In this document: in pieces, positions 1 to 64,000 of the stretch
Numbering within the stretch: position 1 is the stretch's first letter
Layout of the letters: each line of letters begins with the position of its first letter
NCBI GenBank assembly: GCA_020443425.1
Contig: JAGRIE010000005.1
Location: 137,145-201,144, forward strand
Direction of reading: 5' to 3'
DNA: 64,000 nucleotides
Source: Halioglobus sp.
GTDB taxonomy: Bacteria; Pseudomonadota; Gammaproteobacteria; Pseudomonadales; Halieaceae
Position numbers and translations under genes: made by a program
The notes under the pieces: generated by a model
What the model saw: the letters and a program-made list of their open reading frames with translations, nothing else
Databases searched by the model: none
What the model was told of the DNA's origin: nothing

Positions 1-320
1 CCCTGGCGACAAAGATATCGCCGATACCCTGGTCGAAAACGTCCTCCACAGGCACCCTGGCATCAACACAGGACAGAATCATTGCCTTGGGGTACTGACC
101 GGACGCCGCATCGCGCACCAGCGAGGAATGGTCGCGCACTGTGCGGCTGGAATTGACAAAACGGTCATTGCCGCCACCGAGCAGTTCGACTACCTGGTTC
201 GGGGTCAGCAAAGCCTGCTCCTCTACGGTCAGCACACGGTCTGTGCGCGGCTGTGGAGTCTCTGCATAGGACAGTGAAGACAGCATCAGTAGCGCGAGGC
301 CCATTGTTGTTTTTTTCATA
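1..320 (-). CDS. Beta-carbonic anhydrase, exported, partial (C-terminus beyond window start)
   Basis: This is the first 106 codons of a gene read leftwards off the window edge. Beta-carbonic anhydrases interconvert CO2 and bicarbonate with a zinc held by Cys, Asp/His and Cys. The protein opens with MKKTTMGLALLMLSSLSYA, a short Sec signal peptide, so the enzyme should work in the periplasm. After a segment typical of the family (LLGGGNDRFVNSS) comes SCVDARVP, the CxDxR zinc-ligand and catalytic dyad motif, near residue 85. The second zinc site (HxxC) would lie outside the window. AAGGG precedes the ATG at a normal distance. It is divergent from the gene at 561. The family call is strong; a metal-site check on the rest of the gene is not possible here. 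Confidence 0.88.
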
Positions 321-560
321 AGTTTCCCTTTTTTCATCCAATGAAGAAGCCTGTTGGCCAGACTCATGAACTGAGCGGAAGTAGTGGATACAGACAACTC
401 GCGCAGCGTTCACACCATACATGCCGTTCCAGGACACACCAAACCATTTTTGCGAATATGTGACATCAGTGCACAGCGCCTGTGTCACTTCGCACGCACC
501 CGCAGGTTTGACGCGCCCCTGGGCAAACACCATAATCGCTGAACCGCTGGCGTATCGAAC

Positions 561-3245
561 ATGGAGTTGCAGATGCAGGGGGCAAATAAGAATTACAATG
601 CAAAACGCTCATCTATCGGTCGCGCCGCCAGTTGCCTGAGCGTACTGGCGAGTTTATCTCTGGCGACACTCGCCTCGGCAACCGTACCCGACACCTCAAT
701 CCACTCGTGGCTACCGTATCCGATCAAGAACATCAGCAGCACTTTTCTCCCGCAAGGCTTTGGCCCCTCCGGTTATATCAACGCCACAGCGGTCGCCAGT
801 AGCGAAGATTATGCGCTGCTCGGCACCGCTCACCCGGTTCGCAAGACCCGGGCCTGCGTCGGGCTACATGCCTGTCTCGGCATCCATCTGGACGTTTTTT
901 TCGAGGCAAACCCTGTCTATGTCATCGGCCCCTGGGATGGCACCGAGTCTGCAACGCTGCAGATACTGGCACCGACGCATACGCTCGGTGTCGAGCAGTT
1001 TGGCAGCGCCCTGGCAATCCAGGGCTCGCGCATTGCCGTGGGTGCCGCCTCCGTCTTCAGCTGGGACTACAGTATCGATGTCAGCACATTATCGACCACC
1101 CTCGAGACTTTCCCAACCGACAGTGGTCGCGTGCATCTCTACCAGATCAATGGCTCGACCATCAGCCCGGAACGGACCATTGTCTACGGCGAGCTACACG
1201 AGCAGTTCGGAGCTGCAGTGGCGATGGATAACCAACATCTGCTGGTGGGCCGCCCCGGTGCGCTGCCGGCTGCGGCTGACCTGTTTGACCCTGCTAGCGG
1301 CGAACATCTCGCCTCGCTGGTATCGCCCGGCATTGCTGACGGGTTTGCAACCTCGGTGGCGCTGGCGGGCGACCTGGCGATCATCGCCGCGCCCGGATTT
1401 GATACCGTCTACGTCTACGTCTACCGCGATGATGGCAACGGGCACTGGCAGCCAGCCGGCACACTCGACAGCCCCGGCTCGGGCACCGGGTTCGGCGCGT
1501 CGATCGCCGCCGATGGCGAGCGCATCATCGTAGGGGCACCGGATATAGACCGCGCTTTCATCTATGAGGATGACGGCGACACCCACTGGCCTGCGGTCGG
1601 CGAGTTGGTGGGCGCAAGCGACAGCCGGCTGGGCACCGCAGTGGCAATCACCGGTGATGTTGCGTTCGCCGCTGCGCCACAGCTGCTGTACCAGGGGATG
1701 CCCCTTGGCATCGTGGTGCGCCATGAGCGGCGTGATGGCAGCTGGCCTTTTGTGAGTCACACCATCGCATCCCCCGCCCGGGACAGCGCAACCTACGGCA
1801 CCCGCATCAGCGCATCCAGCGGCATGCTCACAGTGCTGTCGACAAGCAATGATCCAGAGCTCCCTGATCATTACCATATCTATACCGCGGCCGGAAAAAT
1901 CTGGGACACCGACGGCGATCGTGTGGTGCAGTGGCTCGATAACTGCCCCGATACCGGCAATGCCAGGCAACTCGACTTTGATGGAGATGGCCGGGGCAAC
2001 GCCTGCGATTACGATGTCGATGACGACGGCCTGTCGAACCAGCAGGAGGTGCAAGCGGGAACCGACCTGTATAACCCTGATACCGATGGAGATGGCGTAC
2101 CGGACGGGGAGGATCCGCAGCCCCTGGTCCCCGACCGCGACCGGGACGGGCTCAGCGACGACGACGAGGTCGCGAGCGGCAGTGATCCTCTCGACCCGGA
2201 TACCGATAACGATGGCCAGGAGGATGGCGAGGACCCGTTCCCGCTGGACCCCAATGACGGCTGGCTGCTGTATGAACGCCTGGACATCAGCCATGCGGAA
2301 CTGGCGCTGGGCGCCCAGGTATTGCTGGTACGCAAATCCAACGGCGACATCGAGGCGATGACCCGACAGGGCGGGCAATGGCAGGAGATACCGGCCCCGA
2401 CACTCGACAACCAGCCACTGCCCGCGATCGGCACCATGGCAATGAAGGGCTCGCGCGCTGTCTTTGTGCAGGACAATGCCGCCGGCGCCTATAACTTCAG
2501 GTACATTTTTCATGTCTTTGATTACACTCCCGACACCGGCTGGCGCTGGCTCGGGAGCGGCAATACCTCGTCCGCCCTGGGATCGATCACAAGCATCACC
2601 GACATAGCGGTTGACGGCGACACTGTGGCCGCGCTGGTCAGGTCAGCCGGTAACAGCATCGCGCTGGTGTTTGATACAAACTCGGGCAGTGTCCGTCTTC
2701 GCGCCCGACATTTTACCGAGGGGACCGCAATCACAGTCTCCGGCGCTGCAGTCGCCATAGGAGCAGGCACAGCGTACGACAGCGAGGGAGCGGTGGAGAT
2801 CCTTGCAGCGGAGAATGACTACCGGGTTCAAACCGTGCGCCGAAGCCCCACACTGCGGCGCAGCGGACAGCGCATTGGCCAGGCAATCAGCCCGGCACAG
2901 TCCGGCGAGTTCCTGGTCAGTTCAGAGGCCGGCGGCTTCTGGCTGCACAACAGCGGCGAGGGCTGGCAGTTGACGAAACTCGGCATTCCGCCGCCCTATA
3001 TATTCCCCGGTAACGATTACTGGCTGGCCGGCGACGGGCGCGGTATCGTAATACATGGATTACACAACTGGCGGGTTTACAATGGCTACAATAAATCGCT
3101 GCTGGGACAGTTGCGCAACAGTGTCAGCAGCAGCCGGCATCCCCTTACCAATGGTGAGATTGTGGTGCACGGCAGCCGCTTGCATTCGGGGCCCGATTAT
3201 ATTGAGATTTACCACACACAGCGTCAGCTGCCGCCCGGCTGTTGA
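561..3245 (+). CDS. Secreted FG-GAP/beta-propeller protein with thrombospondin type-3 calcium repeats
   Basis: An 894-residue exported protein of unknown exact role. A hydrophobic signal segment (residues about 25-40, ending in LASA) follows a basic start; ATG 573 is an in-frame alternative start. Residues about 130-430 hold repeated blocks such as FGAAVAMD, FATSVALAGD, FGASIAADGERIIVGAP and LGTAVAITGD, the pattern of integrin-alpha-like FG-GAP propeller blades. Residues about 450-570 carry Asp-rich thrombospondin type-3 repeats (DTDGDGVPDGEDP, DRDRDGLSDDDE, DTDNDGQEDGEDP), which bind calcium. The C-terminal third again looks propeller-like. No sorting tag or membrane anchor is visible at the C-terminus (ends RQLPPGC). 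Proteins of this build are usually surface or matrix proteins; the ligand is unknown. Confidence 0.8.
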   Translation: MELQMQGANKNYNAKRSSIGRAASCLSVLASLSLATLASATVPDTSIHSWLPYPIKNISSTFLPQGFGPSGYINATAVASSEDYALLGTAHPVRKTRACVGLHACLGIHLDVFFEANPVYVIGPWDGTESATLQILAPTHTLGVEQFGSALAIQGSRIAVGAASVFSWDYSIDVSTLSTTLETFPTDSGRVHLYQINGSTISPERTIVYGELHEQFGAAVAMDNQHLLVGRPGALPAAADLFDPASGEHLASLVSPGIADGFATSVALAGDLAIIAAPGFDTVYVYVYRDDGNGHWQPAGTLDSPGSGTGFGASIAADGERIIVGAPDIDRAFIYEDDGDTHWPAVGELVGASDSRLGTAVAITGDVAFAAAPQLLYQGMPLGIVVRHERRDGSWPFVSHTIASPARDSATYGTRISASSGMLTVLSTSNDPELPDHYHIYTAAGKIWDTDGDRVVQWLDNCPDTGNARQLDFDGDGRGNACDYDVDDDGLSNQQEVQAGTDLYNPDTDGDGVPDGEDPQPLVPDRDRDGLSDDDEVASGSDPLDPDTDNDGQEDGEDPFPLDPNDGWLLYERLDISHAELALGAQVLLVRKSNGDIEAMTRQGGQWQEIPAPTLDNQPLPAIGTMAMKGSRAVFVQDNAAGAYNFRYIFHVFDYTPDTGWRWLGSGNTSSALGSITSITDIAVDGDTVAALVRSAGNSIALVFDTNSGSVRLRARHFTEGTAITVSGAAVAIGAGTAYDSEGAVEILAAENDYRVQTVRRSPTLRRSGQRIGQAISPAQSGEFLVSSEAGGFWLHNSGEGWQLTKLGIPPPYIFPGNDYWLAGDGRGIVIHGLHNWRVYNGYNKSLLGQLRNSVSSSRHPLTNGEIVVHGSRLHSGPDYIEIYHTQRQLPPGC

Positions 3246-3289
3246 GGCTGCGAAGCGGCCAACACCGGGTCGCGCCGCGTGAGTCGCCC

Positions 3290-4552
3290 GTGAACGAGAC
3301 CGATACGCGCAGACGCAAGTTCCCGTGGCGCTCAGCCGGCGCGCTGTTCTTCTTTATCGCTGCACTGGCGGGATTCGCCTCCGGGGTCTCAGTGACAGAG
3401 CGCGACGGCATCAGCTCAGCCAACCTGCTGACACAGGCCTACTACAGCCTCAGCCTGTTTGTACTGGGCGGTGTCGACCTGGGGACACCCTACGGTGGGC
3501 CACTGTACGGCAGGATACTGTTGTGGGCAGCCTATTTCGGTGCGCCCGTGCTCGCGGCCTCGACGCTGTTCAACGCATTACTGCGGGCGCTGGCGCCGCA
3601 GCGCTGGAAACTGCAGCGCCTGAAGGGACATGTGATCGTGGTTGGCGCCGGTGAACTGTCGCTGAGCTACCTCAGGGTTCTGCGCAGGCACCGGCCGCAT
3701 GTCCCCGTGATCGTGGTATCGCGGCTGGCGCCGGATCAATCGATTGTCGATGAGTTTGAACAGGGTCTGCACGCCACCGTGGTGCTGGGGGATATCACCC
3801 ACGAATTCTTCCTGCGGCAACTGCATGTCGAGCGGGCCATGAAGATACTGCTGCTGTCCGACAACAGCCTGCGCAGCTACGAGGCGGCCAGCATTCTCAT
3901 CAACATGGTGCCGGACATCGGCTCCCGTATCGTCATCCACTGCGCCCGCCTGCGTTTCATGCGCGCGATGGAGAGCACCCACGTGGCCCAGAGTTGCGAC
4001 ACCTTCAACACCTACCACCTGGCCGCCAGCGGCCTGGTGCGGGAGCAGATGCTGCCACAGTTCCGGGAGACCCACGACAAGGACATCGTGGTGATCGCCG
4101 GATTCGGGCGGTTTGGACAAACCATTCTGGAGGAACTGCAACGCCACGCCATCAGCGAGCTGTCGACCGTGGCCATTATTGAGCAGGATGCCAACCGCCG
4201 GGTGATGGTTGCAGAGGAGCAGATGGCGTTCAGCCAGGGTTACCGGCGCGAAGTCTATGACGGCGACATCTCCCACCCCGAAGTCTGGCGACGACTGCAG
4301 GAGGAAATACCCATGCAACAGGACGGCAGGAATTCTGTATTCGTGCTCGGCACCGGTCGCGAAGAGGACAATCTGCGCACTGCCCTGTGGATCCGGCGCA
4401 AGTATCCGAGCGCGATGGTCATTGCACGCAGCAGCAAGGAATCCCGCTTCGCCGGCGAGGTCGCCAGCGAGCACAACCTGATCTGCATCAGCATCAACCA
4501 GCTGGTGGAGGAACACATCCCGAAAAGCTGGGTGGACATCGGGCCGACCTGA
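3290..4552 (+). CDS. Ion-channel-like membrane protein with two TrkA-N (RCK) domains
   Basis: About 420 residues. Two hydrophobic segments (ALFFFIAALAGFASGV and the stretch ILLWAAYFGAPVLAAS) flank a short loop resembling a pore re-entrant region. Two Rossmann nucleotide-binding domains follow: HVIVVGAGELSLSYL at about residue 110 and IVVIAGFGRFGQTIL at about residue 265. This is the RCK/TrkA-N pair of ligand-gated K+ channels and related transport proteins. The loop reads VLGGVDLGTPYGG and lacks the K+ filter TxGYGD, so potassium selectivity should not be assumed. The start is uncertain: GTG 3290 is used here, but an in-frame TTG at 3242 overlaps the stop of the upstream gene, which would couple the two. 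Confidence 0.72.
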   Translation: MNETDTRRRKFPWRSAGALFFFIAALAGFASGVSVTERDGISSANLLTQAYYSLSLFVLGGVDLGTPYGGPLYGRILLWAAYFGAPVLAASTLFNALLRALAPQRWKLQRLKGHVIVVGAGELSLSYLRVLRRHRPHVPVIVVSRLAPDQSIVDEFEQGLHATVVLGDITHEFFLRQLHVERAMKILLLSDNSLRSYEAASILINMVPDIGSRIVIHCARLRFMRAMESTHVAQSCDTFNTYHLAASGLVREQMLPQFRETHDKDIVVIAGFGRFGQTILEELQRHAISELSTVAIIEQDANRRVMVAEEQMAFSQGYRREVYDGDISHPEVWRRLQEEIPMQQDGRNSVFVLGTGREEDNLRTALWIRRKYPSAMVIARSSKESRFAGEVASEHNLICISINQLVEEHIPKSWVDIGPT

Positions 4553-4691
4553 CCGCCGCATGCGCTGCCCGCCGCGCCAGTCATAAGGAAAAGCAATTGC
4601 GATGATACTGACAATCCCTTTTAACTGTCGTGCGATGTTCGCTATCATCTGACCGGATCAATCACCCTCAGACCTCAACAGGAGACATGCA

Positions 4692-5258
4692 ATGCGCAAT
4701 CGAGTACCCAATGTCGTGTTCAAGACACGCGTCAGGGATGAGTCCGTGGAAGGCGAGAACCCCTATCGCTGGGAAGACAAAACCACAGCCGACCTGTTCG
4801 GCGGCAAGCGGGTTGTTGTGTTTTCACTGCCGGGCGCGTTTACGCCGACCTGCTCATCCAACCACCTGCCCCGCTATGATGAACTGTACGAGGAGTTCAA
4901 GGCGGAGGGCATCGATGAAATAATGTGCGTCTCCGTGAACGACGCCTTTGTGATGTTCCAGTGGGGCCGCCATGTCGGCAATAAAAATATCTACCTGTTG
5001 CCGGATGGCTCCGGCGAGTTCACACGCAAAATGGGAATGCTGGTGGACAAATCCAACCTCGGTTTCGGCATGCGTTCCTGGCGCTACTCCATGCTGGTGA
5101 ACGACGGCAATATCGAGCAGATATTCATTGAGCCGGAGTTCGGCGACAACTGTGAACTCGACCCGTTCGAGGTATCAGACGCCGATACCATGCTCGCCCA
5201 CATACGCGGCAAAAAACCAGAGGGCGTGGCGAAGCCATCCGTGGCCTTCACCGGCTGA
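4692..5258 (+). CDS. Peroxiredoxin of the Prx5/AhpE-like type (thiol peroxidase)
   Basis: A 188-residue cytoplasmic peroxidase that reduces hydroperoxides. The peroxidatic cysteine sits in [17 protein letters not shown] (about residue 55), the PxxxTxxC motif of the AhpC/TSA superfamily in the form typical of Prx5. The body (ISVNDAF-like [12 protein letters not shown], then [21 protein letters not shown]) matches the Prx5 group, whose members often pair with glutathione/glutaredoxin; the C-terminal glutaredoxin domain found fused in some bacteria is absent. CAGGAGA precedes the ATG. It has its own upstream gap of 139 bases and a convergent neighbour, so it is probably monocistronic. Confidence 0.9.
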
Positions 5259-5328
5259 ACCGCAGCAGCGAGTTCTCTCGCTGGCACCGCCGGCCCGGTC
5301 GCGAACCCCGGGCCGGCTGCGCACTCCG

Positions 5329-8300
5329 CTATTGCCCGATGGTTTCGCGATCCCCGGCCAACATCAGTTTCCACGACTCAATCACCTTCGGACCGTACTC
5401 CGTGTTGACGGCCTCGGTATTCAGGTGGCTGGTCAGGTAGTACAGGCGCTGGATATCATCCATCGCCATCGGTCCGGCGCTGGCGTCACGAAAACGCTCC
5501 TGCAGGTAGGACGGTGGAATCGACTGGTTGTAGATATTCACCTCTACCGTACCCAGGTCGGCGATCTGCGCCGGCGTCAGGGTCGCCTCGTACTCGATGG
5601 TGTCCGCCCCCGTCAACGCGGGATCCGTGTAGTAGGGGTCAGCCGATTCCGGACCAGGCAACAGCGCCAGCTCCCGGATAAAGGCGGAGCTCGAGGACGT
5701 GAAAACCGCGGGGTCATAGCCCAGTGGCTTGATCCTGTTGTCCTTGAGGCTGGTCATGCGTCGCAGGAAGCTGGTGGTGATGTCACCGGCGGAGTCTGCG
5801 TACACTTCCTGGTAGATCTGCACCTGGTCACCGCGGGTGATGCGCTGGTAGTGCGGCTGCGGCAGGCTGCCGGGAAACGCTCCAGGCTGCTCCGAGTCGA
5901 GCACGGTATCGGTGACACCATCCAGGATAGCGCCCAGCTTGTTGGTGCGTCCCGACGCCCACACCAGGTCGCCGGCACTGTCGCGAATCAGCAACTCCAG
6001 GAACACCCGCCGAAACGCGACACCGGAGGGCAGGTAGTGACCCGTTTTGTTAATGACTTTCACGCGCGTGCGAACCTTGTTGCCCGGCAGCACCTCGACA
6101 GCGGTGATGTCGACCTCGGCAGTTCCCTCGCGCGCCATGTTCACCATGGAGTTCATACCCGTGATCAGCGGCGGTGTCACATTGCTCGCGGTGAGCCCGT
6201 CGACCTGGCGAATACCCAGCACCAGTGGGAACTGCTGGAACATCTGGTTCAGGAACACGTTCAGGCCGTGCAGCTGGTGACGGGAAAACTCGCTGCGCTC
6301 AGTCAGCGTAATCTCCTCGTCAGGCAGGCGCTCGGTGGTCGGCGCAGAGTTATTGTCTTCAATATTGGCTATTTTGGTGTGCAGCTTGGTGCCCTTGTAG
6401 TGTGTGCTCATATGACAGCTATTGCAGCTGCGCGACTGTGGCCCCTGCTGGCCGTACACGCTGTTGGTCCACTCCAGGTGCGTGGACTGCTCGTAACTGG
6501 CGCCGTGCTGAACGCCGTTGTTGTCGAATACCGGCAACAGGATATTGTGGCAGGTCCCACACATGTCGGCGGAGGACAGCTGCTCTCCATAGCGCGGCGT
6601 GATGCCGACCGAGTTGTTCATCGGCGCCGTGACGATGGTGTCATCGGCGTACGGGCCATAGAGCTCGGAATCGGGCCCGGTGACAAAGTTGCCGGTAAAG
6701 GAGGCTTCCTCGCCGAGGGCATCGGGTGATACGCGGTGGCAAACCGTGCAGGAAATACCATCGCGCGCCAGCGCCGCATAGTTCTGTTCACCATTCTCGG
6801 CGGCGTGTGGCCACTGCTTGACGACATCGCGGGTGAATTCCTTGCCAAAGGGGACACCCTCCGGCGGGGGAATCGCGTACAGCGCCTCGCAGTTGTCGGT
6901 GCCCTCCCCCGGTGTGTCGATGGCGAGCTGGCGCGAGCCCATCACACCGTGGCAGCGCAGGCAGGTCTGCTCGATACAGGGTGTCAGTTGCGGCAGGTGA
7001 TTGGTCTCACTCTGCAGCTGCGCGAAGAAAATAGGATCGCGCCCGGCAAGGCCCATCGGCGATGCACGCCACTCCGCATAGGGCGACAGGTTAAGTGCCT
7101 GTGGCTCTGCGCCGGACTCATCAAAAAAGATCATATTGGAGGTGGCAGCGGACATGGAGGCGGCATCGTGACAACCCGCACACTGGTCCGATGTGACGAA
7201 CTTGGTCGCCCCGTGCGGATTCAACTGGCTTCCCGCCAGCGCATGGTCATAGGTCTCGGCCGGCATGCTGAGTGCCATCGCCTGTGTGTATGTGACCGGG
7301 CCGAGCTGGTCGTAGAATTCCAGGAAACTGTCATCGGGTGTTGCCAGTGGTACCGGAAACGGGTTGGCCGTATCCGCGACGTCATCATCGCCCACCGAGG
7401 CATCGTGTTTGCCAACGAAGGGCGCGATACCCACCTGCTCCAGCTGGTCCAGACCGGGACTGCTGCTGAACTGACGGTAACGCGCGCCGCTGGTAAGCAC
7501 ATTGTCCAGTGACGAGAAGGTGGATTCCCTTGCCGCTGAGGCATGGCAGTTGATGCAGTAGGCACCGTATCCGGCATTGGGATACACCATATTCGCAATC
7601 TGTGTATCGGCACCGCCGGTGGGGTAAAAATCCGGGTTGCGCTGCGTACTCTGCTCCAGTTCCGCCAGTGCAACTTCTGAGGTGACGGCGGCCAGCCCCA
7701 GCACCGGGGGGTTGCCCTCGTCGGGCGATGATTCAGCGGCGTAATAGCCCCAGTACCAGCCATCGGTGGTCGCCTGTGCGTTCTTGACAATGATCGTCCA
7801 ACTGCCGGGCTCAGGGTCTTCGGTAATCACCATGCAGGCGTTTTCCTCAAGCTCTATCCCGAGTGACTCGTCGATACTGTGCATCGCCTTGATTACCATT
7901 GCACCGTCGGGCAGCGGCCCACTGCGATCGCCGCACATCCACTCGACCACTTCCGGGGAGTAGTAGATCTTCACCGCAGGATGGGAGCCATAGTTGGCGC
8001 CACTGCCTATGTCACCGACATAGGGACCGGTGAGACGCCACTGCTTGTCGCTGCTCCAGTTCAGCTCGTCAGCGTAAGTCTGGGCGCGCAGGAATGCCTC
8101 AAGGCGCCGGTCGTAGTCATTTTTCGCGGTGAGATCATCCATCGGCGGTGGCGTGCGCAGGTCTTCCGGCAGCACCGTGCCGTGCGGGGCGGTATCCGCG
8201 CACCAGCGCGCCAGTTCCTGCTCACTGGGCGGAGCCGGGTTGGTCTGGCAGACCCATTCACCGGTATCCGCCGGCAGCATGCCGGCGGGTTGCACTGCCG

Positions 8301-8397
8301 CAGACTGGTTGTTGTTGGAGGTGTCACTGCAGGCAGTGGTGAAAAGCGCGGCTGTGATAGCAAACGCAGCAGCGTACCGGCCATTGAACGGCATCAT
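5329..8397 (-). CDS. Six-haem c-type cytochrome lipoprotein with P460-like N-terminal domain
   Basis: A 1022-residue exported electron-transfer protein. The start is the ATG at 8397 (or 8394), behind GGGGA; the signal peptide ends in FTTACSD, a lipobox, so the mature protein should be lipid-anchored. Six CxxCH haem c sites are visible: CINCH (about residue 280), CAGCH (405), CLRCH (477), CTVCH (549), CGTCH (612) and CNSCH (656). Residues about 90-230 resemble a cytochrome P460-type domain (HPAVKIYYSP, DGAMVIKAM, DGWYWGYYA), but I see no separate haem motif there. The last 300 residues are haem-free and beta-rich. The substrate is unknown. No maturation genes or partner reductase are adjacent. 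Confidence 0.82.
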   Translation of the reverse strand: MMPFNGRYAAAFAITAALFTTACSDTSNNNQSAAVQPAGMLPADTGEWVCQTNPAPPSEQELARWCADTAPHGTVLPEDLRTPPPMDDLTAKNDYDRRLEAFLRAQTYADELNWSSDKQWRLTGPYVGDIGSGANYGSHPAVKIYYSPEVVEWMCGDRSGPLPDGAMVIKAMHSIDESLGIELEENACMVITEDPEPGSWTIIVKNAQATTDGWYWGYYAAESSPDEGNPPVLGLAAVTSEVALAELEQSTQRNPDFYPTGGADTQIANMVYPNAGYGAYCINCHASAARESTFSSLDNVLTSGARYRQFSSSPGLDQLEQVGIAPFVGKHDASVGDDDVADTANPFPVPLATPDDSFLEFYDQLGPVTYTQAMALSMPAETYDHALAGSQLNPHGATKFVTSDQCAGCHDAASMSAATSNMIFFDESGAEPQALNLSPYAEWRASPMGLAGRDPIFFAQLQSETNHLPQLTPCIEQTCLRCHGVMGSRQLAIDTPGEGTDNCEALYAIPPPEGVPFGKEFTRDVVKQWPHAAENGEQNYAALARDGISCTVCHRVSPDALGEEASFTGNFVTGPDSELYGPYADDTIVTAPMNNSVGITPRYGEQLSSADMCGTCHNILLPVFDNNGVQHGASYEQSTHLEWTNSVYGQQGPQSRSCNSCHMSTHYKGTKLHTKIANIEDNNSAPTTERLPDEEITLTERSEFSRHQLHGLNVFLNQMFQQFPLVLGIRQVDGLTASNVTPPLITGMNSMVNMAREGTAEVDITAVEVLPGNKVRTRVKVINKTGHYLPSGVAFRRVFLELLIRDSAGDLVWASGRTNKLGAILDGVTDTVLDSEQPGAFPGSLPQPHYQRITRGDQVQIYQEVYADSAGDITTSFLRRMTSLKDNRIKPLGYDPAVFTSSSSAFIRELALLPGPESADPYYTDPALTGADTIEYEATLTPAQIADLGTVEVNIYNQSIPPSYLQERFRDASAGPMAMDDIQRLYYLTSHLNTEAVNTEYGPKVIESWKLMLAGDRETIGQ

Positions 8398-8649
8398 TGG
8401 AATCCCCTGTCCCCGGAAACGATCCACCTAACCTGGCGGCGGCGTCGCTATTGTTATGTGCAGCCGCGCGCAGGAGAACTGCGCCGCGGCGACCTTATTG
8501 TATTGAGCAATCTGAACGCACTGGACTATACAAGGGAATTGAGAATCAATTCAATCCGCTGCGGCGTGTAAAAAAATGACAAAAATAACAGGTGTGTTGC
8601 GAAGAACGGCTGCGACGAGGGATTCCGAGGTGGGCAGGCGGGGAGAGAG

Positions 8650-8683
8650 GCCCCCACACTGCCTGCAATGGCGGTGTGGGGGC
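8650..8683 (-). terminator. GC-rich hairpin downstream of katG
   Basis: GCCCCCACAC (8650-8659) pairs perfectly with GTGTGGGGGC (8674-8683), and an inner GCC/GGC extends the stem. It lies 8 bases beyond the katG stop. There is no T-run on the katG strand, so it may be a weak terminator or an mRNA 3' stabiliser. Confidence 0.5.
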
Positions 8684-8690
8684 GATGGCA

Positions 8691-10925
<2,235 letters not shown>

Positions 10926-11044
10926 TTACGCGACACTGGTGCGAGGTAAATTTACTTTTGCTTATGCCTGCGATAGCGAAATCGTATGGTCGACCTCCAT
11001 CAAGATCAACGGAAACTATCAAACGACGGGTACGGGCGTTGCGC

Positions 11045-11069
11045 ACCCCGGTGCACGATCGACCGGGGT
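11045..11069 (-). terminator. Hairpin downstream of the small coiled-coil gene
   Basis: ACCCCGGT (11045-11052) pairs perfectly with ACCGGGGT (11062-11069) across a 9-base loop, starting 8 bases after the stop of the coiled-coil gene. No T-run follows on that strand. Confidence 0.45.
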
Positions 11070-11077
11070 TGCAGTAC

Positions 11078-11344
11078 TCAGGAACCGGTGAACACTTTTT
11101 TCAGATGCTGCAGTCGCTCCTCACTGGCATCCCTGGCCTCTTCCAACTGTTTTTTTGCATCGTCCATTTTACCCTGCAATTCCTCGATGTTCTTTTTGAC
11201 TTGCGATTGGATGTCAGCCTTGGCTTTTTCATTCTCGGCCTCAGCCATACGGCGATCCGCTTCGGCCTGCTCTGCTTCCACCTGCTTGTCGAGTTCATCA
11301 ATTTTGGTTTCAATCGCCTTACTAACTGAGTCCAGCAATGACAT
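11078..11344 (-). CDS. Small highly charged coiled-coil protein, unknown function
   Basis: 88 residues starting MSLLDSVSKAIETKI. The start is ATG 11344, preceded by a perfect AGGAGG; the open frame extends further upstream but without a plausible start signal. Nearly the whole protein is heptad-like and rich in Glu, Lys, Ala and Gln (KAKADIQSQVKKNIEELQ), so a long amphipathic helix or coiled coil is expected. There is no signal peptide and no Cys. Similar short proteins occur near stress genes in marine gammaproteobacteria, but I do not recognise a named family. It lies between katG and a divergent exported hydrolase. Confidence 0.65.
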   Translation of the reverse strand: MSLLDSVSKAIETKIDELDKQVEAEQAEADRRMAEAENEKAKADIQSQVKKNIEELQGKMDDAKKQLEEARDASEERLQHLKKVFTGS

Positions 11345-11713
11345 GGTCGTGCCTCCTGATAGGGTTGTTCGATTCAACGCCTGCTGAGCTGATACATCCG
11401 CAGGCTTCACGGGCTGTGTTGCAATATGTATGCCAGCGTTTGAAAGCAAGTGGTGGGCAATGCTGCAAACCCGCGGCAGCCGTGGCTTGCAACGGCTGCC
11501 GCGAGCTGCGGCCGAGCGCAACCGGCTGCCGCCCCGGCCTTCTCACATGTAATCTTTTCCCCGGCTGTGCAATACCTACAATCCGTCCACCGCGATGTGC
11601 AGCGTTGCGCGCCTCCCAGTCGCGCCGGACCTGTTGCGCAGCGCCCGGTGCTGGCTCGCCACCGGCGACTATCGTAAGCTAGACGGCCCCAAACGCAGAC
11701 AGGAGATACCGCC
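11345..11713. other. Intergenic region between divergent genes, with a strong inverted repeat
   Basis: 369 bases without a convincing gene: open frames here lack ribosome sites and overlap in antisense. It holds the ribosome site of the coiled-coil gene, a perfect 12-base inverted repeat (11472-11503, listed separately) and CAGGAG before the hydrolase at 11714. Confidence 0.6.
11472..11503. repeat. Perfect 12-bp inverted repeat (hairpin)
   Basis: CGCGGCAGCCGT (11472-11483), an 8-base spacer, then ACGGCTGCCGCG (11492-11503). A partial third copy of the right arm, CCGGCTGCCGC, follows at 11522-11532. No T-run on either side, so it is not a standard terminator. Confidence 0.7.
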
Positions 11714-12487
11714 GTGAACATGAACCGTATACTGAGCCTGTGCATGCTGTTGCTGGCAGCACCCGCACTTGGTGAGATCGTCGAGAAGAAAGTCGACTTT
11801 AACAACGAGCTCGGCAGCGCCGTGCTTTACTACGACGATGCGATCGAGGCACCGAGCCCCGGCGTTGTCGTTGTCCACGAGTGGTGGGGCATGGATGACT
11901 ACACGCGCAGCCGCGCGAAACAGCTGGCCGAGGCCGGGTACAGCGCTGTGGCCGTCGATATGTACGGACATGGCAAGGTCGCGCAGCACCCGGGTGATGC
12001 CAAGGCCTTCATGAATGCGGCACTGGAAAACCCCGAATCGATGAATGCCCGTTTCGATGCCGCGCTGTCGCTGCTGGGCAGTGCGCCAAATGTCGACCCC
12101 GCGCGCCGCTACGCTATCGGCTACTGTTTTGGTGGCGCCGTGGTATTGAACCAGGCGCGCAGGGGAGCGGACCTTGCCGGCGTGGCAAGCTTCCACGGCA
12201 GTCTCGGCACCGATAAGCCCGCTGCACCCGGTGTCATCAAGGCGCGGATACTGGTCGCCACTGGCGCTGACGACCCGATGGTACCGGCCCGACAGGTCGG
12301 CGATTTCGTCGTGGAGATGAGCGACGCCGGTGCAGAGTTGCAGTTGCTGAGCTTTCCCGGTGTGGTTCACGGCTTTACCAATCCGGCGGCTACCGCAAAA
12401 GGCGAGGAGTTTGACATGCCGCTCGCCTATGACGAGCGCGCGGATGCCATCAGCTGGCAGGCGCTGATGCAGATGCTGGCGCGCTAA
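11714..12487 (+). CDS. Dienelactone hydrolase family protein, exported
   Basis: 257 residues of alpha/beta-hydrolase fold with an N-terminal signal peptide (ILSLCMLLLAAPALG), so it should act in the periplasm, unlike the cytoplasmic ring-cleavage enzymes of catechol pathways. The family triad is visible: nucleophile Cys in IGYCFGGAV (about residue 140), Asp in GADDPMVP (about 185) and His in GVVHGFTNP (about 217), plus the conserved Glu in VVHEWWGM. GTG 11714 is spaced ideally from CAGGAG; ATG 11720 is an alternative. The downstream MFS gene begins 5 bases after its stop, so the two are probably co-transcribed. The substrate cannot be read from sequence. Confidence 0.87.
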   Translation: MNMNRILSLCMLLLAAPALGEIVEKKVDFNNELGSAVLYYDDAIEAPSPGVVVVHEWWGMDDYTRSRAKQLAEAGYSAVAVDMYGHGKVAQHPGDAKAFMNAALENPESMNARFDAALSLLGSAPNVDPARRYAIGYCFGGAVVLNQARRGADLAGVASFHGSLGTDKPAAPGVIKARILVATGADDPMVPARQVGDFVVEMSDAGAELQLLSFPGVVHGFTNPAATAKGEEFDMPLAYDERADAISWQALMQMLAR

Positions 12488-12492
12488 CCAGA

Positions 12493-13779
12493 ATGGAAAA
12501 AGCCCCCCACCCGTTCACCATCGCCAATTACCGCTATCTGTGGCTCTCTCGATTGACATCGATGATCGCGCTGTATGCGTTGCTGCTGATACTGGGGTGG
12601 CAGGCGTACAACCTGGCGCGGGAGGATATGGGGGTCAGCGCATCGGCCGGCATTCTCGGTCTGCTCGGCCTGCTGCAGTTCGTACCGCTGTTCCTGCTGA
12701 CGCCCGTCACCGGCTGGGTGGCTGACCATCTGGACCGCCGCTGGATCGCCCGCACAGTGCTGCTGGCACAGTCCGCAATCGCGCTGCTGCTGGGCATACT
12801 GACATACACCGGCAACATCACGCTGGCCTGGATCTACGCCGTTGCCGTGTTGCTGGGCATCTGTCGCGCCTTCCTGGGGCCGGCGATTTCATCGCTGGCA
12901 CCCAACCTGGTGCCCAAGGGTTCACTGCCGCGCGCCATCGCGCTGTCCACCATCGCGTGGCAGGTGGGCGTGATCGCCGGGCCGGGGCTGGCGGGACCGT
13001 TTTACAAGATCGGGCCGTCTGTACCGTATTTTCTCTGCACAGTACTTTATGGGGTAGCGACCATCGCCGTGTTCCTGATTGGACCGGTACCGCGCAGCGT
13101 CATCGACAGAACCAAGGGGCCGCTGCGGCAGGTCGTCGACGGCGTCGCCTACGTCTGGTCCAACAAGCTGGTGCTGGGCGCAATTACGCTAGACCTGTTC
13201 GTGATGTTCCTGGCCGGCGCGACAGCAATGATACCCGTGTTTGCCAAGGACATCCTGGGCGAGGGAGAAATTGGCCTGTCGCTGCTGGCGGCGTCTCCGG
13301 CGGTGGGCGCCGTGATTGTGGCGATCACCTTTTCCTTCGCACCGCTGTCAAAAAATGTCGGCAACCTGATGCTGGCGGCCATGGCGGTGTTCGGCCTGGC
13401 CACCATCGGCTTCGGGCTCAGCAAAGTCCTCTGGCTTTCGATGCTGTGCCTCGCGGTGTGCGGGGCCGCGGATATGTTCGGCGTGTATGTCCGCTCCTCA
13501 CTGATACAGTTGCACACGCCCGATGACCGCCGCGGCCGCGTGAACGCGGTCAGCCAACTGACCATCAGCGCATCGAACGAGTTGGGCGATGCGCTGACCG
13601 GTGGTCTGGCGGTTCTGTTCGGCCCCATTGCTGCGCTGGTCGGTGGTGGCGCTGCCGCTATCGCGGTCACCGGCTTGTGGTCACGGCTGTTTCCACAACT
13701 TGGCGCAGCGAAAACCTTTGATTCGCCGGCTGAGGTGCTGGCGATGGAGGCCGGAAACACCGGTGTAAAAGCCCCGTAG
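12493..13779 (+). CDS. MFS transporter (EntS-like exporter group)
   Basis: 428 residues with about twelve hydrophobic segments and the MFS signature between helices 2 and 3 (GWVADHLDRRWIAR). The overall pattern, including a second-half motif near RSSLIQLHTPDDRRGRVNAVSQ, resembles the EntS/MFS_3 branch that exports siderophores and other small molecules. It lacks the features of hexuronate/H+ symporters, so I do not assign it to the glucuronate cluster 2 kb downstream. It starts 5 bases after the dienelactone hydrolase stop and is likely in the same transcript. Substrate unknown. Confidence 0.82.
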   Translation: MEKAPHPFTIANYRYLWLSRLTSMIALYALLLILGWQAYNLAREDMGVSASAGILGLLGLLQFVPLFLLTPVTGWVADHLDRRWIARTVLLAQSAIALLLGILTYTGNITLAWIYAVAVLLGICRAFLGPAISSLAPNLVPKGSLPRAIALSTIAWQVGVIAGPGLAGPFYKIGPSVPYFLCTVLYGVATIAVFLIGPVPRSVIDRTKGPLRQVVDGVAYVWSNKLVLGAITLDLFVMFLAGATAMIPVFAKDILGEGEIGLSLLAASPAVGAVIVAITFSFAPLSKNVGNLMLAAMAVFGLATIGFGLSKVLWLSMLCLAVCGAADMFGVYVRSSLIQLHTPDDRRGRVNAVSQLTISASNELGDALTGGLAVLFGPIAALVGGGAAAIAVTGLWSRLFPQLGAAKTFDSPAEVLAMEAGNTGVKAP

Positions 13780-13838
13780 CCGCGCTTGCAGTTGGATACT
13801 GCCTGGTGCGGTGCGACGGCACCCGCGCCAAGCCCCGC

Positions 13839-15026
13839 TCACCTGCGATCGTACTCGCGCTGTTGCTGTCGCAACTTTGCCATGAATGGCGACTCAACCG
13901 GCACCACCAGCCCACCGAGAAAGGTCGAGAGAAATACCTGTGAATCGGGTTGCTCGTAAGTCACCGGTACAAAATTGCTCAGCGCGACGATTTTGTCCTC
14001 CTTCACCATGAGATAGATACGCCCGATATACGGATCGCCGTTGAGGTCGACCAGATCGACTGTCTGCACAATGCCGGCGCTGCCGCCCCGCGGCGACTCC
14101 ACCAGCACTTCCCGCTGTTCCGCGAACCTGACATCCCGCCACTCACCGGCTTTCAACGCCGTTTCGAAATCTGCGCGAATGAGCTTCATCTCTTCCGACA
14201 GGACAGCGGCGTAGTCAATCCAGGAGGTCGCACGAATCGGGTAAATACTTACTGCATACTCATCGAACTGGAATTCCGGCCTCGCATAGCTGAATGCGAC
14301 GCCGTCAAACGGAGTGCCCTGTGCCGTCTCACCCATTCTCAGGTACTCCCCCGCCCGCTCGGGAACAACCAGCTCGTTGGTGTAATCCGAGGCTCCCAAG
14401 GCGTCAGCCAGGTATTGGCCGGAGAGCACATCGTTGTTCTTGATGTCCTCGATAATGCTGGCCGTGATCTTTCCGGCCAGCTCGATTTTTTCCTGCTCGG
14501 GATTGGTGTAGAGGGCCGTCGTGGGCGCAAAGGTAAACTCATAGCTCGTTTCGCGAATGACATGACCACGCCAGAGAATGAGGACCTCGACGACAATATC
14601 GTACTCCTGCGTGAACGGCACCAGTAGCAGTGTCGCCCCCGACAAAGCGGCATTGGCGATGCCGCCCGCGCTCTCATCGAGAAAACTGGCCTGGGTAATG
14701 GCGATCGCAAAATCGACATTGCTGTCAGCAAACTTCACCGCCGCGAAGTAGTTGCTCTCCCGGAGTTGCTCCAGCTCATAATCCAGCGTCAGCAATCGCA
14801 GGTCACAATGCTGTAGCAGCGACGCTTGATCGAACTCTATACAGCGTTCACGCAACGCGTCACTCGGTTCCTTGTAGAACAGCGACACCTCTGGCCACAG
14901 CACATCACCATAGACGTTTGACTCCGCACTCACCTTTGGCTTGGTGGTGGTTGTGCAACCCGCCGCGAGAGCCAACAACACGCAGAACACCAGTACCCTG
15001 TTTGCAGGCCTAGTCCATTTGTCCAT
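13839..15026 (-). CDS. Predicted lipoprotein of unknown function
   Basis: 395 residues; ATG 15026 is chosen (a TTG codon precedes it directly). The N-terminus VLVFCVLLALAAGCTTTT is a signal peptide with lipobox LAAGC; residue +2 is Thr, compatible with outer-membrane sorting. The body has no motif I recognise. It contains a glycine/alanine hydrophobic patch (GGIANAALSGATLLLVPF) and a segment GRIYLMVKEDKIVALSNFVPV near the C-terminus. It is convergent with the MFS gene and has a 255-base upstream gap. Role unknown, probably at the cell envelope. Confidence 0.65.
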   Translation of the reverse strand: MDKWTRPANRVLVFCVLLALAAGCTTTTKPKVSAESNVYGDVLWPEVSLFYKEPSDALRERCIEFDQASLLQHCDLRLLTLDYELEQLRESNYFAAVKFADSNVDFAIAITQASFLDESAGGIANAALSGATLLLVPFTQEYDIVVEVLILWRGHVIRETSYEFTFAPTTALYTNPEQEKIELAGKITASIIEDIKNNDVLSGQYLADALGASDYTNELVVPERAGEYLRMGETAQGTPFDGVAFSYARPEFQFDEYAVSIYPIRATSWIDYAAVLSEEMKLIRADFETALKAGEWRDVRFAEQREVLVESPRGGSAGIVQTVDLVDLNGDPYIGRIYLMVKEDKIVALSNFVPVTYEQPDSQVFLSTFLGGLVVPVESPFMAKLRQQQREYDRR

Positions 15027-15284
15027 CAACGGTTACTCATACTGAATCGCTTCGGGTGACAGTATCGCAGTTCACCAGCATCGGCCACTTATCACCGGAG
15101 AATATATCGCTTTATAGGTATGTGTTATATCCGCTACGCGCTGGACACGACTTGTTAGAGATAGTGTGACTCCATTCAAAGAAACGGGGTGCCGGTTTCT
15201 TATTTGCCGTTTGCGTAGGCAGAATCAAACAAGCTGTCGAGACAGACAACAGCACAAAACAGAAACGGTATTGGAGTGGTATCT

Positions 15285-15716
15285 ATGAACATTAAAACCC
15301 TATTCACGACACCATTATCCTACCTGCCTTTTTCCAACCCGACTACCGGCAAGGCTGACAAGGGAGCGTCCAGGAAATCCGCGACCTCGAAACGCACCGG
15401 AACGGCGAAAGACCCACAACCGCTCCCACTCAAGCCCTGGCGCGGGACCTCCATTGTCGTCGGCAAAAGGCCCTGTGAGGCGGTGAAAGCAATCGGCAGC
15501 AGGCGCTTCCTGCTGGCCGATGGCGATACCCCGATGTTACCGCTCGCAGCGTGCGATGCCTCTCGGTGCAATTGCAAATATATGCACCATGACGATCGCA
15601 GGGACGATGAACACGACCGCCGGCTGACCGCCACGCTGAGAACAGACCTGTATGAGGACAGCGGCAACGAAAATCGAAGGTCAACCGGGCGCGGCCGCCG
15701 CAAGACCGACAAATAG
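15285..15716 (+). CDS. Small basic protein with conserved-looking Cys/His cluster, unknown function
   Basis: 143 residues from ATG 15285, 8 bases after TTGGAG. The N-terminal 55 residues are Lys/Arg/Ser/Pro-rich and probably disordered. A compact core follows: PCEAVKAIGSRRFL, then PMLPLAACDASRCNCKYMHH and DDRRDDEHDRR. The C-x4-C-x-C plus His spacing suggests a metal site (zinc or Fe-S), and the acidic-basic DRR repeats look like a nucleic-acid or protein contact surface. I recall similar short proteins in gammaproteobacteria but no function. The tail is again basic. Transcribed alone, convergent with eda. Confidence 0.6.
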   Translation: MNIKTLFTTPLSYLPFSNPTTGKADKGASRKSATSKRTGTAKDPQPLPLKPWRGTSIVVGKRPCEAVKAIGSRRFLLADGDTPMLPLAACDASRCNCKYMHHDDRRDDEHDRRLTATLRTDLYEDSGNENRRSTGRGRRKTDK

Positions 15717-15800
15717 GCGCCGGCTCGACCAGGGATTGCCCACCCAGCGAGCGATATTCAACCCGGGAAAAAACGCGAACCGGCAATACCCGGTGACTCC

Positions 15801-16424
15801 TTACAGCGGCGCTGACGACATGGCATCACGCGCCAGCTCTTCGATCTCCTGCCAGTGGCCGTTGCCGACCAGTTCCGCAGCGACCATCCACGATCCGCCG
15901 CAGCACACAACATTGGGCAGTGCCAGGAACTCCCTGAAGTTCGCGGCACTCAGCCCCCCGGTGGGACAGAATTTGACCTCGGGGAACGGCCCTGCGAGCG
16001 ACTTCAGCAGGGTCAAACCGCCAACAGCCACGGCGGGAAACAGCTTGAAACAGGAATACCCTTCGTCCAGGCCCAGCATCACCTCCGAGGCGGTCGCCAC
16101 ACCCGGCACGAAATCGACGTTGGCCTCGCGCGCGGCGCGCAACAACTGCGGTGTCGCGCCGGGACTGACCACCATTGACGCGCCCGCCTCGACCGCACTG
16201 TGCAACTGCCTGGCGTTGGTCACTGTACCGGCCGCGACAATCATTTCGGGAACCTCTGCGGCCACCGCGCGAATGCTGTCCAGTGCGGCCTCGGAGCGCA
16301 GCGTGATCTCTACCGCCTTCATACCTCCGCGCCCCAGGGCCTGCGCCAGCGCCACTGTACTGCGCACATCCATCGCAGTGATAACGGGCAGCACTCGGCA
16401 GTTGGACAGGGTCTCAATAATCAT
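15801..16424 (-). CDS. eda: 2-dehydro-3-deoxy-6-phosphogluconate (KDPG) aldolase
   Basis: 207 residues, the usual Eda length. It splits KDPG into pyruvate and glyceraldehyde-3-phosphate, the last step of the glucuronate route in this window and of Entner-Doudoroff metabolism. The catalytic Glu is in AVEITLR (about residue 43) and the Schiff-base Lys in SCFKLFPA (about residue 130); the phosphate-binding CPTGGLS is present. The enzyme is read after the gntR and lipase genes on the same strand, 22 bases after the lipase stop, so it is probably in the regulator's operon and under the operator at 18278. Confidence 0.95.
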   Translation of the reverse strand: MIIETLSNCRVLPVITAMDVRSTVALAQALGRGGMKAVEITLRSEAALDSIRAVAAEVPEMIVAAGTVTNARQLHSAVEAGASMVVSPGATPQLLRAAREANVDFVPGVATASEVMLGLDEGYSCFKLFPAVAVGGLTLLKSLAGPFPEVKFCPTGGLSAANFREFLALPNVVCCGGSWMVAAELVGNGHWQEIEELARDAMSSAPL

Positions 16425-16446
16425 GGGAATACAATCTCTTTGGGGT

Positions 16447-17316
16447 TCAGATGATGACCGGTGGTAACAGGCAGGTCGCCAGCGGCACTCGTATCGACCG
16501 CCCGGCCAATGCGTCCAGGGTCATGTGGACAGGCACAGGATCGGCAATCATACCCAGGTGCCCGACAATACGCAGCGGGCACATCTGCCCGATTTCAACA
16601 TTTGTCGCGCCCGGCCCCAGTTTGGCATTGTCAAACTTGACCACGGGAAAGCCGAACAAACCGCTTCCCCAATACCACACCAGCTCATCATTGTTGGTGT
16701 AAAACGCGTAGTATTCGACGTCCCCGGGCGTCATTCCCCCCTCATTGAGCGCGGTAATGAACTCAGAGCCCTGCTGCATCTGTACACAGGGATGCATGCT
16801 TTCACAGGTGAGGCCGAACGGCGCCAGAATCGGGCCGGTGAAAAAATTCAGCAAAGGTATAAATTCGGTGCCGGCATTCGGGCCAGCCAGTGACACCATC
16901 TTGTCCACATACGCCTCCCCACCGTAGTTCTTGATGTAGGCCCGTGCGACGAGCGCGCCCTGCGAATGCCCGACGAGATCCACCGCCGTGGCACCGGACC
17001 AGGCGAGTACATCCTCGACGAACAGTTTGAGCGCCAGAGCCGAAATCTCAATGGGCATGGTGCCGGGAATCCCTGCCAGCGCCTCATCGCCCTTCAACTC
17101 CAGCACGCAGTGCGTGAAGCCCGCCGCATGCAGCGAATTGCCCAGCACCAGCTGGTTGGCAATCTCCGGACTGAAGGTCCCCGCGACGATAATGACCGGG
17201 TTGCCGCCATTGGCACCGGTGGTACAGGCCTCCTCAGCGGTTGGATTGGGCTTGCAACCTGCTGCCAGAAAAACAGCGCATAAAAGCGCAGACGTAACGA
17301 CACTGCGGAAATTCAC
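16447..17316 (-). CDS. Lipase/esterase lipoprotein, alpha/beta-hydrolase fold
   Basis: 289 residues from GTG 17316, which has a perfect AGGAGG at the right distance; the longer open frame overlaps the gntR stop. The signal peptide ends LAAGCKPN, a lipobox, so it is a surface or periplasmic lipoprotein. NPVIIVAGTFSP begins the lipase core, the nucleophile Ser is in VDLVGHSQGALVA (about residue 125), and a His candidate is in IVGHLGMIADP. Paired cysteines (CESMHPC) may form a disulfide. It resembles bacterial class 2/EstA-type triacylglycerol lipases. It sits between gntR and eda with short gaps, an odd companion for hexuronate genes. Confidence 0.8.
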   Translation of the reverse strand: MNFRSVVTSALLCAVFLAAGCKPNPTAEEACTTGANGGNPVIIVAGTFSPEIANQLVLGNSLHAAGFTHCVLELKGDEALAGIPGTMPIEISALALKLFVEDVLAWSGATAVDLVGHSQGALVARAYIKNYGGEAYVDKMVSLAGPNAGTEFIPLLNFFTGPILAPFGLTCESMHPCVQMQQGSEFITALNEGGMTPGDVEYYAFYTNNDELVWYWGSGLFGFPVVKFDNAKLGPGATNVEIGQMCPLRIVGHLGMIADPVPVHMTLDALAGRSIRVPLATCLLPPVII

Positions 17317-17408
17317 GGGCACTCCTCCTGTTCTTTTTATTGCCCGGAATGTAGACGACGCGATCAATCGGGTCAAGCAAGCACGGCCGGGGCCGTTCGG
17401 TATAAACA

Positions 17409-18203
17409 CTATCCGATGGCTTTGGTGAGATTGAAACGATCGCGGCTCTTGGACGTCTGCGTGCGCGCTGCCGCCACCGCTTCCGCCTCAGTGGCCTCCA
17501 GCATACTTTCAATCACCGCCATCAAATGGGCCCTCATGGCTTTGCGGGCCGCGGCGGCGTCGTGCGCTTTCAACGCATTGTACACATCCCGGTGTTGCTC
17601 CACCGAGGGCCTCAGGCCGGAATTGCGCGCTTTCTGCAGCGTGCTCGCCGTCAGCATGGAGCTTTCCCGGATCGCCCACAGCCCCTCAATCGTTGCCAGT
17701 ATGGCGCTGTTATTGGTTGCCTGGGCAATAATCATATGGAACTTTTTATCCGCCACCTCGTGACTGTCGATACCGTTTTCGTTCTCCTCGACCATTTCAT
17801 CCAGCGACGCGGCGAGCTGTGCAAGCTGCTCATCAGTAATCATCGTGGCTGCCAGTGCCGCCGCTTCACCCTCGAACAGCGCCCTGGCCTCCGTCAGTTC
17901 AAAGGGGCCCACGTCCTGGTCGGAAAAACGGCTCTTGTCCTTCTTGTATTCGAGTACATACACCCCCGAGCCCATGCGCACCTCGACGTAGTGCGCCAGT
18001 TCCAGCGCGATCACCGCCTCGCGGATCGTGGGCCGACTCACCCCGAACATCGCGGCTAACTCACGCTCCGCAGGCAGGCGAGTACCGGCCTCATACTGGT
18101 GTGCTTCTATCAGCGCTATCAGCTTTTCAGCGACCTGTTGATAGAGACGGGGCTCGCGCGCGGGGCGCTCCGCGCTAGAGGTGTGCTTGGCTTTACCGTT
18201 CAT
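17409..18203 (-). CDS. GntR-family (FadR/UxuR subfamily) transcriptional regulator
   Basis: 264 residues. The winged helix-turn-helix is at about residues 20-85 (GTRLPAERELAAMFGVSRPTIREAVIALE is split here as TRLPAERELAAMFGVS then RPTIREAVIALE), the classic GntR signature. The C-terminal FCD ligand domain follows, with the conserved metal/ligand-binding His and Asp positions suggested by EVADKKFHMIIAQATNN and SVEQHRDVYNALKAHD. Location at the head of a regulator-lipase-eda operon and next to glucuronate genes makes a hexuronate or KDG-type effector likely. The palindrome at 18278-18290 in its own promoter suggests autoregulation. Confidence 0.9.
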   Translation of the reverse strand: MNGKAKHTSSAERPAREPRLYQQVAEKLIALIEAHQYEAGTRLPAERELAAMFGVSRPTIREAVIALELAHYVEVRMGSGVYVLEYKKDKSRFSDQDVGPFELTEARALFEGEAAALAATMITDEQLAQLAASLDEMVEENENGIDSHEVADKKFHMIIAQATNNSAILATIEGLWAIRESSMLTASTLQKARNSGLRPSVEQHRDVYNALKAHDAAAARKAMRAHLMAVIESMLEATEAEAVAAARTQTSKSRDRFNLTKAIG

Positions 18204-18277
18204 AACTGCTCTGGTTTGGACTCACAGGGAATGCCGTGTGAAAACACGCTGGGCAGGAAAACCATAGCACAAGACTT

Positions 18278-18312
18278 TTGGTCAGGCCATATTCACGGTG
18301 CGGCCTGACCGA
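18278..18312. promoter_or_regulatory. Putative GntR operators upstream of the regulator gene
   Basis: TTGGTCAGGCCAT at 18278-18290 is a near-perfect palindrome, and CGGCCTGACCG at 18301-18311 is a second half-conserved copy in the other orientation. The same core recurs in the uxaC-kdgK gap. The position, 75-108 bases upstream of the regulator's ATG, fits autoregulation. Confidence 0.6.
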
Positions 18313-18339
18313 ATGGGCAGCGTGATACAGGCCGCTGCA

Positions 18340-19038
18340 TCAGGGATGCTGCGCACCATGATGCAGGGAACGGAAGAACGGGTCTGACTCCTGGTCACCC
18401 AGGTCAGCGTAATCGATCACCACATAGGACGCCCTGTCCTGCATCGCCCTGGCCACCGATTCTGGCTCCGACGATACGTTCAGCAGGTGCCAGGACATCC
18501 GGCTCTGGCCGCGCGCCAGTGTCAGCCGCAACACCAGCCGCTGCGCAGGCAACCAGTCCAGAGTGTATTCATCACCTTCGACCTGGTATGCGTACGTCTC
18601 CACCGCGGCACAATCAGGAGCCTGCTGTTGTGCGGCCCGCCTGCTCGCCGGGGACATCACTGCGGACGGTACCATTTGGTAGACCTGATCCCACTCCAGC
18701 TCACTGGACGGCTCCGCAGCGACCGCCTGGTAAAATTCAATACCGCGTTGTTGCTCGTCAAAGAAGCGGCTGTAATGCACCCCCCCGCGACTGTTGCGCT
18801 CCCACATGTCGGTCGTATGTGCCTGTGGGTGCACGTGCAGGACTCTGTGTTCGGACCGCAGCAGGTGCAGCGTCTCGGTCACCACCGGGCTCTCGTCAGC
18901 GGATTGCTGCGAGATCTCATAGGTCGCGCCATAGACCGTGTCCGGCATGTGGCAGCTGATATCCTCCAGCGCAAACACCAGCGTCGGCAGGCCGGCTAAC
19001 AGCAGCCCCCAGCAGGCCAGTACAGTCCGAATAGTCAT
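18340..19038 (-). CDS. Exported protein of unknown function downstream of alkaline phosphatases
   Basis: 232 residues from ATG 19038 (MTIRTVLACWG), chosen because GGAG lies 8 bases before it; ATG 19053 is possible. A signal peptide ends near LVFALEDISC. The mature part reads like a small beta-rich domain with HVHPQAHTTDMWERN and a Cys pair (one near the mature N-terminus, one in PDCAAVETYAYQ). I recognise no family. It follows the second phosphatase across an intrinsic terminator, so read-through expression with the phosphatases is possible but not assured. Confidence 0.65.
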   Translation of the reverse strand: MTIRTVLACWGLLLAGLPTLVFALEDISCHMPDTVYGATYEISQQSADESPVVTETLHLLRSEHRVLHVHPQAHTTDMWERNSRGGVHYSRFFDEQQRGIEFYQAVAAEPSSELEWDQVYQMVPSAVMSPASRRAAQQQAPDCAAVETYAYQVEGDEYTLDWLPAQRLVLRLTLARGQSRMSWHLLNVSSEPESVARAMQDRASYVVIDYADLGDQESDPFFRSLHHGAQHP

Positions 19039-19062
19039 TGCAGGATTCTCCATTACTAAAAC

Positions 19063-19080
19063 CGGGGGCTCACGCCCCCG
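19063..19080 (-). terminator. Intrinsic terminator between alkaline phosphatase and the exported protein
   Basis: On the minus strand a stem of CGGGGGC/GCCCCCG with a 4-base loop is followed by GTTTTAG. It starts 27 bases beyond the phosphatase stop and lies before the next gene's ribosome site. Confidence 0.7.
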
Positions 19081-19106
19081 CTGTTAGATTGCACTCCCGG
19101 ACGGGC

Positions 19107-20813
19107 TCAGATGGCGGCGTCAGCCCGTGCAAGCAGGTCAGTGGCGTAGTCCATGATGTGGAAGATAACGCTCTGCTCACTGGTGCCGGATACCAGATGC
19201 GCACCCGGGCCATTGGCGTACAACCCCACGTCTTCGCCTGAATGCGTCTCTGAACCCAGAGGCACCAGCGTCTCCTGGTGATACCCTGACGCCTCAGTAT
19301 CGATACTGCTGAGATCGACCCGGCCACTGAAAGGCGGGAGGCTGTAGGCCGCGTCGGCATCTGTCTCATCACCCATATCCCGGAAACCCAGACCGTTGGT
19401 ATAAGCCAGTGTCGTATAGGGCATACCATCCGCAGCCAGCGCCGGCCCGGTTGCTCCCGTCACCACCACTTTACCGAGAATAGGGTTGCCGCGTTTCGGG
19501 TAGCCACCCAGCGTCATGACATGACCGTGATCCGCCGTGACCAGAATCAGCGTCTCCTGTGGATCAGTTGCCGCCATCGCCGCCGCAACGGCCCTGGAGA
19601 GTTCTACGGTATCAACCAGTGCACCGTGTGCGTTACCTGCATGGTGCGCATGATCGATACGACCGGACTCCACCATCAGGAAGAATCCCTGATCGTTATT
19701 GTCGAGGACATCGATGGCGGCCGCAGTCATCTCGCTCAGCGATGGCTCACCGGCAATATCATTTTCACGGTCGGCCTCATACTGCATGTGCGACTCGTTG
19801 AACAAACCCAGTAACTTGCTGATAGATGAGGTATCGACGCTCTCGAATCCGGCGCGGTCGATGACATAGACACCCTGCGGATACTGCTGCTGCCACTCCG
19901 CTGTGAGGTCGCGGCCGTCGGTGCGATCGCCCTCTACACTGCTCACCGCATCCGCTGTATTGAAAGCCGGGTCCTTGGGCAGGAAATGACGTCGCCCACC
20001 ACCCAGGACCACGTCGATACCATCGACGTCAGCGCCTGGCACCCGGGCCTCGAGGTTAGCTTCCAGGTTGACGAGCTGGCTGGCGATATCCTCACAGCCG
20101 CCGTTCACTGCGGCACTGGGCATGTCCGACACGTCCTCCCAGTTGCGATCGGCCGATTTGGCATAGGTTGCCGCTGGCGTCGCGTGCGTAACCCGTGCTG
20201 TAGAGATAATACCGGTGGCAAGACCGGCAATCTCGGCCAGTTCCAGATAGGTGGCGACCTCGTTGCCTGCGACCGTGCTGCAATCCCCGCGCTCGATATC
20301 AGCGTCGACACCGATGACACCGACATCGGTTTTCAGGCCACTGATCATGGCGGTCATGGTGCCGGCGGAATCGGGTGTCTGCGCGTCGACATTGTAGGTT
20401 TTCACAAGACCGGCGTACGGAAACTCCCCGAAGCTGAGATAACCCTCCTCCCCGGACTCGCCCGCCATCTGCCCGGCAAATATGCGTGCGGCAGTGACTG
20501 TCGACACACCCATACCATCACCGACAAACAGGATAACGTTCCTGGCACTGCCGCGCTCCGCCAGCAGCCTGGCAGGGTCGCGCGCCTCCAGCCTGTCCGC
20601 AGCGTCAACGAACCAGCTACTGCTGACATTGGTCTGCAGATCCGCTGCTGACAGCATGGTCACCGGGGCCGGGGCCGGCACCGGAGCCGGCTCTGTCGGG
20701 GGGTCGACTACCAGGGCGCCACCGAAATCGCTGTTATTGTTGTTATTACTGTCACACGCAGCCGCAATTACGACCAGCGCCGACATACCTACTGCTTTCG
20801 CGAATGTTTTCAT
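19107..20813 (-). CDS. PhoA-type alkaline phosphatase, lipoprotein form
   Basis: 568 residues. It hydrolyses phosphomonoesters outside the cytoplasm using Zn/Mg and a serine nucleophile. Motifs: NVILFVGDGMGVST (metal Asp), TPDSAGTMTA (nucleophile Ser), ESGRIDHAHHAG and VTADHGHVMTL (metal His and Asp). The signal peptide ends VIAAACDSN, a lipobox with Asp at +2, which in enterobacteria signals retention at the inner membrane. A Pro/Ala-rich linker (EPAPVPAPAPV) connects the lipidated end to the enzyme. It is a close tandem copy of the next gene upstream, with the same motif spacing; only the N-terminal targeting differs clearly. Confidence 0.93.
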   Translation of the reverse strand: MKTFAKAVGMSALVVIAAACDSNNNNNSDFGGALVVDPPTEPAPVPAPAPVTMLSAADLQTNVSSSWFVDAADRLEARDPARLLAERGSARNVILFVGDGMGVSTVTAARIFAGQMAGESGEEGYLSFGEFPYAGLVKTYNVDAQTPDSAGTMTAMISGLKTDVGVIGVDADIERGDCSTVAGNEVATYLELAEIAGLATGIISTARVTHATPAATYAKSADRNWEDVSDMPSAAVNGGCEDIASQLVNLEANLEARVPGADVDGIDVVLGGGRRHFLPKDPAFNTADAVSSVEGDRTDGRDLTAEWQQQYPQGVYVIDRAGFESVDTSSISKLLGLFNESHMQYEADRENDIAGEPSLSEMTAAAIDVLDNNDQGFFLMVESGRIDHAHHAGNAHGALVDTVELSRAVAAAMAATDPQETLILVTADHGHVMTLGGYPKRGNPILGKVVVTGATGPALAADGMPYTTLAYTNGLGFRDMGDETDADAAYSLPPFSGRVDLSSIDTEASGYHQETLVPLGSETHSGEDVGLYANGPGAHLVSGTSEQSVIFHIMDYATDLLARADAAI

Positions 20814-20824
20814 TGTCGATTCCC

Positions 20825-22408
20825 CTATTGCGCAATCAGGCGACGCGCCTTGTTCATGATGTGAAAGACCATGCTCTGTTCTACCGTCCCGCCGACGTAC
20901 TGTGCAGCCGGACCGCTGGCGTGCAGGGCGACATCTTCGCCCGCGTGGGTTTCCGACCCGAGTGGCACCAGGGTTTCCTGGTGGAATCCAGGAGCTTCTG
21001 TATCGACTGCGCTGAGATCGACCCGGCCGCTGAACGCGGGCTGTGCATAGGCCGCATCTGCATCCGTCTCGCCACCGAGATCGCGGAAACCCGGCCCATT
21101 GCTATACGCGAGTGTGGTATAGGGCATACCGTCAGCAGCCAGCGCCGCATCGGTTTCACCCACATTGACCACCTTGCCCAGTATCGGGTTACCGCGCTTC
21201 GGATAGCCGCCCAGCGTCATCACATGACTGTGATCCGCCGTCACCAGAATCAATGTCTCCTCGGGGTTGGTGGCCGCCCGCGCTGCCGCCACCGCGCGAG
21301 ACAACTCCACTGTGTCCGTCAACGCGCCGTGGGCACTGCCGGCGTGGTGGGCGTGGTCGATACGGCCTGATTCCACCATCAGGAAGAAGCCCTGCTCATT
21401 GTTATCCAGCACTTCGATTGCAGCGCGGGTCATTTCTGACAGCGAGGGCTCGCCGGCAATATCGTTGTTGCGGTCAGCTTCGTATTGCATGTGGGACTCG
21501 TTAAACAGGCCCAGTACTTTATCCAGCGAGGCCGTATCCAGTGCGTTGAAACCGGCGGCGTCGATCACATACGCTCCCTGTGGGTACTGCGCTTGCCACT
21601 CTGCTGTCAGGTCGCGGCCGTCGGTGCGATCACCCTCCACACCACTGACCGCATCGGCCGTGTTGTAGGCTGCATCCTTGGGCAGGAAATGTCGCCTGCC
21701 ACCGCCCATCACAACATCGATACCATCGACGTCGACACCGGGATAGAGGGCTTCGAGGTTCGACTCCAGGTTCACCAGCTGACTGGCAATATCTTCACAA
21801 CCGGCCGCCACCGCATCCTGGGGCATATCAGAGTCATCCTCCCAGTTGCGATTCGGCGCTTTCGCATAGGTCGCTGCAGGCGTGGCGTGAGTTATGCGCG
21901 CCGTCGACACGATTCCGGTCGACATTCCGTTGATTTCCGCCAGTTCCAGATAGGTCGCCACTTCATTGCCGGCAACAGTGGCGCAATCGCCATACTCGAC
22001 ATCTTCATCGACGCCGATCACACCGACGTCGGTTTTCAGGCCGGACATCATCGCGGTCATGGTGCCGGCAGAATCCGGGGTCTGGGCGTCGACGTTGTAC
22101 GTTTTCACCAACGCAGTGTAGGGAAAGGATTCAAAGCTGAGTAAGCCCTCCTCACCGGATTGCCCCCGCAGCTGGCCATCGTGGATGCGCGCCGCCGTGA
22201 GCGTGGAAACTCCCATACCATCGCCGACAAACAGAATGATATTTTTGGCGACAGTGCTGCCGGCAGCTGCATTTTTTGCCGCGATTGCTGCCTGTGCATC
22301 GCTAAACCAGCTGCTTGCAAGCTGGCTCTCAGGCAGGATGTCAGCGGCAACACCCCCTGCGCACAGCGTGGCGCCAAGCGTAATTATCCGCGGGAACGTG
22401 AGTTTCAT
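20825..22408 (-). CDS. PhoA-type alkaline phosphatase, soluble exported form
   Basis: 527 residues from ATG 22408 (MKLTFPRIITLG), preceded by GAGAGGG; the in-frame extension upstream has no ribosome site. The signal peptide (ITLGATLCAGGVAA) ends without a lipobox, predicting a free periplasmic or secreted enzyme. The same catalytic motifs as its neighbour are intact: FVGDGMGVST, TPDSAGTMTA, ESGRIDHAHHAG, VTADHSHVMTL. Long stretches are identical between the two proteins (for example around KTYNVDAQTPDSAGTMTAM), showing a duplication. Only 11 bases separate it from the lipoprotein copy, so they are co-transcribed. uxuA lies 171 bases upstream on the same strand. Confidence 0.93.
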   Translation of the reverse strand: MKLTFPRIITLGATLCAGGVAADILPESQLASSWFSDAQAAIAAKNAAAGSTVAKNIILFVGDGMGVSTLTAARIHDGQLRGQSGEEGLLSFESFPYTALVKTYNVDAQTPDSAGTMTAMMSGLKTDVGVIGVDEDVEYGDCATVAGNEVATYLELAEINGMSTGIVSTARITHATPAATYAKAPNRNWEDDSDMPQDAVAAGCEDIASQLVNLESNLEALYPGVDVDGIDVVMGGGRRHFLPKDAAYNTADAVSGVEGDRTDGRDLTAEWQAQYPQGAYVIDAAGFNALDTASLDKVLGLFNESHMQYEADRNNDIAGEPSLSEMTRAAIEVLDNNEQGFFLMVESGRIDHAHHAGSAHGALTDTVELSRAVAAARAATNPEETLILVTADHSHVMTLGGYPKRGNPILGKVVNVGETDAALAADGMPYTTLAYSNGPGFRDLGGETDADAAYAQPAFSGRVDLSAVDTEAPGFHQETLVPLGSETHAGEDVALHASGPAAQYVGGTVEQSMVFHIMNKARRLIAQ

Positions 22409-22579
22409 AGGCCCTCTCAGTGTCAATTGCATTGCGTTGAAACAGAACGTAATTCTCGCCGCCACTGCACTGCTTGCAGTAGCGGGAAGAATTGTCTGGG
22501 GCTGCAGGATGAACAGAGGGTGTTACGGTTTTATAGATTCCGCGTGAAAGAAATAAGAAGAAAAAATGACAGCGGCCGG

Positions 22580-23779
22580 CTAGTGCAGGCGCTCGACCGC
22601 TTTGATGACACCGCGAATCTCTGCCAGGCCTTTCAGGCGGCCGATACAGGAATACCCGGGGTTCACCGTTTTGCCGCGGTCGTCGAGGATCTGGTGCCCG
22701 TGATCAGGCCGGATGTAGATCTCACCGAACTCGCCGCCCTCCGCCTTTCGGCGACGCTCTTCAGCCAACAGCGCTGCAATTACACCCACGATATCGACGT
22801 CGCTGTTGAGGTGACTGGCCTCGTAAAAGGAGCGCTGTTCACCGGCGTCGCGGATCACACCGCGCAGGTGGGAGAAGTGGATTCGCGGGGCGAACATCCT
22901 CGCCATCTCGGGCAGGTCGTTGTCCGGTCGACTGCCATAGGTACCGGCACACAGGGTGATACCGTTGGCCGGACTCGGCTGCGCCTCGAACAGGATTTTG
23001 AGGTCCGCCGCGGTACAGATAATCCTCGGCAGGCCGAGCATGTCACGCGGCGGATCATCGGGGTGGATAGCCAGCTTGACGCCCAGCTTCTCCGCCACCG
23101 GCAGTACTTGCCCGAGAAAATTGAACAGGTTGTTGCGCAGGGTATCCGCATCCATACCCTGGTAGCGCGCCAGCATCGCGCGAAAAGTATCGAGACCGTA
23201 GGCGTCGGTCATCTTGCCCGGGAGGCCGGCAATGATATTGTTCGTCAGCAGCTCCCGCTCCTGCTCGGACATCGCCGCAAACAACTGCCTGGCCGCCGCG
23301 ATCTCGGCCTCGGAATACTCCTGTTCCGCGCCCTCGCGCTGCAGGATGCACAGGTCGAAGACGGCGAATTTGTCCTGATCAAAACGCAGCGCATAACCGC
23401 CGCTCGGCAGCGCGTACTTCAGATCTGTCCGCGTCCAGTCGATAACCGGCATGAAGTTGTAGCAGATGGTCTTGATACCGCAGGCCGCCAGGTTCTCCAT
23501 GGTGGCAATCCAGCTGTCGATATAGCGCTGGCAGCCCTCGCGTGCCAGCTTGATATCCTCGTGCACGGGGATACTTTCCACCACCGACCACACCAGCGGC
23601 GACTGCCCCGGCTCACAGTTCTCGATCAGGGCCTGGTGTTCGCGGATTGCCGCTATCGGCCACACGTCTCCCGTGGGGATATCGTGCAGCGCGCTGACGA
23701 TATCGGTGGCATCCGTCTGCCGGATATCGTCGATTGTTACCGGATCACCGGGGCCAAACCATCGCCAGGACTCACGCAT
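22580..23779 (-). CDS. uxuA: Mannonate dehydratase
   Basis: 399 residues, the normal UxuA length. It dehydrates D-mannonate to 2-keto-3-deoxygluconate (KDG) using Mn/Fe. The N-terminus MRESWRWFGPGDPV and segments such as TICYNFMPVIDWTRTD, HPDDPP, LCAGTYGSRPDND and RPDHGHQILDD are characteristic, with the His and Cys metal ligands present. GGGAGA precedes the ATG. It lies 75 bases after uxaC on the same strand, so the two should be one operon driven from the 25.3-25.6 kb promoter region. Confidence 0.96.
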   Translation of the reverse strand: MRESWRWFGPGDPVTIDDIRQTDATDIVSALHDIPTGDVWPIAAIREHQALIENCEPGQSPLVWSVVESIPVHEDIKLAREGCQRYIDSWIATMENLAACGIKTICYNFMPVIDWTRTDLKYALPSGGYALRFDQDKFAVFDLCILQREGAEQEYSEAEIAAARQLFAAMSEQERELLTNNIIAGLPGKMTDAYGLDTFRAMLARYQGMDADTLRNNLFNFLGQVLPVAEKLGVKLAIHPDDPPRDMLGLPRIICTAADLKILFEAQPSPANGITLCAGTYGSRPDNDLPEMARMFAPRIHFSHLRGVIRDAGEQRSFYEASHLNSDVDIVGVIAALLAEERRRKAEGGEFGEIYIRPDHGHQILDDRGKTVNPGYSCIGRLKGLAEIRGVIKAVERLH

Positions 23780-23854
23780 CTGCTTTCTCCCACTTCGGTA
23801 GCGAAGCGCTCAACCTCGCGGATTGATTCAAGTTCACTGTGTTTTGCTGTGTTG

Positions 23855-25270
23855 TCACAGCTTGTACGCTTGTTTGGCCAGGCTGTAGGACAACTCGACT
23901 GCGAGCTCCCCGGCCTCATCCATATCCAGACGGTGATCGCACACCAGTTCGGCCAGCCAGTTGCAATCCATTCGCCGCGCGACATCGTGACGCGCGGGAA
24001 TAGACAGGAAAGCCCGTGTGTCATCGTTGAAGCCGACGGTATTGTAGAACCCCGCGGTTTCCGTGGTCTGCTGGCGGAAGCGGCGCATACCCTCCGGACT
24101 GTCGTGAAACCACCACGGCGGACCCAGTCGCAGGCAGGGATAGTGACCGGCCAGCGGCGCCAGTTCACGGCTGTAGGATGTCTCGTCCAGCGTGAACAGG
24201 ATCAGCGTGAAACCCGGTGTGTTGCCGTATTTGTCCAGCAGCGGCTTGAGCTGTTCTACATAGGAGGTCTGCAGCGGGATATCGGCACCCTTGTCACGAC
24301 CAAAGCGCTGGAACACCTGGGCATTGTGGTTCCTCGATGAGCCTGGGTGCAATTGCATCACCAGCCCGTCTTCAATACTCATGGCCGCCATTTCTGTCAG
24401 CATGTGGGCGCGAAACAACTCTGCCTGTTCGGGGCTTGCCTGCCCGTTGAGCGCGAGCGTGAACAGGGCATCGATTTCTGCGGCGGGAAGCTCCGCTGTG
24501 CGCGCAGTGGGGTGGCCGTGATCCGTCGACGTCACACCGGTCTCTTTGAAATAGGCACGGCGTAGGCGGTGCGCGCGCAAATAGCCCTGGAAGGTGGAGG
24601 TATCCTCGCCCGTCAGCGCGCCAAACTGGCGCACGGCGTCGGCAAACCCCTCAAACTCCGGGTCTACCACCGGATCCGGGCGGTAGGCCGATATCACCCT
24701 GCCCCGCCATGAACTGGCCGCAATGGCTTTGTGATGGGCGAGGTCACTCAGTGGCGACTCAGTGGTCGACAGCAGCTCGATATTGAACCGCTCAAACAGG
24801 GCGCGCGGCCTGAACGCGTCGGTGGCCAAAGCGGCATTGATGGTATCGTAATAGTGATCGGCGGTTTCCGCACACAGCACCTGCTCGAAACCGAACACCT
24901 CGGCGAAGACCGTATCCAGCCACAGCCGCGAGGGCGTACCTCGGTAGAGGTGGTAGTTGCCTGCCAGCAGGTGCCATATCTTGCGGCAGTCCTGTTCCAC
25001 GGCGGAACCGTCGACACAGGCTATCCCCAGGTCCTCCAGCGCAATACCCTGGCTGTACAGCATACGGAACACATAGTGATCCGGCTTGATCAGCAGCTCA
25101 GTGGCATTCTCGAACGGGGCGTTACCGGAAAACCAGGACGGGTCGGTATGGCCGTGCGGGCTGATGATGGGCAGCGCCCTGACCGTTTCGTAGAGCTGCC
25201 GCGCAACACCGCGCTGCTTCTCGTCGGCCGAGAACAGCCTGTCGGGATGTAAAACCAGCTTTTTTGCCAT
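23855..25270 (-). CDS. uxaC: Glucuronate (uronate) isomerase
   Basis: 471 residues from ATG 25270 (MAKKLVLHPDRLF), the family length; an in-frame extension of six codons exists upstream. It converts D-glucuronate to D-fructuronate, and galacturonate to tagaturonate, as the first committed step. The amidohydrolase-like metal motif PIISPHGHTDP is near residue 35, with further family blocks HYVFRMLYSQGI, LQLHPGSSRNHN and GFNDDTRAFLSIPARHDV. The gene is divergent from kdgK across 316 bases that carry several copies of the regulator palindrome. Confidence 0.96.
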   Translation of the reverse strand: MAKKLVLHPDRLFSADEKQRGVARQLYETVRALPIISPHGHTDPSWFSGNAPFENATELLIKPDHYVFRMLYSQGIALEDLGIACVDGSAVEQDCRKIWHLLAGNYHLYRGTPSRLWLDTVFAEVFGFEQVLCAETADHYYDTINAALATDAFRPRALFERFNIELLSTTESPLSDLAHHKAIAASSWRGRVISAYRPDPVVDPEFEGFADAVRQFGALTGEDTSTFQGYLRAHRLRRAYFKETGVTSTDHGHPTARTAELPAAEIDALFTLALNGQASPEQAELFRAHMLTEMAAMSIEDGLVMQLHPGSSRNHNAQVFQRFGRDKGADIPLQTSYVEQLKPLLDKYGNTPGFTLILFTLDETSYSRELAPLAGHYPCLRLGPPWWFHDSPEGMRRFRQQTTETAGFYNTVGFNDDTRAFLSIPARHDVARRMDCNWLAELVCDHRLDMDEAGELAVELSYSLAKQAYKL

Positions 25271-25586
25271 TGAATGAAAAATCCTCACTGCCCATGCGGC
25301 TTCATGGCGTGGTTAATCGGTGGTTTGGCCTGACCATTCCTGATGGCGCCAGACCGCAGAATGGCCGCTATCCCGGCTTTGGCCGCCTATAGTAGACCAA
25401 AAATTGGTAAGTCCAAAATCTTTGTTCATCGCCGGCCCCGGTTCCCCACAGTACCGCTGCTAGCGGCGATGTATTCCCTTCACTGCAAAGCAAAGCGGCG
25501 CGGGGGAATGCTTATTGCCGGGAATTCCCTCATAATGGTCAGGCCAATTGCTGGGCCAATAATCAGGTGAAGACAGGCAGTATACT
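25271..25586. promoter_or_regulatory. Divergent uxaC/kdgK control region with repeated operator palindromes
   Basis: This 316-base gap contains no gene. It holds TTGGCCTGACCAT (25325-25337), TTGGTAAGTCCAA (25404-25416, perfect outer palindrome), ATGGTCAGGCCAA (25535-25547) and an adjoining half-site, TTGCTGGGCCAA (25548-25559). The first lies about 55 bases upstream of uxaC and the third about 40 bases upstream of kdgK, good positions for repression. The shared form is TTGGTnnGnCCAA, which resembles published UxuR/ExuR-type GntR operators in having TTGG/CCAA arms. Confidence 0.72.
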
Positions 25587-26558
25587 ATGAGCGATATCGT
25601 CATTCTGGGCGAAGTAATGATAGAACTGGCGCCCCTGGCGGAACAGCACTACGTGCTGGGTACCGCCGGCGACACCTATAATACCGCTTGCACACTGCAG
25701 GGGCTCGGACTCGATGTGAGCTATGTGACGGCGCTGGGGGCCGGCCGGCAGGCCGACAGAATCCGCGCCGCTGCCGCCGCGCAATCACTGAGCCTTGTCG
25801 AGCCGCCCATGGATGCGCAGCGAGCCCCGGGGCTCTATATCATCAGCACTGACAGCAGTGGCGAGCGCAGCTTCGAATACTGGCGCCGGGATTCCGCAGC
25901 AAGCGCGCTGCTCAAGCAGCCCGATAGCCTGATGGCGTTGCTGGAACCACTGCAGGCCACACCCTGTTTCTATTTCACCGGCATCACTCTGGCCCTGATG
26001 AATACGGACAGTCGCCGGGCACTGCAGGCTTTCCTGTGCGCTTACCGAAAAAGCGGCGGCACCGTGATCTTTGATCCGAACTACCGCCCTGCGCTGTGGT
26101 CGAGTCCAGATGAGGCCGCGCAGGCCATCAGCGCGGTACAGACCGAGGTGGACATCTACCTGCCCGGCCTTGAGGAGGAGGAAGCGCTCTTCGGTTACAG
26201 CAACATCACCGAGGCCACCACAGCCCTGCTGGCCGCAACCGCACGTGAGGTGGTGATCAAGAACGGGGCGGCAAGCTGTACCCTGGTTGCCAATGGCAGA
26301 GCGCGGGACATCGCCATCACCCCGGCGCGCGAGGTCGTGGATACCACAGGCGCAGGCGACACGTTCAACGGCGCCTACATCGCGGCAAGGCTGCGGCAGT
26401 GTGAGGCTGTCGATGCCATCGCCTTTGCCTCGCGAGCGGCCGGCGAGGTATTGCGCGTCAAGGGCGCGGTGCTCGACAGCGCGCAACTGCGACAGCTGCG
26501 GGCCGATTTGCAGAACGTGCAACAACAGCAGCAACAGCAGCAACAGCAGCAACAGTAA
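25587..26558 (+). CDS. kdgK: 2-keto-3-deoxygluconate kinase, PfkB family, with polyglutamine tail
   Basis: 323 residues. It phosphorylates KDG to KDPG, linking uxuA to eda. PfkB motifs are present: the glycine-rich GTAGDTYNTACTL near residue 30 and the anion-hole/catalytic-base signature DTTGAGDTFNGAY near residue 255. The C-terminus is odd: after RADLQNV come 12 consecutive Gln and then the stop, encoded by a CAA/CAG microsatellite that continues past the stop. Normal KDG kinases end near the residues before this tail. The gene begins the plus-strand operon kdgK-uxuB-acyl-CoA synthetase. Confidence 0.93.
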   Translation: MSDIVILGEVMIELAPLAEQHYVLGTAGDTYNTACTLQGLGLDVSYVTALGAGRQADRIRAAAAAQSLSLVEPPMDAQRAPGLYIISTDSSGERSFEYWRRDSAASALLKQPDSLMALLEPLQATPCFYFTGITLALMNTDSRRALQAFLCAYRKSGGTVIFDPNYRPALWSSPDEAAQAISAVQTEVDIYLPGLEEEEALFGYSNITEATTALLAATAREVVIKNGAASCTLVANGRARDIAITPAREVVDTTGAGDTFNGAYIAARLRQCEAVDAIAFASRAAGEVLRVKGAVLDSAQLRQLRADLQNVQQQQQQQQQQQQ

Positions 26559-26564
26559 CAACAG
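26520..26564 (+). repeat. CAA/CAG trinucleotide microsatellite at the kdgK 3' end
   Basis: Twelve Gln codons with a 9-base sub-period (CAACAGCAG) run to the stop TAA at 26556-26558, and CAACAG continues after it. The stop is itself one substitution from CAA, so the repeat probably grew through the original end of the gene or lost its frame end by mutation. Confidence 0.85.
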
Positions 26565-26643
26565 ACCGTGAATACCCCGTCCCGTTTCAATCACGCCAGG
26601 ATCGAGCCCGAGCCGTTCGACCGCGACCGGATATAGCGCAAAC

Positions 26644-28119
26644 ATGAATTTATCGACACAGTACCTGGCCGCACATCAAGGCCACCAGAATGTCAGCGTC
26701 CCACAGTACGACCGCGACACTACCGGCATCGGCATCGTGCATATCGGGCCCGGCGCGTTCCATCGCGCGCACCAGGCCGTCTATACAGAGGACGCGATGA
26801 ACCTGTCCGGTGGCAACTGGGGCATCTGCGGCGTGTCACTGCGCAGCAGTACCGCGCGGGACCTGCTGTCACAGCAGGACTACCTCTATACCCTGGCGAT
26901 ACTGGACAAGGCCATACGCTACCAGATAATCGGCGCCCTCCGGGAAGTGCTGGTAGCGGGCCCACAGAGCGATGCGATCCTGGACCGGCTGAGCGCGGCC
27001 ACCACCCGTATTGTGTCACTGACCATCACTGAAAAAGGCTACTGCCTGAATGCTGACGGCGCACTGGACCTGCGACACCCGGAGATCGCCGCAGACCTGG
27101 CCCATCCACAACAGCCGCAGGGCGCCATCGGCTTCCTCGTCGAGGGACTGCGGTTGCGATGGGCTTCCGGTACTGCGGCCTTTAACGTACTCAGCTGTGA
27201 CAATGTATCGGGCAATGGTGACAAACTGCGCAGGGCCGTGCTGGACTACGCGCGGCAAATTGATGCCGGGCTGGCAGACTGGATCGCCGAACAGGTCGCG
27301 TTCCCGAATTCCATGGTCGACAGCATCACCCCCAAGACTGAAGACTACACCATCGCCACAGTCTCCGAGGCGATCGGTGCACAGGATCGCTGGCCGATAC
27401 AGCGCGAGCAATTCACGCAGTGGGTGATTGAGGACAACTGGGGCGGAGAGCGGCCAGACTGGCACCGGGTGGGCGTCGTATTCACCTCCAATGTTGCCGG
27501 CTTCGAGAAAGCGAAACTGCGTCTGTTGAACTGCCTCCACTCGACACTGGCCTACGCGGGCTCGCTGGCGGGCTTCAACACAGTGTATGAGGCCGCCAGC
27601 GATGGCGGCTTCCAGCGCTTCATCTCGGAACTGGCGCGCGCCGAAATCATCGGCTCATTCGAGCCACCTCAGGAGCTGGATATCGAGCAGTACAGCCGGG
27701 ACGTGATCACCCGGTTCCTGAACCCACAGATTCACCACCTGCTGTCCCAGATAGCCTGGGACGGTTCGCAGAAAATCCAGATGCGGATTCTCCCCATCCT
27801 GCGCGACAACCTGCGCCTGCAGCGGTCCACGCAACGGCTGTGCCTGTCACTGGCCAGCTGGTTTGAATTTATCTGTCAGGCACTGCAGCAGGGGCAGGAG
27901 ATCGTCGATCCGCTGGCAGACTCGTTCACCCGTATAGCGGCTTTGAAGAGCCCGGATCCCGCTACCGTGGTACAGGGTTTTCTCGGCATCGACAGCGTCT
28001 TCCCTGGTGACCTGGCACATAACCCGGTGATTGTCGCGCAGCTGGGCGACAGCCTCGCCGCATTGCGGGATTGCCGCCGCCGCGGCGGATCGATAGCAGA
28101 TGTACTGGGTGTACAATGA
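26644..28119 (+). CDS. uxuB: Fructuronate reductase (mannitol dehydrogenase family)
   Basis: 491 residues. It reduces D-fructuronate to D-mannonate with NADH, the step between uxaC and uxuA. The Rossmann start IGIVHIGPGAFHRAHQAVY is diagnostic of polyol/mannitol dehydrogenases, followed by SLTITEKGY, DNVSGNGD, FPNSMVDSITP and the catalytic Lys region in FEKAKLRLLNCLHSTLAYAG. Mannitol 2-dehydrogenase has the same fold, but the location between kdgK and the other glucuronate genes decides for UxuB. It is 85 bases after kdgK and 4 bases before the acyl-CoA synthetase. Confidence 0.92.
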   Translation: MNLSTQYLAAHQGHQNVSVPQYDRDTTGIGIVHIGPGAFHRAHQAVYTEDAMNLSGGNWGICGVSLRSSTARDLLSQQDYLYTLAILDKAIRYQIIGALREVLVAGPQSDAILDRLSAATTRIVSLTITEKGYCLNADGALDLRHPEIAADLAHPQQPQGAIGFLVEGLRLRWASGTAAFNVLSCDNVSGNGDKLRRAVLDYARQIDAGLADWIAEQVAFPNSMVDSITPKTEDYTIATVSEAIGAQDRWPIQREQFTQWVIEDNWGGERPDWHRVGVVFTSNVAGFEKAKLRLLNCLHSTLAYAGSLAGFNTVYEAASDGGFQRFISELARAEIIGSFEPPQELDIEQYSRDVITRFLNPQIHHLLSQIAWDGSQKIQMRILPILRDNLRLQRSTQRLCLSLASWFEFICQALQQGQEIVDPLADSFTRIAALKSPDPATVVQGFLGIDSVFPGDLAHNPVIVAQLGDSLAALRDCRRRGGSIADVLGVQ

Positions 28120-28123
28120 CCGT

Positions 28124-29767
28124 ATGATCCCGCTCGACGACCTGGTTACACAGACAGCCACTGGCTGGGAATGGCATATACCGCCACGATTCAATATCGC
28201 CCGCGCCTGCGTACGCCAGCATATCGAACGCGGCCATGGCAGCGACACAGCGCTGGTGGTGGAGGACGACGTACTGGGGACATCCCAGCTGAGCTATGCA
28301 GAGCTGGACACCGCGAGTGGCCGGTTTGTCTCCGCGTTGGCGGAACTGGGCGTGCACCCCGGGGAGCGCGTACTTATTCGCCTGCCCAACTCAATCGACT
28401 TCCCGGTGAGTTTTTTCGGGTGCCTGAAGTTCGGCGCCGTTGCCGTGCCGACCTCGACACTGCTGTCGGCACCGGAGGTTACCTACCTGGCGCAGGACTC
28501 CGGCGCCAGGGTACTGGTCACGCACAAATCCATGTGGCCCCAGCTGAGCAGGGGAATCGCGGGGCAGACACAGCTGGACTTCGTGCTGCTGGCGGGCAGC
28601 GGCGAGATGGCTGCAGACTCGCCCACCACAGGCGCGCAGCTTATTGACCTGCAGGCATTGCTCCACAGCTCCCCCGCAAATGATTTTATTATCGACAGCA
28701 GTCCCGATGACCCCGCCTACCTGGTGTACACATCCGGCACCACCGGTTTCCCCAAAGGTGTACTGCATGGGCATCGCTCACTGCTGGGACGCCAGCCATC
28801 GAGTCACTTCTGGTTTGATTTCAAACCCGGCGACCGCATCATACACTCGGGAAAATTCAACTGGACGTATGTGCTGGGCACAGGACTGATGGATCCGCTC
28901 TTTCACGGGCACACCGTTATCGTCTACGAGGGCCAAAGTGACGCGGGGATCTGGCCGCAACTGATCAGCAAGCACCGCTGTACGGTGTTTATCGGCGTCC
29001 CCACCCTCTACCGGCAGATCCTCCAGAAAACGGGTTTCTGCGGCGCGGATGTGCCGACACTGCGCCACTGCATGAGTGCCGGCGAACACCTCAGCGACGA
29101 AATGCTGTTTCAATGGCGAGAGCGCTTTGACATGGATATTTACGAAGCCATCGGCATGAGTGAATTTTCCTACTACATCTCCCAGAACAGGCAGCGCCCG
29201 ATTCGCCCCGGCGCCGCCGGCTTCATACAGCCCGGCCACGAGGTTGCACTGCTGGACGAAAACTACCAGCCGGTGCAAGCCGGCGCCGAGGGCATGCTCG
29301 CGGTCAGGGATACCGACCCGGGCCTGTTTCTCGGCTACTGGGAGTTGCCGCAGGAGACGGCGAAGTCATACAGGGAAGGCTACTTCCTCACCGGTGATTA
29401 CGCGCGCGTGGACGAGGATGGGTATATCTGGTTTGTCGGACGGCGGGACGACATCATCAATACCTTCGGCTACCGGGTCTCCCCCCATGAAGTGGAGCGG
29501 GTGATGAAGACACACCCCGCGGTCGCCGACTGCGTCGCGCTCGGCGAGCCGTCCGGCAGGGATAAAATCCTGGTCAGCGCCTGTATCATCCTGCACCCGG
29601 GTGCGAGTGCCGACGCGCAGGAGATCCTTGACTTCGGACAGCGTAACCTCGCCCGTTACAAGGCGCCCAGGCTGGTGCATTTCCTGCGCGATTTTCCCCG
29701 CACAAAAAACGGCAAGGTGCTGCGCAAGCAGATGCTGGCAGACCTGGCTGGCGACCAAACCGTGTGA
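28124..29767 (+). CDS. AMP-dependent acyl-CoA synthetase (benzoate/short-chain CoA ligase type)
   Basis: 547 residues from ATG 28124, only 4 bases after the uxuB stop, so probably the third gene of the kdgK operon. It adenylates a carboxylic acid and transfers it to CoA. ANL motifs: LVYTSGTTGFPKGVLHGH (about residue 205), GMSEFSYY, the TGDYARVDEDGYIWFVGRRDD hinge (written here as TGDYARVDEDGY and GRRDDIINTFGYRVSP) and the catalytic Lys in TKNGKVLRK. The pattern is closest to benzoate-CoA and medium-chain ligases. An acyl-CoA ligase has no part in glucuronate breakdown, so its substrate may come from the same polymer or from lipase action. Confidence 0.85.
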   Translation: MIPLDDLVTQTATGWEWHIPPRFNIARACVRQHIERGHGSDTALVVEDDVLGTSQLSYAELDTASGRFVSALAELGVHPGERVLIRLPNSIDFPVSFFGCLKFGAVAVPTSTLLSAPEVTYLAQDSGARVLVTHKSMWPQLSRGIAGQTQLDFVLLAGSGEMAADSPTTGAQLIDLQALLHSSPANDFIIDSSPDDPAYLVYTSGTTGFPKGVLHGHRSLLGRQPSSHFWFDFKPGDRIIHSGKFNWTYVLGTGLMDPLFHGHTVIVYEGQSDAGIWPQLISKHRCTVFIGVPTLYRQILQKTGFCGADVPTLRHCMSAGEHLSDEMLFQWRERFDMDIYEAIGMSEFSYYISQNRQRPIRPGAAGFIQPGHEVALLDENYQPVQAGAEGMLAVRDTDPGLFLGYWELPQETAKSYREGYFLTGDYARVDEDGYIWFVGRRDDIINTFGYRVSPHEVERVMKTHPAVADCVALGEPSGRDKILVSACIILHPGASADAQEILDFGQRNLARYKAPRLVHFLRDFPRTKNGKVLRKQMLADLAGDQTV

Positions 29768-29785
29768 CACACCGCCGTGCCTGCG

Positions 29786-31957
29786 TCAGATATGCCCCAA
29801 CTCATGCAACTCAGCGAGGATGAGTTTCTGAATCGCGACGTGCTTGAAATCCTCCGGTTGTTCCAATCCCATGCGCGCCAGGTAGGGCTGTGCCGATTCC
29901 GGATACTCCCCTGATGCCGCCACCGCGCCGGCCAGCGTTTTGAACAGATGACGGCGCGAACCCATCTTGGCTTTCAGGCTCTGCAGCACATCGGCGAGCA
30001 CCTTTTCCTCAGGGGTGAAATCGCTGCCAAAGGGATAGGCTGGGAAAAAACCCTCGGGCTGCAAACGGGCGACAATCCGCTCCAGCCGCTCGGGCGTGTT
30101 ATTGCGGTACTGCGCCGGTATTTCATAATCATCGGGAATCTTGCCGGCGCTCTTGGCCTGCTCTAACAACTGCGGCTGGAACCGCGAGTCGGCGATATTC
30201 AACATTCGGGCGATGACATCCTTCTCGCGCTGACCGCGCAACATCGCCACGCCGTATTCGGTCACGACAATATCGCGCAGATGGGCCGGAATGGTGGTGT
30301 GGCCGTAATTCCAGACAATATTGGATGTCGTCTCTCCACCTTTGCTGCGGGTACTGCGGCACATCAGCACAGAGCGCCCATCGGCCAGCGCATGCGCCAT
30401 CGCAACAAAGTTGTACTGGCCACCGACACCGCTGATTTTGCGCCCATCCTCGAGGCCGTCCGAGCAGGCATCCCCCAGCAGGCTCACCATGATGGCAGTG
30501 TTGATAAAACGCGCCTTCTGCCGCTGCAACCGCGCTATTTCCTCGTGACCGTAGAGCTGGTTCACATAGGCGATATCCGTCATGCAGATTCTCCTGGACT
30601 CCTCCTCCGGCATCTCGCGCAGCTGCCGGTACATAGCCTGGGGGCCGAGAAAGAAACCCGCGTGAAGTACCATCCCCCCCCGGAGTTGCTGGCCCAGGCA
30701 GTGGCGGTTTATCTGCTCCAGCGCCGCGACATTCCCCAGATCCGCCTCAATTTCAATGCCATCGCCGCAGCACAGGACGCCATCCGCCAGTACAACCCGG
30801 TCCTGGAAAATGCCGTACTTGATGAGAAAACGGACATCCTCCGGCGTCAGGCGGGGAGACACCAGCTGCTCCTGGACCAACAGGGGCAGGGTCTGCGCCG
30901 TCACCCCCTCTGCCAAGCGACCCTCATTTACCAACCGTTGCAGCCCGACATGGTCGTACACGGCGCGCTTGAGCACCCCGTGGTTGATGAGATGCCGGAA
31001 GCCGTCGGCAAACATTTCGGTCGAGCCGTAAATACCCTGCTGGAATTCGCCGGTCTCTCCGACCCGGTCAATAATCTCCCCGAATCGATCAGTCAGGCCC
31101 GACTCGGCCAGCACGTCACGGTACAGCTGATTGCGCTCGTGCCGCAGGATGCAGGCGTAGGCGATAGCATCGCCGAGCGCCCCGATGCCGATCTGCAGGG
31201 TTCCTCCGTCGGGAATCAGGCTGCTCGCATTGAGCCCGATCATGTAATCGGTGATATCCACGGCCGTGGACGGCGGCCCCAACAGCGTGTGATTGAACCT
31301 GGGGTCATCGAGAATAAAGTCGTAGGTATCCACAGGGACGATGGCATCGTTGTACATGAACGGCAATTCATCGTTAACCTGGCCTACCACTGCAATCTGT
31401 TTTCCCTCCTCCCGCAGCGCCTGGATCCGCGGCAGGATATCCAGCGCATACGCATCCTGGCTCATACTGTAGGCTGGCTCGCCGTCGATCTCCCGGCGGG
31501 CGATCATCTGGCCGAACACGTTGCAGCCCTGCTCTATCATATCCCTCAGCCAGTGCGTGAAATTACTGTACACAAAATTCTGCTGGGCGTGTTTATTGCC
31601 CAGGTACGTGCCGGCCTGCAGGAACACTTCAACAATCTCGATGTTCTTCGGCAGTTTGCCACGCTGGTAGGGTTCCACGTACTCGAGCTCGGGGAGGTTT
31701 CCGAACACGCGGTCCACAAACGGCTCGAGAAAGCGCTTTTCCAGATCACTACTGCCGCGCGGACGGCTGAATGACACCCCGGTGATGATCGTCAGCTGGA
31801 TGTCCGGGTCGGCGACCGCGCGGCGATACAGGGCATTGAAGATATGGATGGGCCTGCCGAACCCGCCCGCGATAACAACTTTTTTCCCCACTTTGTCGAT
31901 CAATGCATCCACGCACTGGTCCAGGTCTGAAAAGTAAATGGGATGTGTGGGTGTCAT
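29786..31957 (-). CDS. Acetyl-CoA hydrolase/CoA-transferase family protein, long form
   Basis: 723 residues from ATG 31957, with GGGAGAGA before it; the open frame upstream lacks a start signal. The family moves CoA between acyl groups or hydrolyses acyl-CoA through a glutamyl-CoA intermediate. Recognisable blocks: LQIGIGALGDAI, GIYGSTEMFADGF, GVGGQYNFVAMAHA, and STRSKGGETTSNIVWNYGHTT (in part), then IVTEYGVAMLRGQ-like VVTEYGVAMLRGQ near the C-terminal domain, where the catalytic Glu lies. The protein is longer than standard 430-500-residue members, with an insertion in the middle and about 100 extra residues at the end. It is convergent with the acyl-CoA synthetase. Confidence 0.82.
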   Translation of the reverse strand: MTPTHPIYFSDLDQCVDALIDKVGKKVVIAGGFGRPIHIFNALYRRAVADPDIQLTIITGVSFSRPRGSSDLEKRFLEPFVDRVFGNLPELEYVEPYQRGKLPKNIEIVEVFLQAGTYLGNKHAQQNFVYSNFTHWLRDMIEQGCNVFGQMIARREIDGEPAYSMSQDAYALDILPRIQALREEGKQIAVVGQVNDELPFMYNDAIVPVDTYDFILDDPRFNHTLLGPPSTAVDITDYMIGLNASSLIPDGGTLQIGIGALGDAIAYACILRHERNQLYRDVLAESGLTDRFGEIIDRVGETGEFQQGIYGSTEMFADGFRHLINHGVLKRAVYDHVGLQRLVNEGRLAEGVTAQTLPLLVQEQLVSPRLTPEDVRFLIKYGIFQDRVVLADGVLCCGDGIEIEADLGNVAALEQINRHCLGQQLRGGMVLHAGFFLGPQAMYRQLREMPEEESRRICMTDIAYVNQLYGHEEIARLQRQKARFINTAIMVSLLGDACSDGLEDGRKISGVGGQYNFVAMAHALADGRSVLMCRSTRSKGGETTSNIVWNYGHTTIPAHLRDIVVTEYGVAMLRGQREKDVIARMLNIADSRFQPQLLEQAKSAGKIPDDYEIPAQYRNNTPERLERIVARLQPEGFFPAYPFGSDFTPEEKVLADVLQSLKAKMGSRRHLFKTLAGAVAASGEYPESAQPYLARMGLEQPEDFKHVAIQKLILAELHELGHI

Positions 31958-32189
31958 TGTTGTGTCTCTCCCTATTCCAGGGGGTAGTGGCTCGAAAACG
32001 TCCCGTCCGCGCTGCGGGCTAGGTATAGCATCCGAGCGATGAACTTTCCATAGACAGGGGCGCAGCACACACATTTTGTGCCTTCGCTGGCCATCTGCCC
32101 TGACCTCAACTACGATAACAGCAGCCAACGCGATCCGACAGTGGCATGCCCCGTCGGGCAGTGTCATTTTTTGCGAGGAGATTACGCGC

Positions 32190-32636
32190 ATGTCAGATAC
32201 CAATTTGCAAATAGTCCGCCGCCTGCTGGAGGAGGTCTGGACACAGGGCAATCTGTCGCTGCTTCCGGAGCTGATCGCAAATGACGCCGTATCGCACCCC
32301 ATGCCGCAGTTGGGTCCTCTACACGGGCCGGCCGAGTACCGGCATTTCCTGGCCGTCCTGAAGGGCGCGTTTCACCACATGCAATTCAGCATCGAGGACC
32401 AGTTCTCCTGCGGCGGTAAAGTGGCCACCCGCTGGGTGACCCGGGTTGCCGATGAGGCCGGCGACGCCAGGCAGGACGACCAGACCGGCGAGGAGCTGAT
32501 CGTCAATGGCACCACTATCACCCACCACAACGACAGCGGCAAAATCATTGCCGAGTGGGCTACATGGGATACCGGCAGCCTCTTGCAGTCCACCGCAGCA
32601 CCCCGGGTTCTGGCACAGCTTTCGATCAAGCTGTGA
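32190..32636 (+). CDS. SnoaL-like (NTF2-fold) protein
   Basis: 148 residues from ATG 32190 with GAGGAG in good position. The pattern (VRRLLEEVWTQGNLSLLPELIANDAVSHP, shown as LLEEVWTQGN and LLPELIANDAVSHP; then GPAEYRHFLAVLKGAF and ISHHNDSGKI-like THHNDSGKIIAEWATWD) is that of SnoaL/ester-cyclase and related steroid-isomerase-like proteins, which have a cone-shaped pocket. Many members are of unknown function. Its stop overlaps the ATG of the sulfotransferase (TGATG), so translation of the two is probably coupled, and they may act on the same small molecule. Confidence 0.78.
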   Translation: MSDTNLQIVRRLLEEVWTQGNLSLLPELIANDAVSHPMPQLGPLHGPAEYRHFLAVLKGAFHHMQFSIEDQFSCGGKVATRWVTRVADEAGDARQDDQTGEELIVNGTTITHHNDSGKIIAEWATWDTGSLLQSTAAPRVLAQLSIKL

Positions 32637-33631
32637 TGCGATCTTTACCCAGGCGCTTGCTGTGGCGAGCGCGATGTCTGTTTGACCGCAAAAAAGCCAG
32701 CCAGCCGGGGCTGTTCGTACACATTCCCAAAACATCGGGAATGAGTTTTGTCGACGCGCTGGCGCAGCGACAATCTGTGGTCTACGCCTACGGCAGAAGT
32801 GCACCCCGGACCAGCGATAGTGTGCAGGAGAATATTTATGATCACTATCGGCCGTACAAACTGTTCCGTACGACACACGGTGACCCGGTGTGGCTGGCGG
32901 GGCATTTCAGGGTTTTCAAGCACGCCGAGCTGGTTGAATGCCGCAGGATTATCACCTTTGTGAGAGATCCGGTTGACCGGGTAATCTCTCATTTCAACCA
33001 CGCCATCTCCTATATCAGCAGCGATGGCATCGATATCGACAGCTTCATAAACCAGCCCATCAACCAGAATGTGCAGTCCAAGTATCTGGACGGTATGCCC
33101 AGGGACTGTATCGGCTTTGTCGGCGTGACAGAACACAATGATGCCTCTCTCGCCATCATCAACCATGAACTCGGCCTGGACCTGAGCCAGCAGTACACGA
33201 ACCGCAATACCACCAAAACGCTGGATAGAGAGCGACTCGATGAGGGGCTCTACCGCCGCATCAGGGAACTGAACTGGCGGGACCTGGAACTGTACGACTG
33301 GGCCGTCGCCAACCTCGAAACACGGTATCGCTTTATCAGTGAGGGCAAGCCGTGGTGCCACGGTGTCTACACCGTGACGCAGGACGCGGAGCTCTGCGGC
33401 ATTGCATTTTATGCCGCGAGTGACGAGGCCGTGACAGTCAATATCTTGAGGAACGGCGTTCACCTTAAGACGCTGACGGCAGACCTGCGCTACCGACAGC
33501 CCCTGCCGGCGATATTCCCGCGCCGCCAGCGCATCGCGTTCCGCCTGCCAGTACAGCAACCCTACAGCGACTACGATGTTGTCGTAGCCAGCACCGGGCA
33601 GCGACTGAATTTCAGCGCCGCCATCGCCTGA
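32636..33631 (+). CDS. Sulfotransferase family protein (PAPS-dependent)
   Basis: 331 residues. The ATG shares a base with the preceding stop. The 5'-phosphosulfate loop FVHIPKTSGMSFVDAL is at about residue 35 and the 3'-phosphate loop ITFVRDPVDRVISHFNH at about residue 110, both typical of sulfotransferase family 2 (heparan/carbohydrate type) proteins that use PAPS. The C-terminal 90 residues form a separate beta-like region with no family I recognise. No signal peptide or transmembrane segment is visible, so it should be cytoplasmic. The acceptor is unknown; with the SnoaL-like partner it could modify a lipid or secondary metabolite. Confidence 0.78.
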   Translation: MRSLPRRLLWRARCLFDRKKASQPGLFVHIPKTSGMSFVDALAQRQSVVYAYGRSAPRTSDSVQENIYDHYRPYKLFRTTHGDPVWLAGHFRVFKHAELVECRRIITFVRDPVDRVISHFNHAISYISSDGIDIDSFINQPINQNVQSKYLDGMPRDCIGFVGVTEHNDASLAIINHELGLDLSQQYTNRNTTKTLDRERLDEGLYRRIRELNWRDLELYDWAVANLETRYRFISEGKPWCHGVYTVTQDAELCGIAFYAASDEAVTVNILRNGVHLKTLTADLRYRQPLPAIFPRRQRIAFRLPVQQPYSDYDVVVASTGQRLNFSAAIA

Positions 33632-33682
33632 GCTACCCCGCACCACCACAACCCCACAGCGCGACGCCATCACTACCGATAT

Positions 33683-33712
33683 CGATGCCGAGGTCGCCGG
33701 ATACCGGCATCG
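33683..33712. terminator. Hairpin between convergent genes
   Basis: CGATGCCG (33683-33690) pairs with CGGCATCG (33705-33712). It lies between the sulfotransferase and the convergent efflux operon and may end both transcripts. No T-run is seen. Confidence 0.4.
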
Positions 33713-33749
33713 GTTAACCTAGCCTGTCAGGCAGCGCGTCGCGACTGGC

Positions 33750-35273
33750 CTAGAACAGGGGTGGCGGCCCATCGGCCTCTCCCACCGGGGGCGCCGGCCT
33801 GCCGGTGAGTTTACCGGCCTCATCGACCCAGCCACCGCCCATCGCCTTGTATATATTGGTCGATGACGTCAGCACGGAGGCGCGCAATGCCGCCAGTGTC
33901 AGCTCCGCCGGAAACAGGGTTTGCTCGGCCTGCAGTACGGTGGAGTAAGGCACATAGCCACCGTCGTACTGCAACTTGGCCAGCCTTTGGTAATCTGTCA
34001 GCGCCGACACCAGCCGCTCCTGCGCCTGTAACTGCTGGGCAATTTTTTCACTGGCAACCAGCGCATTATCGACATCGGCAAAGGCGTTTTGTACCGCGAG
34101 CCGGTAACCGGCGAGCGCAGCGCGCTGTGCCGCCTCGGCCTGGGCCACCTGTCCACTGACTGCCCCAAACGTGAAAATCGGCCCCACGACCTGGCCGGCG
34201 TAATTCCAGCTGCGGGTGGAACCCTCAAACAGGTCGGACAGGCTGGAACTGGTGCTGCCGAAAGCTCCGGTCAATGAAATAGTGGGAAAATACAGCGCCC
34301 TGGCCGCACCTATCTGCGCATTGGCAGCAATCAACGCCTGCTCGGCCTGCAACAGGTCCGGCCGCCTTTCGAGCAGTTCAGAGGGCAGGCCGGCCGGCAC
34401 GGCAGGCGTGAGCAACGCGGAGATGGGCTCGCCGCGCGGAATCGGCGCTGGATTACGCCCCAACAGCACCGACAGCGCATTCTCCAACTGGGCGATATCG
34501 GATTCGATCTGCGGAATCTGGGTCGCGGCTGTCTCATACTGCGATTTCGCCTGGGCGACCGTCATCTGCGATGTCTGGCCGTATTTGAACTGCAGTTCAT
34601 ACAAGCGCACAGATTCGCCGTAGGCCGCGAGCGTGCGCTGGCTCACCGCCAGTTGCTCGTCCAGGCCGCGCAGCGCGATATACGCATTGGCAACCGATGA
34701 CACCAGCGTCAGTATCACGCCGCGACGGACTTCATTCGTGGCCAGCATATTCGCCTGTGCCGCCGTGGACAGGTTGCGAATCCGGCCCCACAGGTCCAGC
34801 TCCCAGCTGGCGGACAAAAACGCCTGGTAAGTGTCCTGCGGATTCGGGATATTCGGTACCAGGGCCGTCAGGCCGGTATCGGGTGAGCGCACTTCTTCGC
34901 CGCTGAGACCGTAGCCGAGCTGAGGGTACAGTGCTGAGCGCGTCTGGGTGACGATCCCGAGCGCCTGCTCTACATTTGCCGCCGCAATCTGGACGTCGTA
35001 GTTATTCCGCAGCGCCGTTGCGATCAACTCCTCCAGCACGGGGTCACCGAACTGCTGCCACCACGCGGTATCGGCGGTGGCGGCAACCTCCGCCGGCTCG
35101 AAGCGGTAGGCTTCGGGCGCCACAACATCCGGCCTCTCGTAGTCCGGCGCCAGCGTGGTACACCCGGCCAACAGCAGCGCCGAAGTGAACACCAGTGCCG
35201 CAGGCGATCGCCTGCGCCAACGCGACAGCATCGCTACCACGGCGGGAAACGCCTGCATTTTTCTGTGGGCCAT
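33750..35273 (-). CDS. RND efflux outer-membrane channel lipoprotein (NodT/OprM family)
   Basis: 507 residues. It forms the trimeric outer-membrane exit duct of a tripartite drug efflux pump. The signal peptide ends LLLAGCTTLAPDYERP, the lipobox and mature start typical of OprM-like proteins. The internal repeat of the family is visible in the two helical halves (for example NNYDVQIAAANVEQALG and YRLAVQNAFADVDNALVA, with WELDLWGR between). The start overlaps the RND gene stop by one base, so it is the third gene of the operon. It ends in a short Gly/Pro-rich tail. Confidence 0.93.
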   Translation of the reverse strand: MAHRKMQAFPAVVAMLSRWRRRSPAALVFTSALLLAGCTTLAPDYERPDVVAPEAYRFEPAEVAATADTAWWQQFGDPVLEELIATALRNNYDVQIAAANVEQALGIVTQTRSALYPQLGYGLSGEEVRSPDTGLTALVPNIPNPQDTYQAFLSASWELDLWGRIRNLSTAAQANMLATNEVRRGVILTLVSSVANAYIALRGLDEQLAVSQRTLAAYGESVRLYELQFKYGQTSQMTVAQAKSQYETAATQIPQIESDIAQLENALSVLLGRNPAPIPRGEPISALLTPAVPAGLPSELLERRPDLLQAEQALIAANAQIGAARALYFPTISLTGAFGSTSSSLSDLFEGSTRSWNYAGQVVGPIFTFGAVSGQVAQAEAAQRAALAGYRLAVQNAFADVDNALVASEKIAQQLQAQERLVSALTDYQRLAKLQYDGGYVPYSTVLQAEQTLFPAELTLAALRASVLTSSTNIYKAMGGGWVDEAGKLTGRPAPPVGEADGPPPLF

Positions 35274-38200
35274 CAGTCGCCCTCCCGTTTTGCAGGCGCG
35301 CTCTGGCCGGTGCCTGTGCCGGCGTCTGTCGGCGGCTTTTCATCCTTGTGCTTGCGTTCGGCAAAACTGTCAAAGAGGTAGAACAGCAGCGGCACATACA
35401 ACATAGCGAGCGTGGTCTCACCGATCATGCCACCGATAATACCGGTGCCGATGGAGTGACGTGCATTTGCACCGGCACCCATCGCCAGTGCCAGCGGCAG
35501 GCACCCCGCCGCGAATGCCAGCGATGTCATGATGATGGGCCGCAGCCGCTGCTCACCCGCCAACACGGTCGCCTCCATAATGGATTTGCCCTGCTTGCGG
35601 AAATCCACAGCCGCAGACACCCGCAGTACGGCATTCTTTGCTCCCAGCCCGATCAGTACCAGCAGCCCTATCTGGAAATAGACATCGTTCTCCAGACCGC
35701 GCGCCGCAATCATCAACAGCGCACCCAGGATGCCAAACGGCACCGCGGACATCACCGCACCCGGCAGGGTCCACGACTCATACTGTGCCGCCAGCACCAG
35801 GAATACGATGATGAGGCCAAAGACGAAGGCGATCATCGAGGTGCCGCCCGACTGCTGTTCTTCAAACGCTATACCAGACCAGCCGTAGGTATAGCCCTGC
35901 GGCAAGGTCGCATCGGCAACCTCCTCCATCGCGGCGATCACATCGCCGGAGCTGTAGCCCTCAGCGGCACTGGCATTGACCTTGGCGGCGGGGAAGCCAT
36001 TGAAGTGCGGCAGCATATCCGGGCCGGACACCCACTCCGTCGTCACCACCGCCGACAGCGGCACCATCTTGCCGTTACTCGATCGTGTGTAGAGACGCCG
36101 CAGGTCTTCCGGTGTCTGGCGATACTTGGCATCCGATTGCAGAATCACCCACCAGACACGGCTGAACTGGTTGAACTGGCTGGCCGTCAGCGAGCCGAAC
36201 TGGGCCTGGATGGCGCTGTAGACATCCTCTACCGGCACACCCAACAGGGTCGCCTTCTCGCGGTCCACATTGACGCGCAACTGCTGGGTGTTGGCGCGGA
36301 AGGTGGAAGTCACCCGGGTAAGTTCCGGCCGCTCGGAGGCTGCCTTGATAAACTTCCTCGTCACGGCATCGAGCTGCGCCGGGTCGCCGGCACCGGTGTC
36401 CTGGACCCAGAATTCAACGCCGCCGGTGGTACCGATACCCGGAATCGGTGGCGGCGCGACCGGGTACACAATGGCTTCCTCGATGTCAGCCGTCTCTTTC
36501 GCCAGCGTCATCAGTACTGCGCGCGCATTCTCCTCTCGTGCCGTCGAAGCCGAATCATAGCGCTGCTCGAAATCCTTGAGCGTGACAAAAAACGCGCCGG
36601 CATTGGTCTTGAAGCCGCTGTCGAGCAGGCTGTAACCGGTAATCATGGAGCGCGTGTCCACGCCGGGAATGTTGGCGAATACGGCGTCGACCTTTTCGGC
36701 CACGGCCTGTGTGCGCTCAATACTGGCGGCCTCGGGCATGATAATCGCCGCCATCACATAGCCCTGGTCCTCATTCGGCACGAAACCCGTGGGAATCACC
36801 GAGAACAGGTGGTAGATGCTCCACAGGAAAAAGACCAGCAGTGCCAGCGCTATGGCCGTGCGCTTGATCACGAATTCCACCGCGTGACCGAAGCCACGGG
36901 TGGTGGCGTCAACCTGGCGGTTGAACCAGGCAAAGAATCCGCGCTGTGGTGGCGGGTTGTGCTTCAGCAATATCGCACACATGGAGGGCGTCAGTGTCAG
37001 GGCCAGGAACCCGGATATCGCCACCGAGACCACAATAGTGACAGCAAACTGCTTGTACAGCTGGCCAGTGGTACCGGGCAAAAACGCCGCTGGCACAAAT
37101 ACCGATGCCATCACCAGCACCACGGCCACTAGCGATGTCGCAATCTCACCCATGGACTTGATGGTGGCCTCTTTGGGCGCAAGGTTGTGATCGTGCATAT
37201 TGCGCTCGACGTTCTCCACCACGACGATGGCGTCGTCCACCACCATGCCTATCGCGAGCACCAGCCCGAACAGTGTGATCAGGTTGATAGAGAAACCCAG
37301 CGCCAGCATGCCGGCGAAGGTGGTGACCAGCGCCACCACAATGGCCACGGTACAGATGATCGTGGTGCGAAAACTCTGCAGGAACAGGAACACCACCAGC
37401 ACCACCAGGATCACGGCCTCAATCAGGGTGTGTATCACCTCCTCGATGGAGATCTTCACAAAGTCATTGGTATCCAGCGAGATAACGTATTCCAGTCCCT
37501 CCGGGAACCGCGACTTCAAATCCTCCAGCGTTTTCCTGACCCACTCCGAGACAGTGAGGCCGTTGGCACCGGGTTGCAGGTACACCGCAATGAAGGTCGC
37601 CGCAGCGCCGTTGAGCTTGGAATCGACAATATACTGGCGCAGCCCGACCTCGGCACGCGCCACATCGCCCAGCCGCACAATGGCGCTGTTGTCCGGGTCA
37701 GCGCGCAGGATAATGTTCTCGTAATCCCTCGGATCGACAAAAGGCTCCTGTGTCACCACCGGCAGCGTCAACTGCACCGGGCCGTCCGTCGGTTGCTGGC
37801 CGATCTGGCCGGCACCGAACAGCGCGTTCTGCTTGTTGACAGCCGAAGCGATATCGCTGGTGGTGATGCGCAGCGACGCCATTCTGTCAGGATTCATCCA
37901 TATCCGCATGGCCTGGTCCGGCACCCCCATGATCTGTGCCTGACCGGCGCCTGGCACCCGCTTCAGCGCATCCAGGATGTACACGTTGGCGTAGTTGGCA
38001 ATGTAGTCAGCGCTGTAGCGCTCATCCTTGCCGTACACACCGATCAGCATCATGATGGAGGAGGATTTTTTCTGTACCGACACGCCCTGCTGCGTCACCG
38101 CTTCTGGCAATTGCGGCAGCGCGAGATTGACACGATTCTGCACCTGCACCTGGGCGATATCGGGATCGGTGTCGAGAGAGAAGTAGACCGTCATCGTCAG

Positions 38201-38464
38201 CTGGCCGGTGGCCGAACTGGTCGACGTCATGTACAGCATATTATCGACGCCGTTTATCTGCGCCTCTATCGGCGCCGCCACCGAGTCGGCCAGTGTCTTG
38301 GAGTCAGCACCGGGGTAGGTGGCGGAGACATTGACCTGCACCGGCGTGATCGTCGGGTACTGCTGGACCGGCAGCACCGCCAGCGACACGGCCCCGGCGA
38401 GGCACAGTACGATGGCTACAACGCTGGCGAAAATCGGCCGCTCAATAAAAAATCGCGAGAACAT
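35273..38464 (-). CDS. RND multidrug efflux transporter, HAE1 (AcrB/MexB) family
   Basis: 1063 residues, the normal AcrB size, in the inner membrane with two large periplasmic loops. It uses proton motive force to drive export. The proton-relay residues are present: the Asp pair in GMVVDDAIVVVENVERNM (helix 4) and the Lys in LGAKNAVLRV (helix 10). N-terminal MFSRFFIERPIFASVVAI is characteristic. The C-terminus is extended by about 15 polar residues (DEKPPTDAGTGTGQS). It is the second gene of the operon, 17 bases after the adaptor gene. No TetR or two-component regulator is adjacent. Confidence 0.97.
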   Translation of the reverse strand: MFSRFFIERPIFASVVAIVLCLAGAVSLAVLPVQQYPTITPVQVNVSATYPGADSKTLADSVAAPIEAQINGVDNMLYMTSTSSATGQLTMTVYFSLDTDPDIAQVQVQNRVNLALPQLPEAVTQQGVSVQKKSSSIMMLIGVYGKDERYSADYIANYANVYILDALKRVPGAGQAQIMGVPDQAMRIWMNPDRMASLRITTSDIASAVNKQNALFGAGQIGQQPTDGPVQLTLPVVTQEPFVDPRDYENIILRADPDNSAIVRLGDVARAEVGLRQYIVDSKLNGAAATFIAVYLQPGANGLTVSEWVRKTLEDLKSRFPEGLEYVISLDTNDFVKISIEEVIHTLIEAVILVVLVVFLFLQSFRTTIICTVAIVVALVTTFAGMLALGFSINLITLFGLVLAIGMVVDDAIVVVENVERNMHDHNLAPKEATIKSMGEIATSLVAVVLVMASVFVPAAFLPGTTGQLYKQFAVTIVVSVAISGFLALTLTPSMCAILLKHNPPPQRGFFAWFNRQVDATTRGFGHAVEFVIKRTAIALALLVFFLWSIYHLFSVIPTGFVPNEDQGYVMAAIIMPEAASIERTQAVAEKVDAVFANIPGVDTRSMITGYSLLDSGFKTNAGAFFVTLKDFEQRYDSASTAREENARAVLMTLAKETADIEEAIVYPVAPPPIPGIGTTGGVEFWVQDTGAGDPAQLDAVTRKFIKAASERPELTRVTSTFRANTQQLRVNVDREKATLLGVPVEDVYSAIQAQFGSLTASQFNQFSRVWWVILQSDAKYRQTPEDLRRLYTRSSNGKMVPLSAVVTTEWVSGPDMLPHFNGFPAAKVNASAAEGYSSGDVIAAMEEVADATLPQGYTYGWSGIAFEEQQSGGTSMIAFVFGLIIVFLVLAAQYESWTLPGAVMSAVPFGILGALLMIAARGLENDVYFQIGLLVLIGLGAKNAVLRVSAAVDFRKQGKSIMEATVLAGEQRLRPIIMTSLAFAAGCLPLALAMGAGANARHSIGTGIIGGMIGETTLAMLYVPLLFYLFDSFAERKHKDEKPPTDAGTGTGQSAPAKREGD

Positions 38465-38481
38465 AACAGAGGGTTCCTTGC

Positions 38482-39684
38482 CTAGCTGCTCGCCGTTGGC
38501 GTCGAGGCAGCGGCATCCTTCCCGGATGCATCATCCGCGTCTTTTTCCGGTTTCACCGTGACTGCCACGCCCGGCGCAAGTCGCAGCGCACCATCGACAA
38601 CAACGCGATCACCGCGGCCGAGTCCCTCGTTGATAAACCACTCATCCCCGTGCCAGCCACCGACTTCGACGGGGCGCATTTCCGCCTGCTCGTCCTCGTT
38701 GACCACCCACACAAAATGCCCCTGCGCACTCTGTTGCACGGCCCGCTGCGGCACCAGAATCGCGTTGGGACGCGTGGCGCCCAGCAGCCGTGTGCGCACA
38801 TACTGGTTGGGGCGCAGGATACCATCGGGATTCTCGACCACTGCGCGGATCAGGAAAGTGCCTGTTTCAGCGTTGTAGGAGGGGTCGGTGAAATCGATTT
38901 TGCCCTTCTGCGGGAACAGCGTGCCATCACCGAGTTCAACCTCAACGGTGAACTGCAGCCCCTCGGGGGGCTTCAGCAGCCCCGCTTTCTCTTCCCGGCG
39001 GATACGCTCCATATCGTTTTCAGAAAGACTGAAGTTGATCCACATCGGCGACAGCACGGACACTGTTGTCAGCTGCGCATTCTTGGCATCGAGGTAGGTG
39101 CCGTCCGCAACTGCCGAGAAGCTGCTGACACCATCGACCGGCGAGGTGATGGTCGCGTAGGACAGGTCCAGCTGTGCGGATTCCAGCTGTGCCTTTGCCT
39201 GCTCCACAGCGGCGGCATTCTGTTCGAACTGGCCGCGCGCGTCGTCAAGATCCCGCTGTGACAGCGCGTTCTGCTCCACCAGCGGCTTGGTCCTGGCGAG
39301 GTTTGCGCGCGCAACCTCCAGCGCAGCCATGTTTCTTTGCAGCGCGGCCGCTGCGCCATTCACCTGCGCCTGGAAGGGGCGTTTATCCATTTCGAACAAC
39401 ACCTGTCCGGCTTTGACTTCCGCTCCCTCGGTGTAGACACGCTGCTCCAGGAAACCGGATACCCGCGCCTGGATGTTGACGGCCTGGGAACTCTGCGTTT
39501 GCGCGACAAAAATCGTAGTTACGGGCACGTCGGCTGGCTCTATAGTCACCGCGGTCACTGCAACCGCTGGAGGGGCGACAGCTGCGCTGTCGCCATCACA
39601 GCCTGCCAGATGCAGCATGAGCGCAACCAGCAGCAGCGAAAACCGCGGTGGCACGGCAGAAATTCGGGTACGTCTGAACCTCAT
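38482..39684 (-). CDS. RND efflux periplasmic adaptor (membrane fusion protein)
   Basis: 400 residues. It bridges the pump and the outer-membrane channel. The signal peptide ends ALMLHLAGCDGDS, a lipobox with Asp at +2 as in AcrA/MexA-type inner-membrane lipoproteins. The lipoyl/barrel-sandwich half-motifs ARVSGFLEQRVYTEGAEVKAGQ (in two parts: ARVSGFLEQRVY, TEGAEVKAGQ) and ATITSPVDGVSS flank a long hairpin (residues about 100-170, Ala/Gln/Glu-rich). The C-terminus has a low-complexity tail (DADDASGKDAAASTPTASS). It is the first gene of the three-gene efflux operon; no regulator precedes it. Confidence 0.93.
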   Translation of the reverse strand: MRFRRTRISAVPPRFSLLLVALMLHLAGCDGDSAAVAPPAVAVTAVTIEPADVPVTTIFVAQTQSSQAVNIQARVSGFLEQRVYTEGAEVKAGQVLFEMDKRPFQAQVNGAAAALQRNMAALEVARANLARTKPLVEQNALSQRDLDDARGQFEQNAAAVEQAKAQLESAQLDLSYATITSPVDGVSSFSAVADGTYLDAKNAQLTTVSVLSPMWINFSLSENDMERIRREEKAGLLKPPEGLQFTVEVELGDGTLFPQKGKIDFTDPSYNAETGTFLIRAVVENPDGILRPNQYVRTRLLGATRPNAILVPQRAVQQSAQGHFVWVVNEDEQAEMRPVEVGGWHGDEWFINEGLGRGDRVVVDGALRLAPGVAVTVKPEKDADDASGKDAAASTPTASS

Positions 39685-39866
39685 AGGCAGGCCTTGTCAA
39701 TTATCGTTGAGACGGAAACAGCGCGCTATTTTAGGGAACTCTGTTCGCAATAGGAACCGCTATTGCCCCGGCACCCGGATGCCTTCACCCTGCCGGGCGG
39801 AAAAACAGACCGCGATCGACTCGCGCAACGCACATCAGCGCGCCGCGGTGGCACGGCGTACTGCAA

Positions 39867-40245
39867 CTAAAAGCTGATCTGCCGGTTGAGCAGTTGCTGG
39901 ATAATGAGCAGGTCGCCGGCGTCGAACACCCCATCGGGCGCCGGCACGCCGTCGATATCGGGGTCACACGCGCCTCCCGCACCATCGGTATCGAAGCGGG
40001 CGGCAGCGACGGCGAGATCATCTCCCTGTATTGCCGGCAGCGGGCCACAGTATGGCGGCGCTGACACTGGTGTGGTCCAGCCCCACGCCGTGGACCAGTT
40101 CGTGCACAGCGACGCGTTTTTGAACTCCGCTGTCCCATTCCAGTTACCCGGGTAAAGATCCCACTGTTTGGTGCAGAGCAAACCTCGGATGGCCGGGGCG
40201 CCGGCTGCACCCGGTGGTTTGAGGTTATCGGCGCCGCATCAGGTC
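39867..40245 (-). pseudogene. Remnant of a secreted protein with a dockerin-like calcium repeat at its C-terminus
   Basis: An open frame begins directly after a stop codon inside the 3' end of the porin gene and has no ATG or GTG; TTG 40181 is the only usable start. It encodes CGADNLKPPG, then four further Cys in a Trp/Asn-rich stretch (LCTKQWDLYPGNWNG, SLCTNWSTAWGW), then CDPDIDGVPAPDGVFDAGDLLIIQ and a short tail. The last block matches the calcium loop and following helix of dockerin-like repeats seen at the ends of marine secreted proteins. I read it as the 3' part of a larger gene whose front half is gone; a very short real gene is possible. Confidence 0.45.
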
Positions 40246-41745
40246 ACCGGAGTCGAAATCCACTTTCAGGCTGAACTGGATGCGGTAGTCCGAGCCCAGG
40301 TTACCGTCGATATCCTCGCGCTGGCCCCAGGTAAACTCGGTGCCCAGCATCACGTGGTCTGCCGGATAGTGCAGCAGGTTGACAGTGGCGATCTGTCCCT
40401 GTTTGAACTCGGTGCCAGCCTGGCCGTCACTGGTATCGAGATCCGTCATCGACCAGCCTATCGAGGACGCCCATTTTTCATTCCAAAAATGATCATAGTA
40501 GGCGCTCAGCCCCAGTGTGGGCAGCGCCTCTGCGGACGCCAGGTCGATATCCGCGTTATCCGGTGCGATGTCGACACCACCGTCGTTCATGTAATTGCCG
40601 ATACCATGGCCGTAGGCGACTTGCAGCTTCAGCATATCCTCGCCCCAGGTTCGCAGGCCGGCACTGGTATTGATGCCCCAACCGACCTCGTGATCCTTGA
40701 CCAGGTTGTCGCGGTTGTCGATACGCTCATACCCGAGCTTACGCACGATACCGGCTAGCTGGAAATGGCCGAAATCACCGTTCTGGCGGTAGCGTGCGGT
40801 CAGGTCCGGCAGGTTGTTATAGGACTGGTAGACCTCCGCCGCAGTTGAATCCACCGACTCACAATCCGGGGCCGGGTTCGACAAGTCACAGGTACTGGTG
40901 TCGCGAAACTGGCCCACAGTCAACGCCGTGCTGGGGTCCTCCAGACTGACCGAAAACACATCGTCGCCGAGGGGAAAGGTATACCGCGCCTGCTGGTTGC
41001 GATAGAACACCATGCCGGTCGGCCCCCAGTAGTCAATCGTGTTGGGGAAGATGTCGATATCCATCCAGTTGGACCAGGTCTGGCCCATTCCGAAATTCTT
41101 GTAGGTGGCCCAGGCGTGACGCAGGCGGAATGTGGTCTGCCCCTGGTCTGAGCCGACGCCGAACAGCTCACCCTCGAGTTTGAAGGTGATATCCTCGCCG
41201 TAATTACCCTTTATGCCGAGGCGCGACTGGCGCACGCTGAACACTGTTTCGCCATCGTTGCCAAAGGCCCCTCCCTGGGTCGGAATCGTAGTCACCCGGA
41301 GGGTGTCCTCCCAGTTCGGGTCCACCCGTTTGAAATCGTAAATCGCGTCGGCCTGGACGAAGCCGTAGACATCGACGGAGAGCCCGGAGGGTTTGCGGGA
41401 TGCCCCGGGGCTTGCGGCGGCGGTGCGGGCCGGTTCAGCAGCAGCCTCAGCGGGACCCGATGCCGTGGGACTGTCGCCCCCTGGTCTCGCCGGCGTCACC
41501 GCAGCCACAGCGGGGGCCGGCGAGGTGCCGTCCACTGCCGCCTGCTCCGACCCGGCCTTGAGTCGCTGCAACTCGGCATCCATCGCCTCCAACATGCGCT
41601 GTTGTTGCTCCATCACAGCGCGCTGCTGGTTCAGTTGCGCCTCCAGCGCCGCTATTCTCTGTGCATCAGAGGCAGCCTCAGCGGCGCCACTGGCAGTGAG
41701 GCAAGCCGCTGTCATCAGCACCAGTGCCCTGCTTATCCCCGTCAT
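40225..41745 (-). CDS. DcaP-like outer-membrane porin
   Basis: 506 residues. A signal peptide (ALVLMTAACLTASGAAEA) is followed by a trimerising coiled coil (residues about 25-70, AQRIAALEAQLNQQRAVMEQQ in part) and an Ala/Pro/Gly linker, then a 16-18-stranded barrel. VDVYGFVQADAIYDFKRVDP and VRQSRLGIKGNYGEDIT are the hallmark of DcaP-type porins, which admit small anionic organic acids in marine and soil gammaproteobacteria. The C-terminus ends in MRRR rather than the usual aromatic residue, slightly odd for a barrel; the preceding strand has LKVDFD. Upstream, a glutaminase is on the same strand 42 bases away. Confidence 0.88.
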   Translation of the reverse strand: MTGISRALVLMTAACLTASGAAEAASDAQRIAALEAQLNQQRAVMEQQQRMLEAMDAELQRLKAGSEQAAVDGTSPAPAVAAVTPARPGGDSPTASGPAEAAAEPARTAAASPGASRKPSGLSVDVYGFVQADAIYDFKRVDPNWEDTLRVTTIPTQGGAFGNDGETVFSVRQSRLGIKGNYGEDITFKLEGELFGVGSDQGQTTFRLRHAWATYKNFGMGQTWSNWMDIDIFPNTIDYWGPTGMVFYRNQQARYTFPLGDDVFSVSLEDPSTALTVGQFRDTSTCDLSNPAPDCESVDSTAAEVYQSYNNLPDLTARYRQNGDFGHFQLAGIVRKLGYERIDNRDNLVKDHEVGWGINTSAGLRTWGEDMLKLQVAYGHGIGNYMNDGGVDIAPDNADIDLASAEALPTLGLSAYYDHFWNEKWASSIGWSMTDLDTSDGQAGTEFKQGQIATVNLLHYPADHVMLGTEFTWGQREDIDGNLGSDYRIQFSLKVDFDSGDLMRRR

Positions 41746-41787
41746 ATTCCCGCCTCCTGCTCGAACACTAGTCGCCGTTGCCGCTGT

Positions 41788-42807
41788 TTACATCGCTGGC
41801 TCCACCTCATAGGGATTGCCATTGAGGGCGTTCGATATAGCCGCTATCGCCTTCTGCGCGCGGACACTATTGCCGGCGGCATCCAGCGGCGGTGATATCA
41901 CAGCGATGCCGAAGCGTCCTGGTGACACTGCGATGATACCGCCGCCGACACCGCTTTTGGCGGGCAGGCCGGTAAGGTACAACCACTTGCCGGAATCATC
42001 GTACAGGCCTGCCGTTGCCATCACGGCGAGCACCTCGGGGACATTCTCATTCTTCATCGCCTGCACCCCCGTCACAGGGTTGCGGCCACCGTTGGCCAGT
42101 GTCGCCGCCATTATCGCCAGATCGCGCGCATTGACACTGACGGAGCACTGCTCCGTGTAGATGTCAGTGGCCTGGTCCGGGTTGCCCTTGATATGACCGT
42201 AGGCATACATCAGCTTGGCAATGGCCTGGTTGCGCTGGTTGGTGGCAGCCTCGGACGCAAATACCTCCTCGTTTACCCTCAACGCACGTCCGGCGAAGGC
42301 GTTGTAATAATTGAGGATCTTGCTCCAGATTTCTTCGCGCGTGCCGCCGGAGACCATGCTGGTCGCCGTGATGGCACCGGCATTCACCAGCGGGTTCATC
42401 TCGGCCCCCTGATGTTGCTCCACCGCCACAATGGAGTTGAACACCTGCCCGGTGGCATCCACTCCCATATTCCCGGAAATCGAAGCGGGACCCTTTTCAT
42501 CCATCACCAGGGCCATGGTGAACACCTTGGAAATGGACTGGATAGAAACCTCGGATTTGACATCGCCGGCGCTGTAAACTGCGCCGTCCGGTGTCACCAG
42601 CGCGATACCGTACAGCGCGGGATTCACCTTGGCGAGCGCCGGGATGTAATCTGCATTGGCACCCTCCTGTAAATCCTTGTATGCGGCGTAGGCGGCGTTG
42701 ATGGCCGTCTCAATCTCATCGCGGGACAGGGGTTCAGCGGCCTGCACCAGCGCAGTTGCACCGCAACAGAGCAGCACCACGATCTTCACAAAAACTGAAT
42801 AGTTCAT
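41788..42807 (-). CDS. glsA: Glutaminase A, with predicted signal peptide
   Basis: 339 residues from ATG 42807 behind GGGAG. It hydrolyses glutamine to glutamate and ammonia. The serine beta-lactamase-like fold shows the catalytic Ser-x-x-Lys in VSIQSISKVFTMAL (about residue 90), plus AEMNPLVNAGAI, YMYAYG-like LMYAYGHIKGNPDQ and LTGLPAKSGVGGGI. Unusually for GlsA, the N-terminus (YSVFVKIVVLLCCGATALVQAAEPLS) is a clear Sec signal with an AxA site, so the enzyme is predicted to be periplasmic and the product would be taken up as glutamate. It is followed 42 bases later by the porin gene. Confidence 0.9.
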   Translation of the reverse strand: MNYSVFVKIVVLLCCGATALVQAAEPLSRDEIETAINAAYAAYKDLQEGANADYIPALAKVNPALYGIALVTPDGAVYSAGDVKSEVSIQSISKVFTMALVMDEKGPASISGNMGVDATGQVFNSIVAVEQHQGAEMNPLVNAGAITATSMVSGGTREEIWSKILNYYNAFAGRALRVNEEVFASEAATNQRNQAIAKLMYAYGHIKGNPDQATDIYTEQCSVSVNARDLAIMAATLANGGRNPVTGVQAMKNENVPEVLAVMATAGLYDDSGKWLYLTGLPAKSGVGGGIIAVSPGRFGIAVISPPLDAAGNSVRAQKAIAAISNALNGNPYEVEPAM

Positions 42808-42898
42808 ATCACTTACTCCCTTGATTGGACCGGGGGGCCGCCTGCCCGCTACACCCGTGCCATTGAGGCAATGTACACCAACAAGCTGGGGCGGCACC

Positions 42899-43258
42899 CT
42901 ACTCGGCAAACATCTCCTGCAACTCCTTGACGACACTGACCGGGCAGGTCACCACCGACACCTGGGTGTAACCCATATTCTTCAACTGCTGGGCCGCGAG
43001 CGTCGCGCGGCCGCCACTGGCACAGTGTACATAAATCGGGTGGCTCTCCTCGGGAATCACTTCGGTGATTTTCATCTCCAGTATACCGCGGGGGATGTGC
43101 AGGGATTGCGGTGCGGCCAGATTGTTTACCTCCACCAGTTCGCGCACATCGACGATGGTACCGCCGTTACTTTTCATTTCCTTAAGCGCCGTCTCCGCAT
43201 CCACACAGCGCAGGCCGGCTCGGGCTTCAGCGACAATTTCAGGGACTGTTTTCAACAT
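42899..43258 (-). CDS. Rhodanese-like single-domain protein
   Basis: 119 residues, cytoplasmic. The active-site loop is IYVHCASGGRATLAAQQL, with Cys at about residue 80 in a loop of rhodanese length (CASGGR), so it can carry a persulfide and move sulfur. The N-terminal ISVPEL-like block is VDVRELVEVNNLAAPQSLHIPRG (in part: VDVRELVEV, SLHIPRG). The natural sulfur donor and acceptor are unknown. It is 91 bases upstream of the glutaminase on the same strand and downstream of PFOR by 214 bases that include a small hairpin. Confidence 0.88.
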   Translation of the reverse strand: MLKTVPEIVAEARAGLRCVDAETALKEMKSNGGTIVDVRELVEVNNLAAPQSLHIPRGILEMKITEVIPEESHPIYVHCASGGRATLAAQQLKNMGYTQVSVVTCPVSVVKELQEMFAE

Positions 43259-43360
43259 TTCTCTCTCCGGGTCACAGTGGTTACATCAAGCGAGTAGCTG
43301 GCAATGCTATTCATAATGCGCGTGGTTGCCAAGCACACCGTTCAGGGCTGCAGGTGGCCG

Positions 43361-43375
43361 GCCGGTGATACCGGC
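43361..43375 (-). terminator. Small GC hairpin downstream of PFOR
   Basis: GCCGGT and ACCGGC with a 3-base loop lie about 100 bases beyond the PFOR stop. There is no T-run, so the terminator role is uncertain. Confidence 0.3.
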
Positions 43376-43472
43376 GGAACTGCCTGCTCGGCGATGTCGC
43401 AACAGCCTCATCGGATTGCCCGGTATTCCATCGCGCAGGGCCCGCAGATTCGGGCGGAGCGCGGGGGCTTAC

Positions 43473-46400
43473 TCAGGCTATCGGCTGAAACGCTGTCGCC
43501 TCAGCGCTGGCCATATCGACATAGGTTTTCCAGCGCAGGTCGACCAGTTGCTGCGCAATGGCCAGCAGGTGATCGGCTTCATCGGGATTGGTGTCCTGCA
43601 GCATGGTGTAGCGCAACTCGTTGTAGGCGTAATCCCTGAACGCGATTTTCGGCGCCGGGGAGTCGAGGACGAAAGGCCTGCGGCCCGCCCGGCGCAACTC
43701 GGGATTGAAACGCAGCAACGGCCAGTAGCCGCTCTCCACGGCCAGTTTCTGTTGCTGCAGGCCTTTCTGCATATCAATGCCATGGGCGATGCAGGGGCTG
43801 TAGGCCAGAATAATGGACGGCCCCTCGTAGGCCTCCGCCTCCCTGAAGGCCAACAGCGCCTGTTGCGGATTGGCCCCGAATGCCACCTGTGCGACATAGA
43901 CATTGCCATAGGAAATCGCCTGCAGCGCCAGGTCCTTCTTACCGACCCGCTTACCGGCGGTGGCAAACTTGGCCGATGCCGCTGTCGGCGTGGCTTTCGA
44001 CATCTGGCCGCCAGTGTTGGAGTAGACCTCTGTATCCATGACCAGCACGTTGACGTTGCGACTGCTGGCGAGCACATGGTCCAGCCCGCCCGAGCCGATA
44101 TCATAGGCCCAGCCGTCACCACCGACCAACCACACACTGCGCCGCACCAGCTGGTCGGCCACTGTCAGCAGGTTTTTCGCCCTGCTGTCGCTGATCGTCG
44201 ACAGGCGCGACTTCAGGCTGGCCACCCGCTGCTGTTGCTGGCGAATCTCGCCGCCTATCGCCTGCGGCGCATTCAGCAATGCATCGACCAGGTCAGTACC
44301 GATGTCGTCACGCAGCTCTGCCAACAGCTGCCTGGCGACGCCGAGGTGTTTGTCCGCGGTGATACGAAAGCCCAGGCCGAACTCGGCATTGTCCTTCTCG
44401 AACAGCGAGTTCGACCAGGCGGGTCCCTGCCCCTCACTGTTGGTGGTCCACGGCGTGGTGGGCAGGTTGCCGCCGTAAATAGAGGAACAGCCGGTGGCGT
44501 TCGCCACCAGCAAGCGCGGGCCGAATAACTGCGACAGCAGCTTGAGGTAGGGTGTTTCACCACAGCCGGCACAGGCGCCGGAAAACTCGAACAGCGGCTC
44601 CAGAAACTGGGTACCGCGAACACTGGAGTAATCGACTGTTTCCGGCGACGGGAACGGAATCGACTCAAAATGCGCTACATTGTCTATCTCACCCTGAAGC
44701 AGCGGCGCCTTGGGTGCCATATTGATGGCTTTGCGGTCCAGCATCTCCCCATCCTGCCAACGGTGCGCCGGGCAGGCTTCCACGCAGAGATTACATCCGG
44801 TGCAATCCTCGGCGTAGATTTGCAGGGTGTAGCGTGTCTCCGGAAAACCGCGGGCGCTGATGCCTGCGGACCTGAACGTCCCGGGCGCGCCGGCAAGATG
44901 GTCCTGGTGATAGAACTTGGCGCGGATCACGCTGTGCGGGCAGACAAAACTGCAGTTGCCGCACTGGATACAGACGTCCGGCTCCCACACCGGAATGGTA
45001 TCGGAGACATTCCGCTTTTCCCAGCGCGCCGTGCCGGAGGGGTAGGTGCCGTCATCGGGCAGCATGCTGACTGGAATCCGGTCGCCCTCCCCCCTCATCA
45101 TCGCAGCGGTAATCTCACGCACAAAAACCGGAGCATGACTGGCGACAGTGGGCGCGGTGGTCTTCTCACTGCTGGCCTCGCGCGGCATCTCCACGGCTTC
45201 GAGATGGTGCAGGGCTTCGTCGACCACCCTGAAATTCATCTCGACAACGTCGCGGCCCTTTTTCAGGTAGGACTTTTCAATATGCGCCTTGATCTGGGCG
45301 ATGGCCTCGTCGCGGGGCAGCACGCCCGACAGCGCAAAGAAGCAGGTTTGCATGATCGTGTTGATCCGCCCACCCATGCCGGACGCCTGCGCCACACCGG
45401 AGGCATCAATCACATGGAAACGGATGTTCTTGTCGATGATCTGCTGCTGGATCACACCGGGAAGCTGATCCCAGACGTGCGCTTTATCGTAACGGCAGTT
45501 GAGCAGAAAAGTCGCGCCCGGCGCCGCGTGCTTGAGTACATCCCGCTTTTCGATGAGCGCGTCATTGTGACAGGCGATAAAACTGGCGGACTCGATCAGG
45601 TAGGGCGCCCGGATAGCCCGCGGCCCGAAGCGCAGGTGTGACACCGTCTGCGACCCGGATTTCTTGGAGTCGTAGACAAAATAGCCCTGCGCAAACAGGC
45701 CGGTGTTCTCACCGATAATCCTGATGCTGTTTTTGTTGGAGCCCACGGTGCCATCGGCACCCATACCGAAGAACATGGCGCGGGTGACATCGCTGTCCTC
45801 AATACTGAATGAGGGGTCATAATCGATGCTCGTATGCGAGAGATCATCCACGATGCCGATAGTGAAGTGATTCTTCGGCGACTCCGCCTTCAGCGCGTCG
45901 AAAATACCCTTTGTCATGGCCGGCGTGAACTCTTTCGACGACAGGCCGTAGCGACCGCCCACCACGGTGGGCAGGCAGGGGCGTTTACCCTCTGCCACCG
46001 CTTCCGCGAGCGCGACCAACACATCCTGGTACAACGGCTCGCCGGTGGCACCGACCTCTTTGGTGCGATCCATTACCGCGACTGATTTAACACTGATGGG
46101 CAGCGCATCGAGCAGGCCCGCCACTGAGAACGGCCGGTACAATCGCACCTGCACGACACCGGTGCGCTGTCCCTGTTGATTGAGCCTGTCGACCGTCTCC
46201 ATCACCGTCTCGGCGGCGGAGCCCATAATGACAATGACGCGATCCGCGTCCGGCGCGCCATGGTAATCGAACAGCTTGTAGCGTCGACCGGTTTTCTCCG
46301 CGAGCCTGTCCATCGCGCGCTGGACGATGACGGGCGTCCTCTCGTAGTGAGGATTGACCGACTCCCGTCCCTGGAAATAGACATCGGGATTCTGCGCCGT

Positions 46401-47063
46401 GCCGCGTATAAACGGATTGGCCGGATTTAATCCACGGCGGCGGTGGGCAAAGACCTGCTCATCGTCGATCATTTCACGAATCACCCGATCGGGAATCAGG
46501 TTGAGCTTATTCACTTCATGTGAGGTGCGAAAGCCATCGAAGAAATGGATGAACGGAACGCGGGACGCCAGTGCTGCCATCTGGCTGACCAGCGCGAAAT
46601 CGTGCGCCTCCTGTACTGAACTGGAGGCCAACATCGCAAAGCCGCTGGAGCGCACCGCCATGACATCGGAATGATCGCCGAAAATGGACAGCCCCTGGGC
46701 CGCCAGCGAGCGCGCCGCCACGTGAAACACGGTACTGCTCAACTCACCGGCGATCTTGTACATATTGGGCAGCATCAACAGCAGCCCCTGGGATGCCGTG
46801 AAGGTGGTCGTCAGTGCGCCTGTCTGCAGCGCGCCGTGTGCCGCACCCACCGCGCCACCCTCGCTCTGCATCTCGATGACATCGGGGATATTGCCCCAGA
46901 TATTGGTGACTTTCTGCGCGGACCATTCGTCGGCGTGTTCCGCCATCGGTGAGGACGGCGTGATCGGGTAGATGGCGCAGACCTCATTGACGCGATACGC
47001 GATATGCGCGGCGGCTTCATTGCCATCCATGATGGCGGCAGTCCTGGCCGGTTGGTCACTCAT
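43473..47063 (-). CDS. nifJ: Pyruvate:ferredoxin (flavodoxin) oxidoreductase, single-chain
   Basis: 1196 residues, the length of single-polypeptide PFOR/NifJ. It oxidises pyruvate with CoA to acetyl-CoA and CO2, passing electrons to ferredoxin or flavodoxin; the reaction is reversible. Domains: N-terminal substrate domain (CAIYPITPSSPMAEHADEW), the gamma domain, two 4Fe-4S motifs (CIQCGNCSFVCPHSV near residue 690, CTGCNLCVEACPA near residue 745), and the TPP domain with GACAGCGETPYLKLL and GNLPTTPWTTNSEGQGPAW. ATG 47063 overlaps the stop of the upstream gene by 8 bases, so they are co-translated. The enzyme is oxygen-sensitive in many species; its presence beside katG and a peroxiredoxin is notable. 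Confidence 0.95.
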   Translation of the reverse strand: MSDQPARTAAIMDGNEAAAHIAYRVNEVCAIYPITPSSPMAEHADEWSAQKVTNIWGNIPDVIEMQSEGGAVGAAHGALQTGALTTTFTASQGLLLMLPNMYKIAGELSSTVFHVAARSLAAQGLSIFGDHSDVMAVRSSGFAMLASSSVQEAHDFALVSQMAALASRVPFIHFFDGFRTSHEVNKLNLIPDRVIREMIDDEQVFAHRRRGLNPANPFIRGTAQNPDVYFQGRESVNPHYERTPVIVQRAMDRLAEKTGRRYKLFDYHGAPDADRVIVIMGSAAETVMETVDRLNQQGQRTGVVQVRLYRPFSVAGLLDALPISVKSVAVMDRTKEVGATGEPLYQDVLVALAEAVAEGKRPCLPTVVGGRYGLSSKEFTPAMTKGIFDALKAESPKNHFTIGIVDDLSHTSIDYDPSFSIEDSDVTRAMFFGMGADGTVGSNKNSIRIIGENTGLFAQGYFVYDSKKSGSQTVSHLRFGPRAIRAPYLIESASFIACHNDALIEKRDVLKHAAPGATFLLNCRYDKAHVWDQLPGVIQQQIIDKNIRFHVIDASGVAQASGMGGRINTIMQTCFFALSGVLPRDEAIAQIKAHIEKSYLKKGRDVVEMNFRVVDEALHHLEAVEMPREASSEKTTAPTVASHAPVFVREITAAMMRGEGDRIPVSMLPDDGTYPSGTARWEKRNVSDTIPVWEPDVCIQCGNCSFVCPHSVIRAKFYHQDHLAGAPGTFRSAGISARGFPETRYTLQIYAEDCTGCNLCVEACPAHRWQDGEMLDRKAINMAPKAPLLQGEIDNVAHFESIPFPSPETVDYSSVRGTQFLEPLFEFSGACAGCGETPYLKLLSQLFGPRLLVANATGCSSIYGGNLPTTPWTTNSEGQGPAWSNSLFEKDNAEFGLGFRITADKHLGVARQLLAELRDDIGTDLVDALLNAPQAIGGEIRQQQQRVASLKSRLSTISDSRAKNLLTVADQLVRRSVWLVGGDGWAYDIGSGGLDHVLASSRNVNVLVMDTEVYSNTGGQMSKATPTAASAKFATAGKRVGKKDLALQAISYGNVYVAQVAFGANPQQALLAFREAEAYEGPSIILAYSPCIAHGIDMQKGLQQQKLAVESGYWPLLRFNPELRRAGRRPFVLDSPAPKIAFRDYAYNELRYTMLQDTNPDEADHLLAIAQQLVDLRWKTYVDMASAEATAFQPIA

Positions 47064-48693
47064 GCTGCTCACCGTGCACGTCGGGAACCATTTCAATCGC
47101 GTGGCAGGGACACTGTTCATAGCACTCTGCACAGCCCGTACAGATATCGTAATCGAACCGGTACCGGCTGCCCGGCCCCAATTTGATCACCGCGTGTTCC
47201 GGACAGGCGGCGTAGCAGCCATCGCACTCAAAACAGTTGCCGCAGGAGAAACAGCGCTGCGCCTCAAACCCCGCCTCGGTCACAGACAAGCCCTGCACGA
47301 CCTCGTCGAAACCCGTCTCTCGCGCCGCGACCGGCAGTGTGGGCTGTTGCCGCTGGGGAGCACAGGTGCGATACCAGACATGCAGGCGATCGAAACCGAC
47401 CAGCGGGTGTTTTTCGGCGGGGGAATAGGGCTTCTGTCGCAGGAAACCGTCAATACAACGGGCGGCCTTCTTCCCGTGCCCCACCGCCACTGTCACAGTG
47501 CGCTCACTGGGCACCATATCACCGCCGGCGAATATACCGTCATGGCCCGTCATCATCTGGTTGGAGACGATAACCGTACCATCGCCTTCAAACTCGATAC
47601 CGGGCACTGTGCGCAGGAAGCCGGTGTCGGCATCCTGGCCGAGCGCGAGAATCAGTGCGTCCACTTGCAGGGTTTCGAATTCGCCGGTGGCAACAGGTCG
47701 CCCGTTCTCCAGCGCCATTTTTTCCACTGTGAAGGTGGTCTCGTCTATCTCCTTGATGGTTCGCAGCCAGTTGATTTTGACACCCTCTGCAACCGCGTCG
47801 TCGGCCTCGAATTCATGGGCCGGCATATGCTCCCGGTCGCGGCGATAGATGATGAGCGCCTCGTCCGCACCCAGTCGCTTTGCCGTTCGCGCCGCGTCCA
47901 TCGCAGTGTTGCCGCCGCCGTAGACAGCGACACGACGACCCAGTTTTGGCGCATTGCCGGCATCTACGTCGCGCAGGAAGGTGACTGCATCGAGGATTTT
48001 TCCGGCGTCGCGTGCCGGGATATGGGCCTTTCTGCCCAGATGGGCACCGATAGCGACAAAGACCGCATCGAAGTTGCCCTGCGCTTTCTCCTGCACCAGA
48101 TCACTCACCTTGTGATTCAGCACAATTTTCACACCCATGTTTGCAATGCGGGCGATTTCCCGGTCCAGCTCCTCGCGCGGCAGGCGATACGCCGGTATAC
48201 CGAAATGCAGCATGCCACCGGCCACCGGACCCGCTTCGTGAATTTCCACCTGATGGCCCAGCCGGGCCAGGTGGTACGCCGCGGAGAGGCCACTGGGGCC
48301 GGCACCCACCACCAGAACACGCTTGCCGCTGGCAGCGCCGACCACGGCCGGCTCCCAGCCGTTTTCGATTGCCAGGTCGCCCAGGAACCGCTCCACCGCG
48401 TGGATACTGACCGGACTGTCGACGAATGCCCGGTTGCAGCTGTCTTCACAGGGGTGGTAGCAAACCCGCCCGTGAACGGCCGGGAGCGGGTTGTCTTCCA
48501 TCAGTTTCTGCCAGGCTTCCTCAAACCGGCCCGCCTGCGCCAGCGCCAGCCAGGCCTGGATATTCTCACCCGCCGGGCAGGCGTTATTGCAGGGGGGAAG
48601 CAGATCGACATACACCGGCTTCTGCGTTCGCAGCACGCCGGTGCCCTTCTCATGCGCGGTAAGGTCGGGAGCCGGCGTCAAGTCTCCTGTCAT
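47056..48693 (-). CDS. GltD-like NAD(P)-dependent iron-sulfur flavoprotein (likely electron partner of PFOR)
   Basis: 545 residues from ATG 48693, GGAG upstream. The N-terminal Cys-rich domain (CNNACPAGENIQAWL, CYHPCEDSCNR) binds 4Fe-4S clusters as in the glutamate synthase small subunit and NfnB. The FAD site is VLVVGAGPSGLSAAYHL (about residue 125) and the NAD(P) site VAVYGGGNTAMDAART (about residue 260). A C-terminal ferredoxin domain adds CFSCGNCFECDGCYAACPEHAV and CTGCAECYEQCPCHA. Overlap with PFOR suggests it passes electrons between ferredoxin and NAD(P)H, so pyruvate oxidation could yield NADPH or be driven in reverse. No large glutamate-synthase subunit is nearby, which argues against GltD. 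Confidence 0.85.
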   Translation of the reverse strand: MTGDLTPAPDLTAHEKGTGVLRTQKPVYVDLLPPCNNACPAGENIQAWLALAQAGRFEEAWQKLMEDNPLPAVHGRVCYHPCEDSCNRAFVDSPVSIHAVERFLGDLAIENGWEPAVVGAASGKRVLVVGAGPSGLSAAYHLARLGHQVEIHEAGPVAGGMLHFGIPAYRLPREELDREIARIANMGVKIVLNHKVSDLVQEKAQGNFDAVFVAIGAHLGRKAHIPARDAGKILDAVTFLRDVDAGNAPKLGRRVAVYGGGNTAMDAARTAKRLGADEALIIYRRDREHMPAHEFEADDAVAEGVKINWLRTIKEIDETTFTVEKMALENGRPVATGEFETLQVDALILALGQDADTGFLRTVPGIEFEGDGTVIVSNQMMTGHDGIFAGGDMVPSERTVTVAVGHGKKAARCIDGFLRQKPYSPAEKHPLVGFDRLHVWYRTCAPQRQQPTLPVAARETGFDEVVQGLSVTEAGFEAQRCFSCGNCFECDGCYAACPEHAVIKLGPGSRYRFDYDICTGCAECYEQCPCHAIEMVPDVHGEQHE

Positions 48694-48822
48694 CACTGAG
48701 CTCCTGCGTTCAGCTAACTGTCACGTTCTCGTCGGTATCGACAAGTTAACTCCCCCCGGCGGGTAAAATCCATCCCGGGGGCCGCGAATCGCAGTTTTCA
48801 TGAGGAGAATCAATTTCCCGCG

Positions 48823-49596
48823 TCAGCGGAAGGTCAGCAGCTGCTCCGGTGTCGCACTGAAATCACGCACCACATCGTGGTTGCGCACGGCGCGCTCCAT
48901 CACGCCCTCCGAGTAGGTATAGCAGGCTCCGCGCATATTGGTGTGTTCCAGAGCCGACTGCCCACTGCTGTTGCTCATATCAAAGCGTCGCGAGAGCGCG
49001 ACAAAGAAGCCCTTGCTCAGCAGCAAAGCTGCCTCCCGCTCGTCCCCGTCAAAGGCTTTATTGGCCCATGCGGAGAAACCCTTCAGCATCGGGTTTCCGG
49101 CGAATGCCTGCGGTTTGACAACCGTGGTGCCATCCAGCATCCAACGGTGCACCGACTCACCGTCCAGGAAAACCTCCGCCCGGGCCGGACTGCTATCAGC
49201 CGCCTGGTCGTCCACTTCGACGTCATAGATACGCTCTGCATCATCCCTGCGGGCATGCGCCAGTGCCAACAGCGCCAGATCCAACCAGTGCGTGCAGTTG
49301 CCGCGCGGGCGGACGCTGGCCACAACCTCCGGCAGGGGTGCGTCAAGCGCGATACCCACCAGGGCCTGCAGCGGCTTGATCGCCTGGCCGCAGGTACTCA
49401 TGGGCACCCGCAGCGCACTGCCGGACACACCGGTGACAACGCTACCGTCATGCTGCAGCTGCACACGGAAACCGTGGCAATCGTCCTCCAGTTCACCGCA
49501 CACCTGGCCGGCGCTGTTAACGAGGCGGACGCGTCGACGATACACGCCCCCACCATAGTCGGGGTTGGTCGGATAGTTGGACATTTTGATTTTCAT
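48823..49596 (-). CDS. DUF2889 family protein
   Basis: 257 residues. The arrangement (YRRRVRLVNSAGQVCGELEDDCHGF in parts: YRRRVRLVN, GELEDDCHGF), RVQLQHDGSVVTGVSG, RVPMSTCGQAI, and a C/H pair in GNCTHWLDLALLALAHAR matches DUF2889, a family found beside acyl-CoA and aromatic/steroid degradation genes with no known activity. There is no signal peptide or membrane segment. It is divergent from the AMP-binding enzyme and enoyl-CoA hydratase at 49816-52227, which supports a shared catabolic setting. ATG 49584 is an alternative start. Confidence 0.75.
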   Translation of the reverse strand: MKIKMSNYPTNPDYGGGVYRRRVRLVNSAGQVCGELEDDCHGFRVQLQHDGSVVTGVSGSALRVPMSTCGQAIKPLQALVGIALDAPLPEVVASVRPRGNCTHWLDLALLALAHARRDDAERIYDVEVDDQAADSSPARAEVFLDGESVHRWMLDGTTVVKPQAFAGNPMLKGFSAWANKAFDGDEREAALLLSKGFFVALSRRFDMSNSSGQSALEHTNMRGACYTYSEGVMERAVRNHDVVRDFSATPEQLLTFR

Positions 49597-49815
49597 AGCA
49601 CGGGGATACTACCAGTTTTTTCCCGTTCGATTACCTGGAATTTCAACGCCGCGCTTGCGGCCGCAGCGACAAGCGCTGCTGCAGCGGCACCGGCGAGCCC
49701 GGACCAACCCCGCCGTACGGGGCAGACACACCACCGGAACACCACGAGATACTGGCCAATAGTGTCAGTTTGTTAGACAATTCCAGCCGCCTTCATAATA
49801 ACCATCGAGACCACT

Positions 49816-51369
49816 ATGCTTGCTCACCACTACCTTGAATTCTACGCGAGAAATACACCTGACGCGCCCTGCTTCACACATCATGAAGCATCGCTGTCCT
49901 ACAGCGAAGTCAATGCGGCTGCCAACCGGCTGGGCAACGGCTTTCTCGACCTGGGTGTCAGGAAAACACAACGGGTTGCAATTCTCGGGGAGAACAGTAT
50001 CGAGCACTGTCTCTGGTTCATGGCCGCCAGCAAGGTGGGCGCGGTCGCCGTCCCGCTCAACTATAGACTGGCCCCGGCGGAGCTGGCATTTATCATCGAG
50101 GACTCCAACACCCGGGCGCTGCTGGTACTGGACGGCATGGAAGCGGCGCTGGACGCATTGCTGCCCCTGCTGCCTGCCGGTATCGCCGTCATCACGGCCA
50201 ACCAGCCCGACACCCTGCACTGGGAGCAGTGGCTTGACCGCTTCCCCGCGACCAGTCCCGCTGTGGACGTGGACAAAGACGAGCCCTTCCTGCAGCTGTA
50301 CACCAGCGGTACCACCGGCAACCCCAAGGGCGTGGTGAGTTCGCACTTCAATGTGCTGCAGTTGACCATGATGAATATCATCGCCACACCGCAGCGACCG
50401 GATGCCGGCACTGCCGGCATCCTCTGTGCACCGATGTTCCACATCGGCGGAGCGGGATCGATCGTAGCAGGCATTTACAACGGACAGCACACCGTGCTGC
50501 ACCGCGTGTTTGATCCGGTGCAGGTGCTGGATGACATGGAGCGATACCCGGTCACCAGTATTTTCATGGTGCCGGCAATGATCATGGCCGTGTTGCAGGT
50601 ACCCGGCGTCGAGCAGCGCGATTTCAGCCGACTGCAGACGATGTTCTACGGCGCCTCGCCGATTTCAGAAACTGTGCTGCGCCGCGCACTGGAGGTCTTC
50701 AAATGTGAATTCATCCAGATGTACGGCATGACCGAGACCACCGGCACCGTGGCCACCCTGTCGCCCGCTGATCACCGCCGGGCACTGGCGGGCAAACCGG
50801 AACTGCTGCGGTCCTGCGGCCGCCCCTCGGTCGGCGTGGAAATCCGCATCGTGGATCCCGCGGGCAATGACGTGGCGACTGGAGAGGTGGGTGAGATCCA
50901 CGTGAAATCCGAAACCAATATGCTCCACTACTACAACCTGCCGCAAGCCACTGCAGACAACCTCACCGATGGCTGGCTGCACACCGGCGATGCGGGCTAC
51001 CTCGACGACGAGGGTTATCTCTACCTCAAGGACCGTATCAAGGACATGGTGGTCAGCGGCGGGGAGAACATCTACCCGGTGGAAGTCGAGAACACCCTGG
51101 CCAAGCTCGAAGCGGTGGCGGATGTCGCTGTGATCGGCGTGCCCCATGAGAAATACGGTGAGGCCCTGCTCGCCTTTGTCGTCACCAGACCGGGGATGAC
51201 ACTGGTGGTAGAGGAGATGGTTGAATTCTGCCGGGACAAGATCGCTGGTTACAAGATACCCCGGCAGTTGGAGATAATCGACGCACTGCCGCGCAACCCC
51301 TCGGGCAAGATTCTGAAGAAAGTCCTGCGCCAACCCTACTGGGAAAACCGCGACAGGGACATCGGCTGA
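49816..51369 (+). CDS. AMP-dependent acyl-CoA synthetase (long-chain/steroid-side-chain type)
   Basis: 517 residues, shorter than classic FadD. It activates a carboxylic acid to its CoA thioester. ANL motifs are intact: LYTSGTTGNPKGVVSSH (about residue 160), YGMTETTGTV (about 300), WLHTGDAGYLDDEGYLYLKD (about 390), the hinge and SGGENIYPVEVE, and the catalytic Lys in NPSGKILKKVLR. This form is common for FadD3/FadD17-like and CaiC-like ligases. The downstream enoyl-CoA hydratase begins 33 bases later, so the two probably act in sequence on the same acyl-CoA. Confidence 0.88.
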   Translation: MLAHHYLEFYARNTPDAPCFTHHEASLSYSEVNAAANRLGNGFLDLGVRKTQRVAILGENSIEHCLWFMAASKVGAVAVPLNYRLAPAELAFIIEDSNTRALLVLDGMEAALDALLPLLPAGIAVITANQPDTLHWEQWLDRFPATSPAVDVDKDEPFLQLYTSGTTGNPKGVVSSHFNVLQLTMMNIIATPQRPDAGTAGILCAPMFHIGGAGSIVAGIYNGQHTVLHRVFDPVQVLDDMERYPVTSIFMVPAMIMAVLQVPGVEQRDFSRLQTMFYGASPISETVLRRALEVFKCEFIQMYGMTETTGTVATLSPADHRRALAGKPELLRSCGRPSVGVEIRIVDPAGNDVATGEVGEIHVKSETNMLHYYNLPQATADNLTDGWLHTGDAGYLDDEGYLYLKDRIKDMVVSGGENIYPVEVENTLAKLEAVADVAVIGVPHEKYGEALLAFVVTRPGMTLVVEEMVEFCRDKIAGYKIPRQLEIIDALPRNPSGKILKKVLRQPYWENRDRDIG

Positions 51370-51402
51370 CACCAGCCAGCACATTACCAGGAGACGACAA
51401 CC

Positions 51403-52227
51403 ATGCCGGGCACTCGCGCCGATCAATTCGAAACACTGTTGCTGGAAGAGCGCGGCCCGGTGGACTGGCTGACGCTGAACCGCCCCGACTCGCTGAACGC
51501 CCTGAACCCGACCATGGTGTCGGAGCTCAGGTCCTATTTCCGCGATCTCGCAGACCGTCAGGACCGCCGCATCGTGGTGCTGAAGGCGGCCGGGCGCGCG
51601 TTCTGCGCCGGCCTCGACCTCAAGGCGGTCGACAGGCCCGAGGAATCGCTGGCGCTGGGCAGCGTGCAGGCGGGCCTGGTGTCACAGCGCAATATCGCAG
51701 AGATCTACCTCGCCATGCGCCGCTGCCCCCAGCCGATTATCGCGCTGATCAACGGCGCCGCCTGCGGCGGAGGGTTCTCGCTGGCCATGGCATCGGATAT
51801 ACGTATTGCGGATACCACTGCGAGGATGAACTGCGCCTATATCCGCATCGGCCTCGGCGGCTGTGACATGGGCTCCTCCTATTTCCTGCCCCGGCTGGTG
51901 GGCGCGTCGCTGGCGTCGGAGCTGATTCTCACCGGCAAGTTCATCGATGCCGAACGGGCACTGTCCGTGGGACTGGTCTCCCGGCTTGCCGAGCCCGGGC
52001 AACTGGAGGCCTCCGCTGAAGAGGACATTCAACTGATGCTGGGTAACTCACCACTGGGCCTGCGACTGTCGAAGGAAGCGCTGAATATCAATATCGATAT
52101 CGGCAGTCTCGAGGCGGCGATTGCACTGGAGGACCGCAACCAGATTCTCTGCTCGCAGACCGCCGACACCCAGGAGGGGATGGCCGCCTTCATACAGCGG
52201 CGCACACCCGTGTACCGCGACGCCTGA
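51403..52227 (+). CDS. Enoyl-CoA hydratase/isomerase family protein
   Basis: 274 residues. The crotonase oxyanion-hole pieces are AGRAFCAGLDLKAV (about residue 65) and LINGAACGGGFSLAMASDIRIA (in part: INGAACGGGFSLA, ASDIRIAD). The position of the second catalytic acid holds GLGGCDMGSSYFLPRLVG, with Asp where hydratases normally have Glu, a feature of dienoyl-CoA isomerases and some specialised members, so simple beta-oxidation hydratase activity should not be assumed. It follows the acyl-CoA synthetase on the same strand. Confidence 0.87.
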   Translation: MPGTRADQFETLLLEERGPVDWLTLNRPDSLNALNPTMVSELRSYFRDLADRQDRRIVVLKAAGRAFCAGLDLKAVDRPEESLALGSVQAGLVSQRNIAEIYLAMRRCPQPIIALINGAACGGGFSLAMASDIRIADTTARMNCAYIRIGLGGCDMGSSYFLPRLVGASLASELILTGKFIDAERALSVGLVSRLAEPGQLEASAEEDIQLMLGNSPLGLRLSKEALNINIDIGSLEAAIALEDRNQILCSQTADTQEGMAAFIQRRTPVYRDA

Positions 52228-52334
52228 AACCGCACAGACGGGAGCACCGTGTGACACCATTGAGACCTGCGCACTGGAGGCAGTGGCAGGACCGGGCCTC
52301 AGAAAAACTGCGCCCTGATCGCGCGCAAAAAAAA

Positions 52335-52355
52335 GGGCGCCTGTTGAGGGCGCCC
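52335..52355 (-). terminator. Intrinsic terminator of the sulfatase gene
   Basis: On the minus strand, GGGCGCCC (52355-52348), a 6-base loop and GGCGCCC (52341-52335) form a stem followed by eight T (52334-52327). It lies about 40 bases beyond the sulfatase stop; read on the plus strand it could also slow the enoyl-CoA hydratase transcript. Confidence 0.85.
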
Positions 52356-52395
52356 GTTGCGGCACTACGTGCTCACGTTGCTACCATCCACCCGC

Positions 52396-54099
52396 TTACT
52401 GACCCGCGTGGCTGATGTGTGAGGCTTCCTGCATCGCGTGGATGATATTATCCAGATTATAGCTGGCCGGGACCTGCAGGGACGGGAAGGTCCTGTAAGT
52501 CTCGAGTTCCTTCAGCCACAGCAACTGCCCGATGGGCAGCAGGTTCCAGTCGTAGATAAACGCAGTGCTCGGAGCGGCCAGTGCGCCACCGTAACCCAGC
52601 AGGGTGCCTTCAGCCGACGCGACTGATCGCTCGAAGGGGTCGCGCTTGAGGTTGTTGATCTGCGTCCAGTGATAGGTGACCGGGCCATTGAACGACTCCA
52701 GCGCATTGGACGACACCATGGTGTAGTAGAACTTCCAGTTCTTGTAGCGCACCGCTGAAGGTTTGGCGCCCGTGTAGTAGAAGAAGGTATCGCGGGCGGA
52801 ATCGCCCTTGCCTTCAAGGTATTGGCGCTGGTCGACACCATCGAGCGTTGTCTTGACGATGCCCGGGTACTTGCCGGCCTCGACCTGCTTTTTCAGGCTG
52901 TCACCCGAAGGCCCGCCGGCGATATTGACAAGGGTGGGCACCCAGTCCAGTGACGAGAATATCTGGTCCGGGTTCGTACCCGCCTTGATATGCCCCGGCC
53001 AGCGAACCACCATTGGTGCCCGCATGCCGCCTTCCCAGGTGGTCAGCTTGCCGCCCCTGAAAGGCGTAATGCCGCCATCAGGATAGCTGAGCCCCTCCGC
53101 GCCATTGTCGGTGGTGAAGACAACCAGGGTGTTGTCCAGCTCACCCATATCCTCCAGCTTTTTCAGCACGTAGCCGATGTTATCGTCCATCTGCTTCATG
53201 CCGGCTTCGTTGATACCCCAGTCCTTGCCGCCCTTGGCACCCAGCATGTCCTGGTACTTGTCGGAGAGCATGGTGGTGACGTGCATACGCGCCGGGTTGT
53301 ACCAGACGAAGAAGGGCTTGCCGGTTTTCTCGGGATCGTTGCGGTCGAGGAAGTCGATGACTTTAGCGGAAATCTCTTCATCCACCGTCTTGGAGCGCTC
53401 CAGGGTCAGCGGCCCCTCGTCCTTGCAACTCTGGTTCGCCTCGGTGCCGTCGCTGGACGTGCAGTGAATAACCGGACGCGGCGGAGTCATGCAAAGCCCG
53501 TCTTTGGGATCGATGGCGCCGGGAACCTCGGGGAGCCCCTTAACCGGTGTATTGGTACAGGGTGGGACAATAGTCTGCGCGGTCGGCGAACTGTTGATAT
53601 CCGGGAAGCTCACCCCTTGCATGGCGTCGAGGTGGTACAGGTAGCCCCAGAACTCCTGGAAGCCGTGCGCAGTGGGCAGTGATGCCGATGTATCACCCAG
53701 GTGATTCTTGCCGAATTCACCGGTGTTGTAACCGAGATCCAGCAGGAACTTGGCCAGCGCGGGCGTGCCCGGCAACAGCGAACTGGTAGCACCCGGAAGC
53801 TGCGGCATCACCATGCCCGCTCGCAACGGATGCATGCCGGTGAAAAAGGCCGTGCGACCGGCGGTGCAGCTTTGCTCCGCGTAATAGGTCATGAACCTCG
53901 CACCCTCATTGGCAATGCGGTCGATATTCGGAGTTTCACCGACCATCAAGCCCTGGTGATAGGCCCCCACGTTCATGATGCCAATATCGTCACCCATGAT
54001 GAACAGGATATTGGGTTTCTCTGCTGCGGCCTGCGCCACCATCGGCAGTGCCGCGGCCAGCCCGAGACCGACCAGCAGTCCCTTCAAGCGATATTTCAT
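52396..54099 (-). CDS. Arylsulfatase, Cys-type, exported
   Basis: 567 residues. A Sec signal (LLVGLGLAAALPMVAQA) leads to the sulfatase core: PNILFIMGDDIGIMNVGAYH with the calcium Asp pair, and CTAGRTAFFTG (about residue 78), the C-x-A-x-R motif whose Cys must be converted to formylglycine. Later motifs KPFFVWYNPARMH, TDNGAEG and the conserved Lys/His around FRGGKLTTWEGGMRAPMVVRW are present. The C-terminus is extended relative to small sulfatases. No formylglycine-generating enzyme is in the window, so activation must be supplied from elsewhere. The divergent LysR gene is a probable regulator. Confidence 0.93.
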   Translation of the reverse strand: MKYRLKGLLVGLGLAAALPMVAQAAAEKPNILFIMGDDIGIMNVGAYHQGLMVGETPNIDRIANEGARFMTYYAEQSCTAGRTAFFTGMHPLRAGMVMPQLPGATSSLLPGTPALAKFLLDLGYNTGEFGKNHLGDTSASLPTAHGFQEFWGYLYHLDAMQGVSFPDINSSPTAQTIVPPCTNTPVKGLPEVPGAIDPKDGLCMTPPRPVIHCTSSDGTEANQSCKDEGPLTLERSKTVDEEISAKVIDFLDRNDPEKTGKPFFVWYNPARMHVTTMLSDKYQDMLGAKGGKDWGINEAGMKQMDDNIGYVLKKLEDMGELDNTLVVFTTDNGAEGLSYPDGGITPFRGGKLTTWEGGMRAPMVVRWPGHIKAGTNPDQIFSSLDWVPTLVNIAGGPSGDSLKKQVEAGKYPGIVKTTLDGVDQRQYLEGKGDSARDTFFYYTGAKPSAVRYKNWKFYYTMVSSNALESFNGPVTYHWTQINNLKRDPFERSVASAEGTLLGYGGALAAPSTAFIYDWNLLPIGQLLWLKELETYRTFPSLQVPASYNLDNIIHAMQEASHISHAGQ

Positions 54100-54279
54100 A
54101 CTCAGCTCCTACCAGGAAGTAGTGTTTTCGATGCGTCAAATAAGCGCGGCTGCGCTCTCCACGCGCAGCCGGCCGCAACCTGAACGACTCGAGGTCTCTT
54201 TGCACTTCCAGAGCAACTACGCGAGCCAGATGCTAGTGGCATTTCTCAATAAAGGGAAATATATTAGGATGATCGATTT

Positions 54280-54297
54280 AATAACCTTATGGTTATT
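54280..54297. promoter_or_regulatory. Perfect palindrome AATAACC-N4-GGTTATT, probable LysR-family operator
   Basis: AATAACC (54280-54286), TTAT, GGTTATT (54291-54297) lies in the AT-rich gap between the divergent sulfatase and LysR genes, 92 bases before the LysR ATG and 180 before the sulfatase ATG. The dyad length and T-N11-A spacing fit LysR-type binding sites. Confidence 0.6.
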
Positions 54298-54388
54298 TCA
54301 AACCAGAGCTGCCTGACGCACTGTGCGCAGTTGCACATCAAGCATCGGCTGAAACGCCGGCTCCCGAGACAATCAACCGGATTCTGCA

Positions 54389-55339
54389 ATGGTCATAACC
54401 GAAACCCGCCTGACCCACCTGGCCAGCGTCATACGCCACGGTCATTTCGGCCTGTCTGCGGCTTCACTGGGCATCTCCCAACCGGCACTGTCGAAAAGTA
54501 TCCAGGGGCTTGAGGCCGCGCTGGGTGTGAAGCTGCTGGACCGACAGCGCGAACGGGTCGTGCCCACGACTTTCGGCGAGATCGTCATGCAGTACGGCGC
54601 TGAGATGCTGAACAGCCAGAAGGAAATGTTGGCCAACCTGCGCTCTCTGGACGACCTCGATACCGGGCAGGTCAGTGTCCGGTTCGGCCCCTTTCCCAGT
54701 GTCATCTCCGGCTACCCGGCGGCCGGCAGGCTGCTCGCAAACCACCCGAATATAAAATTGTCGCTGGAGATCAGGGATTGGCGCGAAGTGCTGGATGCCG
54801 TGATCGAAAACCGCGTGGACTTTGGCGTCGCTGAACAAAACGAACTGGAAACGGATACGCGATTCCAGTTTGAAGTGCTGGGTACCCATCGCGCCCGCCT
54901 GTTCTGTGACCCTGCGCACCCCATCCTACGCCAGTCACACATCACGCTGGACGATGTCCTGCAGTACCCCTGGGCCAGCCCGCGACTGCCCCCCCGACTC
55001 GGCAGCGTTATCCCGCGAGACTCCTGCCCCGCCGGGAGTATCGATCCGCTGAATGGCGACTTCGTCCCCAGTGTGAAGATAGACCTGCCCATTAACCTGA
55101 GCAGTTTTACCCGCGGCAAATCGGTGCTAGCCCTGGGGTCCCTGGCACTGCTTGAAGAAGAACTGGCGGCGGGCGCAGTCGTTCCCCTTCCCAGCCTCGG
55201 GTTTTACGGCAGGTACGGCCTGCTCAGCCTGAAGACTCACGCCTGCTCCCCCGCCGCGCTTGCGTTCATCGCGGAAATCCGGGCGGTGGAGGCTGAGTTT
55301 GTAGAGCGGGAGGAGAGGCTGGCGGCTATCTATGGCTAG
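54389..55339 (+). CDS. LysR-family transcriptional regulator
   Basis: 316 residues. The N-terminal helix-turn-helix is FGLSAASLGISQPALSKS at about residues 18-36, followed by IQGLEAALGVKLLDRQRE, the linker and a periplasmic-binding-like effector domain. Divergent position from the sulfatase makes that gene the likely target, with the palindrome at 54280 as operator. The effector is unknown; a sulfated or phenolic compound would fit the context but is inference. C-terminal residues EFVEREERLAAIYG look complete. Confidence 0.9.
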   Translation: MVITETRLTHLASVIRHGHFGLSAASLGISQPALSKSIQGLEAALGVKLLDRQRERVVPTTFGEIVMQYGAEMLNSQKEMLANLRSLDDLDTGQVSVRFGPFPSVISGYPAAGRLLANHPNIKLSLEIRDWREVLDAVIENRVDFGVAEQNELETDTRFQFEVLGTHRARLFCDPAHPILRQSHITLDDVLQYPWASPRLPPRLGSVIPRDSCPAGSIDPLNGDFVPSVKIDLPINLSSFTRGKSVLALGSLALLEEELAAGAVVPLPSLGFYGRYGLLSLKTHACSPAALAFIAEIRAVEAEFVEREERLAAIYG

Positions 55340-55559
55340 AAGGGCATGCTTCGGTGTCGCTGAAACCGGCTCTGTCTATCTGTCTGAGACTGAACTGCTG
55401 GCAAATGTGCTCGGCTTCCTGGCACAGCACATCGTCGTACTGCTGGCATGCCATTGGTTCAAGCGGCTGCAGCGCACCTCGCAGCGGAGCCCTGCCGATC
55501 GTCCATCTTCGCAACGGGCGCGATAACGCTGTCATAGTGCGCCGCCAAAGGAGACTGTA

Positions 55560-56420
55560 TTACTCCGGCAACAACCAGACAAAACCCAGTTTGACGCCGC
55601 GCTCCGGGGCGGGAGCATCGCCGTTACGAGTGGCCATCCACAACACCTCGGCTGAAAGATTGAAATGGTGGCCCCGCAGCTGTGTGATCCGCCCTACCTG
55701 GAAACCCAGTGGGATAGTCCAGCCCTGGTCACCTTTCCAGTTGTAATCCCAGGTGAAATCGCCGATACCGATGTACCAGGGGCCCATCAGGTAGTTAACA
55801 ATTGGCTGAAAAGTGAAGTCGCTGACATCGTCGCGATCGCTGTTACCGGCGAATGACCAGCTCTGGGTGATAGTGCCGCCCAGCTGCCAGTTCTCGAACC
55901 CGTAATAGATCAGCGTCGCGGCTGGCCCGAACTGGTACTTACCCGCCCCGAGGTCGCGGTGGTCAGCTGTCGGCAGGGTGAGCGTATACCCCAGTCCAGC
56001 AGTACCCCAGCCCTCATGTTCCGGTATAAAGACATGCTGGATATCGACATCACCCAGCCCTGATTTACCACCCGGAAATCTCAGAAAGGGTACTGAGGGC
56101 CGGATGATCTGAGTCAGCGGGATAACACTGTTGGGCGGGAGAGGAATAACCGGCTCCAGCAGCAACTGCTCTGCGTCGTCACTGCTGTCACTTACCACAC
56201 TGGAGTACAGGTAGGTAAATTGCATCTGCACCAGCGGCGCGGTCGGGTCCCCAGCCTGTGCGGTGAGAGACTCGCTCTGCCGCGCCGCCGTTCCAGCTTG
56301 CGCGGAGGCGGCAACAGGCGACGACGCGCCATTGTCAGGACTGGCGCTGACCGACCCGGATAACACACAGCTTATCGCCAGCAGGATTGCACATCCACAG
56401 CGTTCGGCCTTTTGCTTCAA
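55560..56420 (-). CDS. Predicted outer-membrane beta-barrel protein (neuromedin-U-like/MetA-pathway type)
   Basis: 286 residues from TTG 56420, which has GGAGAGG just upstream. The signal peptide ends near SGSVSASPDN. After a low-complexity Ala/Ser region come alternating aromatic beta strands, many ending in Trp or Tyr (AAGLGYTLTLPTAD-like GTAGLGYTLTLPTADHR, FGPAATLIYYGFENW, WYIGIGDFTWDYNWKG), the pattern of a 10-12-strand outer-membrane barrel found in proteins loosely labelled neuromedin-U-like. The C-terminal strand ends LGFVWLLPE. No transport substrate can be inferred. Convergent with the LysR gene. Confidence 0.7.
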   Translation of the reverse strand: MKQKAERCGCAILLAISCVLSGSVSASPDNGASSPVAASAQAGTAARQSESLTAQAGDPTAPLVQMQFTYLYSSVVSDSSDDAEQLLLEPVIPLPPNSVIPLTQIIRPSVPFLRFPGGKSGLGDVDIQHVFIPEHEGWGTAGLGYTLTLPTADHRDLGAGKYQFGPAATLIYYGFENWQLGGTITQSWSFAGNSDRDDVSDFTFQPIVNYLMGPWYIGIGDFTWDYNWKGDQGWTIPLGFQVGRITQLRGHHFNLSAEVLWMATRNGDAPAPERGVKLGFVWLLPE

Positions 56421-56727
56421 CTCACCTCTCCGGCCCCATCAGCTACCACATAGGTAGTGATCATTGAATGGGGAATATAAACGGCCAGTAAAACAATGTG
56501 AAGGAGCGCGGGACAACCGGGCCTGATATCGCACGGGCAGGCTACCGCGCAGGTATCCTTCCACCAAACTGCACGCTTTTAAAGGGCTGTGACCTACCTG
56601 AACGTCGAATGTTGCCGGTACTGTGCATTAAATCAACATTTACCGATTAATACCTTGAAGATGCACAGTGAAAACCCTAGCATTTTTTCATCCATTCCCT
56701 TTCCAACCGATTTGCTATGGGGCGAGC
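56421..56727. promoter_or_regulatory. Divergent intergenic region with a minus-strand sigma-70 promoter
   Basis: 307 bases without a gene. On the minus strand, TTCACA (56502-56497), a 17-base spacer and TATATT (56479-56474) form a good sigma-70 promoter for the outer-membrane protein. For the plus-strand lipoprotein I see a ribosome-site-like GGGGCGAG before 56728 but no clear -10/-35 pair. Confidence 0.45.
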
Positions 56728-57606
56728 ATGCCTAGAATTCTGTCTATCATCGGCCTGAGCATCCTGCTCTGCGCCTGCCAACCCGCAAACATCAACCAGC
56801 ACATCACCAGCGGCAATGACGATGCAGCCAAGGCGATGCTCAAACAGGGCCAGGGCATCAATCAACTCGACTACGACGGCACCCCTTTGTGCGCCGCCGC
56901 GAGTGCCAATAATGTGCGTATGGCCCAGTACCTGATCGCAAACGGCGCCGATGTCAACTTTGGCAACGAGGACGGCTATCTGTCCAAATCACCCCTGCAC
57001 TCTGCGGCGGGCACAGGTTCTGTGGATGTCGCCACGCTGCTGCTGGCCAATGGCGCCGATACCCATATACGTAACCGCGACAACCTCACGCCACTGGAAA
57101 CCGCACAGGCGGAGGGTCAACTGGCGATGGTTGCGTTACTCAGTGAGTACGAGACCATCAATGCCAGCTGGGATCAGGCCGTAAAACTCAACACCGTCGC
57201 CGGGTATCGACATTTCGTGGCGGCCTATCCGGACACGGCCTACCAGCAGGCGGCCGAGACGAAAATTGCGGAGCTGACCGCCACCGAGGAGAGGCAACAG
57301 CACCTCGAAAACATGGAAGCACAGCTGCCGGCCAGTGTGCGACGCGACAAGTACATGGTGCAACTGTCCCAGGCACTCAAGACGCAGCAATACCAACAGG
57401 CACTGGACATTTTCCCGAAACTGGAAGCCCTACCCATCGCCACTGACCCCTCGCTGAAGTTTTTCTATGGCGAAGCCCTGTTGAAGACCAACCAGCCCGG
57501 ACCCGCGCTGGAGCAACTCTACCAGTACATCAATGAGCAGGGTTCCAGTGCCACCCATTACGCCCGTGCACTGGAGCTGATGAACCAGGCCGAAGCCCAG
57601 CTCTGA
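56728..57606 (+). CDS. Ankyrin-repeat lipoprotein
   Basis: 292 residues from ATG 56728, preceded by GGGGCGAG; the longer open frame starts without a ribosome site. The signal peptide SIIGLSILLCACQPAN carries a lipobox. Two to three ankyrin repeats occupy residues about 30-135 (DDAAKAMLKQGQGIN, NNVRMAQYLIANGADVNF, GSVDVATLLLANGADTHI, DNLTPLETAQAEGQLAMVALL). The second half is alpha-helical and TPR-like (ALKTQQYQQALDIFPKLEAL, YGEALLKTNQPGPALEQLYQY). Both parts bind proteins, so it is probably an envelope scaffold. It ends 17 bases before the next gene and is likely co-transcribed with it. Confidence 0.75.
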   Translation: MPRILSIIGLSILLCACQPANINQHITSGNDDAAKAMLKQGQGINQLDYDGTPLCAAASANNVRMAQYLIANGADVNFGNEDGYLSKSPLHSAAGTGSVDVATLLLANGADTHIRNRDNLTPLETAQAEGQLAMVALLSEYETINASWDQAVKLNTVAGYRHFVAAYPDTAYQQAAETKIAELTATEERQQHLENMEAQLPASVRRDKYMVQLSQALKTQQYQQALDIFPKLEALPIATDPSLKFFYGEALLKTNQPGPALEQLYQYINEQGSSATHYARALELMNQAEAQL

Positions 57607-57623
57607 GTCGCGGAGCGCCCCGT

Positions 57624-59222
57624 ATGAGACAAGCTGCGATAGTGGCGGCGATCAGCGCCCTGCTCTGCTTCGCCCCCTTTCGGATTGCCGCCCAACAGCC
57701 GAGCGTCGAAGCGTTTGAAACCCAGCTGGACTTCACCATCCGCAGCGCCTGCCACGGCAATATGCTGGACGCCATTCCTGATTTCCTCAGCGACGCCAGA
57801 GACTGGCTGAATGAAAACTCTCCCTTCTGCCAGACGGTTCGCACGCTGGCCAGGGACGAGTCCGCGTACGCGCTGCTCAAAATCCAGCAGCCCTCTGCGG
57901 ACTACAGCCGCGACCCGCAATACAAAATCAAATATCTGGCCGGCTACAATGAGGACCTCTATCGCCACAGTGACTGTGGGGACTGGATGTGCGAACACGT
58001 CCGGGACCAGGCCTATGACAAAGGCAACCCGGTCAGTCTCACGGCGTACCGGCAGGTCGAGCAGTACTGTGAGGGTGACTACGGCTGTATTGAGAGCTGG
58101 TTTCAATCCTGGCCTCGCGCGCTACCCAAACCAAAGGCATTGCCCAAAACCGAGACAGCCGATACCGGCATGTCACTGGACAGCCTGATGGACAGTAGCC
58201 CACCTGCAACGCACACGACAGGCACAGCAGAGCACGCCCCGGCTGGCCTCAGCCTGGACACCCTGCTCGACGACAGCGACACCGCGACCACCGCGTCAGC
58301 GGATACTGCCACCGCCGCACAACCGGGCGCCACCGCGCTGTCACTGGATACCATGCTGGCGACCGATCCACACAGGCAGCCCATGTCAGCTGATGTCAGC
58401 CTGGACAATGTGTTGGCAGGGCGGGAACAGCTTGCGCTGCAAAAATCACTCGACAGCATACGCAACTTCAACAGTCGGCTGGCCGGCGACTGCGACTGCT
58501 CTGTGCAGGATTCCGGCTGCTACCAGCTGCCCGATAGATCATTGCTGGACACTGCCAACGCGATTGAGCAGGAGCGTTACCACGCCTGCGGCCTGTGGCA
58601 ACAGGTCGCCCTGCTCACACCCACCACGACCGACGGGGCCGCGCAGATGATCAGCCAGCTTACCGACATCGAAAACACGGTAGCCGCGCTGGACAATGAA
58701 ATGGAACGGACAGTGGACGCATGGGAGGAGCAGCGCCGCCGACTGGTTGCCCAACAACAGCGGGAAGCCCGCGAACGTTCCGAGTCCGCCTATCTCGCCG
58801 GCATGGCCTCCATCCTGGTGCAGGCCACTGCCGTTGCCAACGGCAGCCTGTCCGTTGAGCAGGCCGCGCAAAATGCCGTCAATGTATCCAATGATGTGGA
58901 GAGCGGCCGCAGTTGGGGGTCCGCCATGGCCACTAATATCGTGTCGTCAGTTCCCGACCGCGCAGGCCCCAACAGCGCCCGCGCGGGTTCCACAGCAGGC
59001 GCCGCCGGTGGCAGTGCGCAGACCCGCGACTTTGTGGTGGACGAAACCTATCGCTACACCTGCGCGTCCGGCACCACCGGCGCGGCCCCCATCAAGTCCT
59101 ATTCCACGGCTTGCGCCAATGCCATGAAGCGCTATGCGAGAGTGGCCGGCTGCAACCTCTACGAAGAGCAGGAAGCGGCGCAAAATGCCTACTACAGCGC
59201 CTGTGCATCAGAGATGTACTGA
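57624..59222 (+). CDS. Cys-rich exported protein with repeated SLDxLL linker motif, unknown family
   Basis: 532 residues with a signal peptide (AAIVAAISALLCFAPFRIAAQ). The mature front (residues about 35-165) has many Cys (SACHGN, PFCQTV, DCGDWMCEHVRD, QYCEGDYGCIESW), likely disulfides. Residues about 180-270 are Ala/Thr/Asp-rich and carry four copies of a short motif: MSLDSLMDS, LSLDTLLDD, LSLDTMLAT and VSLDNVLAG. A second Cys domain (DCDCSVQDSGCYQLP) leads into a long helical part (residues about 345-420) and a small C-terminal Cys domain (RYTCASG, CANAMKRY, GCNLYEEQEAAQNAYYSAC). I recognise no family. It follows the ankyrin lipoprotein in one operon. Confidence 0.65.
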   Translation: MRQAAIVAAISALLCFAPFRIAAQQPSVEAFETQLDFTIRSACHGNMLDAIPDFLSDARDWLNENSPFCQTVRTLARDESAYALLKIQQPSADYSRDPQYKIKYLAGYNEDLYRHSDCGDWMCEHVRDQAYDKGNPVSLTAYRQVEQYCEGDYGCIESWFQSWPRALPKPKALPKTETADTGMSLDSLMDSSPPATHTTGTAEHAPAGLSLDTLLDDSDTATTASADTATAAQPGATALSLDTMLATDPHRQPMSADVSLDNVLAGREQLALQKSLDSIRNFNSRLAGDCDCSVQDSGCYQLPDRSLLDTANAIEQERYHACGLWQQVALLTPTTTDGAAQMISQLTDIENTVAALDNEMERTVDAWEEQRRRLVAQQQREARERSESAYLAGMASILVQATAVANGSLSVEQAAQNAVNVSNDVESGRSWGSAMATNIVSSVPDRAGPNSARAGSTAGAAGGSAQTRDFVVDETYRYTCASGTTGAAPIKSYSTACANAMKRYARVAGCNLYEEQEAAQNAYYSACASEMY

Positions 59223-59347
59223 TTGTCGCCCTGCACACTGGCGGGCCCGGCAACCTCGGGCACCAGGTGTCAGGATTTTTTACACTCCGGAGCAATCCGG
59301 AAATATCAAATAAAATTTGTGACGTGGATTCAATAACTTAAAAAGAA

Positions 59348-59363
59348 TGGCACATGGTTTGCC
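59348..59363 (+). promoter_or_regulatory. Sigma-54 promoter upstream of the PEP-CTERM-like gene
   Basis: TGGCAC (59348-59353), five bases, TTGCC (59359-59363): the -24/-12 elements with GG and GC exactly ten bases apart, as in the consensus TGGCACG-N4-TTGCW. The gene's ATG is at 59405, giving a leader of about 30 bases that contains AGGAGG. Confidence 0.8.
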
Positions 59364-59404
59364 TCCTAATTCCCGAAGTCATTTAATTTCAGGAGGAAGT
59401 AACC

Positions 59405-60121
59405 ATGACGACTTTATGTAGTGGCTATAAGAATACCTTAGGAGCCGTTGCAATCGCATCCCTGTCCCTGCTCTCGACAAACGCTTCGGCTGCACTGCTG
59501 GACGCCTTTGCCAATGGAGGCTTTGAGGGTTACACGGGCAACACAAATTCATTCAACAGCGCGACCCCCCCGGGGTGGACCACTACCGCGGGCACACCGG
59601 ATGTATTTAACGGCAGCACCAATTTTGTCGGATTTGCGTGGAAATCCAGCAGCACCGGCGGGGACTTCCTGCACGGCATCGGCTGGGATGGACGTTCCAG
59701 CCCCTACGTTGAGAGCGCACTGCAAGTCGGGCTTACCGGCCTGGAAATAGGCAAGCAGTACGAAATATCCTTTGAACAGAGTATCAGCAACTCATCCTTC
59801 TCTGAAGCCGGCGGCTACTGGGAAGTCATTTTCGGTACCGAGAGCCATAACTCCGATGATATGGCCCTGCCTGACCTGGGTGTCGCCGTGGACTGGACGT
59901 GGCAGACCATGATGTTCACTGCCACCGCGGAAATCCAGACACTGGAAGTCGTGGCGCACAGCACGCTAGGCCCTCGGGCTGATATCGGCATCGACAGCTT
60001 CTTCCTGGGCGACCCGGGCACCAACCCGAACAACCCGCCTACGGATATGCCCTTGCCGAGCACTCTGGCCCTGGTCGGCCTGGGACTGCTGCTGGCAGGG
60101 CGGCGTCAGCGCAAGGCGTAA
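59405..60121 (+). CDS. PEP-CTERM-like sorting-signal exported protein
   Basis: 238 residues. ATG 59405 sits behind a perfect AGGAGGAAG. The signal peptide ends LLSTNASA. The mature region is a beta-rich jelly-roll-like domain (ANGGFEGYTGN, GLEIGKQYEISFEQSISN, IGIDSFFLGDPG) of the kind found in exopolysaccharide-associated PEP-CTERM proteins. The C-terminus shows the tripartite sorting tag: a short Pro motif (MPLPST, a variant of VPEP), a hydrophobic helix (LALVGLGLLLAG) and basic RRQRKA. Such proteins are cut by an exosortase and depend on sigma-54 with PrsK/PrsR; none of those genes is in the window, but the promoter upstream matches that regulation. Confidence 0.85.
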   Translation: MTTLCSGYKNTLGAVAIASLSLLSTNASAALLDAFANGGFEGYTGNTNSFNSATPPGWTTTAGTPDVFNGSTNFVGFAWKSSSTGGDFLHGIGWDGRSSPYVESALQVGLTGLEIGKQYEISFEQSISNSSFSEAGGYWEVIFGTESHNSDDMALPDLGVAVDWTWQTMMFTATAEIQTLEVVAHSTLGPRADIGIDSFFLGDPGTNPNNPPTDMPLPSTLALVGLGLLLAGRRQRKA

Positions 60122-60139
60122 TATCCCACCTGCCTAACC

Positions 60140-60178
60140 CTGGCTTCCTGGCTGTGCGCAGCACTGACAGGGAGCCAG
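60140..60178 (+). terminator. Hairpin downstream of the PEP-CTERM-like gene
   Basis: CTGGCTTCCTG (60140-60150) pairs with CAGGGAGCCAG (60168-60178) with one G-T wobble, 20 bases after the stop. There is no long T-run. Confidence 0.5.
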
Positions 60179-60402
60179 CGCCACCTCATTTCCAGTTTTC
60201 TCTGCGCGACATTCACAATGTTCCTCGCCACTGATGCGGGGCGGCCTGAGCCTCCACCCTTTCGCTTTTGCCCGTCTGTCTTCGGCCGGTGGCGAACCGG
60301 GTAGACGCGGCAACGGTTGTCTTCACCACAACAATGGCAGAGGCACTGCCGATGTCGGTGAGGAAGCGAGCCTGGTTTGAGTCTCCGGCAGCGTCAGTTC
60401 CC

Positions 60403-61209
60403 TCACGCGGGCTCAATGCTGACGGGGATACCGTTCAGTACCGTGCCGCCAGAGATCCTGTCGCTATCGGCGGGGTTGTCACTGGCCAGTATATTCGAGT
60501 TCACACCACCGCGCTGATTAGCAATCTGCCAACCACCCTGATGCCCCCAGCCATGGGGTAGCGCCACGTTACCGGCGCTGATCCGTTTTGATATACGCGC
60601 AGTAATGCACACCTCACCATAAGCCGAGCGAATCCATATTTCACCGTTATCCTCGATGCCGTAACGATCAGCATCCTCAGCACTGATTCTTGCATAGTGA
60701 TCCCACCGACTTTTCGCAAGGCTTTGCGCATTGTGCATCCAGGTGTTGTGAGTCAGAACTTCCCTTAAACTGTGGAGGCGCAAAGGGAACTTCGGCTGCT
60801 TGAAAAACTCATCAGCAAACAACTGCTCCATTTCAGTGACAAGTTCGGGTGGGGCCAGATTGATCAGCCCATCATCGTTCGCAACAAAGTCTTCGAGCAC
60901 GCCTGTCGGCATGTGCTCCACCAGTTCGACGCCATTCGGGTATTCATTCAACAACTTGTCATAGGTAAGGCCATCGGGGTTTTCACCAAATTGGTCGCCA
61001 AACTGGCTATTGCGAATAATGCCGTCGATCATGTCATGCGGTGTCACCGCAGCAGCCTCGCTCTTGCCGAGCCGATTGCACAATTCAAAATAGATTTCCC
61101 ACTCCTCCTTGACCGCTGCGGCAAACCCGCTTGATTTGACTAAAGATCCGACTCCTTTATCGAAACGGGTAACGCTCTTATTCAAGACGGTGAGCACTGT
61201 CCCAGCCAA
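60403..61209 (-). pseudogene. C-terminal fragment of a molybdopterin oxidoreductase (DMSO-reductase family)
   Basis: 268 codons in the same frame as amiB, starting two codons after its stop with only TTG as a start. The sequence matches the last third of bis-MGD enzymes: KEEWEIYFELCNRLG (end of the catalytic region), then the C-terminal molydopterin-binding barrel (WMHNAQSLAKSR, ISAEDADRYGIEDNGEIWIRS, GNVALPHGWGHQGGWQIANQRGGVNSNIL in part: VALPHGWGHQGG). The Fe-S and Mo-binding front half, normally several hundred residues, is missing, so it cannot be active. The first 25 codons do not look like the family and probably mark the breakpoint. Base composition is more AT-rich than the region to the left. 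Confidence 0.7.
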
Positions 61210-61212
61210 TCG

Positions 61213-62250
61213 CTACGTCCCAGAAACCCTCAGCTCTTTATTCACCACACTCGCGAAGAACTCACTCTGTTCTGGCTGCTCAAACATTTCTTTAGCTATT
61301 AATGGCTCTAGTACTGTACGAATCTTACGACGCATGCCCCTGGCGCCAAAACGCTCATCGTAGCTATGCGAAAAATAGCTGATCACCGAAGCATCGCAAC
61401 TAATGTGAGCCTTCTTTCGAGCAAGGCGCTGGTTTAATTTGTCAATTTCCAGCTCAATGATGTGGTATTGGTGACTGGCGTCGAGCCTGTTGAAGGGAAC
61501 AATACGCTCTATGCGATTCAAAAATTCCGGGTCAAAGTGTCCGTGTAACGCCTGTTCGAGGAACTTGCTTTCATCACGCGCTTTCAAGCCGAAAAAGTGC
61601 CTCCAACCACTGTGGTATTTTTCGACCTGCCGGCTGTAATCTTTTGCCCCGATGTTACTGGTCATAAATATCAGGGCATTGGTAAAATCAATTTCTTTCG
61701 CACCCGAAGTTAAGGTTAGCTTGCCGGTATCGAGTACATTCAGAATCGCGCGAACAACATCACGGCTGGCTTTCTCTATCTCATCAAACAACACGATACC
61801 CGGCGCACCGTAGCTGCCTTTAATCGCATCGATATTAAACAGGGTTTGCCCTTCTTTACTGCCAACATACCCGGGTGGCGAACCGGTGATGGCCGCACTG
61901 TAGTGTTCTTGCGCAAGCGTATTCATGTCGATGCGACACATGTGATTAGCATCCCCATGAATGGCTTCACTGAGCACACGCACAATTTCAGTTTTGCCGA
62001 CGCCCGTAGGGCCAAGAAAAAACAGTACCGCCAGCGGGCTTGTCCTGGAAGAAAAATCCGCTTTCACTGTAAAAAGCATGGCTTCCATTTCGGCCAGCGC
62101 CTGATCCTGGCCAACGATGCGATGCCGCAACCGAGCCATGACTTCCTCTGGGTCAAAGCGAAAACACGAAGCGCGGGCAATCCTGCGTACGGCATCCGCG
62201 CGCGCCACGCGCTCCTGTTGATGTTCCAGTTGCTCGTTAATAAACGGCAA
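61213..62250 (-). CDS. amiB: AAA+ ATPase AmiB (ClpX/ClpA-like amidase operon protein)
   Basis: 345 residues, starting at TTG 62250 since no ATG is available between the amiE stop and the conserved domain. A single AAA+ module of the Clp type is present: Walker A FLGPTGVGKTEIV (about residue 85), Walker B GIVLFDEIEKA (about residue 155), sensor 1 FMTSNIG and the Arg finger FLNRIERIVPF, plus the C-terminal D2-small domain (ARGMRRKIRTVLEPLIA). It lacks zinc-finger and Clp-N domains. In Pseudomonas the amidase operon reads amiE-amiB-amiC-amiR-amiS and AmiB is such an ATPase; position 21 bases after amiE supports the name. Confidence 0.85.
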   Translation of the reverse strand: MPFINEQLEHQQERVARADAVRRIARASCFRFDPEEVMARLRHRIVGQDQALAEMEAMLFTVKADFSSRTSPLAVLFFLGPTGVGKTEIVRVLSEAIHGDANHMCRIDMNTLAQEHYSAAITGSPPGYVGSKEGQTLFNIDAIKGSYGAPGIVLFDEIEKASRDVVRAILNVLDTGKLTLTSGAKEIDFTNALIFMTSNIGAKDYSRQVEKYHSGWRHFFGLKARDESKFLEQALHGHFDPEFLNRIERIVPFNRLDASHQYHIIELEIDKLNQRLARKKAHISCDASVISYFSHSYDERFGARGMRRKIRTVLEPLIAKEMFEQPEQSEFFASVVNKELRVSGT

Positions 62251-62271
62251 GATTCGTAGCCTTCGCGCCGT

Positions 62272-63318
62272 TTACGCTCCCGCCTCGGACTCTTTACCTT
62301 CTATCGGTAAATCACCCACCGGGCATTCAGCGACGCCAATAGTGTTACGCGTCATGGCTTCGACATCGGCCTGCGCTCTTTTGGCATCCATCACCCATGT
62401 GCGATAGAACTCGAACGGGCAATCCGCAACACCTTTATCCCCGTCGCCGGAGTTGTGTACGCCGGTATACCCGCGGTGAAGTAGTTTAAACAGATGGTTT
62501 TGCGACTGATCATTGGCGCGTGCATCACGAATCTGTGATACAGATAATTGCGCATACTGCACACCCATATCTTCTTCACCGCACTCACCGAGCGTACGGC
62601 CATCGAAGCCGATAATGGCCGAGTGACCAAAATAGGAATACACCCCGTCGAACCCGGTGGCGTTGGCAACGGCAACATAGGAATTGTTCGCCCACGCCAT
62701 GGTTTTAGCCATCATCACTTGCTGCTCCTTTGCCGGGTACATATAGCCCTGACATCGAACAATCAATTCCGCACCTTTCATTGCACAATCACGCCAAATT
62801 TCAGGATAATTACCGTCATCGCAGATTATCAGGCTTATTTTTAAGCCTTTTGGACCCTCCGATACATAAGTACGATCACCCGGATACCAGCCTTCGATCG
62901 GGCACCAGGGAATACATTTACGGTACTTCTGAACAATATCGCCTTCATTGCTAATTAGCACCAGCGTGTTATACGGAGCTTTGTTGGGATGGTCTTCATG
63001 GCGTTCTCCGGTCAGCGAAAAGATGCCCCAGGTATTGGCTTCTTTACAGGCGGCGCTGAAAATATCGGTTTCATCGCCGGGGATAGTCGCAGCGGTGGCC
63101 ATCATTTCATCTTTGTCGTACATGATGCCCATCGTGCTGTATTCCGGGAACACCACTAGATCCATGCCAGGTAAACCGATTTTCATTCCCATAATCATGT
63201 CGGCAATATTCTTCGCGTTCTCCAGTACTTCCTCACGCGTATGTAAGCGCGGCATTTTATAGTTGACGACGGCGACACCTACGGTGTCGTCACTGCTGGA
63301 TATATCTCCGTGTCGCAT
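62272..63318 (-). CDS. amiE: Aliphatic amidase
   Basis: 348 residues from ATG 63318 ([20 protein letters not shown]), very close to the known AmiE N-terminus and length. It hydrolyses short aliphatic amides such as acetamide and propionamide to ammonia and the acid. The nitrilase-family triad is intact: Glu in [10 protein letters not shown] (about residue 59), Lys in [10 protein letters not shown] (about 134) and Cys in [11 protein letters not shown] (about 166). GGAG lies 8 bases upstream. amiC, amiR and amiS, which sense amides and control the Pseudomonas operon, are absent from the window. AmiE is more AT-rich than the genes to the left, suggesting transfer. Confidence 0.96.
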
Positions 63319-63644
63319 AGTCAAGCTCCGGACTTGGGTCATGTTAAGAGTCGTCCCTTAGCATGTACCGAGCGGTTCCGGCCTTCTATACGCCCTTTTC
63401 TCTACCTGAATACGGTAAATGACGCATTCGAACGGGGAAATTACGGGTAACTTTCCGGATCATCTGCAATGTAGTCCATTAAGTGTACAGGCAGAGACGC
63501 CGTGACCAGCTGGCTGGAACCTAAAACCAGAATCAATCGGGAGCGGATGAAGGCTCATCCCCCGTTAACTGCGCAGAGCCTAATGTTGAAACAAAAAACG
63601 GCTGGCTCATGATGGGCCAACCGTTTGATAATTTTGAAGAAATT
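63319..63644. other. amiE leader and tRNA downstream region
   Basis: 326 bases without a gene. On the minus strand it holds the amiE ribosome site, an imperfect hairpin (GGAAAGTTAC/GTAATTTCC, about 63436-63455) that might act in leader control, and the tRNA terminator at 63596-63626. I found no clear -10/-35 pair or sigma-54 site. Confidence 0.5.
63596..63626 (-). terminator. Intrinsic terminator of tRNA-Arg
   Basis: On the minus strand the stem AAACGG(T)TGGC/GCCA(G)CCGTTT is followed by TTTTGTTT. It starts 19 bases beyond the CCA end of the tRNA fragment, as expected for the original tRNA transcript. Confidence 0.85.
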
Positions 63645-63691
63645 TGGCGCGCCTGGCACGATTCGAACGTGCGACCGCCTGGTTCGTAGCC
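63645..63691 (-). other. 3' fragment of tRNA-Arg(ACG): integration (att) site
   Basis: On the minus strand, 47 bases reproduce the tRNA from the anticodon loop to the encoded CCA: GGCTACGAACC (anticodon ACG in loop CTACGAA), AGGCGGTC, a perfect T-arm GCACG-TTCGAAT-CGTGC, acceptor strand CAGGCGC, G and CCA. The 5' half (acceptor, D-arm, left anticodon stem) is absent: the bases beyond are ATTGC and AT-rich DNA, and the anticodon stem cannot close. This is what remains when an element integrates into the 3' end of a tRNA gene. Confidence 0.85.
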
Positions 63692-63991
63692 GCAATGGTT
63701 ATATTTTAAAGCTATAAAATTCAATTACTTAGATATGGCCCGCCCTCAAACCACCCCGTATCGACCCGTATTCCACCGTAGAAACCCTACGTTTCGCACT
63801 GACCAAAAGGAACGGTTTCAGTCAGGGGTTCAAAGACTAAGTATCAGTCGGCCCACATGGTGAAACCGCTCTCCCCTCCCGGATATGTCGCCGCATGCGA
63901 CAGATGAACTAACCGACCAGAACCCGTATGATTCGCGTTAGTACATATGTAATTACATCGCAACCTGCCCTTACGTGATGTGGAGTGAATA
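63692..63991. mobile_element. Predicted start of an integrated element (left end), no gene seen
   Basis: About 300 bases right of the tRNA fragment contain no convincing gene. They show an AT-rich start (63700-63725), a CCGTATCGACCCGTATTCC near-repeat (63757-63775) and a short inverted repeat TGTCGC/GCGACA (63886-63902), all plausible att-flanking features. Because the tRNA points left, the element should extend rightwards beyond the window, with an intact tRNA-Arg at its far end. Confidence 0.5.
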
Positions 63992-64000
63992 ATGTTGAAA
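63992..64000 (+). CDS. Possible start of a gene cut by the window end
   Basis: ATGTTGAAA, preceded by TGTGGAGTG at normal spacing. Only three codons are visible, so nothing can be said about the product. Confidence 0.3.

Follow-up and report, generated by a model that had tools for sequence, protein, structure and literature searches.

The question raised by this locus is why the 3′ half of a tRNA-Arg(ACG) gene stands by itself close to the end of a contig, with other DNA in place of its 5′ half, and what lies on either side of it. The window analyzed here, i.e., the whole stretch of 64,000 nucleotides, corresponds to G000:C178:137145-201144 of a Halioglobus sp. genome. Its last base is the final base of contig C178 (201,144 bp), which stops 309 bp beyond the tRNA fragment, and the source assembly is a draft of 222 contigs with 3.97% contamination. 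An earlier note, made from the letters of the DNA alone, read the fragment as the left edge of one integrated island that leaves the window to the right. As the contig stops there, the rightward extension it proposed as a check has no sequence to draw on in this assembly. Two features carry the starting observation:

63645..63691, minus strand: 3′ fragment of tRNA-Arg(ACG), nt 31-77, a displaced attachment-site copy
63596..63626, minus strand: terminator-like hairpin (-17.6 kcal/mol, z -3.17), overlapping the 3′ end of the left element's truncated integrase gene

No tRNA was called by ARAGORN anywhere in the window. When the fragment was compared to the intact tRNA-Arg(acg) gene of the same genome, which is located on a different contig (C211:123528-123604), all 47 of 47 bases were identical (E 4.3e-18), which bears out the 47-base 3′ half described in the earlier note. 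The terminator it had placed beside the fragment is likewise supported by the hairpin, which was equaled in folding by 3 of 200 shuffled sequences, and the DNA past 63692 is indeed not the tRNA 5′ half. The tRNA-Arg search of the genome itself returned four matches, namely the intact gene, the window fragment, and two copies of 84% and 82% identity on C44 and C175; none of them is a lone 5′ half.

The right-hand side of the fragment could be assigned through another genome of the genus, G016 (contig accession JAUICG010000020.1):

63692..63991, no strand: distal (right) end of an integrated element, by identity to G016:C42 and G016:C19
63992..64000, plus strand: initial three codons of a MazE/AbrB-type antitoxin gene that is truncated at the end of the contig (100% to G016:C19)

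The DNA adjoining the scar matches G016:C42 over 166 bp at 99.4% identity, where it adjoins G016's own 47-nt scar, and the rest of the tail matches G016:C19:126-277 (152 bp, 100%). Due to the fact that these two pieces overlap by 9 bp and pass into inverted GTAAGCG-type ends, we read them as having been split by an insertion sequence, presumably an IS66-like one going by the motif. In G016, a nearly identical element end thus abuts the same 47-nt fragment with a far-side flank that differs from that of the window, in agreement with the claim that an integrated element lies to the right. The window fragment is, judging by these sequence matches, a displaced 3′ piece of the tRNA that marks the distal end of that element. 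The 309-bp tail as a whole has matches in 15 of 140 family genomes (its own included) and 5 of 28 genera, mainly over 63718-63794, the most widely shared stretch of the right element end; among the loci listed, the matches in relatives are followed less than about 30 bp further on by a tRNA piece, which is 46-48 nt long in some and 14-22 nt long in most.

One statement of the earlier note has to be corrected, i.e., that the DNA beyond 63692 starts without an obvious gene. The last nine bases of the window (ATG TTG AAA) are the start of the antitoxin gene as found in G016:C19, so that, by identity to G016, this DNA leads into a MazE-like antitoxin gene. The complete gene in G016:C19 (L157 269-493) encodes a 74 aa MazE-type protein (PF04014) and is followed by a gene for a 128-aa Fic/Doc protein (PF02661). 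The pairing of a MazE-type antitoxin with Fic/Doc near an element end (L157 269-876) is an observation in its own right; the usual partner of Doc is Phd. Beyond the Fic/Doc gene, G016:C19 holds an interrupted tRNA-Arg fragment (L157 949-1007) and then a transposase gene with the Pfam domains HTH_38 and rve, which we take to be IS30-like (our own naming).

The left-hand side of the scar contains the following features:

63583..63612, plus strand: last nine codons and stop of a tyrosine integrase (MLKQKTAGS*), by likeness to an ORF of G004 that adjoins the tRNA
63558..63580, minus strand: remnant of an ISL3-type terminus, "end A", with 0 mismatches to the pattern GGCTCTNNNNANTTAACGGGGGA
62272-63342: aliphatic amidase (NF009802), further left

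The flank at 63581-63644 agrees with the DNA that follows the intact tRNA at 62 of 64 positions in genome G001 and at 54 of 64 in G004. The G004 counterpart is the 3′ end of an ORF, which reads VMLKQKTAGA*; this ORF has 50% identity to the integrase of G015, and its scores against tyrosine-recombinase models are below their cut-offs. The distance from the integrase stop codon to the tRNA is 31 bp in G004 and 32 bp in the window, where the integrase remnant is directly bounded by the ISL3-type terminus starting at 63580. Because the left flank holds an integrase C-terminus cut by an ISL3-type terminus, the scar is placed between two elements. By these likenesses, the DNA to the left of the scar is not undisturbed chromosome but belongs to a second island, which is truncated and of which it forms the left end (element Z below). 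The displaced scar of the earlier note stands, but its picture of a single island with the fragment as its edge does not fit the left side. Its suggested check for a tyrosine recombinase near the ends found the integrase C-terminus in the left flank, but no island integrase in the genome's own assembly.

Further to the left, an AAA ATPase is encoded in addition to the amidase. The window also contains a 268-aa ORF (60403-61209) whose sole Pfam match is a molybdopterin dinucleotide-binding domain and which may be what is left of the C-terminus of a larger oxidoreductase. No second tRNA-Arg fragment that would bound Z was found in the window. An empty-site test using the amidase retrieved no close relative from 17 genomes of the same genus, with matches of 5e-12 or weaker except for one of 9.5e-14 in G013. 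In four genomes (G005, G012, G006, and G007), the tRNA is followed by a 549-aa ORF; its best match in the window's own genome (57%) is, however, located on C211 some 104 kb upstream of the tRNA, so that this comparison did not yield a clean empty site either.

The same kind of scar recurs widely. With a 77-bp tRNA query, matches were found in all 18 genus genomes, and nine of them (G000, G003, G004, G011, G013, G014, G015, G016, and G017) have 3′ copies that begin at nt 30-33 and are at least 98% identical. At the family level, the 46-nt 3′ part was found with at most 2 mismatches in 63 of 140 genomes, and 16 of these have two or three copies. Tandem arrangements are directly visible: G004 has an intact tRNA-Arg followed by two tandem scars with their elements and then by an inverted fragment of 91% identity (L113/L114; G004:C1:1420263-1448125), and G003 has two scars on a single contig.

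A complete island of 11,392 bp, scar included, is located between the intact tRNA and the fragment in G015 (L112 4073-15464). From the intact tRNA onward, it encodes a tyrosine integrase reading towards the tRNA, a second tyrosine recombinase, two thioesterases, an RND pump with its adaptor, a MarR regulator, a P450, and a ParD antitoxin, and it ends at the scar. Integrases beside the tRNA were found in both G015 and G016. The DNA of this island is present at 99.98-100% identity over stretches in G003, G004, G011, G013, and G014 (a 3.7-kb end piece in the last), and likewise in G078, which belongs to another genus, while G016 has a 4.3-kb stretch of it at 94.5% (all loci with this island: L112 4073-15464, L115, L113/L114, L123/L124, L126, L116, and L158). 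The TauD-family protein encoded upstream of the tRNA, when compared between G015 and eight relatives, has 77-85% identity; G011 (85%) is the only carrier of the near-identical island among those eight. The sequence after the scar differs among G015, G003, G004, G011, G013, G014, and G078, which is an argument against a single contaminating contig. That the 11.4-kb island occurs almost without change in several species, and in at least two genera, suggests recent traffic through the tRNA-Arg site.

The earlier note had expected an intact tRNA-Arg(ACG) at the other end of the element. Such a gene exists on C211, but on a contig separate from that of the window, and we infer rather than observe that the element ending at the window scar (element Y) lies between the two. 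From the intact tRNA, C211 continues for 19 kb and stops in a CRISPR array at its contig end. The DNA downstream of the tRNA starts with a direct repeat, TGCACCCA, and the region (L007 3605-20000, L010) encodes a phage-type replication initiator, a DnaB-like helicase, and a terminase small subunit as well as the type I-E genes cas3, cas8e, cas11e, cas7, cas6e, cas5e, cas1e, and cas2. The array has at least 11 repeats before it is cut by the contig end; when the first to seventh of its ten spacers were compared to the comparison loci, the matches listed were to the array itself only. A second att fragment was not detected in these 19 kb (no match longer than 9 nt). The genome's own assembly contains only two PF00589 matches, located on C158 and C11 in frames of 304 and 318 aa, and the G015 integrase has no match in it; the interior of the island lies outside the assembly.

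Whether the C211 end and the window end belong together was addressed through arm-type repeats. The sensitivity of this test is limited; the left end on C211 paired with the right end in the window scores 7 in it (null mean 8.4, maximum 11). A score of 17 was obtained for the pair of ends of the G004 element, and one of 16 for the end behind the scar of G016 paired with a G015-type right end, yet the G015 element's own two ends score only 10, equal to the null maximum, so the test can miss true pairs. Compared to eight left ends with this low-sensitivity test, the right end of the window scored 7-10, none clearly above the null; the best was that of G012 (10, null maximum 9). The lack of a shared arm-type repeat between the C211 end and the right end of the window makes stacked elements more likely than one island, and at least two elements stacked at tRNA-Arg(ACG) are favored.

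We consider it very probable that the scar as a whole marks the boundary between two elements at a tRNA-Arg(ACG) hotspot for successive tyrosine-recombinase islands. Starting from the observed fragment, both element ends, the recurrence, and the tandem arrays in relatives, the following sequence of events would account for the locus. Tyrosine-recombinase islands would integrate in succession at the tRNA-Arg(ACG) gene as a hotspot, each of them recombining inside the tRNA near the anticodon (the fragments begin at nt 30-33). Each newcomer would bring a 3′ half that restores the tRNA gene and would displace the previous 3′ half downstream, where it stays as a scar. To the right of the scar would then be the distal end of element Y, with a MazE-Fic/Doc toxin-antitoxin pair near that end, and to the left the proximal end of the older element Z, with its integrase gene cut to nine codons by the ISL3-type terminus. 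Y would sit between the window scar and the intact tRNA on C211. A third, later element X may be represented by the genes for phage-type replication and the type I-E CRISPR-Cas system of C211; the order of the integration events is likewise deduced.

The alternative that survives best, although we regard it as unlikely, is a single island that runs from the intact tRNA-Arg on C211, of which 19 kb would be known, to the window fragment, with native chromosome on the left. It fits an assembly in which tRNA-Arg(ACG) occurs once intact and once as an exact fragment, and in which both C211 and C178 break inside the candidate island. It is opposed by the integrase C-terminus in the left flank, by the tandem elements in relatives, and by the end-repeat score of 7 against a null mean of 8.4, where the G004 ends reach 17, yet those of G015 itself only 10. 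An artefact of assembly or binning, i.e., a chimeric contig end, would be conceivable for a junction 309 bp from the end of a contig in a draft of this fragmentation and contamination, but the near-same junction occurs in another genome (G016) and the left flank agrees with G001 at 62 of 64 positions, which makes this reading very improbable. That the locus is a split or intron-bearing tRNA whose halves are joined post-transcriptionally, as the 3′ part alone in the window might suggest, can be dismissed, given that the genome has a complete tRNA-Arg(ACG) and no lone 5′ half among its four matches and that 3′ copies of the same kind occur in 9 of 18 genus genomes. Stacked islands at the tRNA-Arg(ACG) gene remain our preferred reading.

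The terminus that cuts the integrase gene leads to a second question, i.e., how this element came to lie there. Homology of the end-A remnant extends over 63533-63587, with 84% identity to the end at C143 across 55 bp. The window has no match at E 1e-4 to four full copies of the element, so it holds the terminus only, without a transposase. A full copy in G011 (L125 6766-8070) is 1305 bp long and is located 51 bp downstream of a tRNA-Arg; its transposase (L125 6803-8008), the sole copy scanned, matches PF01610 (3.4e-58) and NF033550 (261 bits, cut-off 180). On these profile matches, the full copies in relatives are assigned to the ISL3 family. The terminus on the tRNA side, end A, fits GGCTCTNNNNANTTAACGGGGGA, and the opposite terminus, end B, is GGCTCTTCATCATTAACGGGGGA. 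An 8-bp target duplication is a feature of the ISL3 family; it was found in two of the four full copies (G011:C68 and C198, at tRNA-Phe and tRNA-Asp) and was absent at the C30 copy and the C293 copy, the other flank of which appears to be on C168.

When the terminus pattern was searched with at most 1 mismatch, 36 places were found in 6 of the 18 genus genomes (20 of end A, in 5 genomes, and 16 of end B), whereas a reversed control pattern gave none in the same genomes. The 20 end-A places represent 15 separate loci, as the motif is repeated back to back, or almost so, at five tRNAs, and at one more with a third, weaker copy. These repeats (L213 2433, 2483, and 2580; L218 2065 and 2138; L215 1642 and 1707; L217 1938 and 1974; L220 3562 and 3597) look like a duplicated end or nested insertions. 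All 15 loci, in 5 genomes, have end A in one orientation, with a tRNA 6-231 bp upstream. This upstream neighbor is an intact tRNA gene on the same strand at 13 of them, i.e., Met (four loci), Ser-gga (two), Pro (two), Ser-gct, Phe, Lys, Arg-cct, and Arg-acg, and an exact or a probable 3′ fragment at the other two: the exact one is the 47-nt fragment of the window, 64 bp from its end A, and the probable one is 139 bp from the end A of G013:C24 (score 14 to tRNA-Pro, maximum of 12 in 200 null comparisons). For end B, a tRNA was found in the outer 1,130-1,500 bp at none of 15 testable flanks (one of the 16 places is at a contig end without a flank). In Fisher's test, 15/15 against 0/15 corresponds to p 6e-9, with the qualification that full independence does not hold for loci of related genomes.

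Two full copies of G011 that were noticed through end B agree, with tRNA-Met 34 bp and tRNA-Asp 56 bp away, and on C211 the intact tRNA-Arg is followed after 111 bp by a more decayed end A, which stands outside the 15-locus count (end-A/ISL3 loci: L125 6766-8070, L213, L215-L221, L183, L196, L201, L008, and L009; viral, L233 and L234). In a collection of viral contigs, the end-A pattern was found in two contigs at the same locus, 93 bp downstream of tRNA-Ser(GGA) and in the same orientation; the insertion there resembles a miniature copy that has kept both termini but no body. The viral contigs yielded neither a confirmed relative of the ISL3 transposase nor the end-B sequence, and the plasmid relatives are all below 60% identity. 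We would like to note that copies were located by their terminus in draft genomes, so diverged copies are missed.

These positions make it likely that an ISL3-family transposon homes just downstream of many kinds of tRNA with the same end inward, and that the terminus in the window is the remnant of an insertion beside a then-intact tRNA-Arg; such homing would explain the position of the terminus in the window. No common motif was seen by eye in the stretches between tRNA and terminus, and the distances vary; the transposase or a partner would therefore more likely recognize the tRNA gene or its transcription than a fixed target sequence. Alternatively, the element may prefer terminators or strongly transcribed loci in general instead of homing to tRNA genes.

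Several known systems can be compared to this locus. In tandem accretion, integrative elements enter one att site in succession and several scars remain, which is also the case in G004 and G003. The tRNA scar in itself is a textbook event, and what the locus adds is the stacking of islands at one gene. In the Islander principle, a split tRNA is restored by island sequence and the displaced fragment marks the island's end (PMC4383910). The regenerated tRNA, the displaced 3′ fragment, and the tyrosine integrase beside the tRNA (complete in G015) are shared with islands of this kind; in contrast to them, the two ends in the window's genome are on separate contigs, no island integrase was found, and the elements seem stacked.

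The full transposon copies resemble ISL3 insertion sequences in having a transposase above the NCBIfam ISL3 cut-off with PF01610, a length of 1305 bp, and 8-bp duplications in two of four, but differ in that they sit just downstream of tRNA genes in one orientation. The literature matches listed, which are excerpts of open-licence texts, contain no description of tRNA homing by ISL3 or other insertion sequences; one of them, PMC3119063, covers tRNA-integrated prophages and in its excerpt describes no such ISL3 homing. What the terminus adds is an apparent case of homing to tRNA flanks, with fixed polarity, by a small DNA transposon of bacteria. If true, this 1.3-kb element would offer a simple model for studying how a safe site is found by a transposase when a gene, and not a sequence, defines that site, and caution would be needed where tRNA scars mark island boundaries, as these would themselves be transposon targets.

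The yeast Ty elements and TRE5-A of Dictyostelium are retrotransposons that home to the flanks of tRNA genes and are linked to eukaryotic genes of RNA polymerase III. The ISL3-type element would share with them the positional homing to tRNA gene flanks, but it is a bacterial DNA transposon and lies on the 3′ side of the tRNA.
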